A stretch of 64,000 nucleotides of DNA from Terriglobus roseus (GTDB lineage: Bacteria; Acidobacteriota; Terriglobia; Terriglobales; Acidobacteriaceae): positions 3,348,001 through 3,412,000 of the forward strand of contig NZ_FNSD01000001.1 in NCBI RefSeq assembly GCF_900105625.1. The letters run 5' to 3'. Numbering within the stretch: position 1 is the first letter of the stretch; each line of letters opens with the position of its first letter. This document shows, in pieces, positions 1-64,000 of this stretch. The notes under the pieces are model-generated. The model ran no database searches and had not been told where the DNA came from. It saw nothing but the letters and a program-made list of their open reading frames with translations. A program made the translations under genes and the position numbers.

Positions 1-489
1 CAGGTCCCAGTGGTACAGCGTGCACCAGGGTTCAATCCCGGCGGCATGCAGGGCCTGGCAGAAGGCCCGGTAGTGGTCGATGCCCTTCTGATTCGGCTGT
101 CCCGCGCCATCGGGGAAGATGCGAGACCATGCCACCGAGAACCGGCAGGTCTTCAGGCCAAGATCCTTCATGAGCGCGATGTCTTCGGCGTAGCGGTGAT
201 AGCTGTCCGTTGCAACATCGCCGGTGTCGCCGTTATGCGTCTTGCCTGCGGTGTGGCTGAAGGTGTCCCAGATCGTCTTTCCGCGGCCGTCCTCGCCAAC
301 CGCCCCCTCCACCTGGTACGAGGCCGTAGCCGATCCCCAGAGGAAGCCGGCAGGAAAGCGGCGATCGCTCGTCGCGGAGGCTTTCGCGGTCGAAGGCGGT
401 GCCCCGAACATTCGGAACGGCAGTGCGGCTGCGGCGCCAAAGGAGGAAGCGATCTGGACGAAGGTCCTGCGGGAGAAGCGAGACGGCAT
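1..489 (-). CDS. Beta-glucosidase, glycoside hydrolase family 1 (5' part, runs off window)
   Basis: Only the first 163 codons are in the window; the gene continues beyond base 1. The ATG at 489 gives a basic N-terminus with a twin-arginine motif (SRRTFVQ, residues 7-13) and an alanine-rich hydrophobic stretch, so Tat export is likely. From about residue 46 the GH1 N-terminus is clear: [15 protein letters not shown], then the DTYHRY-like segment [13 protein letters not shown], then [12 protein letters not shown], ending in [10 protein letters not shown]1 enzymes hydrolyse terminal beta-D-glucosyl (and related) residues with two glutamates, both of which lie outside the window. It diverges from pncB. 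Family assignment is firm; the exact substrate is unknown. Confidence 0.93.
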
Positions 490-589
490 GAGGCATTTCC
501 TCTACTGCTGATGGTAGCCTCAGGCGGCCGGATTTTTCGCGATGGGGATCTCAGTCCTGACCTCCCCTTGATACGCTCTTAGGAAGAGC

Positions 590-1975
590 ATGATCATCAA
601 TTTCTCCGAGCGCGCGCATAACCATAACTGGGATCTGGATCCCATCGTGCGATCGCTGCTCGATACCGACTTCTACAAACTGCTGATGCTGCAGTTCATC
701 TGGAAGCACTTTCGCAACACCCGCGTCACCTTCGGCCTGCGCAATCGCACGGCACGTTTCCGTCTCGGCGAAATGGTCCCCCGCGAAGCCGTCCTCGCAC
801 AGTTCGAACACGTACGCCGCCTGCGCTATCGCAAATCCGAGATGATCTGGCTGGCGGGCAACACCTTCTACGGCACCCGCGGCATCTTCGAACCGGCGTT
901 CCTGGAATGGCTTGAGCGCGACTTCCGTCTCTCCGACTTCCACCTGTCCGAGCGTGATGGGCAGTTTGAGCTTGTCTTCGAAGGCACATGGGTCGAGGTC
1001 ACCATGTGGGAGATTTACGCTCTCTCCATCCTGAACGAACTGAAGACCCGCGCCGCGTTGAAGGGCATGAGCGAGTTCGAACTCGACATTCTGTACGCAC
1101 ATGCGAAGACACGCCTCTGGGGCAAGATCGAAAGCCTCCGCGGAGTGCCGGGGCTGGCCGTTGCAGACTTCGGCACACGTCGTCGCCACTCCTTCCTGTG
1201 GCAGGAATTCGTCGTCGAGGCCATGCACAGTGAGTTGAAGGGCACTTTCACCGGCACGAGCAATACCTTCCTTGCCTACAAGCACGACATGGAGGCCATC
1301 GGCACCAACGCGCATGAACTGCCGATGGCGATGGCCGCGATGTCCACGAACGATGCACACCTGAAGACCGCTCAATACCGCATGCTGGAGCTCTGGCAGC
1401 AGACCTACGGCGGCTCGTTGCAGGTCATGTTGCCGGACACCTACGGCACCACGCAGTTCCTCGAAGGTGCGCCCGACTGGGTCGCCGACTGGACCGGTCA
1501 GCGTGTCGATTCCAAGGATCCATTCGTCGCCGGCGACGAGTACATCGCGTGGCTGGAGTCGCGCGGCAGAGACCCGAAGAGCAAGCTGCTGATTGCCAGT
1601 GACGGTCTCGATGTCAACGAAATTCTCAGCCTGCACGCCTACTTCTCCGGCATCGTGCAGCCCGGTGTCAGCGTTCGCGACTTCCGCAGTGCTCAGGATT
1701 TTCAGGACAGCCGCAAGTGGCGCCAGGAGCGTCGCATCCGCTTCTCCTCCGGCTGGGGCACGCTGCTTACCAACGACTTTCGCGGCTGCCATCCGCGCAA
1801 TGAAGACGCGCTTGAGCCGATCTCGCTCGTCTGCAAACTCACCTCGGCCGATGGCAATCCCGCAGTCAAACTCTCGGACAACTACGAAAAGGCAAGCGGC
1901 CCGCCGAAGCTTGTCGAGCACTATCGCAAGGTTTTTGGCCTGGCAGGCGTTGCAAGAATCCCCGTGCTTGTCTGA
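590..1975 (+). CDS. pncB: Nicotinate phosphoribosyltransferase
   Basis: The 461-residue protein matches PncB along its length. It condenses nicotinate with PRPP, using ATP, to give nicotinate mononucleotide in cytosolic NAD salvage. Recognisable segments are SLLDTDFYKLLMLQ near the N-terminus, DFGTRRRHSF in the middle (the phosphoribosyl/active-site region), GTSNTFLAYK, and LIASDGLDVNEI towards the C-terminus. The start follows AGGAAGAG just upstream (near 581-588). It stands alone, diverging from the GH1 gene and converging with the DUF2062 gene. The end of the protein reads KVFGLAG, normal for the long PncB type. No operator was recognised. Confidence 0.95.
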   Translation: MIINFSERAHNHNWDLDPIVRSLLDTDFYKLLMLQFIWKHFRNTRVTFGLRNRTARFRLGEMVPREAVLAQFEHVRRLRYRKSEMIWLAGNTFYGTRGIFEPAFLEWLERDFRLSDFHLSERDGQFELVFEGTWVEVTMWEIYALSILNELKTRAALKGMSEFELDILYAHAKTRLWGKIESLRGVPGLAVADFGTRRRHSFLWQEFVVEAMHSELKGTFTGTSNTFLAYKHDMEAIGTNAHELPMAMAAMSTNDAHLKTAQYRMLELWQQTYGGSLQVMLPDTYGTTQFLEGAPDWVADWTGQRVDSKDPFVAGDEYIAWLESRGRDPKSKLLIASDGLDVNEILSLHAYFSGIVQPGVSVRDFRSAQDFQDSRKWRQERRIRFSSGWGTLLTNDFRGCHPRNEDALEPISLVCKLTSADGNPAVKLSDNYEKASGPPKLVEHYRKVFGLAGVARIPVLV

Positions 1976-2105
1976 AGCAGCCCGTGACGGGTGTGCCGCT
2001 GTCTTCGAAAGCCGTCACTTCCCGAAGCGATGAGAGCTCGTGGCCGTCGACCGGCGGGTGACCCGTTCATAACAGCCCTATCGTCATGAGTGGGGTCGCA
2101 GATAT

Positions 2106-2606
2106 CTACCGCACAGCCATCCGGGGATGCCGCATCGCCCGCTCCAGCATGTGTCCGAGCAACATCGCCAGTGCCGGCATCAGCACGACCGCGAATCCAA
2201 GCCACACCACCAGCGCATGCCACTCCCACATCCACAGGGACCGCAACAGTTGCAGCGGATGCTCATGAATCAGCCGGAGCAAGTCGGCCTTCTCAAGCGG
2301 TAGTGCGCTGGTGCCGAAGAGCACCGTACCCGCATGGAGAAACGGCAGCAGTAAAAGGAGTTGGAAAGGGTATGCTCCGTGCACACCAATCTGCGACGCG
2401 GCATGCTTCAGCTTGAACAGGTGCGTCACTGCGACTGTGACTGCGGTCGTTGAACCAATGATCGGATTCATGCCAATCACAAAGCCCGCAGCAAGGCTCC
2501 ACGCCAGCCGCTGCGGCGACGCGCCGAGCCGCAGCATACGCACCACCGGCGACACCAGATTCCGTCGGACCCACGTGTGGCGCTGATCTTCAAGCTTTGT
2601 GATCAT
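2106..2606 (-). CDS. DUF2062 domain membrane protein
   Basis: The frame is open further upstream, but that extension has no family resemblance. I place the start at the ATG at 2606 (MITKLEDQRHT), giving 166 residues. The protein has the DUF2062 pattern: a short basic N-terminus (WVRRNLVSPVVRMLRLGASPQRLAWS), then AAGFVIGMNPIIGSTT, a PFQLLLLLPFLHAGTVLFG segment, and a C-terminal hydrophobic helix pair. Three to four membrane segments are visible. DUF2062 proteins are inner-membrane proteins of unknown biochemical role, sometimes next to lipid or glycan genes. Here the neighbour on the opposite strand is an ornithine-lipid-like acyltransferase gene, which may be coincidence. Confidence 0.82.
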   Translation of the reverse strand: MITKLEDQRHTWVRRNLVSPVVRMLRLGASPQRLAWSLAAGFVIGMNPIIGSTTAVTVAVTHLFKLKHAASQIGVHGAYPFQLLLLLPFLHAGTVLFGTSALPLEKADLLRLIHEHPLQLLRSLWMWEWHALVVWLGFAVVLMPALAMLLGHMLERAMRHPRMAVR

Positions 2607-2779
2607 CCTCGAACAGCCTACAGCGTGCGGCACCGTGGCAGTTGTCACGACATTGCAACCATCCTGTACACGCACTTTTACGGTGTGTTCGCAGTCTCGT
2701 TGCGAAGCCAGCGCAAACTCGGCAGCAGAAGCCATCCCCAACGCGCGTCTCAACCCGCGCAACGCCTGGAGCCGAAGCT

Positions 2780-3580
2780 ATGCTGAACAGCGTTCTCACG
2801 CCGTCGCACCATTCGATACCGGTCACATTGGTCATGCCTCCCGCCGCACCTGCTGTCATCGCAGAGTGCGGGCACTATCAGGCAAGGCTGGCAGCCACGG
2901 AAGCGGAGCGGCTTGCGGCGTATCGACTGCGCTTTCTCGTCTTCAACCTGGAACTCGAAGAGGGCTTGGACTCGGCCTATGAGACCGGCTTCGATACGGA
3001 CCACTTCGATGAGGTCTGCGATCACCTCATCGTGGAAGACAAGCGTACCGGCGCCATCGTCGGCACCTACCGCATGCAGTCTGGCGATACGGCAGCGCGT
3101 CACTTCGGTTATTACTCCGAGCAGGAGTTCGACTTCACACCATACGAGTCCATGCGCTCGCGCATCGTAGAACTGGGCCGCGCCTGTGTGCATCGCGATC
3201 ACCGTACATCCGACGTGCTGAACCTATTGTGGAAGGGCATCATGCGGTACGCCGTGGCGCGCGGCAGCCGCTACCTGATGGGTTGCTGCTCGCTCACGTC
3301 CCAGTGCCCGCGGCAGGGCAGCGCAGTCTACGAATCGCTGCTCGCCTATCGCATCGAGTCATCCCTGATGACGGAACCAACCGCCATGTATGCGATGGAG
3401 TGCGTGCCGGATGCAGTGCTGGAGGAGGCCGAGGCGCCACGGTTGCTGCGTGCGTACCTCGCCGTCGGCGCGCGCATCTGCTCTACCCCGGCCATCGACC
3501 GATCCTTCAAGACCATCGACTTCCTAACCATGATCGATCTGGAGACGATGAACCCGCGCATCGCACGCCGGTACCTGTAA
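2780..3580 (+). CDS. olsB: OlsB-like N-acyltransferase (GNAT, Acetyltransf_5 type)
   Basis: The ATG at 2780 follows GGAG at about 2768 and gives 266 residues. The core from residue 30 on resembles OlsB/hemolysin-like N-acyltransferases: YQARLAATEAERLAAYRLRF, DHFDEVCDHLIVED, GTYRM, then the ELGRACVHRDHR motif and LWKGIMRYAVARG, GCCSL. OlsB transfers a 3-hydroxyacyl group from acyl-ACP to the alpha-amino group of ornithine, the first step of ornithine lipid synthesis. A PlsC-family gene follows 38 bp downstream, matching the olsB-olsA arrangement. This is why I prefer OlsB over a generic GNAT. The substrate is inferred from family and context only. Confidence 0.75.
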   Translation: MLNSVLTPSHHSIPVTLVMPPAAPAVIAECGHYQARLAATEAERLAAYRLRFLVFNLELEEGLDSAYETGFDTDHFDEVCDHLIVEDKRTGAIVGTYRMQSGDTAARHFGYYSEQEFDFTPYESMRSRIVELGRACVHRDHRTSDVLNLLWKGIMRYAVARGSRYLMGCCSLTSQCPRQGSAVYESLLAYRIESSLMTEPTAMYAMECVPDAVLEEAEAPRLLRAYLAVGARICSTPAIDRSFKTIDFLTMIDLETMNPRIARRYL

Positions 3581-3618
3581 CGCAGCTCACGAAAGATCAG
3601 GCAGGCAGGAACATCTTC

Positions 3619-4392
3619 ATGACACTTGTACGTCTTGTCCGGATGCTGATCACCATGATCGCGGCGTGGGTGCATGGCTGCATCGCGCGGCCGCGCACCC
3701 TCGTCGAACGCGGCGCGTGGCGTGGCATGTGGGCCGGTCGCGTGTTGCGGTCGATGGGAATCTCGATGGTCATCGAGGGTTGCCCACCCGCCTCTGGCCT
3801 GGTCGTCTCCAATCACACGAGCTACGTAGATGTCCTCACACTGGGCTCGGTGCTGCCGGCGATCTTTGTCTCAAAGTCTGAGGTCCGGGGCTGGCCTTTG
3901 GTAGGGCCGCTCATCACACGGGGCGGCACCATCTTTCTGGAGCGAGGCCGGGCACGTGCTGCCGCCGAGGCCAATCGCGCTGTGGCGCAGACACTCGCGG
4001 AACGTGTCCCCGTGGTCATCTTCCCGGAAGGCACGACCACCGCAGGCGATCATGTGCTGCCGTTCCACGGTGCACTCTTCGAATCGGCGATGCGGCAGCA
4101 CGCTCCGGTGTGGGCTGCCTCTGTCTCGTACAGCTTCGCGGACGGCAAGAGCGCTGCACGCACCGTCGCATACATTGATGACGACACGCTGCTGCCACAT
4201 CTCTTCCGGCTGGCCGGCAGGAAGGGTCTCGTCGCTTCGGTGCGGTTTGCACCGCAGCCGATTCTTGCGCAGGACCGCGCCACGGCTGCGCAGGTGGCAC
4301 GCACAGAAGTGCTCTCGCTCCTGCATCTTGCGGTCGCTGGCAGCGGGGAACTAGATCGCGCCGTCACTCAGCAGCAGACCGCGGCTGCGTAG
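3619..4392 (+). CDS. PlsC-family acyltransferase, probable OlsA partner
   Basis: The 257-residue protein starts at the ATG at 3619 after AGGA. An N-terminal hydrophobic helix (LVRMLITMIAAWVHGC) is followed by the PlsC motifs: NHTSYVDVL (the NHX4D box with catalytic His and Asp), FVSKSEVRGWPLVGPL, GTIFLERG, and FPEGTTTAG (the EGT box). The family transfers acyl chains to a hydroxyl of a lysolipid at the inner membrane. Placed directly after the OlsB-like gene, it most likely O-acylates lyso-ornithine lipid (OlsA). Ordinary lysophosphatidate acylation is the alternative, but a second PlsC (42490-43215) could serve that role. Its last 42 bases overlap the convergent udk gene. Confidence 0.8.
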   Translation: MTLVRLVRMLITMIAAWVHGCIARPRTLVERGAWRGMWAGRVLRSMGISMVIEGCPPASGLVVSNHTSYVDVLTLGSVLPAIFVSKSEVRGWPLVGPLITRGGTIFLERGRARAAAEANRAVAQTLAERVPVVIFPEGTTTAGDHVLPFHGALFESAMRQHAPVWAASVSYSFADGKSAARTVAYIDDDTLLPHLFRLAGRKGLVASVRFAPQPILAQDRATAAQVARTEVLSLLHLAVAGSGELDRAVTQQQTAAA

Positions 4393-5010
4393 GGACGCGA
4401 TGACCAGTTCAATCGACCAGTCGAGTGCCTCGGTGCCTGCAACGGTGACATCGGCGGCCTCGCGCCCGGGCAGCACATACTGCTCTGCCATGGGCCGCGC
4501 ATAGGTATTGAACTGCTCGATGACGCTCTCCTCCGTACGACCGCGCTCGCGGACATCCCGATGGATGCGACGCAGCAGGCACACGTCATGCGGCGCATCG
4601 ACGTAGACGGTGAAGTCGTAAAGTGGCTGCAGGTCATCGTAGTGCAGCGCAAGGATGCCCTCAACGATGAGGAAGCGTGTCGCCGTGATGTGTTCCAGTA
4701 CACCCGGCACGCGCGAATGCGTGTTGAAGTCATAGGTCGGACGGTCGATCGAGCCACCTTCGCGGAGCGTCTGCACATGCCGCACGATCATGTCGTGTTC
4801 CAGCGAGTCGGGATGATCAAAGTTGTAGTGATCGCGCTCGGCACGCGACAGGTGCGTGAGTTCCCGGTAGTAGAAGTCGAGCGGGAAGAGAACGGCATTC
4901 AACTGGTCCGCGAGTTCGCGTGCCAGTGTCGTCTTACCACTGCCGGAGCAGCCGCCCACGGCCAGCACCACCGGCCGGATTACGCCACTCAACGTAAGTT
5001 GTTCCGCCAT
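4351..5010 (-). CDS. udk: Uridine kinase
   Basis: The 219-residue protein phosphorylates uridine and cytidine with NTP in pyrimidine salvage. The P-loop GGCSGSGKTT lies at residues 19-28. It is followed by LDFYYRELTHLS, the YNFDHPDSLEHD segment and PTYDFNTHSR, then LIVEGILALHYDDL, DVCLLRRIHRDVRERGRT and an arginine-rich LID-like region. All are typical of uridine kinases, and the length is normal. It starts two bases after the stop of the purine nucleoside phosphorylase gene, so the two form a nucleoside salvage operon. Its 3' end overlaps the convergent acyltransferase gene by 42 bp. Confidence 0.93.
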   Translation of the reverse strand: MAEQLTLSGVIRPVVLAVGGCSGSGKTTLARELADQLNAVLFPLDFYYRELTHLSRAERDHYNFDHPDSLEHDMIVRHVQTLREGGSIDRPTYDFNTHSRVPGVLEHITATRFLIVEGILALHYDDLQPLYDFTVYVDAPHDVCLLRRIHRDVRERGRTEESVIEQFNTYARPMAEQYVLPGREAADVTVAGTEALDWSIELVIASLRSRGLLLSDGAI

Positions 5011-5012
5011 GC

Positions 5013-5882
5013 CTAGGCAGCACCCTGCGATGCAGTCTGTGACCCAATCTGCGGGATCAATGCCTTCAACAGAGCACCAAAACGCTCCGCGGCACGCGCG
5101 CCGATCTCCATTACCTCAAGATGGTTGATGTTCTCGTTCGTCACGCCTGCTGCAGGATTCGTGACCAGTGACAGGCCGAGCACCTGCATGCCCATGTGAC
5201 GGGCAACAATCACCTCATGCACCGTGCTCATGCCCACCAGGTCGGCGCCGAGTACGCGGAAGGCGCGGATCTCTGCCGGTGTCTCGTAGCTTGGTCCAAG
5301 CACGGCCAGGTAGACGCCCGTCTGCATTGACCAACCCTGCGTCGCGGCTTCCTTCTTCGCCAGCTCCAGCAGTGCTGGTGTGTAGGCGGTTGTCATATCG
5401 AAGAAGCGCAGACCGCTGCCTTCCGTAACGCTAAAGCGCGGCTCATTGGTGCCCAGTGCGGCGTTGGTGCCGGTCAGGTTGATGTGGTCGCTGATGCCGA
5501 CAATAGACCCCGGGGCAAAGTCTGGCCGGATGCCGCCCGCGGCATTGGTCACGATCAAGGACGTCACGCCCAGCAGCCCCAGCACACGCGCCGGGAACGT
5601 GACCTCGTCCATGCGATAGCCCTCATAGGCGTGGACGCGGCCCTGCATCACGGCCACGGGCACCCCTGCGATGGTGCCCAGCACCATGCGTCCGCTGTGG
5701 CCCTCTACGGTGCTCTGCGGGAAGTGCGGAATCTGCGCATAAGGCACAGCAACGGCATCCTCGACACGGTCGGCGAAGTCGCCAAGGCCAGAGCCCAGGA
5801 TGATGCCCAGACGTGGCCGGTGCGAGGTCTGCGCAGCGAGATAATCGGCAGCGGCACGTGCGCGCGTGTAAAGGTCGGTCAT
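5013..5882 (-). CDS. punA: Purine nucleoside phosphorylase (trimeric class)
   Basis: The start at 5882 (MTDLYTRARAAADYL) gives 289 residues; the longer open frame upstream is not family-like. It cleaves inosine/guanosine-type nucleosides with phosphate to base plus ribose-1-phosphate. Motifs: LGIILGSGLGDFADRV (phosphate-binding loop), FPQSTVEGHSGRMVLG, MQGRVHAYEGY, TNAAGGI, GPSYETPAEIRAFR, GADLVGMSTVHEVIVA and LVTNPAAG. These match the low-molecular-mass trimeric PNP family rather than hexameric DeoD. It is the first gene of the punA-udk pair, with 2 bp between stop and next start. Length is normal. Confidence 0.93.
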   Translation of the reverse strand: MTDLYTRARAAADYLAAQTSHRPRLGIILGSGLGDFADRVEDAVAVPYAQIPHFPQSTVEGHSGRMVLGTIAGVPVAVMQGRVHAYEGYRMDEVTFPARVLGLLGVTSLIVTNAAGGIRPDFAPGSIVGISDHINLTGTNAALGTNEPRFSVTEGSGLRFFDMTTAYTPALLELAKKEAATQGWSMQTGVYLAVLGPSYETPAEIRAFRVLGADLVGMSTVHEVIVARHMGMQVLGLSLVTNPAAGVTNENINHLEVMEIGARAAERFGALLKALIPQIGSQTASQGAA

Positions 5883-6132
5883 GGTCGCTACCCTCCGCGG
5901 GGAAGGGCTTTCCCCCTCGCAACAGTGAAACATAACGCGGCCGCGCCTTAACCGTATCTGCACGTTCCATCTGGCCGGATACCGGCTTCCTGCAACTCTA
6001 GTCGATGGAGCGTTTGGTAGACTTCGGTTCTTGCGTGCGGGGCGCTTTGCGTTACGGTGAACGTTGCGGACGCTTGTGATCTGCCCGCGCATCCGGCTCT
6101 TGCCGAATCCAGCTTGCACAGGAGTGCTACCC

Positions 6133-6603
6133 ATGACCGATGAACTCTACTTCGAAGACTTTAAGATCGGCCACAAGTTCGCCTCTATGAGCAGCACCAA
6201 GGTCAGCGCGCAGGAGATCACGGAATTCGCGGAGAAATATGATCCGCAGCCCTTTCATCTGGACGAAGCCGCCGGCAAGAGCACCTTTTTCAAGGGACTG
6301 GCCGCCTCCGGTTGGCTCACGGCTGCCATCGTCATGCGCATGCGGGTCGAGAACATCAAGGTCCACGGCGGCATGATCGGAGCGGGCGTGGAAGAGATTC
6401 GCTGGACGGAGCCCGTCCGCCCCGGCGACACGCTCCGCACGGAGAGTGAAGTCATCGCCCTGCGAGTCTCGCGCAACCGCCCCGAGTATGGCCTGGTCAC
6501 TATCTTCACGAACACCTTCAACCAGCGGGACGAAGTTGTGATGAAGAGCACGGTCAAATTCCTGGCGCCCAAGCGCGGCACGGTCGCTGGCGAACCAGCA
6601 TAG
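6133..6603 (+). CDS. MaoC-family (R)-specific enoyl-CoA hydratase-like protein
   Basis: The 156-residue hot-dog-fold protein starts at the ATG at 6133 after AGGAG. MaoC features are the N-terminal YFEDFKIGHKF, then ITEFAEKYDPQPFHLDEA (catalytic Asp and His region), SGWLTAAIVMRM, EIRWTEPVRPGDTL and a final beta-strand set. Members hydrate trans-2-enoyl-CoA or related acyl thioesters. The substrate cannot be read from the sequence. It is 45 bp upstream of the MBL hydrolase gene on the same strand and may be cotranscribed with it. It diverges from punA. Confidence 0.88.
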   Translation: MTDELYFEDFKIGHKFASMSSTKVSAQEITEFAEKYDPQPFHLDEAAGKSTFFKGLAASGWLTAAIVMRMRVENIKVHGGMIGAGVEEIRWTEPVRPGDTLRTESEVIALRVSRNRPEYGLVTIFTNTFNQRDEVVMKSTVKFLAPKRGTVAGEPA

Positions 6604-6647
6604 TTACTACCTCGTAATCCACGTTAGCAATCGGTAAACTAGCACCC

Positions 6648-7724
6648 ATGATGCGGATGACGGTTCTCGCCTCGGGGTCCAAAGGCAACAGCGCCGTGAT
6701 CGCGTCGTCGAAGACACGCATTCTTGTGGACGCGGGCCTGTCCTGCCGGGAACTGATGCGGCGCATGGCCGCCGTGGGCGAAGACGCCCGGGCTCTGGAC
6801 GCCATCCTGATCACGCATGAGCACGCCGACCATGTCAGCGGACTGCCCGTGATGGCTCGAAAGCTTGGCATTCCCGTCTATTTCACTGAAGCGACGCACC
6901 GCGCCTGGGTCCGGCAGATGACGCCTCGCACCACCATGAGCTACAAGCAGTGGATGGAGAAGGTCGCTCGCGAGAAGCAGGAGCGTCTGGAAGCGCAGGC
7001 CCTGGCTCACCAGATCGCCGCCACCATGCGGGATGAGGACGATCAGCCACTCGAAAACTTTCTGGCCACGGACGTCGACGTCGATGCTGCGGCGGCACAC
7101 TTTGACGCGGATGTGGACGCCACCACCGATCCAGATGGTGCTCTTCGGGCCGCGGCAGAGGACGATCTTTGCGACGATCTGCCGGCTGAGACGAAGAAGG
7201 GCATCCGCGACGATCCATCCTTCCTGCCCGCAGTGGAGTACTTCCGCGCCGGCAGTCACCTTGCCATCGGCGACATCGATATCCTGCCCTTCACCATTCC
7301 GCATGACGCGGCCGATCCCTGCGGCTTCGTCTTCTCGGCCGAAGGGCTGCGTTTCGGGTACGCCACCGATCTTGGCTATGTTCCTGAAAACGTGAAGCTT
7401 GCGCTCAAAAACTGCGATGTCCTGCTGATCGAGTCAAACCATGATCTCGAGATGCTTCGCGACGGTCCGTATCCGTGGAGTGTCAAGCAGCGGGTGCTCT
7501 CCCGCGTCGGTCACCTTTCGAATACGGCTGCCGCGGAGTTCCTCACGCGCGATTACGATGGCGGCGCGCGTTACGTTGTCCTGGCGCATCTGTCGGAGAG
7601 CAACAATATGCCGGAACTGGCCCGCCTGGCTGCCGAGCAGGCCCTGGGCAACCGGTTGAGCCTGCTGGGGAACCGCGTGCTGCTTGCGCCACAATCTGCT
7701 CCCATGGAAAGCCTTTGTCTGTAA
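6648..7724 (+). CDS. MBL-fold metallohydrolase (WalJ/YycJ type) with large acidic insertion
   Basis: The 358-residue protein has a metallo-beta-lactamase core: VLASGSKGNSAVI at the start, VDAGLSCREL, then the metal motif THEHADHVSG (residues 56-65). Later come FTIPHDAADPCGF, YATDLGYVPENV, LIESNHD, VGHLSNTAAAEFL and LAHLSESNN. This order matches YycJ/WalJ-type hydrolases, usually about 260-270 residues. The extra length is a roughly 100-residue insertion (about 98-196). It is helical then very acidic (repeated DVD/DAD and EDD), and sits between the strand after the first metal motif and the rest of the domain. The physiological substrate is unknown; a nuclease or phosphodiesterase activity is the usual suggestion. 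Confidence 0.88.
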   Translation: MMRMTVLASGSKGNSAVIASSKTRILVDAGLSCRELMRRMAAVGEDARALDAILITHEHADHVSGLPVMARKLGIPVYFTEATHRAWVRQMTPRTTMSYKQWMEKVAREKQERLEAQALAHQIAATMRDEDDQPLENFLATDVDVDAAAAHFDADVDATTDPDGALRAAAEDDLCDDLPAETKKGIRDDPSFLPAVEYFRAGSHLAIGDIDILPFTIPHDAADPCGFVFSAEGLRFGYATDLGYVPENVKLALKNCDVLLIESNHDLEMLRDGPYPWSVKQRVLSRVGHLSNTAAAEFLTRDYDGGARYVVLAHLSESNNMPELARLAAEQALGNRLSLLGNRVLLAPQSAPMESLCL

Positions 7725-7810
7725 GGCGACGTTAACGCGTCGAGTTGTGCAGGTGATTGAATCGGCACTGGCTTCCGAGCATCGAACCTAATAAGATGGA
7801 AGTTGAACAG

Positions 7811-8314
7811 ATGATGAATCAAGAGCCCACAGGATACGTGCACGACCTCCGCGCACACGGCTTTGCCGGGTCGCTGCTTGGCAGCGAAACGGGATGCTGT
7901 GACCAGGTCGTCGGCGACATCCTCTCCGGCTGGCGGTATGACGTCTCCTCGGTTTCGACCGAGGTACGCGGCGTCTATGAGACGCACCTTGCGGAGTGCT
8001 GGCACTGCCGCGCACGCCAGCGTCTTCACCGCACCATTGACGTGGTCCTGCTGTCGCTCTTCACGCTCTCGGCCTTTGCCTTCCTGCTGGCAACCATGAT
8101 CGTCCACCGCGGCCCCTGGGCGCAGTTGACCTTTGCCGAACTGCACATGCGCCACCTGTCCATGGCCCTGACGCTCCAGACCATTTCGATTTCGGGTCTG
8201 ATCGTTTCTGTCCTCATGTGGATTCTTGTCGCCATCGCCACGCCCGCGCCCGGCCTGATCTCGCACACCGTCCAGCAGCGCCGCCTTTCGCACGGCCGCG
8301 AGAGCGACCTGTAG
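7811..8314 (+). CDS. Small membrane protein with HxxxCxxC zinc-finger-like motif
   Basis: I do not recognise a named family. The N-terminal 60 residues are soluble and carry THLAECWHCRARQRLH, an HxxxCxxC pattern like the zinc-binding segment of anti-sigma factors. Two membrane segments follow: VVLLSLFTLSAFAFLLATMIV and ISISGLIVSVLMWILVAIA. The ATG at 7811 has GGAAG 8 bases upstream; an in-frame ATG at 7796 and a TTG at 7757 are alternatives. The rhomboid protease gene begins 24 bp downstream on the same strand. The layout invites the idea of a membrane-bound regulator processed by the protease, but nothing in the sequence proves this. Confidence 0.6.
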   Translation: MMNQEPTGYVHDLRAHGFAGSLLGSETGCCDQVVGDILSGWRYDVSSVSTEVRGVYETHLAECWHCRARQRLHRTIDVVLLSLFTLSAFAFLLATMIVHRGPWAQLTFAELHMRHLSMALTLQTISISGLIVSVLMWILVAIATPAPGLISHTVQQRRLSHGRESDL

Positions 8315-8338
8315 CCGCGGCCGCACCGCGCGCTTTGC

Positions 8339-9232
8339 ATGAACGCCAACGGCACGGAACACCCCTTCAATCCATTCCCTGAGGCACCCGCGGACGACGT
8401 GCGCCGGGAAGACGCTGCACTGCAGCAGTCTGCCCAGCCCGTCCGGCACCGCGGTGGCGGACGGATGCGAAGCTTCGCGCAGGCGCCCGCGACGTACATT
8501 CTGCTTGGCATCAACATCGCGGTCTACCTGTGGATGGTGCTGTCGGGTATCGATGCGCTCACACCCACGCCGGACGACCTGATGCGCGTCGGCGCCAACA
8601 ATGCCGAGGCCGTCCTCGCCGGCCACCAGTGGTTTCGCATCCTCTCCGCCATGTTCGTTCACGTGGGCATCGTCCACCTTGGCCTGAACATGTGGTGCCT
8701 GTGGAATCTGGGCGTCATCGGCGAGCCGCTGCTGGGTGTGCTGGGCATGTTCTGCGTTTACCTGCTCACTGGCGCCGCAGGAAACCTGCTTTCGGTCGCG
8801 GTCAACTTTTACACCGGTGCCGCCGGCGAGGTCGGCGCAGGGGCCTCAGGAGCCGTCTTCGGCATCGCGGGTGTCCTGATCGTCCTCTTCAGCAACAAGC
8901 GCCTGGCAGAGCCGCGTCCGGGCTTCCGCGGCATCCCTCTGGAAGACCTTCGCGCCATCCGCCGGTCGGTGATCCAGTTCGCCGTGCTGAACCTGGTCAT
9001 CGGCCTCAGCACCAACGTGGGTCCGCTGATGCGCGGCATCCACATGGCCGACGTGCACATCGACAACATGGCCCACATCGGGGGCTTCACCAGCGGCCTG
9101 GCCATGGCGATACCGCTGGTGCCACGCATGACCAGCGGGCGGGAACGCTACCTGGGACGTCAAAAAGTTACGTTCGCAGGAGCAGCGCTGGCGATGGCTC
9201 TCTTTGGCTACTTCCTTTCGCATCTGCAGTAG
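8339..9232 (+). CDS. Rhomboid-family intramembrane serine protease
   Basis: The 297-residue membrane protein has a soluble, proline-rich N-terminal tail of about 45 residues and then six to seven membrane segments. The rhomboid signature is intact: FVHVGIVHLGLNMWCLWNLG (oxyanion His/Asn region), GAGASGAVFG with nucleophile Ser170, and NMAHIGGFTSGL with catalytic His246. Rhomboids cleave membrane-protein substrates within the bilayer; the substrate here is unknown. It lies 24 bp after the zinc-finger-like membrane protein gene and is followed by a hairpin terminator at 9300-9328. Confidence 0.92.
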   Translation: MNANGTEHPFNPFPEAPADDVRREDAALQQSAQPVRHRGGGRMRSFAQAPATYILLGINIAVYLWMVLSGIDALTPTPDDLMRVGANNAEAVLAGHQWFRILSAMFVHVGIVHLGLNMWCLWNLGVIGEPLLGVLGMFCVYLLTGAAGNLLSVAVNFYTGAAGEVGAGASGAVFGIAGVLIVLFSNKRLAEPRPGFRGIPLEDLRAIRRSVIQFAVLNLVIGLSTNVGPLMRGIHMADVHIDNMAHIGGFTSGLAMAIPLVPRMTSGRERYLGRQKVTFAGAALAMALFGYFLSHLQ

Positions 9233-9299
9233 GGCAGGGAGTAGGGCAAGACAGGGAGTAGGGAACAGAAGGACAGCAGCTCCCCGAGATGCAACGAAG

Positions 9300-9328
9300 A
9301 AGGCTCGCACCAGGCGAGCCTTTCTCTT
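9300..9328 (+). terminator. Rho-independent terminator after the rhomboid gene
   Basis: A 9-bp perfect stem (AAGGCTCGC at 9300-9308 with GCGAGCCTT at 9314-9322) and 5-base loop is followed by TCTCTT. The flanking bases 9233-9295 and 9330-9376 hold low-complexity GGGA/TCCC words (GGGAGTAGGG, ATCCCTAATCCC). These form a loose outer inverted repeat around the terminator; no gene is seen there. Confidence 0.8.
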
Positions 9329-9376
9329 CGCAAATATGTTTCCTAATCCCTGATCCCTAATCCCTTGTCCCTGCTC

Positions 9377-9790
9377 TTAGGTCAGCGTGGTCTGTGCGAA
9401 TTTCCGCACCATCGCAAGCAGCAGCTTGCGGTCGCTGTCGGACAGGTGGGCGCTGTAGCGCTGGATTTGCGTCAGGAAACGGATCTCGTCTTCAGAGAGT
9501 GCAATGGCGGCGACGTCACGACTCACCGGATCGTCCGCGAAGAACTGGCTCAGCGGCAGGTCGAGTGCACCGGCAATCTTCTGCAGCGTGTCCAGCGACG
9601 GCACTGTGTGGCCGTTCTCAACGCGCGAAAGGTAGCAGCGCAGCAGACCTGTGCGCTTCTCGATATCACCTTGCGACATGCCCTTTTGCAGGCGGTAGCC
9701 GCGAATCGTCGTCCCGATGTTCATCGCCGCGGGTCCCGTTGCTCTTGCCGTTGGCAGTGCCACCGGCATCATCATGTGCATGTCAGCCAT
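9377..9790 (-). CDS. XRE-family helix-turn-helix regulator
   Basis: The 137-residue DNA-binding protein has a classic lambda-repressor-type HTH: IGTTIRGYRLQKGMSQGDIEKRTGLLRCYLSRVENGHTVPS, followed by LDTLQKIAGALDLPLSQFFADD. The C-terminal half (LSEDEIRFLTQIQRYSAHLSDSDRKLLLAMVRKFA) is helical and may mediate dimerisation. The start is uncertain: ATG at 9790 (MADMHMMMP) or ATG at 9724 (MNIGTTIRG); neither has a strong ribosome site. It converges with the rhomboid gene. Target genes cannot be inferred. Confidence 0.82.
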   Translation of the reverse strand: MADMHMMMPVALPTARATGPAAMNIGTTIRGYRLQKGMSQGDIEKRTGLLRCYLSRVENGHTVPSLDTLQKIAGALDLPLSQFFADDPVSRDVAAIALSEDEIRFLTQIQRYSAHLSDSDRKLLLAMVRKFAQTTLT

Positions 9791-10056
9791 TGACCACAAA
9801 GTAACGAGGGCCGAAATCGCTGACAAGGACAAACTTCACCTGGAGCGGAATGCGCGAACCACCGTGGATTCGTGACGAGAGAGAGACGGAGTCGCGCAGT
9901 CGATACCTTTGCCGCCCACGCCCAGCATAGCAACACTGCGCGTTGGGTTGCCACGCCACACGGACCCATCCTGTAGCGGAGGGCGTGCATCTGCACGCGT
10001 TGCAACGAACTTTATTCTCTACGCGTTAGCGTTCAACCGCAAACTCGCGCGGAGCT

Positions 10057-10599
10057 CTAAAAAGCCGAGCGAGACACGTTGGCGAAACTTCCAGGAGGAA
10101 TATGCAACGACATGAAGAGCAGGTCTTCCACCGGATTGTCGTTGTGTCGGGAGGTCTCAACGAATCCCAGCGAGCGATACAGTCTTACGGCATCCGGCAT
10201 GGCCTTCGGCACGGTATCCAGTAAGACCGTGTCGGCTCCGTGCTGAAAAGACCATGCGATGGCAGCTGTGGCCAGAGCGCGGCCCAGACCCTTGCCCCGT
10301 GCGATCGGCTCCGTCCAAAGGCGCTTCAACTCGGTAGCGCCAGGTCGGTCCGCACGCTGCTTGATGGCGACACAACCGGCCGGATCCGCACCGACAAAGG
10401 CAAGCAGCAAGGCCGCATGGGGTTCGACATAGCGCTGGGCCAGCAGCTCCAATTCCTTGTCGTAGTCCACCAGGCAAATGTTCACAGCACCCGCTGGATT
10501 GCCGATAAGAAACGCAGCATAGTCCCGGAGCAGGGCTCTTGCGACGTCCTGGTCCTCAGGCCAAATGGCGGCGCGGATTGTCACGGCAGACGCAGGCAT
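10057..10599 (-). CDS. GNAT-family N-acetyltransferase
   Basis: The 180-residue protein shows the GNAT core: AGCVAIKQR (strand 4), ELKRLWTEPIARGKGLGRALATAAIAW (motif A, with the RGKGLGRAL acetyl-CoA pyrophosphate loop) and DAVRLYRSLGFVET (motif B). It transfers an acetyl group from acetyl-CoA to an unidentified amine. The N-terminal part (RAAIWPEDQDVARALLRDYAAFL) is typical of uncharacterised GNATs. It stands alone between the XRE gene and fabG, all on the minus strand, with spacings of over 100 bp on both sides. Confidence 0.87.
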   Translation of the reverse strand: MPASAVTIRAAIWPEDQDVARALLRDYAAFLIGNPAGAVNICLVDYDKELELLAQRYVEPHAALLLAFVGADPAGCVAIKQRADRPGATELKRLWTEPIARGKGLGRALATAAIAWSFQHGADTVLLDTVPKAMPDAVRLYRSLGFVETSRHNDNPVEDLLFMSLHIPPGSFANVSRSAF

Positions 10600-10746
10600 G
10601 GCTTCAGGCTAGGTGTCGGTGAAACACCTGTCCAATCGTTTCGTTGACGGCAATCAATAAGTTCAACTTATCGATTGCGGCGGAAGAGTCGCAATCCAAC
10701 TGAACCTATGGAAAGTCTTACGGAGCATACGGAAGAGGGCGCCCTC

Positions 10747-11496
10747 TCACCCCATGTAAAGGCCACCGTTCACATCCAGCGTGTGACCGGTGATGTAGCT
10801 CGATTCTTCGCCTGCGAGGAAGCGGACTGCGGCAGCAATGTCGGCTACGGTGCCAGCGCGACCCAGGGGAACGGCGCCCAGCATGGCCTTCTTCTGGTCT
10901 TCCGTCAGCACATGCGTCATGTCCGTTTCGATGAAGCCCGGCGCGACAGCATTGACGGTGATGTTTCGGCTCGCGAATTCGCGAGCGAGAGACTTCGTCA
11001 GGCCGATCAGGCCGGCCTTCGAAGCGGCGTAGTTCGCCTGACCCGGCGCGCCCAGCTCTCCGTTAACACTGGAGATGTTGATGATGCGGCCCCAGCGAGC
11101 CTTCATCATGGGCTGCAGCAAGGCCTGCGTCAGCAGGAAGGCGCCCTTCAGGTTCGTCGTCAGAACGTCGTCCCAATCGGAGGACTTCATGCGCAGCACA
11201 AGGCCATCGCGGGTCACGCCCGCGTTGTTCACCAGAATGTGAACTGCGCCCAGCCTGGCGAGGATGTCCTTCGCTGCGGCCTTGATGGCTTCCTCATTTG
11301 AGACATCCAGGGCGAGAGTCTCCGCCTTACCGCCAGCCGCCTCAATCTCGGCCTTCACCTCGGCCAGCTTGCCTTCATTGCGAGCCGCGAGCGCGACGGT
11401 AGCACCAGCCTTTGCCAGTTCCAGGGCGATGGCTTTGCCGATCCCCTGCGATGCTCCGGTGACGAGTGCGACGCGACCTTCAAGACCTGCTGCCAT
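10747..11496 (-). CDS. fabG: 3-oxoacyl-ACP reductase (short-chain dehydrogenase)
   Basis: The 249-residue SDR reduces beta-ketoacyl-ACP with NADPH in fatty-acid elongation. The cofactor loop TGASQGIGKAIA is near the N-terminus. NNAGVTRD follows, with catalytic residues Ser in NISSVNG and Tyr/Lys in YAASKAG. PGFIETDM and the terminal VNGGLYM are FabG hallmarks. I favour the ATG at 11496 (MAAGLEGRV), which has GAGG 11 bases upstream; an ATG at 11520 would add eight residues. A GC-rich palindrome (GAGGGCGCCCTC, 10735-10746) follows the stop and may help termination. Confidence 0.92.
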   Translation of the reverse strand: MAAGLEGRVALVTGASQGIGKAIALELAKAGATVALAARNEGKLAEVKAEIEAAGGKAETLALDVSNEEAIKAAAKDILARLGAVHILVNNAGVTRDGLVLRMKSSDWDDVLTTNLKGAFLLTQALLQPMMKARWGRIINISSVNGELGAPGQANYAASKAGLIGLTKSLAREFASRNITVNAVAPGFIETDMTHVLTEDQKKAMLGAVPLGRAGTVADIAAAVRFLAGEESSYITGHTLDVNGGLYMG

Positions 11497-11561
11497 GCTT
11501 GCTAGACCCTCAACTTTCATGGGCGATTATACGAATCTGAGCGCTAGGATGCGGGGCCTGT

Positions 11562-11704
11562 TTTCGGAGGGGCACGGCTTCAGCCACGCCGTTTTTCGTT
11601 TCGAACAAATGAGGGCTTCAATCCCTGAGGGAACTGGCCTCAGCGGCTGAGGCCGGATTTCAGATCTATGGAAATGGCGTGGCTGAAGCCACGCCCCTCC
11701 GAAA
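11562..11704. repeat. REP-like paired hairpin element
   Basis: Two 29-base arms in inverted orientation (11562-11590 and 11676-11704) match at 27 of 29 positions. Each arm is itself a hairpin built on GGCGTGGC-TGAA-GCCACGCC. Between them lies a third palindrome, GGCCTCAGC/GCTGAGGCC at 11636-11654. This resembles a BIME-style pair of REP units. No gene is present between fabG and the M28 peptidase, so this element fills the intergenic gap. Confidence 0.8.
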
Positions 11705-11732
11705 GCAAAGAAGTGTCATTCGTCGCACACTC

Positions 11733-13391
11733 CTACCGCGCGTCGCTCTTCTTCCGCGCCGCCGCGAACTCATCACCATCCACCCACTCCACACGCTTGG
11801 GCTGGTTCATCACCAGCCAGCCGAGCTCGAAGCCAAAGCGTGCGATGCGGGCGTTGCCGGTGAAGTCCATGCTGTCGCTGTAGATGTCTGCGGGCGTGTG
11901 GTACTTGCTCTCGTTGAAGTCCTTCTCCTGCGCGCGAGCCCAGGCCTCATCATGGCCGACAAATTTGTTTCCCTGGCCAACGGAGAATGCGGGGATACCG
12001 ACGCGTGCCAGGCTGAAGTGGTCCGACCGGTAGTAGCCGCCGCCCGCGTCCACGCCGCCCTTGCGCAGTTCCAGGCCGTCTTGTTTCGAAAGCTCCTCCA
12101 TCAGCGGATAGACCGTGGTGCGCTGCGCTCCACCAGCGCTCACACTGGCGACATCGCCCAGGGGCAGTAGCTCGTCATAGTTCAGATCGAGCGAGACCTC
12201 GCGTGCCGGCACCGGCAGATGCTTGCCCAGGAACTCCGATCCCAGCAGCCCCTGCTCCTCGCCCGTCACAGCGGCGAAAATCACCGTCGACGGGGCCTGA
12301 ACCTTGGCCGTCGCGTAGGCACGTGCCATCTCCATCACAATGGCTGTGCCGGTCGCATTATCCGCGGCACCGTGGAAGACGGGGTCGCCCGTGCGCGTGT
12401 GGTCAACGCCGAAGTGGTCGTAGTGTGCCGTGTACAGAACATCGCGGCCGGGCTTCGCACCGGTGATCTTCGCGATCACGTTTGCCGACTCGTAGTTATG
12501 GATCTCGCTGGCCACGTGAGCCTTCAGCCGCACCGGCAGATCACGCCCGGTGAAGCCTCGCTTGTCGCTGGCGGTGATGGCTTCGTCTGCCGTCATGCCG
12601 ATGCTGGCAAGCAACTTGTCCGCGACGGAGTGCTGAATCCAGCTCGCAGCTTTCAGGCGCGCATCCGGATCGTTGCGCAGGTAGCTGTGTTCGCCGCTCC
12701 AGGAGTTCTGCACCACCTGCCAGCCGTAGCTCGCGAGGTCCGTGCGATGGATGATCAGCACACCCACCGCGCCGTGGCGGCCTGCCTCCTCGAACTTGTA
12801 CGTCCAGCGACCGTAGTAGGTCAGCGACTTGCCGTTGAAGAACTTCGGATCCTCGCTCGCGGGCTCATTCACTACCACCAGCGCGACCTTGCCCTTCACA
12901 TCGATACCCTTGTAATCGTCCCAGTCATACTCGGGCGCAACGATGCCGTGACCGACAAAGACGATGGGTGCGTCAATGTCCGCACTCTCCGTATGAACCT
13001 GGTTGTTTGTCACGTAGTCCGTGCCAAAGGTCAGGTCCATCGGCGCTCCCTTCTCGGGGACCAGCGCAAACTTCGTCTCCGCCGCGCGCGTCTTTACACC
13101 AACCAGCGGTACCTTCTGGAAGTACGTCCCGTTGTCCCCTGCAGGCTGCAGGCCAGCCGCTTTAAAAGCATTCGCGATGTACTGTGCGGCCTTCTCGCCA
13201 CCGGGCTGGCCCGGCGCACGGCCTTCAAAAGCATCGCTGGAAAGTGTCTTCACATGTTCCCGCAGGCGCTGTGCATCGATGCCCTTTGCCGCAGCCTGTG
13301 CCGCAGTTGGGAGTGTGAGTTCGGTCTGGGCAGAAAGCGTGGTGGCAAGCAGGAAAGCGGAAAACAAGAGGGCAGATCGCAAAGGCATCAT
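11733..13391 (-). CDS. Secreted M28-family zinc aminopeptidase with PA domain
   Basis: The 552-residue protein begins with a signal peptide (LRSALLFSAFLLATTLSAQ). A protease-associated domain lies at about residues 130-260 (IVFVGHGIVAPEYDWDDYKGIDVKGKVALVVV). The M28 catalytic domain follows: YTAHYDHFG (first zinc His), GAADNATGTA (bridging Asp), VTGEEQGLLGSEF (catalytic Glu pair), DLNYDELL and a late SKYHTPADIYSD (final His). M28 enzymes release N-terminal amino acids from peptides. Export to periplasm or outside fits a proteolytic lifestyle, together with the M13 and S53 enzymes in this window. It stands alone and its substrate preference is unknown. Confidence 0.9.
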   Translation of the reverse strand: MMPLRSALLFSAFLLATTLSAQTELTLPTAAQAAAKGIDAQRLREHVKTLSSDAFEGRAPGQPGGEKAAQYIANAFKAAGLQPAGDNGTYFQKVPLVGVKTRAAETKFALVPEKGAPMDLTFGTDYVTNNQVHTESADIDAPIVFVGHGIVAPEYDWDDYKGIDVKGKVALVVVNEPASEDPKFFNGKSLTYYGRWTYKFEEAGRHGAVGVLIIHRTDLASYGWQVVQNSWSGEHSYLRNDPDARLKAASWIQHSVADKLLASIGMTADEAITASDKRGFTGRDLPVRLKAHVASEIHNYESANVIAKITGAKPGRDVLYTAHYDHFGVDHTRTGDPVFHGAADNATGTAIVMEMARAYATAKVQAPSTVIFAAVTGEEQGLLGSEFLGKHLPVPAREVSLDLNYDELLPLGDVASVSAGGAQRTTVYPLMEELSKQDGLELRKGGVDAGGGYYRSDHFSLARVGIPAFSVGQGNKFVGHDEAWARAQEKDFNESKYHTPADIYSDSMDFTGNARIARFGFELGWLVMNQPKRVEWVDGDEFAAARKKSDAR

Positions 13392-13556
13392 GTAAGAAAC
13401 GGCTCCGGTTCAAGGGCACAGTGTATCTGTTTTGCGGAATACATTGCCTGATTCGAGGATCGTGCGAAGGAAACGAGGTCGCTTGGCTTGATCCGATCGT
13501 ACGCATCAATGGGCCTCAACGACGCATGCTACGCTTGACGCAAACAAGGAAACTGC

Positions 13557-14699
13557 ATGACACTTCCAGCCGCTGAGGCAAGACCATCCGGTCCGCTTCG
13601 CCATATTCCAGAGCTAGATGGGATGCGCGGAATTGCTGCTCTTGCAGTCTATTTTCACCATGTATGTTATTCAACGGTGAGGGACTATTTACCCGTGGAG
13701 CAGCAGTCTCACTCCATCAGATTTCTGTACTCGTTATTTGCTTACGGCAATTCGGGCGTTGATCTTTTTTTTGTTCTTTCCGGATTCCTTATCACGTCGG
13801 TCTTGATTGAAGCGCGTGGCAGCGATCGGTATTACCGAGACTTCTATTGGAAGCGAGTGCTTCGGATACTGCCGCTCTATCTGCTTTGCCTGATCGTGGT
13901 AGCTATCACCTTGCATCAGATGGGTTATGCCCTACTTTCTCTTGTCTTTCTTGCAAATTTTGCAGCCCCTTTACATGTTGTCGGTTACGGTCCCTTCTGG
14001 ACACTCGCGATTGAAGAGCAGTTCTATCTAGTCTGGCCGACAGTTGTGAAGCGCTGCAATACGACCCTTCTACTTGGCGGGGCGGTAGGGATCGGCATCG
14101 CCTCTGTTCTCCTGCGCTTCCTGTTCGCCTTCAAGAGCCACTACAACTACCAACTGACGCCTTTGGTTGCCGACTCCTTGGCCTTTGGAGCAGGCCTTGC
14201 CTGTCTGCGCCGGAGTGGAACTCTCCGTGGAGTACACGCTCTCTGGGGACTTTGGATCGCCGTGCTGAGCGGGTTGGCGCTTGAGGTTCTCATCCTGCCG
14301 AATGCAGTGCTCACAGTACCCGTGGCTGCGGCGACTCATAAGACCGCAGTGACGCTTCTGGCTGGTGGCGTGATCGGACTTTGCATCGCACGCAGCGGTA
14401 GTCAGTGGCTTGCTATCTTTCGATCGCGCTTCCTCCGTTTCTTCGGTCTCATTAGCTACGCCTTCTACATGGTTCACCTGTACGTATTACTCGCGTGGGA
14501 CAAATACATTTGGCGCGATTCGATCGCGTCGGGCCAAGTTGGCGACACAAGCGGCTACTGGGAGCGGTTAGTGGCGTGCCTCGTCGCGTCCATCGGTATT
14601 GCTGTTGTGACCCGTTACATGATCGAGTTACCCGCCCTGAACCTGCGCCGTTATGTGCTATCGCCAACAGGCAAACGAGAAGTGGCGCAACACAGCTAG
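13557..14699 (+). CDS. Acyltransferase family 3 integral membrane protein
   Basis: The 380-residue polytopic protein belongs to the Acyl_transf_3 (OafA/NodX-like) group. It has IPELDGMRGIAALAVYFHH at the start with the conserved RG-A and His, then FFVLSGFLITSVLI, FYWKRVLRILPLYLL, and FWTLAIEEQFYLVWP. About ten hydrophobic segments follow. Family members O-acetylate or O-acylate surface sugars using acyl-CoA across the inner membrane. Codon use looks less GC-rich than its neighbours (for example a TTTTTTTTGTTC run near 13760), which may indicate recent acquisition. Its 3' end overlaps the convergent DUF2071 gene by 4 bp. Confidence 0.88.
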   Translation: MTLPAAEARPSGPLRHIPELDGMRGIAALAVYFHHVCYSTVRDYLPVEQQSHSIRFLYSLFAYGNSGVDLFFVLSGFLITSVLIEARGSDRYYRDFYWKRVLRILPLYLLCLIVVAITLHQMGYALLSLVFLANFAAPLHVVGYGPFWTLAIEEQFYLVWPTVVKRCNTTLLLGGAVGIGIASVLLRFLFAFKSHYNYQLTPLVADSLAFGAGLACLRRSGTLRGVHALWGLWIAVLSGLALEVLILPNAVLTVPVAAATHKTAVTLLAGGVIGLCIARSGSQWLAIFRSRFLRFFGLISYAFYMVHLYVLLAWDKYIWRDSIASGQVGDTSGYWERLVACLVASIGIAVVTRYMIELPALNLRRYVLSPTGKREVAQHS

Positions 14700-15448
14700 C
14701 GCGCCCCCAACCTTCTCAGTGTCCATGCCTGCATCTGGATTTCGTGAGAGTAGTGCAGCACCGGCGGACGGTCTGGCAGCGTGAAACCGAAGCTCTGCGG
14801 CAGCGTGTTGGTGGCGATCTCGGCTTCCGCGTCTGCTAATTGCCAGGGCTCGTGATGAATGTGGCCGACCTGCACCGCACCGAAGCGCCGCACGAACAGC
14901 GCATAGCGTTCCGTGAGAAAGCGACGAAGATCGTCGTCGGCACTGGGAGTGCCAAGCGAACGGTACTGCGCGGAGAAGCTTGCCGGCACACGGCTTCCGC
15001 CGAAGCGACGCTCGGAGCGGTAATGGATGGTGCCATTCGCAGCGACCTCTTCCGCCATACGAGCCCAGAAGTAAGGAAGACCGAAGCCGATGCGCGCTCC
15101 GATGACGGCGAGCAGACTGCCTGCATCAAGCGAGAAGAAATACACGCCGCTTCGACCATCGAGCGTGCGGACGTAGGTGCGCAGGTTTAATTCGGGAAAG
15201 GCGTGCGCGGTAGGGACGCCGAAGGTGCGCTCACCCACGCTGCGGAATCGTACGCGGTCCATGGTGAAGGGCACGACGCCAAGCCAGGCCGTGCCGTCGA
15301 AGGTGTCGGCGACAAGGCCTGCGGGCAGCTTCGCCTGCACCTCGGCAGCGGGGATCGGCCAGTGTGCGAACAGCAGTCGGGACCATCGTTGCCGCATGCG
15401 CCAGATACGTTTCGGGGCAGGCGGGCGGTCACCGGGTGAATCAGGCAT
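14696..15448 (-). CDS. DUF2071 (YqjF-like) protein
   Basis: The 250-residue soluble protein matches DUF2071: RQRWSRLLFAHWPIPAAEVQAKLPAGL, DGTAWLGVVPFTMDRVR, FPELNLRTYVR, GVYFFSLDAGSLLAVIGARIGFGLPYF, and a C-terminal RPPVLHYSHEIQMQAW. The family has no established activity; its fold is related to acetoacetate decarboxylase-like proteins. It converges with the acyltransferase gene with 4 bp of overlap and diverges from thyX. Family assignment is confident; function unknown. Confidence 0.86.
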   Translation of the reverse strand: MPDSPGDRPPAPKRIWRMRQRWSRLLFAHWPIPAAEVQAKLPAGLVADTFDGTAWLGVVPFTMDRVRFRSVGERTFGVPTAHAFPELNLRTYVRTLDGRSGVYFFSLDAGSLLAVIGARIGFGLPYFWARMAEEVAANGTIHYRSERRFGGSRVPASFSAQYRSLGTPSADDDLRRFLTERYALFVRRFGAVQVGHIHHEPWQLADAEAEIATNTLPQSFGFTLPDRPPVLHYSHEIQMQAWTLRRLGAR

Positions 15449-15508
15449 GCCTCATCTTAGGCGTGTTGCATCGAAGCGAACCGGCTCGCGTATCCTTCTG
15501 TTGATCCC

Positions 15509-17242
15509 ATGAGCGACGTTCAGAAAACCTCCCCGGCTAACGAAACCGATGTCTACGCAATCCACGGCGCTGACCCTGAGGTACTGGCGTACGCGATGGC
15601 AAAGTATTCGCGAAGTGCTCTGACCCTGCGCGAATCGCTGGCTGAGATCAGCGCGCAGAAGGCCGAGCAGTTCCTCAACACCTTTTATTTCGCCTACGGT
15701 CACCGCTCCATCGCAGACCTGGCGCACGTCGCCTTCGCCATCGAACGCCTGTCGCTGCTGGCTGCAATCTCTCTGGTGGATGAGCCGCGATGGGACGGTC
15801 AGGAGCGATCGACCCGTTATCAGAATTTTCGCAAATCCGGATACTATCAACCGAAATTTGAATCGTCTCAACAATCGGCGTTTTTCTCGCAAGTTGTTGA
15901 TTCCATGTTTGATGGATATACCGATATTGGCGAGGGCATGCTCGCCGAATTAAAGGCGCATACGCCACGGCCAGAGGGTACCGACGAGGCCAGTTACACC
16001 CGGACGCTGAAGGCGCGTGCCTATGACATGGCCCGCTACCTGCTTCCGCTGGCGACGAACACATCGCTGGGCCAGATCACCAATGCCCGGACGCTCGAAG
16101 GCCAGATCGCGCGGCTGCTGGGCAGTGAGTACGCAGAGATCCGTGACCTCGGTGAGAAGCTGCGCGCTGCTGCTGCTGGACCCGCATGGAACGTGCAGCA
16201 CGGCGCCGCTGCAGAGATCCTCGAAGACATCCGCACGATGGACGCTGACCTGGCTGCACGCGCCGGCGAGCATCTGCTGCGTGAGGTCCGGACCAGCCCC
16301 ACGCTGGTGAAGTACACCTCACCCAGCGACTTCGAAGCAAAGAGCAAACCTGCGCTGCGACAGGCTGTGCGCGAGCTGCTGGCCGGAGCCGCCATCGAGC
16401 CGATGCCTGCCGACTCGCCAAACGTCGAGCTCATTCTGCCTGCCGCGAGCGACGGCATGTCGCTTGAGATCGACCTCGCAGCGTCGCTGCTCTATCCACA
16501 CACACACTACCGGTTCCGCCAGGTGCGGGATGCCGTCGCTGCGCTGGGTGAAGCGCGCATCGCGGAACTGATCGAGCTTGGCCTGGAGCACCGCGGACGG
16601 CATGATGAACTACCGCGTGCCTTCGCCGCTGCCAACGGCCTGCGCTTCGACATCCTCATGGACATCGGCGGCTTCCGCGACATGCATCGTCATCGCCGCT
16701 GCACGCAGCTGCTGCAGGCATACACGACCGTGCATGGCTACGAGGTGCCGGACTTCCCGGGCCAGCCGCAGGTGTCCACCTCGCCAGTCTTCGCGCGGTA
16801 CACGGAGCTGGTAGAGCGCGCCTTCGCCTTCCACAGCAGCGTGACCGGAACGGGCGCATCGGTATTGCCCGTAGCGACCACGCCAAAGTTGGCGGCACAT
16901 TCCGTCGCGCCAGTTCCGGTGCCGCAGTTCGGTGAGAGCGGCGTGCGCATGCAGTGGGGCGCTCCAGCGGCGGGGCTGGCAGCCACTGCGGCGTCGGCAG
17001 TAGCGAGCGCGAGTGCCGCGGACTACGCGCTTCCGCTTGCCACGCGCTGCCGTTCACTCTTCACAATGGATTTTGCCGAGGCCGTTTACATCAGCGAACT
17101 CCGGTCGACGCCCGCAGGGCACTGGAGCTACCGGAACGTGGCATGGCAGATGTACAGCGAGGTGGCTCGAGCGTATCCATCGCTGGCGAAGCATTTCCGC
17201 ATCCGCGATCCGCACGAGCCCATAGACTTGCTTCAGCGATAA
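15509..17242 (+). CDS. thyX: Tandem ThyX-like FAD-dependent thymidylate synthase family protein
   Basis: At 577 residues this is more than twice the usual ThyX length. It contains two ThyX-like halves. The first (about 10-230) has YGHRSIADLAHVAFAIERLS and, where RHRx7S is expected, DEPRWDGQERSTRYQ (91-105). It ends with RYLLPLATNTSLGQITNARTL and EIRDLGEKL. The second (about 280-577) has GGFRDMHRHRRCTQLLQAY (His393-Arg397) and a closing LPLATRCRSLFTM...AEAVYISELR. An alanine-rich linker lies near 490-510. ThyX methylates dUMP using methylene-folate and FAD. Whether this divergent form is active is uncertain, since neither half keeps the full canonical motif. recA follows 77 bp downstream. Confidence 0.8.
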   Translation: MSDVQKTSPANETDVYAIHGADPEVLAYAMAKYSRSALTLRESLAEISAQKAEQFLNTFYFAYGHRSIADLAHVAFAIERLSLLAAISLVDEPRWDGQERSTRYQNFRKSGYYQPKFESSQQSAFFSQVVDSMFDGYTDIGEGMLAELKAHTPRPEGTDEASYTRTLKARAYDMARYLLPLATNTSLGQITNARTLEGQIARLLGSEYAEIRDLGEKLRAAAAGPAWNVQHGAAAEILEDIRTMDADLAARAGEHLLREVRTSPTLVKYTSPSDFEAKSKPALRQAVRELLAGAAIEPMPADSPNVELILPAASDGMSLEIDLAASLLYPHTHYRFRQVRDAVAALGEARIAELIELGLEHRGRHDELPRAFAAANGLRFDILMDIGGFRDMHRHRRCTQLLQAYTTVHGYEVPDFPGQPQVSTSPVFARYTELVERAFAFHSSVTGTGASVLPVATTPKLAAHSVAPVPVPQFGESGVRMQWGAPAAGLAATAASAVASASAADYALPLATRCRSLFTMDFAEAVYISELRSTPAGHWSYRNVAWQMYSEVARAYPSLAKHFRIRDPHEPIDLLQR

Positions 17243-17249
17243 GCGACAC

Positions 17250-17264
17250 GTTCGCTTTTTGTTT
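17250..17264 (+). promoter_or_regulatory. Possible direct-repeat SOS operator upstream of recA
   Basis: The bases GTTC at 17250-17253 and GTTT at 17261-17264 are spaced by seven bases. This is one mismatch from the GTTC-N7-GTTC LexA box known from alphaproteobacteria. It lies 56 bp before the recA start codon, a sensible position. Only one short match was seen, so this is tentative. Confidence 0.25.
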
Positions 17265-17319
17265 GCCTCGCGCTTGGTTCGAATGCTAGGATGACTCGAC
17301 GAACAAGGAGAACCACCCA

Positions 17320-18393
17320 GTGGCAGATGAACGCGGCAGAGCCATAGAACTCGCCCTCGCAGGCATTGAGAAGCAGTTTGGCAAGGGCTCCATCATGCGC
17401 CTGGGCGCCAAGGATGCCATCGTACCGATCTCCGTCATCTCGACGGGTTCCATCTCGTTTGACCTGGCGCTTGGCGTAGGCGGTGTGCCGCGTGGACGCG
17501 TGATTGAGATCTTCGGACCAGAGTCTTCGGGTAAGACGACGATCACGCTGCAGATCATTGCCGAGGCCCAGCGTATGGGCGGCCTGGCAGCGTTTGTGGA
17601 TGCCGAGCATGCACTGGATCCTGTCTATGCGCGCAAGCTTGGCGTGGATACGGATAACCTTCTGATCTCGCAGCCGGACTACGGCGAGCAGGCACTTGAG
17701 ATCACCGAGGCGCTGGTGCGCTCCGGAGCGATCGACGTTCTGGTGGTCGACTCCGTGGCCGCGCTCGTCCCGAAGGCGGAACTCGACGGTGAGATGGGCG
17801 ATTCTCACGTTGGCCTGCATGCACGGCTGATGAGCCAGGCGTTGCGGAAGCTGACGGGTACCGTATCGAAGAGCCGGACAAGTCTGATCTTCATCAACCA
17901 GATCCGCGAAAAGATCGGCGTCATGTTCGGCAGCCCGGAGACCACGACCGGCGGCCGCGCGCTCAAGTTTTATTCGTCCGTCCGCATCGACATCCGCCGC
18001 ATCGGCGCGGTGAAGGAAGGCGATGTCGTCGTGGGATCGCGCACCAAGACCAAGATCGTTAAGAACAAGGTTGCGGCGCCCTTCCGTGAGGCGGAGTTCG
18101 ACATTCTGTACGGCGAAGGTATCTCGCGTGAGGGCGATGTGCTGGACCTGGCGGTCGTCCATAACATCGTGGAAAAGAGCGGCGCCTGGTACAGCTACTC
18201 CGGCGAGCGCATCGGCCAGGGCCGAGAGAATGTGCGTAATTTCCTGAAGAGCAACCCACCCATCTTCGAGAAGATGGACAAGGAGCTTCGCGCCAAGCTG
18301 GCCATCGGCGTCGCGGCGACGGCTCCCGTCCCGCCTGCGCCGGAAGACGGCGAAGTCAAGGCACAGGAAGCGGTCAAGACCGCCCGCCGGTAA
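17320..18393 (+). CDS. recA: Recombinase RecA
   Basis: The 357-residue protein starts at a GTG (17320) with AAGGAG nine bases upstream. It catalyses ATP-dependent strand exchange and activates LexA-type self-cleavage. Visible motifs: Walker [10 protein letters not shown] (about 66-74), [47 protein letters not shown] (Walker B and L1 region), [30 protein letters not shown] (L2) and the C-terminal domain [25 protein letters not shown]. The length is normal and the tail is short. A strong terminator follows at 18414. Upstream bases 17250-17264 read GTTC-N7-GTTT, a possible but unproven SOS box. Confidence 0.97.
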
Positions 18394-18413
18394 ACTAGGA
18401 AGACTGTACGGAC

Positions 18414-18445
18414 GAAGAGGGCCGCTTCTGCGGCCCTCTTCTTTT
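18414..18445 (+). terminator. Rho-independent terminator after recA
   Basis: A perfect 12-bp stem (GAAGAGGGCCGC, 18414-18425, with its complement at 18430-18441) with a TTCT loop runs directly into TTTT. It separates recA from the methyltransferase gene that starts at 18487. Confidence 0.93.
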
Positions 18446-18486
18446 GCGTACCGAGATTCCGGCAGGTCCGGTAGAGGTCACCCCAC

Positions 18487-19131
18487 TTGGCAGCACCAGT
18501 AAACCCGGAACTGACGCTCCAACAGCAATTCGGCCAGATCGATATCTACGTCTTTGATCAGATCCTGCGAGGCAACATCGCGCCGGGCATGCGTGTGCTG
18601 GACGCGGGCTGTGGTTTCGGTAGGAACCTTGTGTACCTGTTGCGTTCGGGCTTCGAGGTCTTCGCCTGCGACGCCAGCATCGAAGCAGTCGCGCATACGC
18701 GAGCGCTTTCAGCCGCTGTCGGGGCTACATTGCCTGCCGATAACTTTCGCGTGGCGGCCATCGAGAAGATGCCGTTCCCGGACGATTTCGCGGATGTGGT
18801 GATCTGCAACTCTGTCCTGCACTTCGCGCAGGACGACGATCAATTCCACGCGATGCTCGCCGAACTATGGCGCACCCTGCGGCCGGGCGGCTTGCTCTTC
18901 TGCCGGCTCGGATCGCGCATCGGTATGGACTTCGAGCAATTGCGGAACGGGCTATTCCTCATCCCTGATGGGTCGGAGTGGTATCTCGTCGACGAGGAAA
19001 CCCTGCTGCACCTGACGGAAGAACTCGATGCAGTGCTGGTGGATCCGCTCAAGACCACCATGGTGCAGGATTATCGCTGCATGACGACCTGGGTCCTTCG
19101 CAAGCGGCATCAGGTTGTAGTTGCGTGCTGA
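18487..19131 (+). CDS. Class I SAM-dependent methyltransferase
   Basis: The 214-residue protein starts at a TTG (18487) with AGAGG nine bases upstream. The Rossmann motif is VLDAGCGFGRNLVYLL (motif I), followed by FACDASIEAVAHTR (acidic loop), NFRVAAIEKMPFPDDFADVVICNSVLHFA (motifs II/III) and LWRTLRPGGLLFCRL. It belongs to the Methyltransf_11/25 type; the acceptor is unknown. The C-terminal part (WYLVDEETLLHLTEELDAVLVDPLKT) resembles tellurite-resistance TehB-like methyltransferases, but that is a weak clue. It lies between the recA terminator and coaD. Confidence 0.85.
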   Translation: MAAPVNPELTLQQQFGQIDIYVFDQILRGNIAPGMRVLDAGCGFGRNLVYLLRSGFEVFACDASIEAVAHTRALSAAVGATLPADNFRVAAIEKMPFPDDFADVVICNSVLHFAQDDDQFHAMLAELWRTLRPGGLLFCRLGSRIGMDFEQLRNGLFLIPDGSEWYLVDEETLLHLTEELDAVLVDPLKTTMVQDYRCMTTWVLRKRHQVVVAC

Positions 19132-19248
19132 ACGCCCGCGCCAGCCATTTCTGTTGTTCATTCAAGCCGTGCCGGAGAGCTCGACTTTTCGCGTTGCGTG
19201 CCGACATCTCAACCCCGGTTCGCGTCGGCGCGGTATGCTCACAGGTGC

Positions 19249-19776
19249 ATGCCGACTGTCCGCGCGATCTACCCCGGAACCTTCGATCCGCCCACCAATG
19301 GGCATCTTGACCTGGTCAGCCGCGGGTCGACCATCTTCGATCACCTGGTGGTAGCGGTTCTGCGCAACTCCAGTAAGGGAGCGCCGCTCTTCACCACGGC
19401 AGAGCGGGTGGACATGTTGCGTGAGGCGACGCACGCTTTTGGCAACGTCACGGTGGAAACCTTCGACGGTCTGCTGGTGGATTTCGCGCGACAGCAAGGT
19501 GCGAAGGCCGTCCTGCGCGGTATCCGTGCCATCTCGGACTACGAGTACGAGTTCCAGATGGCCATGATGAATCGCAAACTCGACAAGACGCTGGAGACCG
19601 TCTTCATGATGCCCGCGGAGAAGTACACCTATGTTTCGTCGCGGCTGATCAAGGGCGTCTATCAGCTCAACGGAGACATCAGCGAACTGGTGCCCCCTCT
19701 GGTCCTCGAGCGTCTGCAGCAGAAGCGCGGGGCTCACGTTGCGCCGCTGGGCGGCGAGGTTCCCGGCGAAGTTTAG
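19249..19776 (+). CDS. coaD: Phosphopantetheine adenylyltransferase
   Basis: The 175-residue protein starts at the ATG at 19249 (MPTVRAIYPGTFDP); the frame is open a little further upstream without family match. It joins 4'-phosphopantetheine and ATP to dephospho-CoA, the penultimate step of CoA synthesis. Motifs: YPGTFDPPTNGHLDLV (T/HxGH nucleotidyl motif), FDGLLVDFARQQGAKAVLRGIRAISDYEYEFQMAMMNR, and the late KYTYVSSRLIKGV (ISSxxK-like). The length is slightly above the usual 160. An aminotransferase gene starts 50 bp downstream on the same strand. Confidence 0.95.
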   Translation: MPTVRAIYPGTFDPPTNGHLDLVSRGSTIFDHLVVAVLRNSSKGAPLFTTAERVDMLREATHAFGNVTVETFDGLLVDFARQQGAKAVLRGIRAISDYEYEFQMAMMNRKLDKTLETVFMMPAEKYTYVSSRLIKGVYQLNGDISELVPPLVLERLQQKRGAHVAPLGGEVPGEV

Positions 19777-19825
19777 GCTTACGGTCGACATTCTGAAGCG
19801 CGTGTCGGTTGGTAGAATCGACTCC

Positions 19826-21043
19826 ATGAGCGCAGCTGCCGCCGAAATCCTTACCGGAACCAAGATTTTCTCCGATCGCATTAACCGCATTGAAGTTTCC
19901 GCGACCATGGCCATTACGGCCGAGGCCCTGCGCCTGAAGGCGACCGGTATCGATCTCGCCGACTTCGGCGCGGGCGAGCCGCACTTTGGCACGCCGGATC
20001 ACATCAAGCGCGCCGCCATCGAAGCCATTGAGAAGAACCTGACCAAGTACACGGCGGTCGCCGGCATTCCAGAGGTCCGCAAGGCCATCTGCGCGCGCCA
20101 TGCCGCGGACTTCGGCACTGACTACAAAATCGACGAGTGCTGCTTCGCAACGGGCGGCAAGCAGGCGCTGTTCAACGCAATTGAAGTGCTCGTCGATCAT
20201 GGCGATGAAGTCATCGTCCCGGTGCCGTACTGGGTCTCGTACAAGGACATCATCCAGTTCGCCGGTGGCAAGCCCGTCTTTGTCCGTACGGACGAAGCGC
20301 AGGACTTCCGTCTGACCGCCGCCATGGTGGAAGCCGCGATTACCGATCGTACGCGCTGCATCATCCTGAATTCGCCGACGAATCCAGCAGGTTCGATCAT
20401 CCTGCCGGAAGACATGGAGAGCATCATCCGCCTGGCACACCGCCGCGGGATCCTGGTGCTGTTGGATGAGTGCTACAACTACCTGAACTTCGAAGGTGAC
20501 GGCAAGCCGACCTCCGGCGCGTCCGTGACGGACTGCCGCGACTCCATCGTGATTTGCGGGACGCTCTCGAAGACCTATGCCATGACGGGCTGGCGCGCTG
20601 GCTTTGCGCTGGGACCGAAGTCGATCATCGCCGCAATCAGCAAGCTGCAGTCGCAGAGCACCAGCAACGCCTCCACGCCCGTACAGTACGCGGCCATTGC
20701 GGCGCTGAACGGACCGCAGGATTGCGTCGACGAGATGCGCAAGGGCTACATTGAGCTGCGCGACCGTATCCTGGCCGGCTTCAAGACGATCCCCGGTATC
20801 ACCTGCACCGTTCCCCAGGGCGCGTTCTATGTGTACCCGAACGTGAGCGCTTTCTTCGACAAGAAGGACGCCTCGACGGCATCGGAGATTGCCTCCAGGT
20901 TGCTGTCGGAGGCTCACGTGGTCTGCGTGCCGGGTGAGGCGTTTGGCACGGAAGAGCATCTGCGCTTCTCCTACGCCACGTCCGCTGATGTGATCGACAA
21001 GGGCATTGAGCGCATGCGCACCTTCTTCGCGGGGCTTGTCTAA
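19826..21043 (+). CDS. Class I/II pyridoxal-phosphate aminotransferase (aspartate aminotransferase type)
   Basis: The 405-residue protein begins at the ATG at 19826 (MSAAAAEILTGTKIFSDRINRIEVS). It matches the AAT Ib subgroup. It has IDLADFGAGEPHFGTPDHI, KYTAVAGIPEVRKAI, VPVPYWVSYKDII, LNSPTNPAG, LLDECYNYLNF, and the PLP lysine in GTLSKTYAMTGWRAG. A C-terminal LRFSYATS carries the substrate-binding arginine. The group mostly transaminates aspartate and oxaloacetate, and some members act on prephenate. The precise substrate is not decidable here. manC follows three bases after the stop, suggesting cotranscription. Confidence 0.9.
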   Translation: MSAAAAEILTGTKIFSDRINRIEVSATMAITAEALRLKATGIDLADFGAGEPHFGTPDHIKRAAIEAIEKNLTKYTAVAGIPEVRKAICARHAADFGTDYKIDECCFATGGKQALFNAIEVLVDHGDEVIVPVPYWVSYKDIIQFAGGKPVFVRTDEAQDFRLTAAMVEAAITDRTRCIILNSPTNPAGSIILPEDMESIIRLAHRRGILVLLDECYNYLNFEGDGKPTSGASVTDCRDSIVICGTLSKTYAMTGWRAGFALGPKSIIAAISKLQSQSTSNASTPVQYAAIAALNGPQDCVDEMRKGYIELRDRILAGFKTIPGITCTVPQGAFYVYPNVSAFFDKKDASTASEIASRLLSEAHVVCVPGEAFGTEEHLRFSYATSADVIDKGIERMRTFFAGLV

Positions 21044-21046
21044 CGC

Positions 21047-22189
21047 ATGCCAAACCTGACCGATCCAAAGGCACCATCGCTGGTTCCGGTAGTGCTTGCA
21101 GGCGGCAGTGGCACGCGTTTCTGGCCGCGCTCTCGTAAGTCGCGCGCCAAACAGGTGTTGCCGCTCTCCGGCAGTGGCGACACCATGATCCAGGAGACCG
21201 TCGCGCGTCTGCGACCGCTGGCGCCCATCGAAGACTTCCTGGTCATCACGAACGATCTGCTCGCAGCGACCATCGAAGCGCAGCTGCCCGAAGTTCCGAA
21301 GAACCGTCTTCTGCGAGAGCCTTTCGCGCGCAACACCGCGCCCGCGTGCGCATTGGCAGCGATGATCGTAGAGCGTACGTCTCCGGAGACCATACTCGGC
21401 GTCTTCCCGTCGGACCACGTCGTCACAGACGACGCGCGCTTCGCGGAGGTGATTCGCGCCGGTATGCAGATTGCAGCCGCAGGCGAAAACATCATCGTGC
21501 TGGGCGCGCCGCCCACGCGGCCCGAGACGGGTTATGGCTATATCAAGGAGGGCGCTCCCGCGGAGTTTGGCGGGGTGGGTATCCCTTCCCGGTCGGTGGA
21601 GCGATTTACCGAGAAGCCGCAGATCGACCGTGCGATTGAGTTCGTCGCGGATGGTAACTACTCATGGAACGCGGGTATCTTCCTTTGGTCGGCACGGACA
21701 CTCGCGAACGCCATCCGCGAGCATCGGCCCGCGATGGCTGCTCCGCTCGAGCGCATCGCCGCAGCGTTCGGCACGCCCCAATTTGAAGCGGTCTTCGCTG
21801 CAGAATTTGAAACGATTGAGAACATCAGCATCGACTACGCCGTCCTGGAACCGCGATCTGCAAAGGGTGCTGCGGGCCATATCTATTGCCTGCCCGCAGA
21901 CTTCGGATGGAACGATCTGGGATCGTGGAACGCACTGCATGAGCACGCCATGTCAAAGGGCGGCAGTAAGGGCCACGCCAATGTTGTGGAAAGCCAGAGC
22001 ATGTTGCACATGGACGCTTTCGGCAACTACGTGTTTGCGCCCGGCATGACGGTTGCGCTGCTCGGTGTCAGCGACCTGGTGGTCGTACAAACGGACGACG
22101 CTTTGTTGATCACCACGCGCGCCCACTCGCAGGAGGTTGGCCGCATCGTCAGCGAGCTCAATAAGTCGGGCCGTAAGGACCTGGTGTAG
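21047..22189 (+). CDS. manC: Mannose-1-phosphate guanylyltransferase
   Basis: The 380-residue nucleotidyltransferase makes GDP-mannose from GTP and mannose-1-phosphate. It has the signature VLAGGSGTRFWPRSRKSRAKQVLPL (pyrophosphorylase loop and Lys), PFARNTAPACALAA, FPSDHVV, ETGYGYIKEG, RFTEKP, YSWNAGIFLW and FGWNDLGSWNAL. It corresponds to the single-domain form lacking the C-terminal isomerase cupin of long ManC proteins. It starts three bases after the aminotransferase stop and precedes manB, so the manC-manB-HAD run supplies activated mannose for glycans or exopolysaccharide. Confidence 0.94.
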   Translation: MPNLTDPKAPSLVPVVLAGGSGTRFWPRSRKSRAKQVLPLSGSGDTMIQETVARLRPLAPIEDFLVITNDLLAATIEAQLPEVPKNRLLREPFARNTAPACALAAMIVERTSPETILGVFPSDHVVTDDARFAEVIRAGMQIAAAGENIIVLGAPPTRPETGYGYIKEGAPAEFGGVGIPSRSVERFTEKPQIDRAIEFVADGNYSWNAGIFLWSARTLANAIREHRPAMAAPLERIAAAFGTPQFEAVFAAEFETIENISIDYAVLEPRSAKGAAGHIYCLPADFGWNDLGSWNALHEHAMSKGGSKGHANVVESQSMLHMDAFGNYVFAPGMTVALLGVSDLVVVQTDDALLITTRAHSQEVGRIVSELNKSGRKDLV

Positions 22190-22279
22190 GACTCTTCGCT
22201 TCCGCCGGACGTCTTGCAGAGGACTCGGTAGCGGCCGGTTTCGATGCAAATGGCGGAATGGGATAATCGAGGGATTCCG

Positions 22280-23737
22280 ATGAGCGACACAACAATGACG
22301 TCCACATTCACAAGCGCTGTCAAATTCGGTACCGACGGCTGGCGCGGCATCATTGCCGATGACTTTACCTATGCCAACGTACGTATCGCCGTCGCTGCAA
22401 TTGCGAACTACGTGATCGCGCACGAAGACGCCTCGAAGGGTGTTTGCATTGGTTACGACACGCGCTTCGGGTCGCCGCAGTTTGCGCGGCTGGCGGCGGA
22501 GGTTCTCAGCGAAGCAGGCATTCCCGTGATGCTGGCGAAGGACATCACGGCAACGCCGGCTTTGAGCTACGGCGTGCGTAACTTAGGTGCGGCGGGCGGC
22601 ATCATGATCACGTCGTCGCATAACCCGGCGCAGTGGAATGGCGTGAAGTACAAGGCCAGCTATGGCGGGTCCGGATCGCCGGGCATTATCAAGCAGATTG
22701 AGGGCTATCTGGGAGTTGCTCTGCCTGCGGCGAAGAGGCCTGGGGCGATTACGGAAGTCGACTTTCTGCCGGATTACATCGCGGCGGTCGAAGCGTTTGC
22801 GGATCTGCCGCTGATTGCCAAGAGCGGCCAGCGATTCCTCATCGACAGCATGTTCGGTGCGGGCGCGGGCGTTCTGAAGGGCATTTTCGAGCGCGCGGGT
22901 GTCCCCTGCGTCGAGATTCGTGCAGAGCACAATCCGCTTTTTCCCGGCATCAATCCCGAGCCGATTCTGCCGCACATCGCGCTGACGCAGAAGAAGGTCG
23001 TAGAAGAGAAGTGCGCGGCTGGCCTGATCACAGACGGCGATGCGGACCGCATTGGTTCCGTCGATGAGAACGGCAATGTCGTGGATGCGCACAAGATCTT
23101 CTCGATCCTGGTGTGGTGGCTGCTGGATCGCAAGCAGTGGCCCGGCGACGTGACGCGCGCCTTCAATACGACGAAGATGCTGGACCGCATTGCAGCGAAG
23201 TATGGCCGCAAGCTGTATGAGCATGGGATTGGCTTCAAGTACGTCTGCGACTTGATGCTCGATGAAAACAAGGACATCCTCATTGGCGGCGAGGAGTCGG
23301 GCGGCGTCGGCATCAAGAAGCACTTGCCCGAGCGCGACGGCATCCTGAATGCGCTGCTGATTGCGAACGTGATGGCGGAAGAAAGGAAGACGCTCGGCGA
23401 GTTGGTCGCCATGCTGCAGGCGGAGTTCGGCGAGCACCAGTATGGCCGCATCGACATGCACATCAACGACACGTTGAAGCAGTCGGCGATCAAGCGTGCG
23501 TCGAGCGGCCTCACGGATATCGCCGGGTACAAGGTCCTGAAGTCCGAGGACATGGACGGTATCAAGTTCTATCTTGAGAATCCCGAATCCTTTGGTTTGA
23601 AGAACGCCGCTGAAACCTGGCTGCTGCTGCGTGCTTCTGGCACAGAGCCGCTGCTCCGCGTGTACTGTGAGTCCACCTCGCAGACTGCGGTCACGAAGAT
23701 ATTGAAGGCTGCTGAACAGTTTGTACTGGAGGGTTAG
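22280..23737 (+). CDS. manB: Phosphomannomutase/phosphoglucomutase
   Basis: The 485-residue protein starts at the ATG at 22280 with GAGGGA just upstream. It interconverts hexose 6- and 1-phosphates. The four family motifs are present: FGTDGWRG at the N-terminus, the catalytic phosphoserine loop MITSSHNPAQWNGVKYK (about 110-126), the metal loop LITDGDADRIGSVDENG, and the substrate loop GGEESGG. The domain-4 phosphate loop RASGTEPLLRVY is near the end. It provides mannose-1-phosphate for ManC, encoded immediately upstream. The stop is immediately followed by the TTG start of the HAD gene. Confidence 0.93.
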   Translation: MSDTTMTSTFTSAVKFGTDGWRGIIADDFTYANVRIAVAAIANYVIAHEDASKGVCIGYDTRFGSPQFARLAAEVLSEAGIPVMLAKDITATPALSYGVRNLGAAGGIMITSSHNPAQWNGVKYKASYGGSGSPGIIKQIEGYLGVALPAAKRPGAITEVDFLPDYIAAVEAFADLPLIAKSGQRFLIDSMFGAGAGVLKGIFERAGVPCVEIRAEHNPLFPGINPEPILPHIALTQKKVVEEKCAAGLITDGDADRIGSVDENGNVVDAHKIFSILVWWLLDRKQWPGDVTRAFNTTKMLDRIAAKYGRKLYEHGIGFKYVCDLMLDENKDILIGGEESGGVGIKKHLPERDGILNALLIANVMAEERKTLGELVAMLQAEFGEHQYGRIDMHINDTLKQSAIKRASSGLTDIAGYKVLKSEDMDGIKFYLENPESFGLKNAAETWLLLRASGTEPLLRVYCESTSQTAVTKILKAAEQFVLEG

Positions 23738-24430
23738 TTGGCTGCTGTAACGACCGGGGCGAAGGCCTTCCTGTTTGACCTGGATGGTGTGCTGATTAGC
23801 TCCATCGCAAGTGCCACCCGCTGCTGGCGGCGCTGGGCCATCATGCACGACGTCCCGAACGCTGAGAATTTTGTGTTGCCGCACGGCGTCCCCGCCCGCG
23901 ACATCGTTCAGATGTTACGACCGGATCTCGATGCCGATGCTGGTCTTCGGATCATTGAAGACATGGAGATCGAGGACGTGGGCGATATCCAGGTGCTGCC
24001 CGGCGTGATGGATCTGCTGACCAAGCTGCCGCAGGAGCGCTGGGCGATTGTGACCAGCTGCACGGAGCGCCTGCTGAGGGGCCGGCTGTCTGCCGCGGGC
24101 CTGCCGTGGCCGAAGAACCTGGTCACTGCCGACATGGTCACCAAAGGCAAGCCTGACCCGGAACCGTATCGTCGCGGTGCGGAAATGCTCGGGTTCGCTC
24201 CGGAGGAGTGCATCGTTGCAGAGGATGCTGTGGTCGGCGTGAAGGCCGGCCTGGCCGCGGGTTGCCGGGTGCTTGCGGTGCTCAGCTCCACGCCTCGTGC
24301 GGAGTTGAAAGCTGCAACCTGGACCGCGCGGTCACTGGCCGTGGTGAAGGTTAAGGTTCAGGACGAGGGTCTGCAGGTTACGATCCCTTTGGCTCGGAAG
24401 ATCTCCGGTGCAGTTCCAGCCGCCTCCTAA
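23738..24430 (+). CDS. HAD-superfamily sugar-phosphatase-like hydrolase
   Basis: The 230-residue protein begins with a TTG directly abutting the manB stop, with GGAGGG overlapping the end of manB as ribosome site. HAD motifs: FLFDLDGVLISS (motif I with both aspartates), IVTSCTERLL (motif II), TKGKPDPEPY (motif III Lys) and CIVAEDAVVGVKAG (motif IV). The cap is the beta-phosphoglucomutase/GPP type. The usual DS after the first motif is SS here. Members dephosphorylate or isomerise small sugar phosphates. Coupling to manB suggests a hexose-phosphate housekeeping role, but the substrate is unproven. Confidence 0.87.
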   Translation: MAAVTTGAKAFLFDLDGVLISSIASATRCWRRWAIMHDVPNAENFVLPHGVPARDIVQMLRPDLDADAGLRIIEDMEIEDVGDIQVLPGVMDLLTKLPQERWAIVTSCTERLLRGRLSAAGLPWPKNLVTADMVTKGKPDPEPYRRGAEMLGFAPEECIVAEDAVVGVKAGLAAGCRVLAVLSSTPRAELKAATWTARSLAVVKVKVQDEGLQVTIPLARKISGAVPAAS

Positions 24431-24444
24431 GAACCATTCAAGAT

Positions 24445-24606
24445 ATTTGTCATCCTAAGCGGAGCGTAGCGGAGTCGAAGGACCTGCACTCTGCCTGCTG
24501 CCGCACGAAGGTGCGCGACGGCCCCACCACATTTGCAATCGCATAAACAGAATGCAGATCCTTCGACTGCACTCCGCTACGCTTCGTTTCGCTCAGGATG
24601 ACAAAT
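24445..24606. repeat. Dispersed 160-bp palindromic repeat, copy 1
   Basis: Outer arms ATTTGTCATCCT and AGGATGACAAAT frame an imperfect palindrome. The inner arms carry TCGAAGGACCTGCACTCTG (left) and its near complement CAGAATGCAGATCCTTCGA (right). A second copy with the same arms lies at 49635-49803. No ORF or transposase is present, so it looks like a non-autonomous element. It occupies the convergent gap between the HAD gene and kdsB. Confidence 0.85.
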
Positions 24607-24664
24607 CTTTGGGGGCGGGATGAGCGGGTTTGGCTCGGGATGATAAATCCGTGGGGCAACGGTC

Positions 24665-25423
24665 TCAACGCCCGAAGCGCTCCCGCAGCAGCGCCTCCAC
24701 CCGCGGAATATCCGCTTCGGTATCCACGCCGACGGTGTCGAAATCAACTGCTTCCACGTACAACGCCAGGCCGTTTTCCAGCAGGCGCAGCTGTTCCAGG
24801 CGCTCCGTCTGCTCGAGTGGGCTGGCCTCGAGCGTTCCAAACCGCAACAGGGCGGGGCGGCGGTAGGCGTAGAGGCCGAGGTGTTTCCAGTAGGTGGCCT
24901 TGCCGTTGGCGAGGTCCCCGGCGATATGGGCGTCGCGGTCGTAGGGGATGGTGGCGCGGCTGAAATAGAGCGCCCGACCGTCGGTGGCATTGACGACCTT
25001 TACGGCGTTGGGATTGGTGATGTTTTCCGGCGAGCAGGCGGTTTTTACGGTCGTGCACTCGACCTGCGGGCCGCGGGCGAAGGGACGGAGCAGGGCGTCG
25101 ATGTGTTCGGGCTTCAGGAGTGGCTCATCGCCCTGGATGTTCACGTAGATCTCAGCCTCGCGCTGCAGGGCAACGGCGCGCATCCGGTCGGTGCCGCTGG
25201 GCAGGTCGGGATCAGTCATCTGGCAGAGCCAGCCGTTGTTCTCGCACAGTTTGGCAACCTGCTCGTTATCGGTGGCGACGATGACTTCGTCCAGTTGCGG
25301 ACAACGCATCGCGGCCTCGACTACCCACTGCAGCATGGGTCGGCCAAGCAGCGGCCGCAGCACTTTGCCGGGCAGGCGGGTGGAGGCGAGACGGGCGGGG
25401 ATGACTCCAAGGGTGGTGGGCAT
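24665..25423 (-). CDS. kdsB: 3-deoxy-manno-octulosonate cytidylyltransferase
   Basis: The 252-residue protein activates Kdo as CMP-Kdo for lipopolysaccharide core synthesis. Clear family segments are GVIPARLASTRLPGKVLRPLLGRPM at the N-terminus, EVIVATDNEQV, SGTDRMRAVA, YVNIQGDEPLL, ALYFSRATIPYDRD and a C-terminal HLGLYAYRR...ASPLEQTERLEQLRLLENG. The length is normal. Its presence argues for an LPS-bearing outer membrane. It diverges from the tRNA gene at 25530 and converges with the HAD gene across a palindromic repeat. Confidence 0.96.
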   Translation of the reverse strand: MPTTLGVIPARLASTRLPGKVLRPLLGRPMLQWVVEAAMRCPQLDEVIVATDNEQVAKLCENNGWLCQMTDPDLPSGTDRMRAVALQREAEIYVNIQGDEPLLKPEHIDALLRPFARGPQVECTTVKTACSPENITNPNAVKVVNATDGRALYFSRATIPYDRDAHIAGDLANGKATYWKHLGLYAYRRPALLRFGTLEASPLEQTERLEQLRLLENGLALYVEAVDFDTVGVDTEADIPRVEALLRERFGR

Positions 25424-25527
25424 GCGTTTTTCCTGGCCAGCGGTTTGGTCTCCGGGCCGACTTCCAGTAAACTACATGGAGTGCCTTGCGGCTCCCTGCC
25501 GCAGACAGAGGTCACTTCCCCAACACC

Positions 25528-25606
<79 letters not shown>

Positions 25607-25758
25607 CACGTTTCGTCCCGACTACCGAATTCCTGGTCCCGAGCAGCACCAGTCCCCATATGCTTAAGCAGGGCAGGAGCGACAGGCGTATGCTATCTCG
25701 ACCGGGGTGCGTCTAACCCGGAGAAGCAAAAGTCCGTCACCCGGGGTATGTTCTGCCG

Positions 25759-27027
25759 ATGCCGAAATCGCTCAAAATCTCCACGCTTGCCGTCTCTGCT
25801 GTTTTGCTGCTGACCATGTTCCTGGGCGCCAACGCTCGCCGTGTGCGTGCAGCAGGCCAGCCACAGGAGGGTGCGTACCGGCAGATGCAGGTGTACAGCG
25901 AGGTGTTGCGGCACATCCAGGGCGACTATGTTGTCGACCCGAATATGGGAAAGGTAACGGACGCGGCGCTGCGCGGCCTGCTGGAGTCCCTGGATTCCGA
26001 TTCAAGCTACCTGACGCCGGAAGAGTACAAGGCTTACAAGACTCGCGGGGAGAAGCCGAAAGCGCAGATTGGTTTGAACGTCGCCAAGCGATTTGGCTAT
26101 GCGACCGTCGTCTCTGTTGTGCCGGGAGGCCCTGCCGACAAGGCGAACCTGAACGATGGCGACATGATCGAGTCGATTGGCGACAAGAGCACGCGCGACC
26201 TTTCGCTGGCGTCCGTCCAGATGATGCTTGAGGGCGAAAAGGGAACGACTGTGAACCTGTCGGTCATTCGTCCACGCAAATCGGTTCCGGAAAAGCTGAC
26301 GATCACCCGTGCGGAGGTCACCCCTTCCGCTACTGGCGAGGTCTTCTATGAAAGCGGCAGCATCCTCTACATCAAGCCGGTCACGCTTGATAAGGAGCAC
26401 GTTCAACAGGTTGAGTCGAAGCTGAAGAATATGGGCAAGACCAACACGAAGAAGATCCTGCTCGACCTGCGCGACGTCTCCACCGGCGACAACGTGGAAG
26501 CCCTGCGCATGGCGAACCTCTTCATTAAGACCGGCACGCTGGCCATGCTGGAAGGCCAGAAGGTTTCCAAGCAGACCTTCACCGCTGATGCGGGCAAGAG
26601 CGTCAATGCAACAGCCCCCATGGTGACGCTTGTGAACCACGGCACGGCTGGAGCGGCTGAACTGGTCGCTGGGGCTCTGCTGGATTCCAAGCGCAGCGAA
26701 CTGGTGGGCGAAAAGACATTTGGCGATGGATCGCAGCAGCGGACCTTTGAGCTGCCGGACGGCGCTGCACTGATCCTTTCTGTGGCGAAGTACGAGACGC
26801 CCAGCGGCAAGAAGTTTCAGGATGACGGTCTGACGCCGCCGGTAGCAGTGGCCTCGGCTGCTGAGGTTGCCACCGCGGATGAGGACGACGAAGACACAGG
26901 CGACGGCGCAGCAAGCACCGCCACGGTGAACTCTTCGAAACCTGCCGTGCCAGTCGCAAAGCCGAGCGCGCAAATTGATGAGCAACTGAATAAGGCTCTG
27001 GATTTGCTCAAGGCCAAAGCCACGTAG
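25759..27027 (+). CDS. S41-family (C-terminal processing) peptidase homologue lacking the catalytic Ser-Lys dyad
   Basis: The 422-residue exported protein has an N-terminal hydrophobic signal/anchor (residues 8-23). A CtpA-like helical segment (VYSEVLRHIQGDYVV) and a PDZ domain (about 95-175) follow. The S41 core comes next: LYIKPVTL, ILLDLRD and VTLVNHGTAGAAELVAGALL. The motif that normally reads GSASASE is GTAGAAE, so the nucleophile position is Gly298. Then VGEKTFGDGSQQ has Asp323 where the general-base Lys of TFGKG should be. The 25-residue spacing is conserved. It is therefore probably a non-proteolytic binding or scaffold protein of the periplasm. The tail is acidic. A terminator follows, and the PBP gene is next. 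Confidence 0.85.
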   Translation: MPKSLKISTLAVSAVLLLTMFLGANARRVRAAGQPQEGAYRQMQVYSEVLRHIQGDYVVDPNMGKVTDAALRGLLESLDSDSSYLTPEEYKAYKTRGEKPKAQIGLNVAKRFGYATVVSVVPGGPADKANLNDGDMIESIGDKSTRDLSLASVQMMLEGEKGTTVNLSVIRPRKSVPEKLTITRAEVTPSATGEVFYESGSILYIKPVTLDKEHVQQVESKLKNMGKTNTKKILLDLRDVSTGDNVEALRMANLFIKTGTLAMLEGQKVSKQTFTADAGKSVNATAPMVTLVNHGTAGAAELVAGALLDSKRSELVGEKTFGDGSQQRTFELPDGAALILSVAKYETPSGKKFQDDGLTPPVAVASAAEVATADEDDEDTGDGAASTATVNSSKPAVPVAKPSAQIDEQLNKALDLLKAKAT

Positions 27028-27049
27028 CTTTTGAAGATCTGATGACGAG

Positions 27050-27078
27050 AGGCGTCGCGCATGCGGCGCCTTTCTCTT
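27050..27078 (+). terminator. Rho-independent terminator after the S41-like gene
   Basis: A 9-bp stem with one G-T wobble (AGGCGTCGC, 27050-27058, with GCGGCGCCT, 27063-27071) and a GCAT loop is followed by TTCTCTT. Bases 27085-27180 beyond it contain a degenerate half of the GTCATCCTGA-type repeat but no gene. Confidence 0.82.
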
Positions 27079-27232
27079 GCAGTGAACTGTCGTCCTGAAC
27101 ACTCTGCTTTGCCGTTCCACTAGGGATGACAGTTCGAAAAGTTCTGATCGGGCAAGATTGTCGTCCCGATGACAACTCGACTCCCCCGGCGCCACTCACA
27201 ACCCTTAGCCCACCGTGCTACCGTAAAAAACT

Positions 27233-29815
27233 GTGCCATCCCTCTTCACTCGCGACGATGAAACGGCGCGGCAGCGCAAGCCGCCGTTCGTCGAACGCCG
27301 TGTGCCGTATTCCCGCACCTGGTGGGCTCGGTATTTTCCGACGCGTGCCAAGGCTCGGCAGGGGATCTTCTACGGCCTGCTGATCTGCTCGGCGATCTTC
27401 GGCAGTCTGGTGGGCCTCACGCTGGTCAACACGGCCGACCTGCCGCAGATGGAAGATCTGGAGCACTACCACCCGGCCACCACGACGGAACTGCTGGACA
27501 TCCACGGTCGCAGCTTCGGTTCGTTCGCGCTCGAGCGGCGCGTGGTCGTACCGTACAGCGAATTCCCGAAGGTCTTGCATGACGCAATCATCTCGATCGA
27601 AGACAAGAGCTTCGAGAAGAATGCCGGGATCAACCCCTTCCGTGTGGTGGGTGCAGCGTACGTCGATCTGCGGTCGAAGGGCCGCCGCCAGGGCGCTTCG
27701 ACGCTGACCATGCAGTTGGCGCGCAACCTTTTCCTGTCGATGGAACAGACGTACTCCCGCAAGATCCAGGAGATTCTGCTTTCCATCCAGATTGAACGCC
27801 ACTTCACCAAGCCGCAGATTTTCGCGCTGTATGCGAATCAGATCTACCTGGGCAGCGGCGTGTACGGATTCGAGGCAGGCAGCGAGTACTACTTCTCGAA
27901 GAAAGTGCATGATCTGACGCTCCCAGAGGCAGCTCTACTGGCAGCATTGCCGAAGGGGCCAACGCCCTATTCGCCGACACGCCACCCGGAGCGTGCGCTA
28001 AAGCGCCGCAACCTTGTTCTGAGCGAAATGTTCAGCGACGGTGTCATCACGCGGTCACAGTATGACGAGGCGAAGGCAGCTCCGCTGGGCCTGCACATCG
28101 AGCCCGCCAGCAACACGGTAGCGCCATACTTCGTGGAAGAGGTTCGTCGCCAGCTGGAGCAGGAGTATGGTGCGGACGCGGTGCATGGCGCCGGCATGAA
28201 GATCTACACCACCATGGATCTTGACCTGCAGATCACCGCGAACAAGGCCGTGATGGACGGCGCTGCGGCGTACGAACGCCGTCATGGCTGGAAGGCAAAG
28301 CTGTCCAACGTTGCTGCGACTGGCGCGGACCTTGAGACCTACGCGCATCCGGATTGGTCGACGCAGACGATTGAGAACGGCGCGTATTTCCATGCGCTGG
28401 TCACGGAAGCGACGTCGCGCCGTGTCATCGTCCGCATTGGCAAGCGTTACGCAGAGATGACGCCTGCAGACTGGGCTTGGACGACCATGGGCAACGGCGA
28501 CAAGCTGTTGCAGCGTGGTGACATCGCCTACGTGCGCATTGAAGATGCGACGTCCGGCGAGAAGACCATGCATGCGTCGCTGCAGCAGGATACCGGTGCC
28601 CAGGCGGCCATGATGGCCGTGGATAACAACAACGGTGAAGTGCTGGCGATGGTGGGCGGTCGTGACTTTGCGGTGTCGCAGTTCAACCGCGCCACGCAGG
28701 CGGAACGGCAGACCGGATCCAGCTTCAAGCCGTATGTGTACACCGCCGCCATTGAGAATCTGCATACGAAGCCGACGGACATCATCGTCGACGGGCCCAC
28801 CAGCTTTTACACGCCGAACGGCCCCTACACGCCGCATAACTATGAGGCGGACTACAAGGGCGCGATGACGATCATCAATGCCTTTGCCGAATCACGGAAC
28901 ATCCCGGCGCTGAAGCTTGCGAATCAGGTTGGCATTCGAAAGGTGATCGAGGTTGCGCATCGCTTCGGTGTCACGTCGAACCTACCCGCGTTCCTGCCGG
29001 TAGCCATCGGATCGGCTGGTATCAGCTTGCAGGAGCAGGTTGGTGCCTACTCGGTCTTCCCGAACGACGGCATCCTGATCAAGCCGCATGTCATCCGCCG
29101 CATTGTGCAGGCGGACGGTCTGCCGTTGAAGCAGACGACGCCGCAGGTGAAGGAAGTGATCTCCGTCGACACCGCGCGAACCATGATGAAGCTGTTGGAG
29201 GCTGTTCCGCAGTTCGGTACGGCTGCCGCCGCCGGGGCAATTTTGAAACATCCGCTCGGCGGCAAGACAGGCACCACGAACAGCTATACCGACGCTTGGT
29301 TCATCGGCTTTTCGCCAAGCGTCACAACGGGGACCTGGATCGGCTTCGACGATCGTAAGACACTTGGCGACAAGGAGACGGGTGCAAAGGCTGCGCTGCC
29401 CATGTGGATCGATTTCATGAAGGTGGCGATTGCTCGCACACCGGTGGAAAGCTTCCCGACTGCGGCGAAGAAGACACTGGAAGTCAGCGAGTCCAGCGCA
29501 GACACACCCGTGGTGAAAAAGCAGCCTGCGGCCACGAATGACGACTCGGACGAGGATGATGATCCGGATAACAAGCCGGCGGCGAAGGCTCCCGCACCCA
29601 TCGTGCGCGAAACGCCGGAGGCGGCGCCCGATGCGATGCCGGACGACTCGGCTGCCGGACCCGCGAAGCCAGCACCTGCGGCAGCACCCGTGAAGCCAGC
29701 GGCTAAGGGTTATGTGCCCTCTCCGTTGGGACCGTACCGGCCATACACGGGAACGGCACCTGTGACGGCACCCAGGACGACGACCGAACCATCCCGGACA
29801 CCCGCCCCGCGATAG
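27233..29815 (+). CDS. Class A penicillin-binding protein 1A (transglycosylase/transpeptidase)
   Basis: The 860-residue protein has a GTG start at 27233. It polymerises and cross-links peptidoglycan at the cytoplasmic membrane. A short cytosolic N-terminus precedes one membrane helix (about 45-65). The GT51 domain carries the catalytic Glu in IEDKSFEKNAGINPF, then QGASTLTMQLARN and ALYANQIYLG. The transpeptidase domain has SxxK at Ser496-Lys499 (TGSSFKPY), SRN in AESRNIPAL, and the KTGTT box at Lys678. The last 130 residues are proline/alanine-rich and disordered-looking. It stands between the S41-like gene and the convergent ribF. Confidence 0.95.
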   Translation: MPSLFTRDDETARQRKPPFVERRVPYSRTWWARYFPTRAKARQGIFYGLLICSAIFGSLVGLTLVNTADLPQMEDLEHYHPATTTELLDIHGRSFGSFALERRVVVPYSEFPKVLHDAIISIEDKSFEKNAGINPFRVVGAAYVDLRSKGRRQGASTLTMQLARNLFLSMEQTYSRKIQEILLSIQIERHFTKPQIFALYANQIYLGSGVYGFEAGSEYYFSKKVHDLTLPEAALLAALPKGPTPYSPTRHPERALKRRNLVLSEMFSDGVITRSQYDEAKAAPLGLHIEPASNTVAPYFVEEVRRQLEQEYGADAVHGAGMKIYTTMDLDLQITANKAVMDGAAAYERRHGWKAKLSNVAATGADLETYAHPDWSTQTIENGAYFHALVTEATSRRVIVRIGKRYAEMTPADWAWTTMGNGDKLLQRGDIAYVRIEDATSGEKTMHASLQQDTGAQAAMMAVDNNNGEVLAMVGGRDFAVSQFNRATQAERQTGSSFKPYVYTAAIENLHTKPTDIIVDGPTSFYTPNGPYTPHNYEADYKGAMTIINAFAESRNIPALKLANQVGIRKVIEVAHRFGVTSNLPAFLPVAIGSAGISLQEQVGAYSVFPNDGILIKPHVIRRIVQADGLPLKQTTPQVKEVISVDTARTMMKLLEAVPQFGTAAAAGAILKHPLGGKTGTTNSYTDAWFIGFSPSVTTGTWIGFDDRKTLGDKETGAKAALPMWIDFMKVAIARTPVESFPTAAKKTLEVSESSADTPVVKKQPAATNDDSDEDDDPDNKPAAKAPAPIVRETPEAAPDAMPDDSAAGPAKPAPAAAPVKPAAKGYVPSPLGPYRPYTGTAPVTAPRTTTEPSRTPAPR

Positions 29816-29912
29816 GCGGAACGTCCCTCGACGTAGGCACTCGTCAAGCACGGACAGCTTTCAAAGATCTTCGTCGATCGAACAGATCTCGCGCTGGCGC
29901 GCGATGCTCACC

Positions 29913-30899
29913 TTAGCTACGCGAAGGTGGGGCGCCCGGGTTTTTAGCTAACTTCCGGCGGAGGTGAAACCAGCGTTCGGCGCGGGCTACGTCCTTGCCG
30001 ATCTGGACCTTCAGGGCTTCGGGCGAAGGCCATTTCCTCTCTTCGCGCAAACGCTTGTAGAAGGTCATTCGCAGCGGAGTGGCTTCGTCCAATGCAATCG
30101 GATGGAAGCGCAGAAGATACGTCTCCACCGCGAAGGAATCTTCTCCAAACGTCGGGCGATTGCCGATGTTCGTGACTCCTTCGAAGGTCACAGCGGATGC
30201 GCCGGTACCGACTCTCAGGTCGGTCACGTAGACACCATTCGCCGGTAGCAGGTCGGCATAAGGCGCCAGGTTGATGGTTGGCACGGCGTACTGCGTGCCA
30301 TAGCCGCGACCGCGCGCAGGTGTGCTATCCACCGAAAACGGCCGGCCCAGCATGTGGCGTGCCGCGCTCATATCGCCCGCGGCGATGACCGCGCGAATGC
30401 GGCTGGAGGAGACAGTCTGCCTGCCTAATGTGAGCGGCGCAAACGTGTGGGCGGTGAAGCAGCATTCAGCGCCCAGTGATTCCAGCGAGTGCATGTCGGC
30501 CTCGGCGCCGTAGCCGAAGCGGAAGTTTTCCCCTTCATGCACCTCGGTCGCGTGCAGAGCGTCCCGAAGTACCGTCTCGCAGAACGCTCGCGGCGAGGTG
30601 CGCGAGAACTCCTGCGTGAATGGCAGCAGCAGCACGGCATCCAGACCTGTGCTCTTCAGCAGTTCCAGCTTCACGGGAAGCGGGGTGATCAGTCGCAGCG
30701 GAGATTCCGGCCGCAATACGCGTGCAGGATGCGGGTCGAGTGTAACCAGCACGGCCTTTGCGCCCTTGGCGCGGGCCCGCGCGACGACCTCAGAGATCAC
30801 GGTACGGTGGCCGCAATGCACACCATCGAAATTGCCGATGGTCACGATAGTCAGCCCGAAATCTGCCGGTACTTCAGCCAGGCTGCGGAAGACGATCAT
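29913..30899 (-). CDS. ribF: Bifunctional riboflavin kinase/FAD synthetase
   Basis: The 328-residue enzyme phosphorylates riboflavin to FMN and adenylates FMN to FAD. The N-terminal nucleotidyltransferase domain has TIGNFDGVHCGHRTVI, LVTLDPHPARVL and FTQEFSRTSP. The flavokinase domain has HMLGRPFSVDSTPARGRGYGTQYAVPTINL, NGVYVTDL, GVTNIGNRPTFGE and FYKRLREERKW. In the first flavokinase motif, TPARGRGYG replaces the common VxHGxxxG. The start overlaps the stop of the upstream MBL gene by 4 bp, so the two are translationally coupled. No FMN riboswitch is seen upstream because that sequence is coding. Confidence 0.94.
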   Translation of the reverse strand: MIVFRSLAEVPADFGLTIVTIGNFDGVHCGHRTVISEVVARARAKGAKAVLVTLDPHPARVLRPESPLRLITPLPVKLELLKSTGLDAVLLLPFTQEFSRTSPRAFCETVLRDALHATEVHEGENFRFGYGAEADMHSLESLGAECCFTAHTFAPLTLGRQTVSSSRIRAVIAAGDMSAARHMLGRPFSVDSTPARGRGYGTQYAVPTINLAPYADLLPANGVYVTDLRVGTGASAVTFEGVTNIGNRPTFGEDSFAVETYLLRFHPIALDEATPLRMTFYKRLREERKWPSPEALKVQIGKDVARAERWFHLRRKLAKNPGAPPSRS

Positions 30900-31762
30900 G
30901 CCATCTCTCCAGCCGCAGTGTCGAAGTTCAATTGCAGACCGTCGTAAGCCATGTGGATGCCGTCGGGCAATCCAGCCTCGGTAGCGGCATGCTCCAGGTC
31001 ATGCGAGATATGCGTGAAGTATGTCTGCTTCGCGCCGATGCGCTGCGCGATGGCGATGCTCTTGTCCAGGTGCGAATGGCTGGGATGCGGCTCGCGTCGA
31101 AGGGCATCCAGCACCACGATGTCGAGGTCGCGCAGGCGGTCGTAGCTGGCCTCCGGCAGGTCGCTCATATCGGTCAGGTAGGCCGCGTTGCCGAAGCGAT
31201 ACCCGGCGATGATGTGATGACCATGCATTACGGGGATCCGCTCGAAGGTCGATCCGAAGAGATCGAACGTCGTAGCCGGTTCTGAGCTCAGGCGGTGCAG
31301 ATCTACGCGGGCGCTGGTGGGATATCGATTCACCTTGCGAAACGTGTACGCGAAGACGTGCTCCAGGATATCGGCCGTGGGATCATCCGCATAGATCGGA
31401 AGATTGGCGGCGTGACCGAAGGTCAACGGTCGCAGGTCATCGAAGCCCAGAATGTGGTCGGCGTGGCCATGCGTATACAGCACGGCATCCAGGTGGTCTA
31501 TAGCGAAGCGAAGAGCCTGCATGCGGAATTCCTGACCGGTGTCGATCAGGACAGTGCGCTGTACATCATGCACAGCGTCGTGAAAGCGCAGGGCAATGGA
31601 CGACCGCATGCGGTTGTTGTGTGGGTCGGACGAGCGGCAGACGGCGCACTTGCACCCCAGCGTGGGCACGCCCATAGACGTGCCCGTACCGAGGAAGAGG
31701 AGTTCTGCACTGCTTGTGTTGCTAGCGGACAATCCGTGGACCGCCGCCGGTGAATCCGCCAC
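30896..31762 (-). CDS. MBL-fold hydrolase, PhnP/RNase Z-like
   Basis: The protein has the MBL order LLFLGTGTSMGVPTLGCKCAVCRSSDPHNNRMRSS, VLIDTGQEF, then the metal motif YTHGHADHILGFDDLRPL. VMHGHH, YLTDMSDLP, LDALRREPHPSHSHLDKSI and FTHISHDLEH follow. The GCKCxVCxSxDPxxxRxRSS region is typical of PhnP-like phosphodiesterases. The start is uncertain: GTG at 31762 gives 288 residues and overlaps the DUF1844 gene by 41 bp; a TTG at 31732 is possible. It is translationally coupled to ribF. The substrate is unknown; cyclic ribose phosphates are the family precedent. Confidence 0.87.
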   Translation of the reverse strand: MADSPAAVHGLSASNTSSAELLFLGTGTSMGVPTLGCKCAVCRSSDPHNNRMRSSIALRFHDAVHDVQRTVLIDTGQEFRMQALRFAIDHLDAVLYTHGHADHILGFDDLRPLTFGHAANLPIYADDPTADILEHVFAYTFRKVNRYPTSARVDLHRLSSEPATTFDLFGSTFERIPVMHGHHIIAGYRFGNAAYLTDMSDLPEASYDRLRDLDIVVLDALRREPHPSHSHLDKSIAIAQRIGAKQTYFTHISHDLEHAATEAGLPDGIHMAYDGLQLNFDTAAGEMA

Positions 31763-32477
31763 CGCCGAAACCAGCGCCGCCGGCGCCTGAGGGACCCGCT
31801 GCTGGTGCGCCTTGCTTGGCCTGCGCCTGGCGTGCGAGCAGTTGCGTGATCTCGAGGAAGCCCATTCGCAGTTCGAACAGGGCTGCGTCGATCAGCCGAC
31901 GCTCCACATCGGTCAGGTTACTGCCGGTCTTTTCCGCGATGATGCCGAGCATGTCGATGGTGCTCTTGGCGCCCAGAATATCCACGCGCGCCTGCTGACC
32001 CTGCTGCGTACCGGCGCCAAGCTGCATCATGGCCGACATGTAGAGCGACTGAACAAACTGGGTGAAGTCCATCGCCGGCGGATGCTCGGCACCCAGGTTC
32101 TGCGAGCGGATCATGGTCTCCAAACGTTCGGAGGTCGTCTCATAGGCCAGTCGCACCTGCTGAATCTCCTCCTCGGTCGGAGGGGGTGGCAGCTCTGACT
32201 CACCGGGCGCTGCGTCTGCGGCGACGGTCTGTTCTTCTTCAGCAGGGTCAGGCACCGGTGTCACGGAGTGTGCGCTGTTGAAGGGAATCGGCTCATTGTG
32301 ATGCTTCGGTGCTGCAGTCTCCTCAGAAGTTGACGGGGCAGGCGCAGGCATCTCGGTGACGACTGCGACCGGCTCGGGTTCAGGCGTCTCGGCGATGGTT
32401 TCGCGCGGCTCGCCATCCATACGGAACTTGCGGCGGTCGTTGATGACGAAGGGTTTGTTTTGCTCCTGCTCTGACAT
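31722..32477 (-). CDS. DUF1844 domain protein
   Basis: The 251-residue protein starts with a basic MSEQEQNKPFVINDRRKF. A roughly 95-residue low-complexity Pro/Glu/Ala linker follows, then the DUF1844 helix pair: MDFTQFVQSLYMSAMMQLG, DILGAKSTIDMLGIIAEKTGSNL and LIDAALFELRMGFLEI. It ends in a Gly-rich tail. DUF1844 is common in Acidobacteriota and Deltaproteobacteria and has no known function. It lies upstream of the MBL-ribF pair and 27 bp downstream of ygfZ on the same strand, so the four genes probably form one operon. Confidence 0.87.
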   Translation of the reverse strand: MSEQEQNKPFVINDRRKFRMDGEPRETIAETPEPEPVAVVTEMPAPAPSTSEETAAPKHHNEPIPFNSAHSVTPVPDPAEEEQTVAADAAPGESELPPPPTEEEIQQVRLAYETTSERLETMIRSQNLGAEHPPAMDFTQFVQSLYMSAMMQLGAGTQQGQQARVDILGAKSTIDMLGIIAEKTGSNLTDVERRLIDAALFELRMGFLEITQLLARQAQAKQGAPAAGPSGAGGAGFGGGGFTGGGPRIVR

Positions 32478-32504
32478 GCTCTCTCTCGGACTCTCTTTTG
32501 GCCT

Positions 32505-33491
32505 TTAGGATGCGGCTGTGACGGAATGGGGTGCGGCGGTGCCGCCTTCATACGTCAGGGGTAGTGCGCGGTCGATGGCTTCGCGGCGAACGAAGCCAAG
32601 CGCGAGCAGCTGACCGTCAATGGATTCGGCGGCAACACTGGTCAGTTCGCCCACAGGTTTGCCCTCTGCCATTAGTGGCGCACCAGGGGCCGGTACCCCG
32701 CCCGTCAGCACGAAGGTAGTGAGGGTGCGGTGGACGTTGCCGCGCGAGCGGATGCGCTCGACGATTTCCTGGCCGAGATAGCAGCCTTTGTTAAAGTGCA
32801 GAGCGCGTGTCTGGGCTGTCTCCTGCGGCAGATCGCGGTCGCGAATGTCGGTTCCGAAGCGCGGCGTGCCCTCGGCGATACGGAGTAGCTCAAGGCCATC
32901 TGCGGAGCATTCGGTGACGCCCGCGCCTGCGAGCGCGCTCTGAACCTTTTCAAGGGCGGCTGAGTCGCGCGACCAGATTTCGAAGCGCGGCACCGCTGGG
33001 CTGTAGGCGCACAAGACCTGCAGCTCTGTGCCGTCATATGGGACGGAGAATTTCTTCAACAATCTGGAAGTGCGCACGGGAACGCCTGCGGCGTTCAATT
33101 TTTCGGCAGCGAGCGGTCCTGCCACCAGCAGGCCGGTCCAGAGCGAGCTTTCGTCCGCGAGTTCCACGTCATCCATGATGATGAACCGATCCAGCAGGGT
33201 CATCAGAGGGGCCACCTGTGACGGGTCGGTCTGCATCAACAGCATGTCAGGCTTGGCCCACACGGTCGCGTCGCCCTGGATACGGCCCTGGGCGCTCAGC
33301 AGGAAGCTGTAAGAACCCTCACCCGGCGTCAACGCCTGGATGGAGTTGGTCACCATTCCATTCAGCCAGCGAACGCGGTCCTCGCCGGTGACTGCGATCC
33401 ATCCGCCGGAAAGTGGTGCCATGCCCGCGCTGGTGCGCAGTGCGGCTAGCTGGTCGGTAGGACTGACGTAAGTGAGCATTAAGTCTGCCAT
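32505..33491 (-). CDS. ygfZ: YgfZ/GcvT-like folate-binding protein
   Basis: The 328-residue protein starts at the ATG at 33491 (MADLMLTYVSPTDQL). It has the YgfZ family layout: VTGEDRVRWLNGMVTNSIQAL, GEGSYSFLLSAQGRIQGDATVW, and the diagnostic FNKGCYLGQEIVERIRSRGNVHR with the conserved cysteine. The C-terminal barrel follows (GKPVGELTSVA). YgfZ uses folate and supports repair or assembly of certain Fe-S clusters such as that of MiaB. It heads the ygfZ-DUF1844-MBL-ribF run on the minus strand and diverges from the HExxH gene. Confidence 0.9.
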   Translation of the reverse strand: MADLMLTYVSPTDQLAALRTSAGMAPLSGGWIAVTGEDRVRWLNGMVTNSIQALTPGEGSYSFLLSAQGRIQGDATVWAKPDMLLMQTDPSQVAPLMTLLDRFIIMDDVELADESSLWTGLLVAGPLAAEKLNAAGVPVRTSRLLKKFSVPYDGTELQVLCAYSPAVPRFEIWSRDSAALEKVQSALAGAGVTECSADGLELLRIAEGTPRFGTDIRDRDLPQETAQTRALHFNKGCYLGQEIVERIRSRGNVHRTLTTFVLTGGVPAPGAPLMAEGKPVGELTSVAAESIDGQLLALGFVRREAIDRALPLTYEGGTAAPHSVTAAS

Positions 33492-33612
33492 GGTGCGTTC
33501 CAAGAGGGCCCGATGCGGCTCGAAAGCCCCGCTTACCCGTACACTGGATTATAGGTTCCGCGACGGTCCGCCGCCCGCGCGCCGCTCGCGTCCCACCGGA
33601 GTTGCTACTGTC

Positions 33613-35202
33613 TTGAAGCGCGCCTGCCGTCTCCAACTGCCAATCTTTGCTGCCGCCGTCCTGGTCGCTGCTGTCGCGATTCCTGCGCAGACGGTTCAGC
33701 CGCCGCCCGCCGCCCCCGTCAACCCGCCGCCTGCGACTGCTACAACAGACAGCAAGTCGGGCCTGAGCGAATCCAATACGCCCATGACCAAAGACCAGGC
33801 GGCAGAGCTCTTCCGCTCAGTCGACGAAATCCTGGCATTTGTTGCGAAGGATTCGCACCTGAAGGCCTCCCGTCCGGTGAAGCGGAAGCTGCTGACGCGC
33901 GACCAGGTGCAGCGCGAACTGCGGTCGAAGATGAACGACGATGAGGGAGCCAAGCGCCTGGAGCGCAGCGAACTGGTACTGAAGAAGTTCGGCTTGCTGG
34001 AACCAGACTTTGCCTTGAAGCCTTTTCTCCTAAGCCTGCTGACGGAGCAGGTGGCCGCGTATTACGAGCCGAAGACACGCACCGTGAACATGCTGGACTG
34101 GGTCAAGCCCGATGAGCAGAAGTCCGTGCTAGCACATGAACTGACGCATGCCGTGCAGGACGACCGCGTACACCTCGACAAGTGGGGCTCGCCCGGTCCG
34201 ACCGACATCAGCAAAAATGCTGGCGATGACAACCGGCACATTCAACTGGATGAGGCAGCGACCGCCCGTGAGAGTGTGACGGAAGGCCAGGCGATGGCCG
34301 TCTTCGTCGACTACGAGTTGAAAGACACTGGCAGGACGTTGATCGATTCGCCGGAGGTTGGGGACCGCATGCGCGAAATGGCGAGCGATACTGCAAGCTC
34401 GCCGATCCTCGCGCGCGCCCCTTTGCTGTTGCAGGAATCCTTGCTGTTTCCCTATGGTGCGGGTCTTGGCTTTGAGCAGCAGTTGCTTCAGGCACGAGGT
34501 GTCGATGTCGCCTTCGCCGGTGCGCTCGACCGTCCGCCCGCTTCGTCCCACGAGGTGATGCATCCGCAGGATTACCTTGCGAAGAAGCCCGTGCCGGTGC
34601 TGACCATGCCGGACATTCATGGCTTGCTGGACAAGGACTGGGAGCCGTACGACGTGGGTGTGATGGGCGAGCTGGATGTTCGCATCATCACCGAGCTGTT
34701 CGGCGGCCAGAACATGGCAGGACCGCTGGCGGAGGCATGGAGCGGCGGTATCTATTACGCAGCGCAGCGGCGCAATGCTTCGCCCGCAGCGAAGCAGACG
34801 CGTGCTTCCATCGGAACTATCTATTTTTCGCAATGGCAAAACCGCGATTCCGCGCGAAGTTTCCTGAAGGTGTATGCAGGACAGTTGCCGCGAAAATACA
34901 GCTCGTTGAAGAAGGTTGACCTGCCCAACGGCGACGATGACCACATGCTCTTCAACACCTCTGAAGGCGATGTGTGGCTGTCGCTGGACGATACCGGCGT
35001 CTTTATCAGTGAAGGCTACGAGCGCGGTATCGCAACGCAGTTGGAGACGAAGTATCGCGAGGCGCAGGGGCGGGGGCCGCTTATGCAGGCGGGCCTATCG
35101 AAGGTGCCGCAACATGAGCTGACGATGGGCCTGCGATCGCTGCTGCCGGGCATTGGTATTCCCCGCGCAGTCCTCGAAGCAAAACACCAGATCGCACAAT
35201 AA
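33613..35202 (+). CDS. Secreted HExxH zinc-peptidase-like protein
   Basis: I place the start at a TTG (33613) that yields a clean signal peptide (KRACRLQLPIFAAAVLVAAVAIPAQ). The frame stays open upstream into the divergent ygfZ gene. The 529-residue product has a proline-rich stretch, then a helical domain. VAAYYEPKTRTVNML leads to LAHELTHAVQDD, with HELTH at residues 175-179. A downstream TARESVTEGQAMAVFVDYEL may provide the third ligand Glu. The C-terminal part has no family I can name. It is probably a periplasmic or lipid-exported metallopeptidase; activity is inferred from the motif only. mtnP begins 32 bp downstream. Confidence 0.75.
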   Translation: MKRACRLQLPIFAAAVLVAAVAIPAQTVQPPPAAPVNPPPATATTDSKSGLSESNTPMTKDQAAELFRSVDEILAFVAKDSHLKASRPVKRKLLTRDQVQRELRSKMNDDEGAKRLERSELVLKKFGLLEPDFALKPFLLSLLTEQVAAYYEPKTRTVNMLDWVKPDEQKSVLAHELTHAVQDDRVHLDKWGSPGPTDISKNAGDDNRHIQLDEAATARESVTEGQAMAVFVDYELKDTGRTLIDSPEVGDRMREMASDTASSPILARAPLLLQESLLFPYGAGLGFEQQLLQARGVDVAFAGALDRPPASSHEVMHPQDYLAKKPVPVLTMPDIHGLLDKDWEPYDVGVMGELDVRIITELFGGQNMAGPLAEAWSGGIYYAAQRRNASPAAKQTRASIGTIYFSQWQNRDSARSFLKVYAGQLPRKYSSLKKVDLPNGDDDHMLFNTSEGDVWLSLDDTGVFISEGYERGIATQLETKYREAQGRGPLMQAGLSKVPQHELTMGLRSLLPGIGIPRAVLEAKHQIAQ

Positions 35203-35234
35203 GAACGCAACGAATAACATCAAGGAGAACGTAC

Positions 35235-36101
35235 GTGGCACAGGCAGAGATCGGCATCATTGGCGGCAGCGGTTTGTACAACATGCCGGGACTGACAGAC
35301 ACCAGTGAGGTCAAGGTGGAGACGCCGTTTGGTGATCCTTCCGAGACCATCGTGCTCGGCACCCTGGAAGGTCGGAAGGTCGCCTTTCTGGCGCGTCACG
35401 GCCGCGGTCATCGCATCCTGCCCACAGAGCTCAACTTCCGCGCAAACATCTACGCGATGAAGAAGCTGGGCGTGTCGTTCATCCTCTCGATCTCGGCGGT
35501 TGGTTCCCTGAAGGCCGAGCACAAGCCCACCGACTTTGTGATCCCCGACCAGTTCATCGACCGCACGTTCGCTCGCAACGCAACCTTCTTCGGCGAAGGC
35601 ATCGTGGGTCACGTTGCCTTTGGCGACCCTGTCTGCGCCGTTGCAGCGAAGGCGTTTGAGCAGGGCTGCAAGGAGGCTGGCGTCGTCGGCAAGCTGGGTG
35701 GCACGTACGTCAACATGGAAGGACCTCAGTTCAGCACCCGCGCAGAATCCAACCTGTACCGCAGCTGGGGTGCGGACGTCATCGGCATGACCAACCTGCA
35801 GGAAGCAAAGCTGGCCCGCGAAGCCGAGATCAGCTACGCGACGCTGGCCATGGTCACCGACTACGACTGCTGGTACGAAGGTCATGACGACGTGACCGTT
35901 GAGCAGGTCATCAAGGTCGTCCATGAGAACTCCGCAAATGCACAGCGTGTGCTGACTGGTGCGGTAAAGGCCTTGCCGAAAGACAACAGTGGCACGCCGG
36001 TCGCAACTGCGTTGCAGTGGGCGATTATGACCGACAAGTCGATGATCCCGGCTGCGACACGGGAGAGGTTGGCGATTTTTCTGGATAAGTACGACAAGTA
36101 G
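35235..36101 (+). CDS. mtnP: S-methyl-5'-thioadenosine phosphorylase
   Basis: The 288-residue protein starts at a GTG (35235) with AAGGAG upstream. It splits methylthioadenosine with phosphate to adenine and methylthioribose-1-phosphate, in methionine and polyamine by-product salvage. Motifs: IGIIGGSGLYNMPGL, FLARHGRGHRILPTELNFRANIYAMKKLGV, SAVGSLK, IPDQFIDRT, YVNMEGPQFSTRAESNLYRSWGADVIGMTNLQEAKLAREAEI and MVTDYDCW. These distinguish MTAP from purine nucleoside phosphorylase. The downstream kinase gene was probably cotranscribed with it before the 446-bp insertion that now separates them. Confidence 0.95.
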   Translation: MAQAEIGIIGGSGLYNMPGLTDTSEVKVETPFGDPSETIVLGTLEGRKVAFLARHGRGHRILPTELNFRANIYAMKKLGVSFILSISAVGSLKAEHKPTDFVIPDQFIDRTFARNATFFGEGIVGHVAFGDPVCAVAAKAFEQGCKEAGVVGKLGGTYVNMEGPQFSTRAESNLYRSWGADVIGMTNLQEAKLAREAEISYATLAMVTDYDCWYEGHDDVTVEQVIKVVHENSANAQRVLTGAVKALPKDNSGTPVATALQWAIMTDKSMIPAATRERLAIFLDKYDK

Positions 36102-36102
36102 A

Positions 36103-36548
36103 TCGTTGCTCTCGTTGTTCGTTGCTCTCGTTTCTCTCGGGGTAGGGTGACATGGCGCAGTCAATTCGTGATTTGGAAGTCTGGCAGCGCGGGATGGACT
36201 TGACCGTGGATGTATATCGGTTCTCGAAGAGCTTCCACGACCCGAAATCTACGAGTTCACATCCCAGATGCGACGGTATTCGGTCTCTATCCCGAGTAAC
36301 ATTGCTGAGGGTTCGGCGCGTGCATCGAGACGTAATTTCGCGCATTTCATCACCATTGCGAGGGGTTCGTCAGCAGAGTTACAAACTCAGTTGATCCTCC
36401 CTCTCAGGCTTGGCTATCTCAGCCAGGAAGACTACGACGGCATAGAGTCACTTTGTTTGAGTGGCGCGTATGCGCAGCAAACTCTCCGAATCAATGCGTG
36501 CTGATCCGCGATCATAAGCGGTCCGAACGAGAACAACGAGAGCAACGA
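36103..36548. mobile_element. Inverted-repeat-bounded insertion carrying a four-helix-bundle gene
   Basis: An 18-bp perfect inverted repeat, TCGTTGCTCTCGTTGTTC at 36103-36120 and its complement at 36531-36548, bounds about 446 bp. The enclosed sequence is the decayed four-helix-bundle reading frame. The left end carries an extra partial repeat of the GTTGCTCTCG word. No transposase is encoded. The element sits between mtnP and the PfkB kinase. The right arm abuts the ribosome-binding site of the kinase gene. Confidence 0.65.
36152..36517 (+). pseudogene. Four-helix-bundle (S23/IVS-type) protein, frameshifted
   Basis: The N-terminus reads MAQSIRDLEVWQRGMDLTVDVYRFSKSF in one frame. At about 36233-36236 the family sequence moves to another frame (PEIYEFTSQMRRYSVSIPSN, then IAEGSARASRRNFAHFITIARGSSAELQTQL). 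At about 36451-36460 it returns to the first frame (VARMRSKLSESMRADP, stop at 36515-36517). A one-base loss then a one-base gain explains this. Intact members are about 120-residue four-helix proteins, first known from 23S rRNA intervening sequences and often mobile. The start has GGGGTAGGG upstream. A sequencing error cannot be excluded, but two shifts make decay more likely. Confidence 0.8.
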
Positions 36549-36557
36549 GGTAAGGAT

Positions 36558-37502
36558 TTGTCCATTCTTGTAGTTGGCTCTGTAGCATTTGATACTTTGA
36601 CCACGCCAAGCGGTCAGAAGAACAAGATTCTTGGCGGCGCTGCGACTCACTTTTCGCTTGCTGCGAGCTTCTTCACGGATGTCCGCGTTGTTGGCGTTGT
36701 CGGTAAGGACTTCCTGCCTGAGCATGAGGCCGTGATGACGAAGAAGGGCATCGACACCAGCGGCATCGAGCATGCAGATGGTTTGTCCTTCCACTGGACT
36801 GGCAGCTATGAAGGCACGATGGGCGAGGCGAAGACGCTGGGAACGGATCTGAATGTCTTCGGCTCGTTCGATCCGAAGATCCCGGGCAGTTATAAGGATT
36901 CGGACTATCTCTTCCTCGCGAACATCGATCCGGTGTTGCAGCTTCGTGTGCGGCAGGCTCTGCCGGATGTGAAGATGGTTGCGGGCGACACCATGAACTA
37001 CTGGATCGCGGACCATCGCGCGAGCCTGGACAGGGTGCTCGCCGAAGAAGACATCCTGATCATCAATGACGGTGAGGCACGCCTGTTGACGGGTGAGCAT
37101 AACCTCGTCACCGCGGCGAAGAAGGTCATGGCGATGGGGCCGAAGTCGCTCGTCATCAAGCATGGCGAGTATGGCGCGACAGCTTTCTTCAGCGATCGTT
37201 CGTTCGAAGACGGTGAGTCGAGCCTGGTGCCTTTCCGCGCGCCGGCGCTGCCGATTGAGACGGTCGTCGATCCCACGGGCGCGGGCGATTCATTTGCTGG
37301 CGGCTTCTATGGCTACATCGCATCGCAGCCGAAGCTGACACCGCGGGTCTTCCGCACGGCACTGTTTTATGGCGGTGTGATGGGATCCTTTGCCGTCGAG
37401 CGATTCGGTACGGAACGCCTCGAAAATACAACACGTGAAGAGATCGATGAGCGTTTCGGCCTCTTCCGCCAGATCTCGCATTTGGATCTCGATGCCGCGT
37501 AA
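36558..37502 (+). CDS. PfkB-family sugar/nucleoside kinase
   Basis: The start is a TTG at 36558 (LSILVVGSVAFDTL) with GAGG seven bases upstream; the open frame before it is inside the inserted element. The 314-residue kinase has VVGSVAFDTLTTPSG, KILGGAATHFSLAASFF, VVGVVGKDFLPEHEAVM, INDGEARLLTG, LVIKHGEYGA, and the catalytic DPTGAGDSFAGGFYGYI. Family members phosphorylate ribose, fructose or nucleosides. Position after mtnP suggests a role in methylthioribose or ribose handling, which is inference. Its last 11 bases overlap the start of the membrane glycosyltransferase gene. Confidence 0.88.
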   Translation: MSILVVGSVAFDTLTTPSGQKNKILGGAATHFSLAASFFTDVRVVGVVGKDFLPEHEAVMTKKGIDTSGIEHADGLSFHWTGSYEGTMGEAKTLGTDLNVFGSFDPKIPGSYKDSDYLFLANIDPVLQLRVRQALPDVKMVAGDTMNYWIADHRASLDRVLAEEDILIINDGEARLLTGEHNLVTAAKKVMAMGPKSLVIKHGEYGATAFFSDRSFEDGESSLVPFRAPALPIETVVDPTGAGDSFAGGFYGYIASQPKLTPRVFRTALFYGGVMGSFAVERFGTERLENTTREEIDERFGLFRQISHLDLDAA

Positions 37503-39246
37503 GACTCTTTCCGGTCAGCCGTTGCCCACACCGCGCACAGTGGCGCGCAGGCCCATGCCGAAGCGGGTACAGCACGATCCGAACACGGTCTATCCAGCAA
37601 CCCGGCAGGAGATTATGCCGATCGCGCTGGCTTCGGTGATTCTCGCCTTCCTCGCGCTGCTGGTTTCGGCATCGCGTGGATGGATGTTGCTCTATGGCGA
37701 CGCGGTTGCGCACCTGGGAATTGCACGTCGCATTCTCGATGCGCGCTATCCGGGCCTTGCCCAACTGGGAGGCGTGTGGCTCCCGCTGCCGCACCTGCTG
37801 ATACTGCCGTTTGTGCAACGCATGGATTGGTGGCAGAACGGCATTGCGGGCGCGTGGCCTTCGCTGGCCGCTTATGTGATGGGTAACGCTGGGTGTTACG
37901 CCCTGGCGCGCAAATTGGTCACGCCGACGTGGGCGTTCGCGGCGACGGCGTTCTTTGCGCTGAATCCGAACCTGCTGTACCTGTCGTCCACGGCGATGAC
38001 AGAGCCGCTGTTTCTCGCACTCTTGCTATGGTCCATCGTCGTTGCCTATGAGGCAATCGAAGCGCTTGGTGCGAACAGGATAGGGACCGCGAAGACACGC
38101 ATGTTGCTGAGTGGCCTGCTGACCATGGCGATGGTCTTCACGCGCTATGACGGCTGGGTTCTGGGCGCCGCCATCTGGCTCGCACTGACGCTGGCGTGGT
38201 GGCGTTCCAGCGATGCGACGAAGCAGGCGACCAGAACGAGCTTGCTGGTGATGACCGTGCTCTCGGCGCTGGGACCCGCGTTGTGGTTCACATACAACGC
38301 CATCTATCAGCATGACTGGCTCGACTTCATGCGTGGGCCGTACTCCGCGAAGGCGATTGAAGAAAAGACGACGCCCGCAGGCTCGGCACCGCGACGCGGC
38401 ATGCATCATCCTGGCTGGGCGCTGATTTATTTCACGCGTGCCGCGCAGGTCGACGCAGTGGCCTATGAACTGGGCTTTGGTGTCATGTTTGCCGCACTGG
38501 TGGGTGCGTGGATGGCGTGGAAGCAACGGCTCTCGCGCGTTGTGCTGCTGCTGTGGCTGCCGCTGCCGTTCTACGTGTACTCCATCGCATGGGGTCACGT
38601 TCCCATGTTCATTCCGCAGCTCTACCCCGGCTCGTACTACAACTCTCGTTACGGAATGGAGTTGTTGCCCGCACTGACGATCTTCACAGTAGTGCTACTG
38701 GCTGCTGTCGAACGCTGGCTTCGCGCGCGCAGCAAGAAGCAGGCGGATCTCTTCTTCTTCGTGGTGCTGGTCTGCATTGTCGTCAACGTGATCGCGATGA
38801 TGGGGACGTTTGGCACGATGCTGCAACGCATTCGTGGTGAGAACGCAAAAATCCCGAAGTGGCTAACCGCAACGCCGCTGGTCTTTGAGGAAGGCGTGAT
38901 GAACTCGATTACACGCATCCCGTTTGAGACCACACTGGCAAAGGAGATGCGCGACGCCGGTCCGGGCGCGACCATCATGTTCAACACCAACGATCACATG
39001 GGCGCCGTGCAGGACGCAGGCATTCCGCTTCGCCGTCTGGTGAGTCCGCTGGACTCCCAGAGCTTCGACCTGGCAAGCCAGCAGCCCGCACGGTATGCGC
39101 AGCTGGTAATCGCAATTGACGGCGATCCGGTGGCCAAGGCTGTTGCTGCGCATCCGGAAGGTCTCTCGGAGCTTGAAGTGATCTGTAACAGCGGACAGGG
39201 CTGCGCCCGGGTGTATCGCAGCACCATGTTCGGAGGAACGCGATGA
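37492..39246 (+). CDS. Polytopic membrane glycosyltransferase-like protein (GT39/PMT-type)
   Basis: The 584-residue protein starts at the ATG at 37492, overlapping the kinase stop. After a basic tail, about ten to twelve membrane segments are visible. An early periplasmic loop has the acidic YGDAVAHLGIARRI and GVWLPLPHLL, resembling the first loop of lipid-phosphate-sugar-dependent GT-C transferases. Later segments include TEPLFLALLLWSIVVAYEA and FTRYDGWVLGAAIWL. The C-terminal 120 residues form a soluble domain. Exact donor and acceptor are unknown. dapF begins within its last codons (ATG at 39243), so the two are coupled. Confidence 0.75.
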   Translation: MPRKTLSGQPLPTPRTVARRPMPKRVQHDPNTVYPATRQEIMPIALASVILAFLALLVSASRGWMLLYGDAVAHLGIARRILDARYPGLAQLGGVWLPLPHLLILPFVQRMDWWQNGIAGAWPSLAAYVMGNAGCYALARKLVTPTWAFAATAFFALNPNLLYLSSTAMTEPLFLALLLWSIVVAYEAIEALGANRIGTAKTRMLLSGLLTMAMVFTRYDGWVLGAAIWLALTLAWWRSSDATKQATRTSLLVMTVLSALGPALWFTYNAIYQHDWLDFMRGPYSAKAIEEKTTPAGSAPRRGMHHPGWALIYFTRAAQVDAVAYELGFGVMFAALVGAWMAWKQRLSRVVLLLWLPLPFYVYSIAWGHVPMFIPQLYPGSYYNSRYGMELLPALTIFTVVLLAAVERWLRARSKKQADLFFFVVLVCIVVNVIAMMGTFGTMLQRIRGENAKIPKWLTATPLVFEEGVMNSITRIPFETTLAKEMRDAGPGATIMFNTNDHMGAVQDAGIPLRRLVSPLDSQSFDLASQQPARYAQLVIAIDGDPVAKAVAAHPEGLSELEVICNSGQGCARVYRSTMFGGTR

Positions 39247-40067
39247 TTCCGTTTGTGAAGGCGCATGCGTGCGGCAATGATTTTCTAGTGGTCGAAGAGA
39301 CACTGGCAAACAACAATCATGCTGCGATGGCGCGGCTGCTCTGCTCGCGCAACTACAGCGTGGGCGCGGACGGCGTGGAGTTCCTCGCTCGTAAAGAGGA
39401 TGGGACTTTCTTCCTGCGACTCTTCAACGCAGACGGCTCGGAAGCAGAGTTGTCCGGCAATGGCACGCGTTGTGTCGCAGCATGGCTTGCGTATAGCGAG
39501 GGTCTGCGTGACACAACCATGAGGACTCCTGGCGGCACAAAGCAGTGCCGAGTGGTCGAGTGCGGCGATGGCGAGCATGAGGAGCATTTCCTCATCCAGA
39601 CCTCGATGGGCATTCCCAAGGTGTACGAGCAGACCGTGATCGTCGAGGGCGTTGGCGAGGTTGCCGGTGCTGTGGTCGATGTGGGCAATCCGCATTTTGT
39701 GATCTTCACGGACCACCCCGGTTTCCACTCGCACGGTCTGGGCTGGGAAGAGCTCGGCGCCATGATTTGCACGCACGAGGATTTCCCGAAGGGCACAAAC
39801 GTCGAATTCGTCCAGGTGGTCTCGAAGAGTGAGATTGCCTTTCGCATCTTCGAGCGCGGCGTTGGGCCGACGCAGTCGTCGGGCACCGGCACGAGTGCTT
39901 CCGCTGCAGCCAGCATCGTGCTGCGTGGCTGCGATCGCTCTCTAACCGCGAGTTCTCTCGGTGGCGCCCAACAGGTCGTGTGGAACGAGGGAGATCAGTT
40001 GATGCTGACCGGCCCGGCGGAAATCGTCTGCAAGGGCGAGGTAAGTTTGCAGGGGCTTGCATCATGA
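39243..40067 (+). CDS. dapF: Diaminopimelate epimerase family protein with Cys-to-Ser change at one catalytic site
   Basis: The 274-residue protein matches DapF, which interconverts LL- and meso-diaminopimelate for lysine and peptidoglycan. It has FVKAHACGNDFLVV, SVGADGVEFL, LFNADGSEAELSGNGTRCVAAWL (first catalytic Cys77), VVDVGNPHFVIF, TNVEFVQVVSKSEIAFRIFERGVGPT. The second catalytic loop, normally xCGTG, reads SSGTG, so Ser213 replaces the second cysteine. DapF normally needs both thiols. Either this is a variant epimerase, an enzyme with altered activity, or the reaction uses Ser. ldcA overlaps it by 4 bp and mpl follows, tying it to murein peptide metabolism. Confidence 0.87.
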   Translation: MIPFVKAHACGNDFLVVEETLANNNHAAMARLLCSRNYSVGADGVEFLARKEDGTFFLRLFNADGSEAELSGNGTRCVAAWLAYSEGLRDTTMRTPGGTKQCRVVECGDGEHEEHFLIQTSMGIPKVYEQTVIVEGVGEVAGAVVDVGNPHFVIFTDHPGFHSHGLGWEELGAMICTHEDFPKGTNVEFVQVVSKSEIAFRIFERGVGPTQSSGTGTSASAAASIVLRGCDRSLTASSLGGAQQVVWNEGDQLMLTGPAEIVCKGEVSLQGLAS

Positions 40068-41029
40068 TTCGACCAAAGGCGTTGAAGGCCGACGCTCGCG
40101 TCGCGGTGGTGTCGCCTGCGAGCACGCCGAAAGAACCACTGGTCCGCAAGGGCATGGAGCGGTTTGCGTCGCTGGGGTACGAACCTGTGCTCTATCCTTC
40201 CGCGCTCACAAGCGGGCCACTCTACTACGCGGGCGATACTGCCGCGCGAGTTGCGGATCTGCATGCCGCTTTCGCCGATCCTGCAATCGATGCCATCATC
40301 TGCACGCGCGGCGGTTGGGGGGCGGCCGAACTCCTTCCGCACCTGGATGCGGCATTGATCAAGGCGAATCCGAAGCCGTTTCTCGGCTTCAGCGATCACA
40401 CGACGTTGCACCTTTGGTTCGCGCAGGTGTGTGATTTGCATACGTTTTATGCGCCGATGATCTCGCCGGACTTTGCGCGGGGTGATGTGCTGGCGGAGGG
40501 TGTGGATCTGCGCAGCTGGCGTCATGCGCTTGAGCGCACGGAGCCGTGGGACTTAAACGAGCGGGAGGGAATGCGCGTGTTGCGCGCGGGCGAGACCGTG
40601 GAAGGCACGCTGTATGGCGGATGCCTGGCGCTGCTGGTGGAGTCATTAGGCACGCCCTATGCGATGGCGATGCCGGAGGGCGACATCATCCTCTTCGTAG
40701 AAGAAGTGGGCACTAAGCCGTACCAGTGGGATCGCATGATGCTGCACCTGCGGTACGCGGGCCTGCTTGATCGGGTCAAGGGCATCGTCTTTGGCGACAT
40801 GGCGCAGTGTGCCGACGATGCGGCTGAGCATGAGTTGCTTGAGAAGGCTCTCCTTCATAATCTGCGTGACTTCAACGGGCCTATCGCGATCGGCCTGCAG
40901 AGCGGCCATGTGAACGCGCCGAATGTCACCCTGCCATTAGGCGTGCGCGCGCGTCTGCAATGTACCGAACTGGCTTCGCTGCAAATCCTGGAAGCAGCGG
41001 TTGAGTTCACGCCCGCGGCAGTAAAGTAG
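40064..41029 (+). CDS. ldcA: LD-carboxypeptidase (S66 family)
   Basis: The start overlaps the dapF stop (ATGA). The 321-residue cytosolic serine peptidase removes the terminal D-Ala from murein tetrapeptides during recycling. Family features: VAVVSPASTP, ICTRGGWGAAELLPHLD, the nucleophile Ser in FLGFSDHTTLHLW, YGGCLALLVESLGTPYA, VEEVGTKPYQWDRML-like (VEEVGTKPYQWDRMM with catalytic Glu) and GLQSGHVNAPNVTLPLG with the catalytic His. The RGGYG tyrosine is Trp here. It is placed directly before mpl, whose ligase uses the tripeptide that this enzyme produces. Confidence 0.92.
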   Translation: MIRPKALKADARVAVVSPASTPKEPLVRKGMERFASLGYEPVLYPSALTSGPLYYAGDTAARVADLHAAFADPAIDAIICTRGGWGAAELLPHLDAALIKANPKPFLGFSDHTTLHLWFAQVCDLHTFYAPMISPDFARGDVLAEGVDLRSWRHALERTEPWDLNEREGMRVLRAGETVEGTLYGGCLALLVESLGTPYAMAMPEGDIILFVEEVGTKPYQWDRMMLHLRYAGLLDRVKGIVFGDMAQCADDAAEHELLEKALLHNLRDFNGPIAIGLQSGHVNAPNVTLPLGVRARLQCTELASLQILEAAVEFTPAAVK

Positions 41030-41035
41030 AGACCG

Positions 41036-42490
41036 ATGGTTGGCGAGAGTACAGCAAGAAACGCAAAACATATTCACCTGATCGGCATCTGCGGCACGGC
41101 GATGGCGTCGCTGGCTGGCATGCTGCAGGGGCAGGGCCACCGTGTCACCGGATCGGATGCGGCGGCGTATCCGCCCATGAGCGACCAGCTTCGTGCCATG
41201 GGTATTGAACCCATGCAGCCCTACGATGCCGCGCACCTCGAGCCGGCGCCAGACCTTGTCGTCATCGGCAACGCGATCTCACGCGGCAACGTGGAACTTG
41301 AGGCTGTGCTGGACCGTCGCGTGCCTTTTACGAGCATGGCAGCGCTGATCCACGATGAGTTTCTGCGTGGCCGCGAATCCCTGGTCGTGACGGGTACGCA
41401 TGGCAAGACCACGACGACCAGCATGCTGGCGTGGATCTACGAGGTCGCGTCGCGCAAGGTCCCTGCGCTTGCACCGTCATTCCTGATTGGTGGCGTTGCG
41501 GAGAACTTCGGCAACAGCTTCGCCGTGCGTGAGACACGCCCTTTCCTATTGGAAGGCGATGAGTACGATACGGCCTTCTTCGACAAGGGGCCGAAGTTCC
41601 TGCACTACTTCCCGGACGCGGCGATCCTGACGCACGTTGAGTTCGATCACGCGGATATCTACAAGGATCTCGACCAGGTGAAGACGGCCTTCAAGCGGCT
41701 GGTGAACCTGATTCCGCGGCGCGGCCGGCTGGTCGCCTTCGACGGTAGCGAGAATGTCAGCGAGTGCGTTGCGAAGGCCTTCTGCCCCGTCGAACGATAC
41801 GGTTTTAAAGAAGCTTCCTTCTGGCGATTGATGGATTTTCAGGCGGGTGCAGTCTCACGCTGGAAGTTGATGCGGCAGGGAGAGTTCTTCGCTGAACTTG
41901 AGCTGCCGATGGCGGGCGAGCACAACGCTCTGAACGCTTCGGCTGCCGCTGCACTGGCTGCAGGGCAGGGTTTGGACGCTGCTTCGATCGCGGAGGCCTT
42001 GAAGACCTTCCGCAGTGTGAAGCGCCGCCTTGAGGTGCGAGCCGAGATTGATGGCATTACAGTCATCGACGACTTCGCGCACCATCCCACGGCCATTCGC
42101 GAGACCCTGCGTGCGCTGCGCGGATCCTATCCGGGGCGCAGACTGATCGCAGTGCTTGAGCCACGCTCGAACACGCTCCGGCGGAATGTCTTTGAGCGCG
42201 AGCTGATCGAAAGTCTGGCGATTGCGGACCGTGTGATCCTCGCCGAGGTCTACCAGAGCGAGAACATTCCGGTAGACGAGCGGCTACATCCTGCAGCAGT
42301 AGTGGGTGCGCTGAATCTCGCCGGCGTGCCCGCGCAACTGCTGGCCGATGCTGATGCAATCTCCGCAGCGTTGGCGCCGGAACTACAACGCGGAGACGTT
42401 GTCGCGATTCTTTCCAACGGCGGCTTTGGTGATATCTACAACAAACTTCCGAGGGCCATTGAAGTGTCTTCGTCGCTGAAGGCAAGCTGA
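41036..42490 (+). CDS. mpl: UDP-N-acetylmuramate:L-alanyl-gamma-D-glutamyl-meso-diaminopimelate ligase
   Basis: The 484-residue Mur-ligase homologue reattaches recycled murein tripeptide to UDP-MurNAc. It has the N-terminal HIHLIGICGTAMASLAGMLQGQGHRVTGSD, the ATP loop VTGTHGKTTTTSMLAW, LIGGVAENFGNSF, LEGDEYDTAFFDKGPKFLHYFPDAAILTHVEFDHADIY, EHNALNASAAAAL and VIDDFAHHPTAIRETLRALR. The extended DEYDTAFFDKGPKF region and lack of MurC-specific segments favour Mpl. It sits six bases after ldcA and shares one base with plsC (TGATG), so the run is one operon. Confidence 0.94.
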   Translation: MVGESTARNAKHIHLIGICGTAMASLAGMLQGQGHRVTGSDAAAYPPMSDQLRAMGIEPMQPYDAAHLEPAPDLVVIGNAISRGNVELEAVLDRRVPFTSMAALIHDEFLRGRESLVVTGTHGKTTTTSMLAWIYEVASRKVPALAPSFLIGGVAENFGNSFAVRETRPFLLEGDEYDTAFFDKGPKFLHYFPDAAILTHVEFDHADIYKDLDQVKTAFKRLVNLIPRRGRLVAFDGSENVSECVAKAFCPVERYGFKEASFWRLMDFQAGAVSRWKLMRQGEFFAELELPMAGEHNALNASAAAALAAGQGLDAASIAEALKTFRSVKRRLEVRAEIDGITVIDDFAHHPTAIRETLRALRGSYPGRRLIAVLEPRSNTLRRNVFERELIESLAIADRVILAEVYQSENIPVDERLHPAAVVGALNLAGVPAQLLADADAISAALAPELQRGDVVAILSNGGFGDIYNKLPRAIEVSSSLKAS

Positions 42491-43215
42491 TGTGGGCTGC
42501 AATCAAGATGGTGCTGGCATTTGCCGGACTTGGGATACCAGCCGGGCTAGTGATGATTCCCTGGACGTTTCTAACAGGCGATATCAAGCCGATGTATCGG
42601 GTGGGTAAGTGGATCTGCTCGGCTGGCTTCCGAGCCGCGGGTATTCGCGTGGAGCAGGTAGGCCGGGACAACATTCCGGACCGGCCCTGCATCTTCGTGC
42701 CGAATCATGTGTCGAACCTTGACCCGCCGCTGATGGTGCCGCTGATCCCGGGTGAACCGAGCATCATGCTGAAGGCGGAGCTGCTGAAGATTCCCGTCAT
42801 CGGCAAGGCCTGGCAGATGGCAAAGTATGTGCCTGTTGATCGCGAGGGCGGTCGCGATGCGGGCATTCGGTCAATTCGCTACGCTGCCGAAGTGATTCGT
42901 GGCGGCCTGTCGATGCTTATTTTTGCGGAAGGGACACGGTCGCGCACAGGGCGGCTGCAGGCGTTCAAGGCCGGGCCATTTCATCTCTCGCAATCGACTG
43001 GCGCGCTCATTGTGCCGGTGGCGATCTCCGGGACAGAGAGCATGATGCACAAGGGGTCTGCAAAGGTCTATCCAGGCGTGGCGCGTGTGGAGTTTCTGCC
43101 AGCGGTCGATCCGGCCATGTTCAGAAATCGGGCCGAGTTTATCGCCGCAGTACGCGGGGAGATCGCAGCAGCCTTGCCGGACTCGATGCGACCGCTGGAT
43201 GCTTCGGCGGAGTAA
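42490..43215 (+). CDS. plsC: 1-acyl-sn-glycerol-3-phosphate acyltransferase
   Basis: The 241-residue protein makes phosphatidic acid from lysophosphatidate at the inner membrane. An N-terminal membrane helix (MVLAFAGLGIPAGLVMIPW) precedes IFVPNHVSNLDPPLMVPLI (NHX4D), MLKAELLKIPVIGKAWQMAKYVPVDREGG, MLIFAEGTRSRTGRLQAFKAGPFHLS (EGTRS box) and IVPVAISGT. All four PlsC blocks are typical, unlike the more divergent OlsA-like gene at 3619. Its start codon overlaps the mpl stop by one base. It ends the run that begins at the PfkB kinase. Confidence 0.92.
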   Translation: MWAAIKMVLAFAGLGIPAGLVMIPWTFLTGDIKPMYRVGKWICSAGFRAAGIRVEQVGRDNIPDRPCIFVPNHVSNLDPPLMVPLIPGEPSIMLKAELLKIPVIGKAWQMAKYVPVDREGGRDAGIRSIRYAAEVIRGGLSMLIFAEGTRSRTGRLQAFKAGPFHLSQSTGALIVPVAISGTESMMHKGSAKVYPGVARVEFLPAVDPAMFRNRAEFIAAVRGEIAAALPDSMRPLDASAE

Positions 43216-43321
43216 GTTCCTACCGCTGTTCAGCGCCCGCAGGTTTCCCCGCGCAGCTCAACTCTGAATCCCACGCCTTAAGGGCGCGACGTGTGCACGC
43301 GGTCATGGGGTTGGAGCGGTC

Positions 43322-44098
43322 TTATTTCAGGAAAGCGTTGTACCCGTCGCCGATCAGCTTCTGCCGGGTCGCTTCCGCCTGCTTGCGATCGGTGAACGGC
43401 CCGATCTGCACATGGATCAGCTTGTCGTTCGTGTCATTCCGGGCGATTACCTTGTAGCCGCGCCGCTGTAGCGCGCTCAGCAGCACGTCGGCATCTTCCG
43501 GATGGCTGACTGCGGCGATCTGCACATAGGTCATGCCAGTGGTGGGTGCCGCGCTGTTGTACGTCGTCACAGGTGGCGCTGCGGCTGGCGGAGTGCGAAC
43601 GACGGGCGCTGGTTTCGGAGATCCGACGATCGCCGCGTCGGGATTCACGACTGGCTTGCGAGTGACGGTCGACGCGGGATCGACCGTCCCCGGAGCTTGA
43701 GCAGGGGCCACTGGCGTCGCCTTCACCGGAGCCGGAGCAGTCGCTTTGGAGGGGGTGTCATTTGCTTCCGAGGACTGGTATCCGGGGACGGGTTGGACAA
43801 CAGGAGAGCCGGGCGTTGGCTTGAAGCTGCTCGGGTTTGGGGCCGTGGTGTCAGCAGCTGTAGCCGTGCTGCTGCTATCGTTGCTGACCGCAGCGGACTG
43901 GCCTGACTTCCGACCCATGGAATAGCCGAAGCCAAAGAAGACGGCGCAGACCAGCGCCAGCGTGAAGAATAGCGCCAGCACGGTTCCTGTATTGAGTGTT
44001 ACCTCGCGGTCGGCCGGTGCTTCATGAAGATCGGCACCTCGGCGGTCGTCCACGCGTCTGCCTCGCAGGGTTACATCGTCATCCGAATCGCCTAACAT
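43322..44098 (-). CDS. SPOR-domain membrane protein
   Basis: The 258-residue protein has a short acidic, arginine-containing cytosolic tail. One membrane helix (LNTGTVLALFFTLALVCAVFFGFGYSMG, about 35-62) follows, then a 110-residue Pro/Ala/Thr linker. The C-terminal SPOR domain (TYVQIAAVSHPEDADVLLSALQRRGYKVIA...LIHVQIGPFTDRKQAEATRQKLIGDGYNAFL) closes the protein. SPOR domains bind denuded septal glycan, so a division-site or envelope role is likely. It lies 21 bp downstream of the outer-membrane barrel gene on the same strand. Confidence 0.9.
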   Translation of the reverse strand: MLGDSDDDVTLRGRRVDDRRGADLHEAPADREVTLNTGTVLALFFTLALVCAVFFGFGYSMGRKSGQSAAVSNDSSSTATAADTTAPNPSSFKPTPGSPVVQPVPGYQSSEANDTPSKATAPAPVKATPVAPAQAPGTVDPASTVTRKPVVNPDAAIVGSPKPAPVVRTPPAAAPPVTTYNSAAPTTGMTYVQIAAVSHPEDADVLLSALQRRGYKVIARNDTNDKLIHVQIGPFTDRKQAEATRQKLIGDGYNAFLK

Positions 44099-44119
44099 GG
44101 GACGCTCCGTAACCAGTCT

Positions 44120-44821
44120 TTAGAAGTGATAGAAGACGCCGACCATCGGCTCAGAGGTGAAGGTGGTCTTGGTGATCTTCAGGTAGTTCTGGCCGAAGTC
44201 GGGCGCCTTGTAGTAGAGCTGCCGGAATCCGGCGCGAATGCCGAACGAAGGCGAGATCATATCTTCAGCGCCGACCGAATAGTAGTAGGCGGCGCGTGCC
44301 TGCGTCTGCAGCCCCTGACCACCGTTCAGCGTCGGCTTGAACTCGTAAACACCGGCACCGACCGCGACATAGGGCTGGAAGCCGAAGATCTTCGTGTCGG
44401 GCCGTACCAGGTAACCGGCGGTGTATTCGCTGGCGGTCGCCTGGCTTTGAAACGGTCCGATGTAAGCGCCGGTCGTACTGCTGACGTTGCAGCAGGTATA
44501 GCTTTCGGTCGTACGGCCGTAGCCGTAATTCACTTCGAAGCCCTTCCAGGGAGACTTCTGCCCACGGATTGTTGCGATCACTCCGGCTGCTGAACTGGCG
44601 CTCTGGGTGAAGTTGTAGTTCTTCCCGTAGGAACTGCTGGCGACGGTGCCGCTGACATCCTTCGTGAAGAAGGCGATGCCTGAGACACCAATGTCGAAGT
44701 GCGACAGCACCCGTTGGGCGCGCGTTTGCGCAGCTGTCGTGTCCTGCGCGTGCAGGGCCAGGGGCGAAGAAGCCAACAGGGCGGGGAGAATGGCAAGAAG
44801 GGAAGCGTACCGCTTTAGCAT
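44120..44821 (-). CDS. Outer-membrane beta-barrel protein
   Basis: The 233-residue protein starts at the ATG at 44821 with a signal peptide (LLAILPALLASSPLALHAQ). It then shows alternating amphipathic strands rich in Tyr/Phe/Gly: FDIGVSGIAFFT, GFEVNYGYGRTTESY, FQPYVAVGAGVYEF, RAAYYYSVGAEDMI, SFGIRAGFRQLYY. It ends in VGVFYHF, a terminal phenylalanine as expected for BAM-dependent barrels. An eight-stranded OmpA/OmpW-like porin-type barrel is the best guess. A CC pair in a predicted loop (SYTCCNVSS) is unusual. Function is unknown. It precedes the SPOR gene on the same strand. Confidence 0.78.
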   Translation of the reverse strand: MLKRYASLLAILPALLASSPLALHAQDTTAAQTRAQRVLSHFDIGVSGIAFFTKDVSGTVASSSYGKNYNFTQSASSAAGVIATIRGQKSPWKGFEVNYGYGRTTESYTCCNVSSTTGAYIGPFQSQATASEYTAGYLVRPDTKIFGFQPYVAVGAGVYEFKPTLNGGQGLQTQARAAYYYSVGAEDMISPSFGIRAGFRQLYYKAPDFGQNYLKITKTTFTSEPMVGVFYHF

Positions 44822-44999
44822 CAACTGCAAGACCTCGCGCCGGGTGCGTGCACCGGCTCTGTCCAGTTTACTTGAGAGCAACGGCGCCCGGGTGTATCCA
44901 GATTGCGCGTATTCGATGGACGGAGCGAATCGACAAAAGAACCTGCCGCTCATCAGGACCGCCGGTAACTTTCCGGGTACCCGGCCAGGATTCCGCATC

Positions 45000-46328
45000 T
45001 CAGGGAAACTGGGTGAGTGGAACAGCAGTCACTTCCAGCGTCAGGCCGTCCGCTCGCAGCACCTTGACGCGGTCACCCGCAGCCACAAAGGAGACATTGC
45101 TCGTGAGGCGGGCCTGCCAGAGCTCACCGCGGACAAGAATCTGACCCTCAGGGGCGAGTGCGGTTTGAGCGACTGCGAGCCACCCTAGCATCGCCTCTGA
45201 TCCAGTCTTCACCTTGGCGCGGCGCGCCTGCGCACCCAGGACCAGAAGGCATGCTGTGACACCGCCAAAGCCGAAACCCGCGCCGATCGCGGTTCCCCAG
45301 CTCACGGCCAGAGCAGGTACAGGACCGCGTACCAGCAGGCCGAGTCCGATCGCCAGTGAACCCACGCCGAGTACGGCCACGACTCCGTTCCTTGGGACGC
45401 GGGCTTCCCACAACAGCAGCACAGCCGCCAGCACGCACAGCAGTACGCCGCCACCATTCAGTGGGAGCATGTGCAGGCCGTAGGCGGCCAGCAAGACCAG
45501 CGTGAGGCCGGCAGCACCCGGGACGATGGTGCCGGGGGTATTGATCTCCAGGTAAATCAGTAGCAGGCCCAGCGTCAGCAGCAGCACGGCCAGATCCGGA
45601 TTCATCAGGGACAGAAGTAAGGCGTCCCTGGAACTGCTGTTGATTGGGGTGAGTCCGGAGGTGGCGAGTTCGGGCACGTTGACAATGCCGGAACGGCGAT
45701 GGATCGGGTGGCTGCCCGCGAATCGTAGGGCATCTGCTGGAAGTGTCGCCGTTCCATCGATTAAGCCCGCAGTGAGAGCCTCATCGGAGGGGAACCAGTG
45801 GTTCCCGGTGGAGAGCTCTGTGACTAGGTTCAGACTGCGGCCGTGCGCGGTCAGACTTCCGCCCAAATTGGCTGCGAGTCGTGCGCTGCCGGCCGCATGG
45901 GCAGTGTCGGAGATCCCGCGAGTGGGTTCCGTCCACAGAGGGCTTAGGCGCGCTCCGGGATGCATCAGGGCAACATCAGCCTCTGCAAGCAGACGCAGAC
46001 CCTCGCCGGTGACGCGCGAGCGTGGCGAGTCGACCCACACGATGATGGGGACGCGCGAATTGCGCATCGCTGCCACCATGATGTCTGCAGCTGAATCCAT
46101 GCCCCCGGGCGTACTCAAGGCGACCAGTACTGCGACTGCCCCATCGTGATTGGCCTGGTCGATAGCTGCGGCAAATGTCCGGGCACGTACGGGCTGCAGT
46201 GAGTCATGCAGCGCTATGGAGTCAACGTGGGTTGCAGGTGGGCGGGGAGCTGCGATGGCGCGGGGGGTAATGCCGGCGACCAATGTAAGGAAAGCGAAAA
46301 GGCCTGACCGTAAGGGATTGATAGTCAC
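45000..46328 (-). CDS. NfeD-family membrane protein with degenerate ClpP-like domain
   Basis: The 442-residue protein has the long NfeD layout. A signal peptide is followed by a ClpP/SppA-like domain (VAVLVALSTPGGMDSAADIMVAAMRNSRVPIIVWV), then NPDLAVLLLTLGLLLIYLEINTPG, about four further membrane helices and a C-terminal OB-like domain (GQILVRGELWQARL...GDRVKVLRADGLTLEV). Active homologues read SGARAASAG around the nucleophile. Here the segment is SPRSRVTGEG with Gly108 at the serine position, and I see no equivalent of the catalytic lysine. It is probably non-proteolytic. NfeD-type proteins usually work with membrane stomatin-like partners, but none is adjacent. Its start overlaps the TPR gene stop by 4 bp. 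Confidence 0.83.
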   Translation of the reverse strand: MTINPLRSGLFAFLTLVAGITPRAIAAPRPPATHVDSIALHDSLQPVRARTFAAAIDQANHDGAVAVLVALSTPGGMDSAADIMVAAMRNSRVPIIVWVDSPRSRVTGEGLRLLAEADVALMHPGARLSPLWTEPTRGISDTAHAAGSARLAANLGGSLTAHGRSLNLVTELSTGNHWFPSDEALTAGLIDGTATLPADALRFAGSHPIHRRSGIVNVPELATSGLTPINSSSRDALLLSLMNPDLAVLLLTLGLLLIYLEINTPGTIVPGAAGLTLVLLAAYGLHMLPLNGGGVLLCVLAAVLLLWEARVPRNGVVAVLGVGSLAIGLGLLVRGPVPALAVSWGTAIGAGFGFGGVTACLLVLGAQARRAKVKTGSEAMLGWLAVAQTALAPEGQILVRGELWQARLTSNVSFVAAGDRVKVLRADGLTLEVTAVPLTQFP

Positions 46329-47902
46329 GGTATGGTGATTCCACGCGACTGGAAGGAGTTTTTCATGTTGAGCGCAGCCGCGTTGGACGGCTCCAGGCGC
46401 AGCGCGTTGCTGATGTCCATCGCCGCAGCAGACGTCTGATTGGCGCTGAAGTCAATGCGGGCAAGCAGTAGGTATGCGGCCGCGCTCGGCTTGCTGGCGA
46501 GGCTTGCCTGCGCTTCTTTGCGTGCATCGTCGGCGTTGCCGGAGCGCTCGCGCACGGTGGCGAGTCCGAGGTGTCCAGCAGCTGACTGCGGATCGGCAGA
46601 CAGCGCTGACTGGAACTCCCGCTCTGCCTCAAGGACGAGGCCCTGATTCAGGTAGTCCTGCCCTGCCTGTGTATATTCCGTGGCTTGCTGTGCTGGCGGT
46701 AGCGTGGCGAGCCGGGCGGCACGCAACTGGTCGATCTGGAAGGCGGCTTGCCGGAATGCGGCTTCGGAGTAGGTGCGGCGGATACGCTCCTGCGGATCGA
46801 AGCCCGGCGGCGGAGGCACGGCACCGCTGATTACCCCCAGCAACTGCTTCGCTTCTGCATCGTTCGGACGGCGCTTCAGAGCCTGGTCGATCTCCGTCTT
46901 TGCGTGGACGTTGTCGCCGCGGCGGCGAAGAGCGACGGCTATGTTGAAGTGATAGTCGGCATCCTGAGGATCGGCCATGGAGGCGCGCTGCAGCAGTGCC
47001 GTTGCGTCTTTGCGCTGACGGGCCATGGCGACGCCCTGATTGTTGGTCACCTCAGGCAGCGGGAGCTTGACGCTCACCGCAGCGAAGGCTGCTTCCGCTT
47101 CCGCATAGTGCGCGTTGTTGAAGCTGGCCAGTCCACGATAGAAGCCGGCTTCAAGCGCCAGCGGGTCGTTCGCAGGGACCTTTGCGAGCACGGCTGCAGC
47201 ACCTTCATAGTTGCCGTCGGCGAACTCGGTTTTGCCTAGTGCCAGCAGGGCATCTGCGTTGTTTGGAGACAATTCGACCGCTGTCTTGAGACGTTTCAAA
47301 CGCTCGTCGTCTGTCGTTGCAGTGATGCCCCGGATGTAGCTTTCATACGCGTCCAGTTTCAACCCTGCAGAGGCTGCCTGGAAGGTGTTCTGGGCCACGG
47401 CGAACTTCGGATCCATGCCTCGCGCGCTCAGCCACGCGATGTTATTTTCGACATCCAGCAGGCGCGGCAGACCAGCGCTCTGTTCCAGCGGTTGTGACAT
47501 GCGAAGCTGGTTCACCTCCAGCACCTGCGCCTGGGCGGTCACGGTACCGTCCTTCAGTGTGTAGTTGCCGACGATGACGAACTGCGCGTCCAGCGTCTGC
47601 GCAATGCGGATGGTGCTGGCGCGTGACGGCCGGAAACCAGTGGGCAGACCGAGGTGATCCAGCGCGTAGACGCGGTCGTCGCGCGAGATCGTCAGAAAGC
47701 CCGCGGAACGCAGGCGCGCGTTCAGTGTGTTTGCGAAGGATTCGCCGATCCAATCGATGTTTGCCTGTCCGGAGCGATTGTCAAAAGGCAGCACCAGGAC
47801 GACCCGTCCCCCGGCCACATCCGTTTGCGCGTGCGCCATGACGGCGGGCAGAACGAGCAGGGCTGCGGCGACCGATCGCCGGAAAAAAGGTGCAAGACGC
47901 AT
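46325..47902 (-). CDS. Exported TPR-repeat protein with FlgO/TolB-like N-terminal domain
   Basis: The 525-residue protein has a signal peptide (RSVAAALLVLPAVMAHAQ). An N-terminal domain of about 120 residues resembles the domain used by CsgG/FlgO-like proteins (VVLVLPFDNRSGQANIDWIGESFANTLNARLRSAGFLTISR, then FVIVGNYTLKDGTVTAQAQVLEV). About seven tetratricopeptide repeats follow, such as NADALLALGKTEFADGNYEGAAAVL and DADYHFNIAVALRRRGDNVHAKTEIDQAL. It probably acts as a periplasmic scaffold. The NfeD-like gene overlaps it by 4 bp downstream, so the two are coupled. No enzymatic motif is present. Confidence 0.82.
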   Translation of the reverse strand: MRLAPFFRRSVAAALLVLPAVMAHAQTDVAGGRVVLVLPFDNRSGQANIDWIGESFANTLNARLRSAGFLTISRDDRVYALDHLGLPTGFRPSRASTIRIAQTLDAQFVIVGNYTLKDGTVTAQAQVLEVNQLRMSQPLEQSAGLPRLLDVENNIAWLSARGMDPKFAVAQNTFQAASAGLKLDAYESYIRGITATTDDERLKRLKTAVELSPNNADALLALGKTEFADGNYEGAAAVLAKVPANDPLALEAGFYRGLASFNNAHYAEAEAAFAAVSVKLPLPEVTNNQGVAMARQRKDATALLQRASMADPQDADYHFNIAVALRRRGDNVHAKTEIDQALKRRPNDAEAKQLLGVISGAVPPPPGFDPQERIRRTYSEAAFRQAAFQIDQLRAARLATLPPAQQATEYTQAGQDYLNQGLVLEAEREFQSALSADPQSAAGHLGLATVRERSGNADDARKEAQASLASKPSAAAYLLLARIDFSANQTSAAAMDISNALRLEPSNAAALNMKNSFQSRGITIP

Positions 47903-47933
47903 CGAGGCGATTATAGTTTGCGCGGCGCCTGGG

Positions 47934-49625
47934 CTAGCGTGGCAGCCTGCCGGGAGCGATCAGGCGGACGTCATAGCTGCGCGGGAAGTACAGCACGGCC
48001 GCCCACTCGCCGTTGCGGTCTTCCTGCCATACGACCTTACCGCCAAGCGCACGCGCCACTTCGCCGGGCAGCATGTCCTGGTGGTAGTCGTAGAAGCGCT
48101 TGTCGTCCCGGCGACTGGTGCCAGCCAGGTTCAGGCCACCGGGTGGCGGATCGTACTTCGTAGAGAAGACCAGCGCTGTATCGAAAGACCCCGCGTTGGA
48201 GGCGGCCTTGGCAATCTCCGCTGCAGAGAAGTTGTCGATGGGGGTGGTGCGCATCGGCATCTGCAGGTAACCGAGTTCTGGTCGCTGCAGGTCAGCGAGC
48301 ACGGGCCATGCCGTCAGTACGGTAGCGCCGGGAAAATTCGCCTGCAGCGCCTGGATCGCATGCTGATGGACGACGATCATGTCGCGGTAGCTGAGATTGT
48401 CCTCGGGAGCGAAGGGATAGGGCGGGTTGACCTCGCATCCAATCGCGAACCCCAACAGCGCCAGTACAGCGATGCCAGGCCACAAACGTACCCGACTCTT
48501 CCATGCGGCAACGCAGACGATTAGCAGCAACGGATAGGCGGGTAACAGATAGCGCGTCAGCAGCGCGCCACCAAGAATCGAAAACGCAATCCACTGGGCA
48601 ACAAGAAGAACGAAGATCATGCGCAGCGCCGGCACCGGGAGAAATCGACGGCCTTCTTCATAGCGCGAAGGCAGAAGGAAGACTGCGCTCATCGCCAGCA
48701 TTGGCAGGTACAGGTTCATGTGGACGGTCAGGTGCACCAGGCGGTGCCTGAGCGACAGCATGATGCGCTGGACCGACATGTTGGCCGTGGCGTTGTAGCG
48801 GAGAAACTCCGGGTTGCCGAAGGTGAAGCCTGTCTTGTGATGGTGATACGCGTACCAGAGCGCAAGAAAAATGGCGGGTGTCACGAGTGCGAAAAGAACC
48901 CGCCACGCAAGGTGATGTTCGGGCACGGCATCTGGTGACTGGAACTCCGGAAGCTCTGCCTTGATGCGACGCAGGACTGCCGGACTGCGATCCGCCAGCA
49001 GCATGAATTCGAAGCAGAAGAGCGCCGCCGGAATAACGATGGCGGTTTCCTTGGCGAGGCATGCCAGAGTAAACAGCACGGCCATCGCAATCGCGTTGGT
49101 CGAAGTGCTGCGCGCCTGTCCCTCAAGCGTCCAGCCACGCCGGTCTGCGTAGAAGGTGAGCGCCCAGAGTGTGAAGGCGGCCGCGAAGATATCAGCATGT
49201 GCCAAGGTGCTCTGTGCGAACCAGACCGGGTAGATGGCGGTGAGAATCATCACAGCCAGCGCGGCTGCATCACCCGCGAACATGCGCGCCAGGCGGAAGA
49301 CTGCCAGCAGCGCAAAGGTCGTCACCAGGCAGACGAAGATGCGCGTGCTGAGGATGTGAAAGCCCGCGATCTTCCACCATGCCGCGAGCAGCACCGAGGG
49401 AAGTGGTGGATGCGCATTGCGCATCGTGGTCTCGGGAATCAGCGTGCCGAGTCGGAAGAAGTCCCATGCTGCGGGGATATAGTAGCCGCCTTCATCCCAG
49501 AAGTAGGGGAGGCGGAGGAGCGTGGCGTGGAGTGCGACGATGGCGAGGAAGACTGGGGCGAAGAGCAGCGGCAGCGACAGGGCTGGTCGTTGTCTGGCTG
49601 TCGCTTGCGGCACGAGCTTGTTCAT
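47934..49625 (-). CDS. GT39-type membrane glycosyltransferase
   Basis: The 563-residue protein has about eleven membrane segments. The hallmark first-loop motif LPYFWDEGGYYIPAAWDF holds the acidic pair of GT-C/ArnT/PMT-type transferases. AHPPLPSVLLAAWWKIAG (the HPP segment), LTAIYPVWFAQSTLAHADIFAAAF and a soluble C-terminal domain of about 150 residues follow. Such enzymes move a sugar from a polyprenyl phosphate to lipid A, protein or another glycan on the periplasmic side. The acceptor is unknown. It lies 31 bp upstream of the TPR gene on the same strand, with a dispersed repeat at its 5' side. Confidence 0.85.
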   Translation of the reverse strand: MNKLVPQATARQRPALSLPLLFAPVFLAIVALHATLLRLPYFWDEGGYYIPAAWDFFRLGTLIPETTMRNAHPPLPSVLLAAWWKIAGFHILSTRIFVCLVTTFALLAVFRLARMFAGDAAALAVMILTAIYPVWFAQSTLAHADIFAAAFTLWALTFYADRRGWTLEGQARSTSTNAIAMAVLFTLACLAKETAIVIPAALFCFEFMLLADRSPAVLRRIKAELPEFQSPDAVPEHHLAWRVLFALVTPAIFLALWYAYHHHKTGFTFGNPEFLRYNATANMSVQRIMLSLRHRLVHLTVHMNLYLPMLAMSAVFLLPSRYEEGRRFLPVPALRMIFVLLVAQWIAFSILGGALLTRYLLPAYPLLLIVCVAAWKSRVRLWPGIAVLALLGFAIGCEVNPPYPFAPEDNLSYRDMIVVHQHAIQALQANFPGATVLTAWPVLADLQRPELGYLQMPMRTTPIDNFSAAEIAKAASNAGSFDTALVFSTKYDPPPGGLNLAGTSRRDDKRFYDYHQDMLPGEVARALGGKVVWQEDRNGEWAAVLYFPRSYDVRLIAPGRLPR

Positions 49626-49634
49626 CCTGAAAAG

Positions 49635-49803
49635 TTGTCATCCTGAGCGTCGCGAAGTCGAAGGACCTGCATTTTGCCTGTCGCGCTGCAAATGGGAGTG
49701 GCAGCGAACGGTGTCGCATTGCCGCACACATTTGCGGTTCGACAGGCAGAATGCAGGTCCTTCGACCACTCTCCGCTGCGCTTCGTTCCGCTCAGGATGA
49801 CAA
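49635..49803. repeat. Dispersed 160-bp palindromic repeat, copy 2
   Basis: The outer arms TTGTCATCCTGAGCG (49635-49649) and its complement (49789-49803) pair perfectly. Inner arms GTCGAAGGACCTGCATTTTG and CAGAATGCAGGTCCTTCGA match copy 1 at 24445-24606. The central 60 bases are not conserved between copies except CACATTTGC. It abuts the start of the GT39 gene and the end of the DUF3467 gene. Confidence 0.87.
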
Positions 49804-49832
49804 TCCGTGGGCGGTTCGAACGTCGCGCTCGC

Positions 49833-50138
49833 TTAGTTGATCGGGCCGCCGTTGCCGAGCTGCTGGGGCTCAAGCTTGAGCTCGCCGAAGGTTCCTTCGT
49901 ACTGCGCCAGGTTCTGGCCCAGTACGTTGAACAAGGCCTTGGCCTGCTGCGGGCTCAGGAAGATGCCCTGCTTGGTCAGGAAGGTGACCTCATCGGGGGT
50001 GTTGGACTGCATGGTGCCAAAGACCAGCTGGAAGTCCCAAACGCTCATACGGATCTGTACGCTATTGGCGTACACGTCGTTGTAGTCGTCAGACTGGGTG
50101 ACGCGGAGGGTCGGTTCGATCTGTGTGTTGTCGCTCAT
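49833..50138 (-). CDS. DUF3467 protein
   Basis: The 101-residue protein has the DUF3467 pattern: YNDVYANSVQIRMSVWDFQLVFGT, VTFLTKQGIFLSPQQAKALFNVLGQNLAQYEGTFGEL. This is a small soluble alpha/beta family of unknown function found widely in Acidobacteriota and other soil bacteria. It sits between tRNA-Leu and the dispersed repeat on the minus strand. A weak AGAGAG ribosome site precedes the ATG. No functional partner is suggested by the neighbours. Confidence 0.86.
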   Translation of the reverse strand: MSDNTQIEPTLRVTQSDDYNDVYANSVQIRMSVWDFQLVFGTMQSNTPDEVTFLTKQGIFLSPQQAKALFNVLGQNLAQYEGTFGELKLEPQQLGNGGPIN

Positions 50139-50163
50139 GATCTCTCTGGTGATACGGGAATCG

Positions 50164-50248
50164 TGGTGCGGGAGAGGGGACTTGAACCCCTACGGATCGC
50201 TCCGCTAGATCCTAAGTCTAGTGCGTCTGCCAATTTCGCCACTCCCGC
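50164..50248 (-). tRNA. tRNA-Leu (TAG anticodon)
   Basis: Read on the minus strand, the acceptor GCGGGAG pairs with CTCCCGC, with discriminator A and encoded CCA at 50164-50166. The anticodon stem CTAGA/TCTAG frames the loop CTTAGGA, giving anticodon TAG for CUA-type leucine codons. The long variable arm (CGGAGCGATCCG) is the class II type expected of tRNA-Leu. Confidence 0.95.
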
Positions 50249-50261
50249 GGCCTTTGTTAGT

Positions 50262-50822
50262 TTACTGCCGATTGGCTGAGGATGCGGCACCGGATTCGGT
50301 CCGAAGGAAACGGCTGTTTTCCCGATCTTTGCGAACGTTGCCGATGGGGAATATTTCACCGTGAAAGACCAGGTGAACTCCACCGTGCAGCAGCTTGGTT
50401 GCAAGCAGTGCTTCGGTCAGGTTTTGCAGAGCGTCCGAGCCTTCGATGCCGAACGGCGTCATGGCGCCGGTGAAGACCACAGGTACATTTCCAGCCCCGG
50501 CGTGGCGCGCCAGCGTGTCTGCGACAACCTTGCCCGTTTCGACCATCGTGTCCGTCCCGTGCGTCACAAGCACGGCTGTGCCTTCGATGGCCTGCGCGAG
50601 AACACGTTGTGCGATCAGTTTGCGATGGTCGTCCGTCATGATCAGCGAATCGATATTCATCAACTCTTCAACAGTGACTTCCGTGTTGGGAAGACGCATC
50701 AGGGAGAGGCACCGGCGAATCTGCGGGACGGTGTTCTCCATGGAGCCGTCCTGCTCGACGTATCGCTTCTCGATGGTGCCGCCGGTGGTAAGCAGGTGGA
50801 CGCGATGCATGCCTCCCATCAT
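50262..50822 (-). CDS. Short asparaginase-domain protein
   Basis: At 186 residues this corresponds only to the N-terminal domain of L-asparaginases (normally about 330). It keeps both catalytic threonine motifs: LLTTGGTIEKRY (residues 10-21) and VLVTHGTDTMVETGKVVADTL, plus VVFTGAMTPFGIEGSDALQNL. Single-domain asparaginase-like proteins of this size are widespread, so this need not be a truncated gene. The active site of long enzymes is completed by the missing C-terminal domain of a neighbouring subunit, so activity is uncertain. Two adjacent ATGs at 50822 and 50819 are the likely starts. It lies just upstream of tRNA-Leu. Confidence 0.83.
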   Translation of the reverse strand: MMGGMHRVHLLTTGGTIEKRYVEQDGSMENTVPQIRRCLSLMRLPNTEVTVEELMNIDSLIMTDDHRKLIAQRVLAQAIEGTAVLVTHGTDTMVETGKVVADTLARHAGAGNVPVVFTGAMTPFGIEGSDALQNLTEALLATKLLHGGVHLVFHGEIFPIGNVRKDRENSRFLRTESGAASSANRQ

Positions 50823-50838
50823 AGCGGCGGCAATGCAG

Positions 50839-50864
50839 AAGGGCCTCGCTTGCGCGAGGCCCTT
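50839..50864 (-). terminator. Hairpin terminator between the lactonase gene and the asparaginase gene
   Basis: An 11-bp perfect stem (AAGGGCCTCGC, 50839-50849, with its complement at 50854-50864) with a 4-base loop lies 20 bases beyond the lactonase stop. The following T-run on the minus strand is short (TCTGCATT), so its strength is uncertain. Confidence 0.68.
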
Positions 50865-50884
50865 TGGTGTGTCGTGTATCGCCG

Positions 50885-52189
50885 TTACTGGATCAACTGG
50901 GTTGAGTGCGAACCGTTTGCGATCGCGGCTGCGCAGGATGGGCCTGCTGAAGCCGGGAACGGCGTGTTGCGCACCTGCGACAACTGTCCGGTTGCGGAGT
51001 TCAACTGCAGTCCGGTTACGGTGTTGTCGAGGAAGTTCGACGTGTACAGGTAAATACCCAGGGCATTTTCCACCGTGACGCAGGTTGGACCGGTGCCGGT
51101 TACAGCGGAAGCTCCGGAAGTACCTGCGGTGGCCGAAAGCGCGCCGGTGGAGGCTGCGATGGCAAAGGACTGAACCGTGCTGGCGTTGTAGTTCGCTACG
51201 TACAGGAACTTGCCGCGCGGCTCAATCGTGAGGGCAGAGGGCTGCGACTGCGTGGCGAACGGTCCAGTGGTGATAGCCGTTGGGATACCGCCTGCGGCCA
51301 TGCTGTACGCGATGATCTGGTTGCCGGAACGATCTGCGACGTAGAGGAAGTTGCCAAGCGGGGCAGCCGTGATGGCGCTGGCCAGAATACCCGAGTTGTA
51401 GCCCGTCGAGGACGCCGTGCCGGTACCGATCACCGTGTTGCCGATGGGGGTAATGGCACCAGTGCTGATCGTCCGCTTGAACGCCAACAGGTTGTTCGTG
51501 ATGGCCGTGTTCGGATCCTGGCCAATCGCGTAGACGTAGCTGGAGCACGTCGTGTCGGAGCAGGTTCCGTTTACTGATGTTGTGGTGGTGTTATTCACGT
51601 TGCTCGTGACGGCCAGACCCGTCGGGTTGTAACCGAGCGGGAAGTAGTTGAGTGAGCCGTTCGCAACGGGTGTACCAAGGGTCACGGTGCCCTCTGCGTC
51701 ATACGTCAGCGGGAAGACCTCTACGCCGCCAGGGCCAGGGTTCGCAGTGGTGAAGCCCGGCTTGTAGGTGAACGCAACGTACAGAAAATTGTTATCACCC
51801 GACAGCGCGATAGCGGTGGGGAAGCTGCCGGCGACCGTGGTGGTGGTCTTGGCGTACAGCTTGCCGTCGGTACCGATCGCGAAGACAACGAGATTGGAGT
51901 CGTCGCGGTTGACCACGATGACATCCTTCTGGTTCGCCGTGACGGTCAGGGCCACGGGGTTGCGGCCGCCGGTGTCCTGGCCGGAGCTTGCCAGGCGGAT
52001 CAATGATCCGGTCTGGTAGTCGATGCCGTACTCATTCAGAACGCCGTTGGCGGCGCTGGTGCTTCCACGCGACGACGTGACGTAAAGAAAGCCGACCGTG
52101 TAGTCGCGGCTGCAGGCGGTAAGGCCCAGGCAGGCGGCAAGCGAAAGCACGGAGGCCGCGCCGATGCGGCAGATCTGGTTGAACTTCAT
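50885..52189 (-). CDS. Lactonase-fold (7-bladed propeller) lipoprotein
   Basis: The 434-residue protein has a lipoprotein signal peptide with lipobox LTAC (AACLGLTACSRD). It then has repeated propeller blades, each with a YLYV-type strand: FLYVTSSRG, FLYVAFTY, FLYVADRSGNQIIAYSM, FLYVANYNASTVQSFAI and YLYTSNFLDNTVTGLQL. This is the lactonase/6-phosphogluconolactonase-like family (PF10282). Many members are not demonstrated lactonases. It is probably anchored to a membrane and faces the periplasm. A paralogous lipoprotein gene lies 72 bp upstream on the same strand; the two share blade structure but differ considerably in sequence. Confidence 0.84.
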   Translation of the reverse strand: MKFNQICRIGAASVLSLAACLGLTACSRDYTVGFLYVTSSRGSTSAANGVLNEYGIDYQTGSLIRLASSGQDTGGRNPVALTVTANQKDVIVVNRDDSNLVVFAIGTDGKLYAKTTTTVAGSFPTAIALSGDNNFLYVAFTYKPGFTTANPGPGGVEVFPLTYDAEGTVTLGTPVANGSLNYFPLGYNPTGLAVTSNVNNTTTTSVNGTCSDTTCSSYVYAIGQDPNTAITNNLLAFKRTISTGAITPIGNTVIGTGTASSTGYNSGILASAITAAPLGNFLYVADRSGNQIIAYSMAAGGIPTAITTGPFATQSQPSALTIEPRGKFLYVANYNASTVQSFAIAASTGALSATAGTSGASAVTGTGPTCVTVENALGIYLYTSNFLDNTVTGLQLNSATGQLSQVRNTPFPASAGPSCAAAIANGSHSTQLIQ

Positions 52190-52261
52190 GCGATGCGTTT
52201 CCTCAAACTTGATGCATGTGCGGCTGCCGGGCTTTGGGCCGGGCAGCCGCGTGATACCGAC

Positions 52262-53515
52262 TTAGCTGGTGATGCCACTGATGACCAGGCAGGCGGGCTT
52301 TCCCTGTGCCTGGAAGGTGGAACCGTGAATCAGCACGTTCAGCGTGCCGCGGTCGTGATCGATGTGATAGCCGGTCACCGTACCGTCCTGGTTGGAGGTG
52401 TAGACCCACTGCTTGGTAGGATCTTCCACCATGCAAACGGGGCCCGCTCCAACGGCGTACGGGTTCAGGTTATTGGACTGCTGCGCCAGTACGCCGTTGC
52501 TCTGAATGGTGTAAGCGGCAATGGAGCTCTTCGGCGACGTGGTCACCGAATTGTCCTGATTCAGAACGTACAGGAACTTGCTGGACGAATCGGTATAGGT
52601 CCACACCGGTGTAACGCCCGCGACAAAGTTGTTGACGATGCCGCCGGTTACCGGCTGCAGAACGCCGCTGCTGCTGACCGTGTACTGCAGGATGCGGTTG
52701 TTCGTGCCGTCCGTCAGGTAAAGGTAGGTGCCACCGACCGTGATCGAGGTGTAGTTATACGGTACGGTCTGGCCTACAACCGGCGTATCGATTACCTGCG
52801 TGGAGTTCGCACCCACGGTCAGCTGACCGGCAGTTCCTACAGTGAGCGACGTTACCGTCTGGTCGCCGTTGACCACGATCACAGAGCCGGCCGAGGTCAC
52901 CTTGATGCGGCTGGGCGCGGGACCGGTGGCGGTGTAGGTCAGGTATGTGCCGTTCACGCGGACGGACTGGTTCTGCACCAGCGTCAGGCGGCCGGTATTG
53001 CTGTCGATCGCGAAGACAGTGACAGCGCCGCACGGAGCCGACACAAGGCCGGTCGCTGAGGTGCAGGTCGCCGTCGAAGCGGGCGAAACCTTGTCCAGAA
53101 CATAGAGGTAGGCACCGGAGGAATCCATGTCCATCCACTGCGGTGTGCCGCCCTGGGTGGCAAATGCCTGCTGGTAGGTGAGCACACCGTCGCCGCCCAC
53201 ACTGAACTGTGCAACGGAATTAACGCCGTCGTTCTGGTTCAGCACGTAGAGGTAACGGCCGCCCGGCTTCACCACGCCCATCACTGGGTTGGTGCCGCCT
53301 GAGGAGAATGGCGAGTGCACCATCTCGGTCAGGTTGCCGGAGTAGTTGTCTACCTTATATCCGGTGATGGTGTTCCCGGCGCCGTTGGTGGTGGCTTTGG
53401 CCTCCATCACCCACAGATAGCCGATGGTGCCGCCGCCGCATGAGGTCATACCCAGGGCCAGGGCACCCGATACCACACAGGCCAGAACAAACCGGCCGTT
53501 TCCGCTCAACTTCAT
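52262..53515 (-). CDS. Lactonase-fold (7-bladed propeller) lipoprotein, paralogue
   Basis: The start is the ATG at 53515 after AAGGAAAC. It gives 417 residues with a lipobox MTSC (SGALALGMTSCGGG). Blades recur as YLWVMEAK, RYLYVLNQNDGVNSVAQFSV, AYLYVLDKV, TYLYLTDGTNNRILQYTV, KFLYVLNQDNSV and WVYTSNQDGTVTGYHI. It is the same family as the downstream gene and is probably cotranscribed with it. Ligand and activity are unknown. Both lipoproteins may be envelope binding proteins rather than enzymes. A terminator lies on the far side of the upstream intergenic region. Confidence 0.84.
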   Translation of the reverse strand: MKLSGNGRFVLACVVSGALALGMTSCGGGTIGYLWVMEAKATTNGAGNTITGYKVDNYSGNLTEMVHSPFSSGGTNPVMGVVKPGGRYLYVLNQNDGVNSVAQFSVGGDGVLTYQQAFATQGGTPQWMDMDSSGAYLYVLDKVSPASTATCTSATGLVSAPCGAVTVFAIDSNTGRLTLVQNQSVRVNGTYLTYTATGPAPSRIKVTSAGSVIVVNGDQTVTSLTVGTAGQLTVGANSTQVIDTPVVGQTVPYNYTSITVGGTYLYLTDGTNNRILQYTVSSSGVLQPVTGGIVNNFVAGVTPVWTYTDSSSKFLYVLNQDNSVTTSPKSSIAAYTIQSNGVLAQQSNNLNPYAVGAGPVCMVEDPTKQWVYTSNQDGTVTGYHIDHDRGTLNVLIHGSTFQAQGKPACLVISGITS

Positions 53516-53707
53516 GTGTTTCCTTCGATTCCCACTCGGCCGCGGCGCATCGTTGACGCCACGCAGGCTCGCTGTTTCCGGGAAGTGAAATGCTCTCAAG
53601 ATTGTATGCGCCGATGCGAGATTCCGCTACCGGCGCCCGCTGGGCAGAGGTGAGGCCTGTTTTTAACGGTGGTTCCGTACCCTGTAGACGAACGTCGCCA
53701 CCAAATG

Positions 53708-53735
53708 AAAGCAGAGACCCGGAGGTCTCTGCTTT
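53708..53735 (-). terminator. Strong symmetrical terminator after the M13 peptidase gene
   Basis: A 12-bp perfect stem (AAAGCAGAGACC at 53708-53719 and complement at 53724-53735) with a CGGA loop lies 20 bases past the M13 stop. It could act in both directions because both ends carry A/T runs. The rest of 53516-53755 contains no recognisable gene. Confidence 0.87.
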
Positions 53736-53755
53736 TGTTGGATTGAAAGGGATTT

Positions 53756-55837
53756 CTACCAGACGCGGCAGGCATTCACCGGCGCCATGGGCTGTCCCTG
53801 CTTGCAGGAGAACGCTTCGGCAAACTTCGAAGAATTCTGTACCGCGCCGTTCGTCCGGAAGCGACCAGGGGAGTGCGGATCGATCTTGATGCGTCGAACC
53901 GCCTCCTGCTCCCGGGTGTTTTCGCACCACACCTGCGCAAAGCCCAGGAAGTAGCGCTGGTCCGGAGTGTAGCCATCGATGGGCTTCGACGCGTCCGGTC
54001 CGAGCTTGGCGAGTTCCTTATGCAGAGCCACGTAGGCCACCTGCAGGCCACCGTTATCCGCAGTGTTCTCGCCCAGGGTCAGCTTGCCATTCAGCTTCTG
54101 TCCAGGGACGGGCTCGAAGTTCCCGTACTCATTGACTTCGCACGCAGTCCGCTTATCGAACTCCGCCTTGTCTTCCTTGGTCCACCACATCCGCACATTG
54201 CCCTGCGGATCGTACTGGCTGCCCTCGTCGTCGAAGCCGTGCGTCATCTCGTGGCCGATGACCACACCAATCGCGCCGAAGTTTACGGCAGGATCGATCT
54301 TGAAGTCATAGAACGGCGGCTGCAGAATGCCAGCGGGGAAGTTGATGTCATTGTTCGACGGATCGTAGTAGGCGTTCACCGTGGGCGGTGTCATGCCCCA
54401 CTCCTTCTCATTGACCGGCTTGCCGATCTTTGCCAGGTCGCGGCGATCGTTGAAGACGGCGACCCGCTCGGCGTTGCCGACACGGTCGTCACGCTTCACT
54501 GCAATGGAGCTGTAGTCGCGCCACGTCTCCGGATAGCCGATCTTGTCGCGGAAGGCCCTTAGCTTCTTCTGCGCTTCGACGCGTGTGGTCGGGCTCATCC
54601 AGTCGAGACCCTCGATGTCCTCGCCAAGCGCGGCTTCCAGTTGGTGTACCAGTTCCTGCATGTTGGCCTTGGCGGCAGGCGTGAAGTTCTTCGCCACCCA
54701 ATCCTGTCCAACGGCTTCACCCAGTGCGCGGTCGGTCGCCTGTGTGCAACGCTTCCAGCGCGGCGCCTGCTCCTTCTGGCCGGAGAGTGTGCCGTTGAAG
54801 AACGCGAAATTCTCCTGGTCAAACGGTGTGGAGAGATTCCCGGCAGCGCCATGCAGCACATGCCAGCGCATGTAGCTTTTCAGATCTGCAACGGAGGCGC
54901 TCTGGATCTCCGCATTCATCGCGGTGAAGTAACCCGGCGTCGCAACGTTCAGCGTGGTCACCGGCGTGCGGATGGAGCTGAAGTAGTCCGCCCAACGATA
55001 CGCAGGAGTACTTGCCTGTAGATCGGCCAGCGTCTTGACGTGGTAGACATTGGCAGGGTCGCGCATTTCCACGCGGGGGAGTGAACTCTTTGCCAGCGCC
55101 GTCTCAATGCGCATGACAGCCTGCGTCTCGGTGGCGGCCTGCTCCGGTGTGTCACCCAGCAACGTGAACATCTTGGTCACATGCGCAATGTACTTCTCGC
55201 GAATGCCCTTCATGCGGTCATCGTCCTGCAGATAGTAATCGCGGTCGGGCAGTGTCAGGCCGCCCTGAAAGACTGCGGGGATCTGCTTCTGGCTGTCCTT
55301 CTGATCCTGTTCGGATCCGAAGTTGTAGAACAGGCCGATGCCGTGCTGATCTTCCAGCGTTCCAAGCAGCTTCGATAGCGTGGCCTTGTCCGTCCATGCG
55401 CCAATCTTGTCCAGGGCGGGCTGAATGGGCTTGGCACCCAGGCGATCGGCCAGGCTGTCGTCCATGCATGCGGCGAAGTAGTTACCGTACTTGGTCTGCA
55501 GCGGTGTCGCCGGCTTGTCCGCAGCCTGCTGCAGCAACGTGTAGATGCTGTACAGGTTGTGCTCACCCAGCTCGTCGAACCGGCCCCAGCGAGTCTTGTC
55601 CGCGGGAATGGGATTGTTCTTGCGCCAGTTGCCGCATGCATACGCGTAGAAATCCGTGCACGGATCCGCGGTCTTATCGATTGCGGTCAGATCCATGGAG
55701 ACGCCGCTCTTTGGGACGGTGATCGTCGGGCTCTGGCCGTCCAGCGCGAGCGTCATCTGTTGGGCGCGTGCGGAGAACGGTGCGGCGAAGGTAAGCACAG
55801 CGGCTGCTGCCAAAGCAGAGCGAAGAATCCGATTCAT
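53756..55837 (-). CDS. M13-family (neprilysin-like) zinc metallopeptidase
   Basis: The 693-residue exported endopeptidase has a signal peptide (RSALAAAAVLTFAAPFSARAQ). The M13 N-domain starts at DPCTDFYAYACGNWRKNNPIPADKTRWGRFDEL. The catalytic domain has VNAYYDPSNNDINFPAGILQPPFYD, then VIGHEMTHGFDDEGSQYDPQG with the HEMTH zinc site at about residue 528. ENTADNGGLQVAY (third ligand Glu and Asp) and a terminal CRVW with the conserved final Cys-Arg-x-Trp follow. It cleaves small to medium peptides in the periplasm or outside. Length and motifs are complete. Confidence 0.94.
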   Translation of the reverse strand: MNRILRSALAAAAVLTFAAPFSARAQQMTLALDGQSPTITVPKSGVSMDLTAIDKTADPCTDFYAYACGNWRKNNPIPADKTRWGRFDELGEHNLYSIYTLLQQAADKPATPLQTKYGNYFAACMDDSLADRLGAKPIQPALDKIGAWTDKATLSKLLGTLEDQHGIGLFYNFGSEQDQKDSQKQIPAVFQGGLTLPDRDYYLQDDDRMKGIREKYIAHVTKMFTLLGDTPEQAATETQAVMRIETALAKSSLPRVEMRDPANVYHVKTLADLQASTPAYRWADYFSSIRTPVTTLNVATPGYFTAMNAEIQSASVADLKSYMRWHVLHGAAGNLSTPFDQENFAFFNGTLSGQKEQAPRWKRCTQATDRALGEAVGQDWVAKNFTPAAKANMQELVHQLEAALGEDIEGLDWMSPTTRVEAQKKLRAFRDKIGYPETWRDYSSIAVKRDDRVGNAERVAVFNDRRDLAKIGKPVNEKEWGMTPPTVNAYYDPSNNDINFPAGILQPPFYDFKIDPAVNFGAIGVVIGHEMTHGFDDEGSQYDPQGNVRMWWTKEDKAEFDKRTACEVNEYGNFEPVPGQKLNGKLTLGENTADNGGLQVAYVALHKELAKLGPDASKPIDGYTPDQRYFLGFAQVWCENTREQEAVRRIKIDPHSPGRFRTNGAVQNSSKFAEAFSCKQGQPMAPVNACRVW

Positions 55838-56114
55838 AGGTCAGGGGTCCCTTGGGTATTCACAAGCAGACTCGGCGTGCGCGCGAGCCAGCTTCTGGAA
55901 ACAATGTAGAAGAAATTGCTGAAGCCGTTACAGAGAATCTTCATGCGTCAGGTCCTGGCGCGAAGTGGACCGGTCCCGTTCTGGTCTGTAAGCCCTATTC
56001 TGCGGTCACGGCAAAGGGTTGGAAGTCGCTCGCCGCAAGTGGCCTTTCACCCCGAGTTCGCAACCCGAGTGCAAGATCGCTTAGGATGACGGTGTTTCCT
56101 GTGAGGACCTTTGA

Positions 56115-57467
56115 ATGCCGTTGAATCGCCGAAGCTTTCTGAAGCACGCTGGACTTGCCGCTGCTGCAACCCGTTTTCCTTTGATGGCGCTTGCGCAGGA
56201 GCAGCGTCGTATTAGCCCGAATGACACCATTCAGATTGCGCTCATCGGTGCCGGTGGTCGTGGCCAGTCCATCACGCGGAACGCATTGACACTGCCCGGC
56301 GTCAAGCTACTGGCTGTGGCGGACTGCTATGACGGTCGCCTGGCGCACTCGAAGGAGATCTTCGGTGCGGACGTGATGACGACTCGCGACTACAAAGAGA
56401 TCCTTGCGCGCAAGGACATTGACGCAGTTGTGATCGCCACGCCCGACCACTGGCATCGCCAGACCGCGCTGGATGCGATGGCTGCGGGCAAGGACGTCTA
56501 CTGCGAGAAGCCCATGATTCATGAGTACGCCGATGGGCCGCTGATGATCGAGGGCGCGAAGAAGCACAGCCGCATCCTGCAGGTCGGTTCGCAGCGTGTC
56601 TCGAACATTGCGTATGTGAAGGCGAAGGAGCTGCTCGCCTCCGGTGCGATCGGCAAGCTGAATATGGTGCAGGCACACTGGGATCGCAACAGCGCACAGG
56701 GCGCGTGGGAGTACACGGTGCCACTGGATGCGAACACGCAGACGTGTGACTGGCCACGCTTTGAAGGCTCTGCTCCAAAGCATGCGTGGGACCCGGAACG
56801 CTTCTTCCAATGGCGTAAGTATAAGGACTATGGCACTGGCGTTGCCGGCGACCTGTTCGTCCACCTGTTCAGCGGCACGCACTTCATTACTGGATCGCAT
56901 GGACCCACAAAGGCTTACGCGACGGGCGGCCTGCGCTTCTGGAATGACGGCCGCGATGTACCGGACGTTCTGCTGGGTCTCTTCGACTACAGCGGTCCCG
57001 GCGGTGACTGGAACCTGGAACTTCGGGTGAACTTTGTCGACGGTGGCGCAGAAGGTGAAGGCTTCACCTTCACGGGCTCCGAAGGCACGCTTGAGATCAA
57101 CTCAAAGGGCCTGATCCTGAACCGTGTTCCGCGTGAGAAGGGACCTGGCATGTCCATCGAAAGCTTCACACTCGATATGCAGAAGCGGCTCCGGCAGGAC
57201 TACTTACAGAAGCATCCGGAAGATACACGCCTGCAGTTGAACACCATCACGGATAACGCGACGGAGACTTACCTGTTACCCGGTGGCTACAACGATGTCG
57301 TCGATCACTTCCGTAACTTCTTCAGCAGCATGCGTACGCGTCAGGAGCCTGTGGAAGACGCAACCTTTGGATACCGTGCGGCCGGCGCTGCGCTGCTGTG
57401 CCTGCAGAGTATGGAAAAGGGCACTGCAGTCCGTTGGGATCCGGAAGCCATGAAGCTGAAGGCATAA
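56115..57467 (+). CDS. Tat-exported Gfo/Idh/MocA-family oxidoreductase
   Basis: The 450-residue protein has a twin-arginine signal (NRRSFLKHAGLAAAATRFPLMALAQ). A Rossmann domain follows (IQIALIGAGGRGQSITRNAL...LLAVADCYDGRLAHSKEIF), then DAVVIATPDHWHRQTALDAMAAGKDVYCEKPM with the EKP motif. The substrate domain includes GVAGDLFVHLFSGTHFI and a late YNDVVDHFRNFF. Secreted members of this group use tightly bound NAD(P) and act on glycans or sugars in the periplasm. The substrate is unknown. It diverges from the M13 gene over 277 bp that contain no other gene. Confidence 0.9.
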   Translation: MPLNRRSFLKHAGLAAAATRFPLMALAQEQRRISPNDTIQIALIGAGGRGQSITRNALTLPGVKLLAVADCYDGRLAHSKEIFGADVMTTRDYKEILARKDIDAVVIATPDHWHRQTALDAMAAGKDVYCEKPMIHEYADGPLMIEGAKKHSRILQVGSQRVSNIAYVKAKELLASGAIGKLNMVQAHWDRNSAQGAWEYTVPLDANTQTCDWPRFEGSAPKHAWDPERFFQWRKYKDYGTGVAGDLFVHLFSGTHFITGSHGPTKAYATGGLRFWNDGRDVPDVLLGLFDYSGPGGDWNLELRVNFVDGGAEGEGFTFTGSEGTLEINSKGLILNRVPREKGPGMSIESFTLDMQKRLRQDYLQKHPEDTRLQLNTITDNATETYLLPGGYNDVVDHFRNFFSSMRTRQEPVEDATFGYRAAGAALLCLQSMEKGTAVRWDPEAMKLKA

Positions 57468-57863
57468 GTAAGCACTTGCTGGGCAGGAGCGCTTGAGCAG
57501 CTAACATCCGCTCGCGCTCGTGTTCGGTCTGTCTATTTCTCTTCCTTATATTCTCCGCTTGTCTTCCGCTGCATCGTCGGCGGATGCTATGTGAGTTGAC
57601 TTACTTAGTCAGCATGGGCGGCATGATGCTTCTTGATAACAGCAATCTATGTCGCATTAGTCGCAGGTTATTGCAGTATGTCGTGTCTTGTCGCGACTTA
57701 CTCCTTCGTCTCGTGAATATTGCTATTTACGGAAGAGGGACTTAGGACCAATGGGTGTTGTGCCGCAGTGGCGGAAGTGCGATGCTCGCCTTTCTTCATC
57801 CACTGATCTACGGCCCGGAGCCAGCCAAGGCTCTCGCGTTCCCCTTTTCTTTGAGGTCGCTCG
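57468..57863. other. Gene-free 396-bp leader region upstream of the S53 peptidase
   Basis: I see no supported ORF, RNA gene or terminator here. The sequence is lower in GC than its neighbours and contains several GTCGC/TCGCGAC words around 57650-57700. They may be part of a regulatory leader. No strong sigma-70 promoter was found by eye. Confidence 0.5.
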
Positions 57864-59657
57864 ATGATTCGTTCGCGTATTGCAGGTTCTGTTTCTGCCC
57901 TTGCCATTGCTGCCACACTTACTACGACTCTGTATGCTGCCGACAAGGCTGTGGACAATGGCCGCGTGTCCGCAAGCCAGAATGTGTCATTCAATGTCTA
58001 TCTGCCATTGCAGAATCGCAGCGCTCTGGATGCGCAGATCGCTTCGCTGCATGACTCCTCCTCCGCGCAATACCATCACTGGCTGACGCCTGAGCAGTTC
58101 GCGGCGAAGTTCGCACCCAGTGCTGCGCAGATCGCCGCAGTGCAGCAGCAGCTTGCCTCGCATGGACTGACAGTGACCGCAGCAGGACCGCAGCGGCTGC
58201 AGGTAAGCGGATCCGCTTCGGCCGTAGAATCGGCACTGCAAACGACGCTGCATAAAGGCACCTTCAAGGACGGACACACTGCAGTCATGGCGGCTTCCAA
58301 GCCGGTAACGACCGGCGCGCTGGCAGAGCAGGGAGCTGTCATCAGCGGACTCTCCGGCTTTGTGCGTATGCGTTCCTTCGCACATAAGGCCGCCTCGGTC
58401 ACGCCCAGCAACCGTTACAGCGCTACGGGCGCTTACTGGTTCACTGACCTGAAGCAGGCGTATAACTGGCCGTCTTACACCACTTACACGGGCAAGGGAA
58501 CAACCATCGGCATCCTGATGACGGGTGACTACAATCCGTCGGACATGACGCTGTACTTCAGCCACGAAAAGCTGGCCACGCCGAAGTTCTCCACGGTACA
58601 GATCAACGGCGGCGCACCGTACGACCCCAACGGATCGTTCGAGACACACCTGGATCTGCAGCAGAGCGGTGGCATGGCACCCAACGCCAAGATCATCCTG
58701 TACAACCTGCCCGACCTGTCGGATGACAACATCATCGCGGGCTTGTCGAAGATCGTGAATGACAACAAGGCAGACGTGGTCAGCATGTCGTTCGGCGGAC
58801 CAGAGATCTTCTACACCGCGGCTTACAACGACGGCACCGACTACACCTACCTGATCAAGCAGGAGAACGACCTGATGGCGCAGGGCAATGCGCAGGGCAT
58901 CACCTTCATTGCCAGCTCCGGCGACGCGGGTGCTCTGACGGCGTTCCCGCCGGCTTGCTTCGATGGCGTGCCAAACTGCGGATCGGCGCTGCCATCGGCA
59001 TCGTTCCCTGCGTCAAGCCCGAACGTAGTTGGCGTGGGCGGCACGAACCTGGTGACAACCTACACGTCCAGCACCGACCTCAACTCCGCTTACGTCCGTG
59101 AGTCGGCGTACGCAGATCCACTGACCGGCGACATCTTCTACGGCACGTCGTCGACGGGTCAGTACTGGGGCTCGGGCGGCGGCGACAGCATCATCTTCAA
59201 GAAGCCGCTCTTCCAGGCGCTCACCAACACCGGGAATGCCAAGTTCCGCACGGTGCCGGACGTCGCACTGCACATGGGTGGCTGCCCGGCGGGCACCATC
59301 TCCTGCGGTGCAGATGACAGCGCCGACATCCTGACCATCGATGGCATCAACTACGGCGTCATCGGCACCAGCGCATCGGCTCCTGACTTCGCTGGCTTGA
59401 CCGCGCTCGCCGTGCAGCGCTTCGGCACACGCCTTGGCAATGAGAACTATTACCTGTACGCGCTGGCGCTGTCACAGGAGATCGGCCTGACGAAGAACGT
59501 CTTCCACCAGGGCATCCCCGGCTTCAACGGCCTGTACTACACCACGCCGAAGGGCTACAACCGGGTGCTGGGCAACGGAACTGTCTCCGCAAAAGACTTC
59601 CTGCTCGCACCATTCGTACCGTCCGCAGGCAAGCCGCAGACGCCCAGCAATCCGTAG
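57864..59657 (+). CDS. S53-family serine-carboxyl peptidase (sedolisin/kumamolisin type)
   Basis: The 597-residue exported proenzyme has a signal peptide (IAGSVSALAIAATLTTTLYA). The pro-domain is at about 25-185, with VYLPLQNRSALDAQIASLHD, SAQYHHWLTPEQFAAKFAPS and LTVTAAGPQRLQVSGSASAVESAL. The subtilisin-like catalytic domain has Glu260 and Asp264 in ETHLDLQQ, the oxyanion SSGDAGA, and Ser503 in IGTSASAPDFAGLTALAVQ. The calcium site near the C-terminus is not obvious. Sedolisins work in acid, which suits an acidophilic soil organism. It lies alone after a 396-bp leader. Confidence 0.93.
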   Translation: MIRSRIAGSVSALAIAATLTTTLYAADKAVDNGRVSASQNVSFNVYLPLQNRSALDAQIASLHDSSSAQYHHWLTPEQFAAKFAPSAAQIAAVQQQLASHGLTVTAAGPQRLQVSGSASAVESALQTTLHKGTFKDGHTAVMAASKPVTTGALAEQGAVISGLSGFVRMRSFAHKAASVTPSNRYSATGAYWFTDLKQAYNWPSYTTYTGKGTTIGILMTGDYNPSDMTLYFSHEKLATPKFSTVQINGGAPYDPNGSFETHLDLQQSGGMAPNAKIILYNLPDLSDDNIIAGLSKIVNDNKADVVSMSFGGPEIFYTAAYNDGTDYTYLIKQENDLMAQGNAQGITFIASSGDAGALTAFPPACFDGVPNCGSALPSASFPASSPNVVGVGGTNLVTTYTSSTDLNSAYVRESAYADPLTGDIFYGTSSTGQYWGSGGGDSIIFKKPLFQALTNTGNAKFRTVPDVALHMGGCPAGTISCGADDSADILTIDGINYGVIGTSASAPDFAGLTALAVQRFGTRLGNENYYLYALALSQEIGLTKNVFHQGIPGFNGLYYTTPKGYNRVLGNGTVSAKDFLLAPFVPSAGKPQTPSNP

Positions 59658-59676
59658 AAGCTAACCCTCCCCCCTC

Positions 59677-59780
59677 CCCCTTTGTTTTCGTAAAAATTAG
59701 AAAACAAAGGGGTTGACGTTTCCCGAAACGGCAAAAATTAGATTCGAAACGACTTACAGGCAAAAATTAGAAAACAAAGG
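59677..59780. repeat. AAAAATTAGAAAACAAAGG direct repeats with flanking hairpin
   Basis: The 19-mer AAAAATTAGAAAACAAAGG occurs at 59692-59710 and 59762-59780, with a partial copy (CAAAAATTAGA) at 59732-59742. A 13-bp perfect inverted repeat (CCCCTTTGTTTTC at 59677-59689, complement at 59700-59712) overlaps the first copy. The A-rich composition contrasts strongly with the surroundings. No ORF is present. Confidence 0.78.
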
Positions 59781-59784
59781 ACTT

Positions 59785-59820
59785 AGCGCGCCGCGATATT
59801 CGCGGCGCGCTCTGTTTTGT
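59785..59820 (+). terminator. Strong GC-rich hairpin terminator after the S53 peptidase
   Basis: A 12-bp perfect stem (AGCGCGCCGCGA, 59785-59796, with complement at 59800-59811) and 3-base loop is followed by CTGTTTTGTT. It lies 128 bp after the S53 stop. Bases 59821-59973 hold no recognisable feature. Confidence 0.85.
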
Positions 59821-59973
59821 TCCGGATGTTTTCGGGGCTATTTCTATTTTGGTGAATTCGCGGAAGTAGACGGCCAACAAAGTTTGAGGTGTAAGTGACG
59901 CTGGAACTATGACTTAGTGAAGACCGGCCGGCTTTGGGGGCTTGACAGGTGGATTGGCGTTGACCGGATGGTT

Positions 59974-60417
59974 TCAGCTGTTCGGACTTTCGCGTAGTCC
60001 ACGCCTTCCCAACCACCACCCGATGACGGTGACTGAAGCAAACAGCGCTACGACGAAGAGGTTGGGGTAGACGATCGCTCCTGCCCATCGCGGTTCGTGC
60101 CCGGGCGGGCCTGCCCAGTAGGAGCTGACGGGGAGAAGCGACGGCACGTAGAAGAACGGGAGCCAGTACGACAGCGAGATGAGGGCGGCTGCGGTGAAGG
60201 CGATGAAGGGTTCTGTTGAGGGGCGCCAGAGCAGCCAGGTGGCGACGCTGGCGACCCCGGCAAAGAGAAAGAGGAGGATGGCTGCGTGGTAGCGCGCGTG
60301 CGGGTGCCAGAGTGGATTGAGGAGATGGTTGGCGCTCCAGTCCAGAAGGAACGACATCAGTGCACCACCCATGAGGACAAAGGTGAGAAGTAGTCTGCCG
60401 AGCCGGACGCTGTTCAT
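59974..60417 (-). CDS. Small integral membrane protein, unknown
   Basis: The 147-residue protein has four membrane segments: LLLTFVLMGGALMSFLLDW, AILLFLFAGVASVATWLLW, FIAFTAAALISLSYWLPFFYV and LFVVALFASVTVIGWWLG. A strong GGAGAG ribosome site precedes the ATG at 60417. I recognise no enzymatic motif; HPHARYH in the first loop holds three histidines. It diverges from a TetR gene across a perfect palindrome, so it is the probable regulated target of that repressor. Confidence 0.75.
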   Translation of the reverse strand: MNSVRLGRLLLTFVLMGGALMSFLLDWSANHLLNPLWHPHARYHAAILLFLFAGVASVATWLLWRPSTEPFIAFTAAALISLSYWLPFFYVPSLLPVSSYWAGPPGHEPRWAGAIVYPNLFVVALFASVTVIGWWLGRRGLRESPNS

Positions 60418-60447
60418 GTCGACTCTCCTTTGCAGATCTTCTATATG

Positions 60448-60461
60448 AGTGAGCGCTCACT
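60448..60461. promoter_or_regulatory. Palindromic operator for the divergent TetR-type regulator
   Basis: AGTGAGCGCTCACT at 60448-60461 is a perfect 14-bp palindrome. It is centred 37 bp upstream of the membrane protein gene start and about 50 bp upstream of the tetR start. This GAGCGCTC-type site is typical of TetR-family operators. It would let the regulator control both genes. Confidence 0.68.
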
Positions 60462-60503
60462 ATGCAATCATCTTTTTGAGGATCACGGGAAAGCAGGCTG
60501 GAT

Positions 60504-61103
60504 GTGACGACAGTTCCGAAGGGGCGGCCCAATCGTAAGGCGCTGATTGTTGAGGCGGCGGAGACGCTGTTGCGGGATCGCGGCCTGGGCGGGGTCACGA
60601 CGCGCGCCGTGGCGGAGGCGGTGCCGTGTTCGGAGGGGGCGATCTATGTGCATTTTGAAGACCGGTTCGCACTGATCCTGGAGGTGTTGCACGCCAGCCT
60701 GCCCGAGATGCTGGTTCCGCTGCATGCCCTACAAGGGAAGGTGGGAAAGGGAACGCCGGAAAAGAATCTGGTTACGGCCGTGGAGGGATTACTGCGCTTC
60801 CATGGCCGCGTGGCTACGATGCTGTGTTCGCTGATGACAGAGCCGAAGCTGCTGGAACGGTTTCGGAGCTCACTGGAAGAGGGCGGGAAGGGGCCGGATC
60901 GCGGGATTCTGACGCTGACGAACTACATTGCGGAAGAGCAGCGGCTTGGGCGGATTGGAGCGGATGTAGATGCGAAGATGGCGGCGAGTTCGCTGATGGC
61001 GGGTTCGTTCTTTCATCAGTTCACGCAGGGGCTGCTTGGGGTGGGAGGGAAGATGAATTCGCGGAGGCTGGTGCGGTTCGCGATCTCGGCTTCGGGGAAG
61101 TAA
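60504..61103 (+). CDS. TetR/AcrR-family transcriptional repressor
   Basis: The 199-residue protein has a GTG start at 60504. Its N-terminal HTH is RKALIVEAAETLLRDRGLGGVTTRAVAEAVPCSEGAIYVHFEDRFALILEVL, the standard TetR DNA-binding region. The C-terminal ligand domain is helical (VEGLLRFHGRVATMLCSLMTEPKLLERF) and otherwise unassignable. It diverges from the membrane protein gene, with a palindromic operator between them, so autoregulation plus control of that gene is likely. The inducer is unknown. Confidence 0.87.
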   Translation: MTTVPKGRPNRKALIVEAAETLLRDRGLGGVTTRAVAEAVPCSEGAIYVHFEDRFALILEVLHASLPEMLVPLHALQGKVGKGTPEKNLVTAVEGLLRFHGRVATMLCSLMTEPKLLERFRSSLEEGGKGPDRGILTLTNYIAEEQRLGRIGADVDAKMAASSLMAGSFFHQFTQGLLGVGGKMNSRRLVRFAISASGK

Positions 61104-61208
61104 TTTGCGGCGGGTGGACACTGCACCTTGCGTCCGTAGGATGATTGTTCTTGCAAGCGAAGGCCCAAAGCAACGTACCAGGGTGGATCGGTGAGGAGTT
61201 TCTCTGTC

Positions 61209-61292
61209 GCGGGCCTACAGCCCGCAGTTCCTCTTCCTGCATTTGACCCAGGGCTTTGCCCTGGGCTGGGAAGTCGCGCACCTTCAGTGCGC
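61209..61292. repeat. Cluster of three tandem GC-rich hairpins
   Basis: Three perfect hairpins sit in 84 bp: GCGGGC/GCCCGC (61209-61225), CCCAGGGC/GCCCTGGG (61247-61265) and GCGCAC/GTGCGC (61276-61292). The layout looks like a dispersed REP-like element; only one copy is in this window. It marks the border between the TetR gene and the lower-GC retron-like locus. Bases 61293-61599 hold one more inverted repeat (GAGCCTCG 61542-61549 with CGAGGCTC 61589-61596) just past the reverse transcriptase stop, and no supported gene. Confidence 0.75.
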
Positions 61293-61599
61293 CCTGTATG
61301 CAGTGCACAAACGGTCGTACGACTTCAAGGTTTTTCGAAGGGAAACTCTAGGTGAAGCGGCAGCAGATTCATTGCAACCGCGGTTAGTCGCGGGTCGGTT
61401 ACGTCGGCAGCATGCGATTGGTCGATTTCCGGCGCTGGAGGACGGGTTTGGGCGGGGCTGGTTGAAGGGTGTCCCCTACATAGACCGCGCGGAACCGTAG
61501 TGGGTTGCCAATGAGGATTGATCCCAGTACGGGCATCATGGGAGCCTCGTCTCAGACGCGAGACGTGAACCGCGCTCGATCTCGGGCTCGAGGCTCACG

Positions 61600-62589
61600 C
61601 TATCCCTTTGCAGATCGGGAAGTGAGCCCTGCTTGAGAGGGAATAGAAACATTTATAGATCTCAATTGCTTTTCAAGCGGTATCGCATCGGACGGGCAGA
61701 GAGACCTTACAAATCCGACTTTACCTAGTAAGCTTTGGACATCTTTGCTGCGACCACGCGTGGTGACTTTTCCGCGCTTGAGATTGTGGATTCCCGCACG
61801 AATCTCTCGAACCTTAAGTTTGCACGCCCTTAGCTCCTCCCGACCAAGACGGGCGCCGGTGACCAACTTAGAGCTTTTCCCCGTGAGGATCACACGCTTT
61901 TTTCTCGAGTCCCTTAGGCCGTTACATGCAAGCGTCTGCCGCACCAGTTCCATAACGTCACGCGACCTCTCACCTGAAAAGGTAAGATCGTCCACCCACA
62001 CGGTCGCCACGATGTCTTTCGCAACGCAATCCTGAATGATTGGTCCGTAAATTGAGGCAAGGAACAGATTCGCCAACGTTGGGCTAGTTGGAGCACCTTG
62101 GGGGAGGTGGAAATCGCATGTAGTTAGTTTTGTGAGTATTTTCGAAACCGGCGCCGAGCAGCATAGGATCTCGTGCCAGACCTTGTAAACATGTTCGTTG
62201 GTAAGATTTGGATAGTAGCTTTTGATATCCATCTTGACGATGGTGGTAGCGCCCAAGTGAGCGGCCGCATGCTCACGAACGCTGCGTTTCGGGACCGCCC
62301 CAAAGAGAAAATTAGGAAGGTTGAGTGGGAGCAGAAGTCTAGAGAGGATCCTCCTTTGAATCTTCTTTAACTCCACACCCGGGTTATCGATTTTCCTGAG
62401 CTTTTTAGTTTGCGGCTTCTTGGCATGGGGCTTGAGCGGTTTTGCCTGCTCAAACGGGGAGTAGTTTGCCTCCCATTCAGCTAAGCGCAACAATGCCTCT
62501 CGGCTTGCGCCGAGCAGATGTTCGAGTTCGCGGAGGCTGCGTAGTGGCAGCTGATCCAGAGGGAGACGTTTGTTGCGCTGAAGAGTCAT
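61600..62589 (-). CDS. Retron-type reverse transcriptase
   Basis: I take the ATG at 62589 (MTLQRNKRLPLDQ), 329 residues; a TTG at 62604 is possible. The RT order is intact: VELKKIQRRILSRLLLP, REHAAAHLGATTIVKMDIKSYYPNL (motif A with catalytic Asp about 121), FHLPQGAPTSPTLANLFLA (motif B), TVWVDDLTFSGERS (motif C, Asp200-Asp201), and KLVTGARLG, the VTG signature of retron RTs. The NAxxH-like HAAAH is also retron-like. Unusual points are Trp-Val in place of Tyr-Ala before the DD pair and KSYYPN in motif A. No maturase or endonuclease domain follows, arguing against a group II intron. The 5' end overlaps the XRE gene by 113 bp. Confidence 0.88.
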   Translation of the reverse strand: MTLQRNKRLPLDQLPLRSLRELEHLLGASREALLRLAEWEANYSPFEQAKPLKPHAKKPQTKKLRKIDNPGVELKKIQRRILSRLLLPLNLPNFLFGAVPKRSVREHAAAHLGATTIVKMDIKSYYPNLTNEHVYKVWHEILCCSAPVSKILTKLTTCDFHLPQGAPTSPTLANLFLASIYGPIIQDCVAKDIVATVWVDDLTFSGERSRDVMELVRQTLACNGLRDSRKKRVILTGKSSKLVTGARLGREELRACKLKVREIRAGIHNLKRGKVTTRGRSKDVQSLLGKVGFVRSLCPSDAIPLEKQLRSINVSIPSQAGLTSRSAKG

Positions 62590-62881
62590 GAGAGTCTCTA
62601 TCAACCTGCATTAAGAGTTCTGTAAGTGCCAGAGACAAACTCTCAATCTGTCCTGGTTTCGCTCGCTGCGCATCAGCCTCGCTTATGCCGAGCAAGCTAA
62701 GAAGATGAAAAGGCATCCTTAGAGCTTGGGCCAGTTTTTCGATGGTATCGAGCGTGGGCTGGCGCTTTCCGGATTCGATGAGAGAGAGATAGCTCCGATC
62801 GATGTTAGCGCGGTCCGCTAGTTCGCCTTGAGAAAGATCAGCAAGCGAGCGTGCTACACGGATAGCTTTTGAATAATTCAT
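62477..62881 (-). CDS. XRE-family HTH protein upstream of the reverse transcriptase
   Basis: The start at 62881 (MNYSKAIRVARSLAD) has AGGTGG five bases upstream and gives 134 residues. The HTH is LSQGELADRANIDRSYLSLIESGKRQPTLDTIEKLAQAL. A helical stretch with QIESLSLALTELLMQVD and a basic, low-complexity C-terminal tail (PPRTRTSARRKPRG) follow. The tail is encoded in the region that also encodes the start of the RT. HTH accessory proteins occur in some retron classes. Here it may repress the locus or serve as the DNA-binding part of an effector; the sequence does not decide. Confidence 0.82.
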   Translation of the reverse strand: MNYSKAIRVARSLADLSQGELADRANIDRSYLSLIESGKRQPTLDTIEKLAQALRMPFHLLSLLGISEADAQRAKPGQIESLSLALTELLMQVDRDSHDSSAQQTSPSGSAATTQPPRTRTSARRKPRGIVALS

Positions 62882-62924
62882 GTAAACCACCTGAGATGAA
62901 AGGAAAAACGGCTCCCCTTGGGAC

Positions 62925-63152
62925 TTACGCGATGACTTGAGCATGTGCGACTTCATAGGCTGCTTCTGCGATGCGAGCTACAACCAAGCGGACTTTTTCG
63001 TGGTCTAGCCTTGTCGCCTTCTGCAGCTTCTTTAGATCGCGGATGCCCTCGATCAATGCTTCGCGCTGCCCCGACGTCAGTTCGTTGTTTGCGTCACCGA
63101 GCATCTGCTTAATTAGTTCGATGCACGATTCGATTAGCTTTGACGTTTTCAT
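62925..63152 (-). CDS. Small helical protein of the retron-like locus, unknown family
   Basis: The ATG at 63152 has AGAGGAAA upstream; the frame stays open further upstream through the structured RNA region, which I treat as non-coding. The 75-residue product is almost entirely helical and charged (SKLIESCIELIKQMLGD, TSGQREALIEGIRDLKKLQKAT, DHEKVRLVVARIAEAAYEVAHAQ). I recognise no family. It lies 43 bp upstream of the XRE gene on the same strand and directly downstream of the putative msr-msd RNA, so it is a candidate effector, antitoxin or structural partner. Confidence 0.6.
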   Translation of the reverse strand: MKTSKLIESCIELIKQMLGDANNELTSGQREALIEGIRDLKKLQKATRLDHEKVRLVVARIAEAAYEVAHAQVIA

Positions 63153-63187
63153 AGTTGTTTCCTCTTCTCCCGTTTGAGCGGGGGCGC

Positions 63188-63370
63188 GTTCGCCGGAACC
63201 AGAGAAGGAACGAATGACGTCGGGGAGCCGTTCTCTGAGAGAGCCTAGCGAACACTGGGGCGCGCTGGCTGCCAGGGGTTGAGGCTTCGCCTCCCCGTTC
63301 TGGACTTTAGGGGCAGGAATTACCTGCCTGGGAATCAAATGATTCCCAATTACGCCTATTTCTAGGCACC
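63188..63370 (-). ncRNA. Putative retron msr-msd RNA
   Basis: Read on the minus strand, the 5' part holds four short hairpins in series. They are GCCTA-GAAA-TAGGC (63354-63367), GGGAATC-loop-GATTCCC (63330-63347), GGCAGG-loop-CCTGCC (63312-63328) and GAGGC-GAA-GCCTC (63281-63293). A longer nested hairpin follows: outer GTTCGC/GCGAAC at 63248-63253 and 63188-63193, inner CAGAGAA/TTCTCTG at 63231-63237 and 63200-63206. Short msr stems, then a long msd hairpin, then the ORFs, is the expected retron order. A TTGACA box lies at 63397-63402 and another at 63468-63473. I could not find a clear a1/a2 pairing, so the boundaries are approximate. Confidence 0.5.
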
Positions 63371-63616
63371 TGATTCCGATAAATCACACCAAGGATTGTC
63401 AAAGAGCTTTTCGAAAACATCAGCAGTAGCGCCGATCCATTGCTAGGCTATGACCTTGCTCCGCCCGTGTCAACACAAAAAATGACTCAAAGAAACATTA
63501 TTTACACAGCAACCGATGCCATCGTCCATTACTAGCGTTCGTGCCGAATTAAAACACTTCATCTGGAGGGCAAGTACGACAACGGCAACCGGCTACCGGC
63601 TAATCTCGGACAGCTC

Positions 63617-64000
63617 TCAGCGCCACTTGATGTTGCAGCCGAGGCTTGGGCTTTGTGGGGCGATTGGGGGTTGGTTTGTTAGGAGGGCCTGGATGGCGGC
63701 TTCGAGGTCGGCTCCGTGGGCTTCTGCGTGGATTTCCGGGTGGCGTTCGAGGCCGTTCTTTGCGTCGGAGTCGCGGTAGGGGCGGGTTCGGTCGAACTGG
63801 GCGTGGTAGGTAAGTTCGTAGTTGGTGTCGAAGAGGTAGAGGTCAGGGGTGCAGGCTGCGTGGAACTCGCGGGCTGTCTCCTGGGTGCTGTCGAGGAGGT
63901 AGGGGATGCCGAGCTTGTCCCAGCCGAGTCGGGTGGCCTGTTCGCGCATGAAGTCGGGGCCGTCCTCAGGGTGCTCGAGGATGTCGTTCGACATGATGGC
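63617..64000 (-). CDS. Thioredoxin/redoxin-family protein (C-terminal part, 5' end outside window)
   Basis: The frame is open through the right edge. The family match continues to the edge (AIMSNDILEHPEDGPDFM), so the ATG at 63994 is probably internal. The visible 127 residues resemble AhpC/TSA-like thioredoxin-fold proteins: LGIPYLLDSTQETAREFHAACTPDLYLFDTNYELTYHAQFDRTRPYRD, HGADLEAAIQALLTNQP and the typical end SLGCNIKWR. The ACTPDLYLFD segment holds the cis-proline. The N-terminal redox cysteines lie outside the window. It is the next gene upstream of the retron-like locus on the same strand. Confidence 0.85.
   Translation of the reverse strand, partial: AIMSNDILEHPEDGPDFMREQATRLGWDKLGIPYLLDSTQETAREFHAACTPDLYLFDTNYELTYHAQFDRTRPYRDSDAKNGLERHPEIHAEAHGADLEAAIQALLTNQPPIAPQSPSLGCNIKWR

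Follow-up and report, generated by a model that had tools for sequence, protein, structure and literature searches.

The locus studied here raises the question of whether its reverse transcriptase (RT) gene and the small genes beside it form a new kind of retron, a type of bacterial RT system linked to defense against phages, or whether something else in it is new. The window, which is the whole stretch of 64,000 nucleotides of Terriglobus roseus DNA that was analyzed, carries on its minus strand a promoter, the hairpin H0, the box TCTTTGACAA, a structured RNA reaching to 63153, a 75-aa ORF, an XRE gene and the RT gene, in this order (Table 1). The locus is known by its genes, and a leader of the boxA type appears to be its unusual and apparently unreported part.

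Table 1. Features of the retron locus, in window positions
Feature	Position	Strand	Details
Sigma-70-type promoter (predicted)	63445..63473	-	-35 TTGACA 63473-63468, 17-nt spacer, -10 TAGCCT 63450-63445
5' hairpin H0, boxB-like position	63419..63438	-	Stem ATCGGC/GCTGAT; covariation on 13 loci
boxA-like element TCTTTGACAA (GCTCTTTGACAATC in context)	63396..63405	-	Identical 10-mer in own rrn leaders
a1, 5' arm of closing stem	63385..63395	-	TCCTT 63395-63391 and GGTGTG 63390-63385; predicted pairing
msr-like hairpins	63312..63367	-	SL1 63367-63354, SL2 63348-63329, SL3 63328-63312; predicted fold
Candidate msd region	63205..63311	-	Inferred from position between hairpins and a2 arm
a2	63160..63188	-	CGCGCC 63188-63183, hairpin 63182-63169, GAGGA 63164-63160; predicted pairing with a1
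Small protein, 75 aa, SP_VI-like	62925..63152	-	PADLOC SP_VI 0.0028; like-placed ORFs in relatives
XRE-family DNA-binding protein, 134 aa	62477..62881	-	PADLOC HTH_VI 8e-21, Pfam HTH_3 4e-14
Retron RT, 329 aa	61600..62589	-	PADLOC RT_VI 1.8e-64, next RT_III-A 3e-45

Genes, retron type and relatives

The RT matched the PADLOC model RT_VI with 215.7 bits (1.8e-64), ahead of RT_III-A with 152.8 bits (3e-45). Among the NCBIfam models, it matched group II intron RTs with 25 bits, Drt3a with 22.2 and Drt2 with 17.6, and no DGR or Abi models were among these matches. Other RT classes were discarded on these HMM scores (at most 25 bits for group II and Drt). With these scores, a structured leader and a conserved layout, the reading of the locus as a retron in the initial annotation was borne out, and the search against retron RT models did not place the RT with the group II RTs. 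The type VI class was introduced by Mestre et al. 2020, as cited in PMC8541194, and a paper on a Shewanella prophage describes it as an RT with a DNA-binding protein and a small auxiliary protein. The gene set is therefore already known, and XRE gene, small protein and RT, which the initial annotation had supposed to be an uncommon or undescribed combination, are those of described type VI, with its HTH_VI and SP_VI models. By its genes, the locus is an ordinary chromosomal type VI retron. It shares with this type the RT clade, the XRE gene overlapping the RT, the upstream small ORF, the leader RNA and the gene order, but its small protein is divergent and its RT has the W[VI]DD motif. PADLOC typing covered the RTs of the window, L015 (also RT_VI), L026, L086, L089, L096, L105, L204, L205, L206, L208 and L210-L213. 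Other acidobacterial loci were typed VI because their RT resembles that of the window and an XRE gene is present, the Bacteroidota loci by the RT_VI search, and L097-L104 by gene layout.

The QG, DD and VTG motifs noted earlier are present as PQGAPTS, WVDD and VTG. The catalytic motif is thus WVDD and not YADD (window 61970-62000). W[VI]DD replaces YADD in 14 of the 15 readable acidobacterial loci of the branch, and L080 has FVDD. In the Bacteroidota loci with a boxA, F, Y or W precedes VDD or IDD (10/10 readable), and the other Bacteroidota RTs that were read have Y in 10/10, nearly all as YADD. We take NAxxH and VTG to be retron RT motifs; the NAxxH position reads HAAAH in the window RT, and NA..H or NV..H in several relatives. 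The XRE gene lies directly before the RT and overlaps its frame by 113 nt, in agreement with the overlap described before. The likely start of the RT is ATG 62589, and the ORF itself opens at TTG 62604. The reading frames of the locus are intact, and its GC content is indeed lower than that of the flanks (51-56% against about 60%).

The 75-residue ORF, found on the same strand as first reported and helical as judged by eye, matches SP_VI weakly (PADLOC, 0.0028), and no SP_VI match was obtained for three other acidobacterial small proteins scanned. The proposed search for homologues beside RTs gave small ORFs at the corresponding position of 14 more acidobacterial loci, with weak likeness in L079 and L080; the closest relative is that of L057 (39% identity). 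There is no long hydrophobic, membrane-like stretch in the 75 residues. We tentatively regard the small protein as the likelier effector. The XRE protein may control the retron promoter. L015, L016, L017, L020 and L024 have a palindrome TGAC-N5-GTCA immediately before the -35, a candidate XRE operator; the pattern also occurs in L022 and L079 at other positions, and the window has only GTCA.

In the family, 8 of 200 genomes matched the window RT at 1e-10, its own genome included. A six-RT profile at 1e-20 matched 28/397 genomes of the order and 16/396 of the phylum, many with other RT types, and gave 16 loci in genome contigs. The acidobacterial branch was counted as 16 loci (window, L015-L025, L057, L079, L080 and L081). 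L008, the fragments L058, L073 and L078, and the duplicates L002-L007 and L051-L056 were excluded from the counts, L026 equals L136, and the distant L028-L030 lie outside the study set. The order leader, small protein, XRE and RT is found in the window and in 14 other acidobacterial loci, and L081 has XRE and RT. In viral contigs, no relative was detected with the window RT; the profile search gave 20 distant loci, of which L031-L034 were inspected.

The insertion site of the retron is variable. In G1065, the nearest relative examined within the genus, one flank is conserved (91% protein identity) and only a fragment of the TetR gene is left on the other side; between them, a REP-associated tyrosine transposase and repeats stand in place of the retron. 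Variation in one genus relative bears only circumstantially on an anti-phage role. An 89-nt repeat of the window (61205-61293) has three further copies in L197, near the REP-associated tyrosine transposase at the corresponding site of G1065. Four loci, L015, L016, L017 and L021, adjoin a B12-dependent ribonucleotide reductase gene (confirmed in L015, the others by eye), a possible insertion hot spot.

The leader RNA and its boxA-like element

The run of hairpins first seen upstream of the genes does belong to a structured leader, but the RNA element begins further upstream than had been supposed, with the predicted promoter and H0. For the leader (63405-63153), the folding energy is -100.5 kcal/mol; 200 dinucleotide shuffles averaged -80.2 (z -4.0), and 0/200 were as good. 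When each leader body was compared with 25 mononucleotide shuffles of its own, it was the more stable in 15/15 loci, with z from -2.3 to -5.6. No Rfam family matched at the leader. The aligned leaders have the promoter, the hairpin, the box and a hairpin close to the Shine-Dalgarno sequence in common, and their middle part is unalignable. Of 15 acidobacterial leaders, 14 have TTGAC[AT] ahead of the box and L080 has none; the scan set the 17-nt offset by script, and the -10 was assessed by eye. Hairpin runs like SL1-SL3 were read by eye in the folds of 12 relatives, the third hairpin being unclear in L022.

Covariation was counted for H0, the MAFFT alignment of the msr hairpins being too poor for counting. 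Among 13 loci, 5 of the 9 pairs of H0 changed on both sides, a number reached by 23 of 500 shuffles. Paired cells amounted to 90.6%, with a covariation score of 0.510 against 0.258 for shuffled alignments (0/500), and slid controls scored at most 0.168. Taken alone, the H0 of the window was no more stable than shuffles (z -0.4).

The box lies 39 nt after the predicted -10 and 243 nt before the first ORF. The Terriglobus roseus genome has two 16S genes, each with one box, GATCTTTGACAAC, in its leader 157 nt before 16S, and the 10/10 core bases of the retron box are identical in both. When 16 retron-bearing genomes were queried, 16S was obtained from 5. TCTTTGACAA is present in the rrn leaders of all four acidobacterial genomes (G153, G291, G767 and G768), and the Bacteroidota genome G765 has AAGTTCATTAAACATATTG in its rrn leader. 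The box of the retron leader thus resembles a boxA antitermination site. The key element of rRNA operons that recruits NusB-S10 and blocks Rho is described to be boxA (PMC10250234). Genome-wide, there are 16 copies of TCTTTGACAA and 11 of the reversed control, so it is not clearly enriched and its place matters rather than its number. A chance match was ruled out, since the box recurs at a constant position among diverged loci and its letters follow the host dialect. No earlier record of boxA in retrons was found in the open literature searched.

In the branch, the box was detected in 16/16 loci with a loose pattern (one divergent) and in 15/16 with a stricter one. In the set of 46 acidobacterial RT loci, 16/19 with an XRE gene have the stricter pattern upstream, against 5/27 without; L025, L059 and L087 are the XRE loci that miss it. 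Boxes resembling boxA, TGCTCTTTGAAAATTGG and AGTTCTTTGAAAATATT, were also seen several hundred nt upstream of a type XIII RT (L086:323) and a III-A-like RT (L089:234). A nusB gene, which encodes the boxA-binding protein, lies beside a lumazine synthase gene 2.3 kb from the retron promoter, outside the window (L014:13774-14211, NCBIfam 3.6e-37); this proximity is probably a coincidence.

Directly after the box, the predicted closing stem of the window fold consists of TCCTT/GAGGA, GGTGTG/CGCGCC and a longer inner helix. Pair probabilities of a1 are 0.82 to above 0.99 when H0 is left out, and inclusion of H0 lowers TCCTT/GAGGA, the pairing with the Shine-Dalgarno sequence, to 0.44-0.54. The GAGGA of a2 doubles as the Shine-Dalgarno of the small ORF. 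This was rejected as a novelty, since Ec86 has the same layout: its a2 presumably carries AAGGGTGCGCA, 6 nt before the RT ATG, with a later start annotated in the record. In narrow windows, the region after the box is more complementary to the region at the start of its own small ORF than to permuted partners (p 0.0011, 15 loci), and the own pair of the window is no better than chance (z 0.04; 13/14 foreign partners as good). Wider windows gave p 5e-5 for 16 acidobacterial and 1e-4 for 13 Bacteroidota loci; kinship among the loci means that the p-values do not count as independent tests. In the wide test, only 3/16 and 4/13 loci had their own a1/a2 energy as the best of the row. Since the best wide duplex extends into coding sequence in some loci, such as L015 and L020, this test backs long-range complementarity more than the exact stem.

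The box in other phyla and retron types

RT_VI matched at 1e-45 in 26 of 296 Bacteroidota genomes. The Bacteroidota set has 29 loci, 28 from this search and L027. In 11/11 loci with an XRE gene and in 2/18 without, GTTCTTTGA is present at a distance of 850-1054 nt upstream from the RT match; with a looser pattern, the count without XRE rises to 6/18. A TAnnTTTG-like motif precedes the box in several loci (by eye). In the rrn leaders of ten Bacteroidota genomes checked, exact GTTCTTTGA was present in two (G851 and G874), G834 has GTTCTCTGACA, three have a GTTCAT-type sequence, and the rest have none or incomplete leader sequence. Named plasmids of Bacteroides uniformis and Aureispira anguillae carry the box. 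None was found within the 390 nt read of a Riemerella plasmid, in the 390 nt scanned of L200 or in L203, and L202 has too little upstream sequence for the scan.

In gammaproteobacteria, the boxA consensus is given as GYTCTTTAANA (PMC5725501). This exact form is found upstream of 8 of 21 proteobacterial loci, namely the type V loci L204-L210 and the type VI locus L211 of Alteromonas. Over the 183,502 strand-bases of the proteobacterial loci read, this form was counted 13 times. A hairpin lies just upstream of the box in 8/8 gamma box loci (z -1.4 to -4.3). All seven gammaproteobacterial type V loci read have the box; they count as five distinct ones, since L207 and L209 share a leader stretch with L206 and L208, and they were drawn from 44 matching plasmid records, sought after L204 had shown the box. 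These type V (Se72-type) retrons of small enterobacterial plasmids likewise have a hairpin and a boxA, the latter in its gamma form, followed by leader and RT. They have a cold-shock-like effector after the RT (annotation of L206-L208; CSD_V), whereas the window has XRE and the small protein before it.

Type VI members with a boxA leader were read in Acidobacteriota, Bacteroidota and Alteromonas, in contrast to the other proteobacterial ones. The box was found in 1/12 proteobacterial type VI loci (1/7 among gammaproteobacteria) and is absent from L096-L104, L212 and L213, six of them gamma. Thus, type VI as such does not need the box. No box was detected in the type IV locus L105, nor in Ec86, except for TCTTTGATAG inside the upstream effector gene. 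On these absences and those of the 11 type VI loci, boxA was rejected as a universal retron feature. On a Pseudosulfitobacter plasmid, a retron resembling type VI is followed by a gene with a TIR domain (L101:3408-4373).

Possible role of the box and competing readings

Our preferred reading, which we consider fairly probable, is a type VI retron in which the Nus/rRNA antitermination machinery helps to transcribe the untranslated RNA. A single promoter would give the hairpin and boxA, then the retron ncRNA (a1/a2, three hairpins and msd), and then the small protein, XRE and RT. From its sequence and the known function of boxA, the box may, as it does in rRNA operons, bring NusB-S10 and further Nus factors to the polymerase. 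The Nus complex would keep the roughly 250-nt untranslated RNA from being cut off by Rho, so that transcription reaches the genes. With boxA tethered to the polymerase, the adjoining a1 could be held ready for a2, which follows about 230 nt later, in the manner of a leader-trailer helix. The RT, as in other retrons, would prime on the leader RNA to give msDNA. A closed a1/a2 stem might mask the Shine-Dalgarno of the small protein, and the promoter may be under the control of XRE. Together with the RT-msDNA complex, XRE may also restrain the small protein. By analogy with other retrons, phage infection would disturb this complex and release the effector.

Known systems offer parallels. In the rrn leader (boxB-boxA-boxC), the same TCTTTGACAA stands ahead of an untranslated RNA with a long-range closing helix; in the window, by contrast, the leader drives a retron and no boxC was assigned, and the rrn hairpin was judged by eye. 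With boxA directly before a1, and a1/a2 closing the RNA, the window would have the same geometry as the rRNA leader and trailer. A role of boxA as a tether that may aid formation of the rRNA leader-trailer helix is proposed in PMC10250234. CRISPR arrays are reported to undergo boxA-dependent antitermination by the rrn complex (Stringer et al. 2020, via PMC12691694). There too, the long noncoding RNA of a defense system is protected from Rho by this complex, but RNA and proteins are unrelated and the retron case is proposed from sequence.

The box may also be read in other ways. It could be a part of the retron RNA that is bound by the RT or XRE and resembles boxA by convergence, and its position directly before a1 in the window and its association with XRE-bearing loci would fit. 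We consider this unlikely, because its letters follow the boxA of the host lineage (TCTTTGACAA in Acidobacteriota, GYTCTTTAANA in gammaproteobacteria), it serves types V and VI alike, and 11/12 proteobacterial type VI loci do without it. The typical type VI genes, and a box only slightly more frequent across the genome than the reversed control (16 against 11), would also agree with a plain type VI retron in which the box is inherited and functionless. Yet the box stays in place while RTs have diverged to about 40% identity and the mid-leader has become unalignable, and it recurs in three phyla in local form, which makes this reading quite improbable. It is very improbable that the locus is a retron relic or a domesticated regulator, in which the RT is impaired by WVDD and HAAAH, leaving XRE and the small protein to act alone. 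Both substitutions, of NAxxH and of the YxDD tyrosine by tryptophan, are there in the window RT, but W[VI]DD is shared by nearly the whole branch (14/15 readable loci), the frames are intact and the leader is structured.

For transcription with Nus help, a wider version can be proposed, to which we give even chances. A built-in boxA, often with a preceding hairpin, would be shared by type V and type VI retrons of at least three phyla, each in the dialect of the host. Nus factors would carry the polymerase and chaperone the a1-a2 pairing, so that retron output is coupled to Nus/S10 and interference with Nus is possibly sensed. Phages are known to seize Nus factors and S10 (lambda N, HK022 Nun). 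If true, this would explain how a long structured RNA is transcribed in some retrons without ribosome protection, and would connect two fields, retrons and rRNA antitermination. It would also mark the true 5' end of the ncRNAs, which current models may truncate. Retrons would join the boxA users described in PMC5725501, PMC12691694 and PMC10250234 (rRNA, lambdoid phages, suhB and CRISPR arrays). The idea of boxA-led retrons is testable in E. coli K-12, since type V copies occur on 4-kb plasmids in Escherichia. Mutants of nusB are viable in this strain. Among 5426 E. coli genomes, 29 match the leader and RT of the plasmid type V retron, and in 23 of these the match covers 80% of the query or more.
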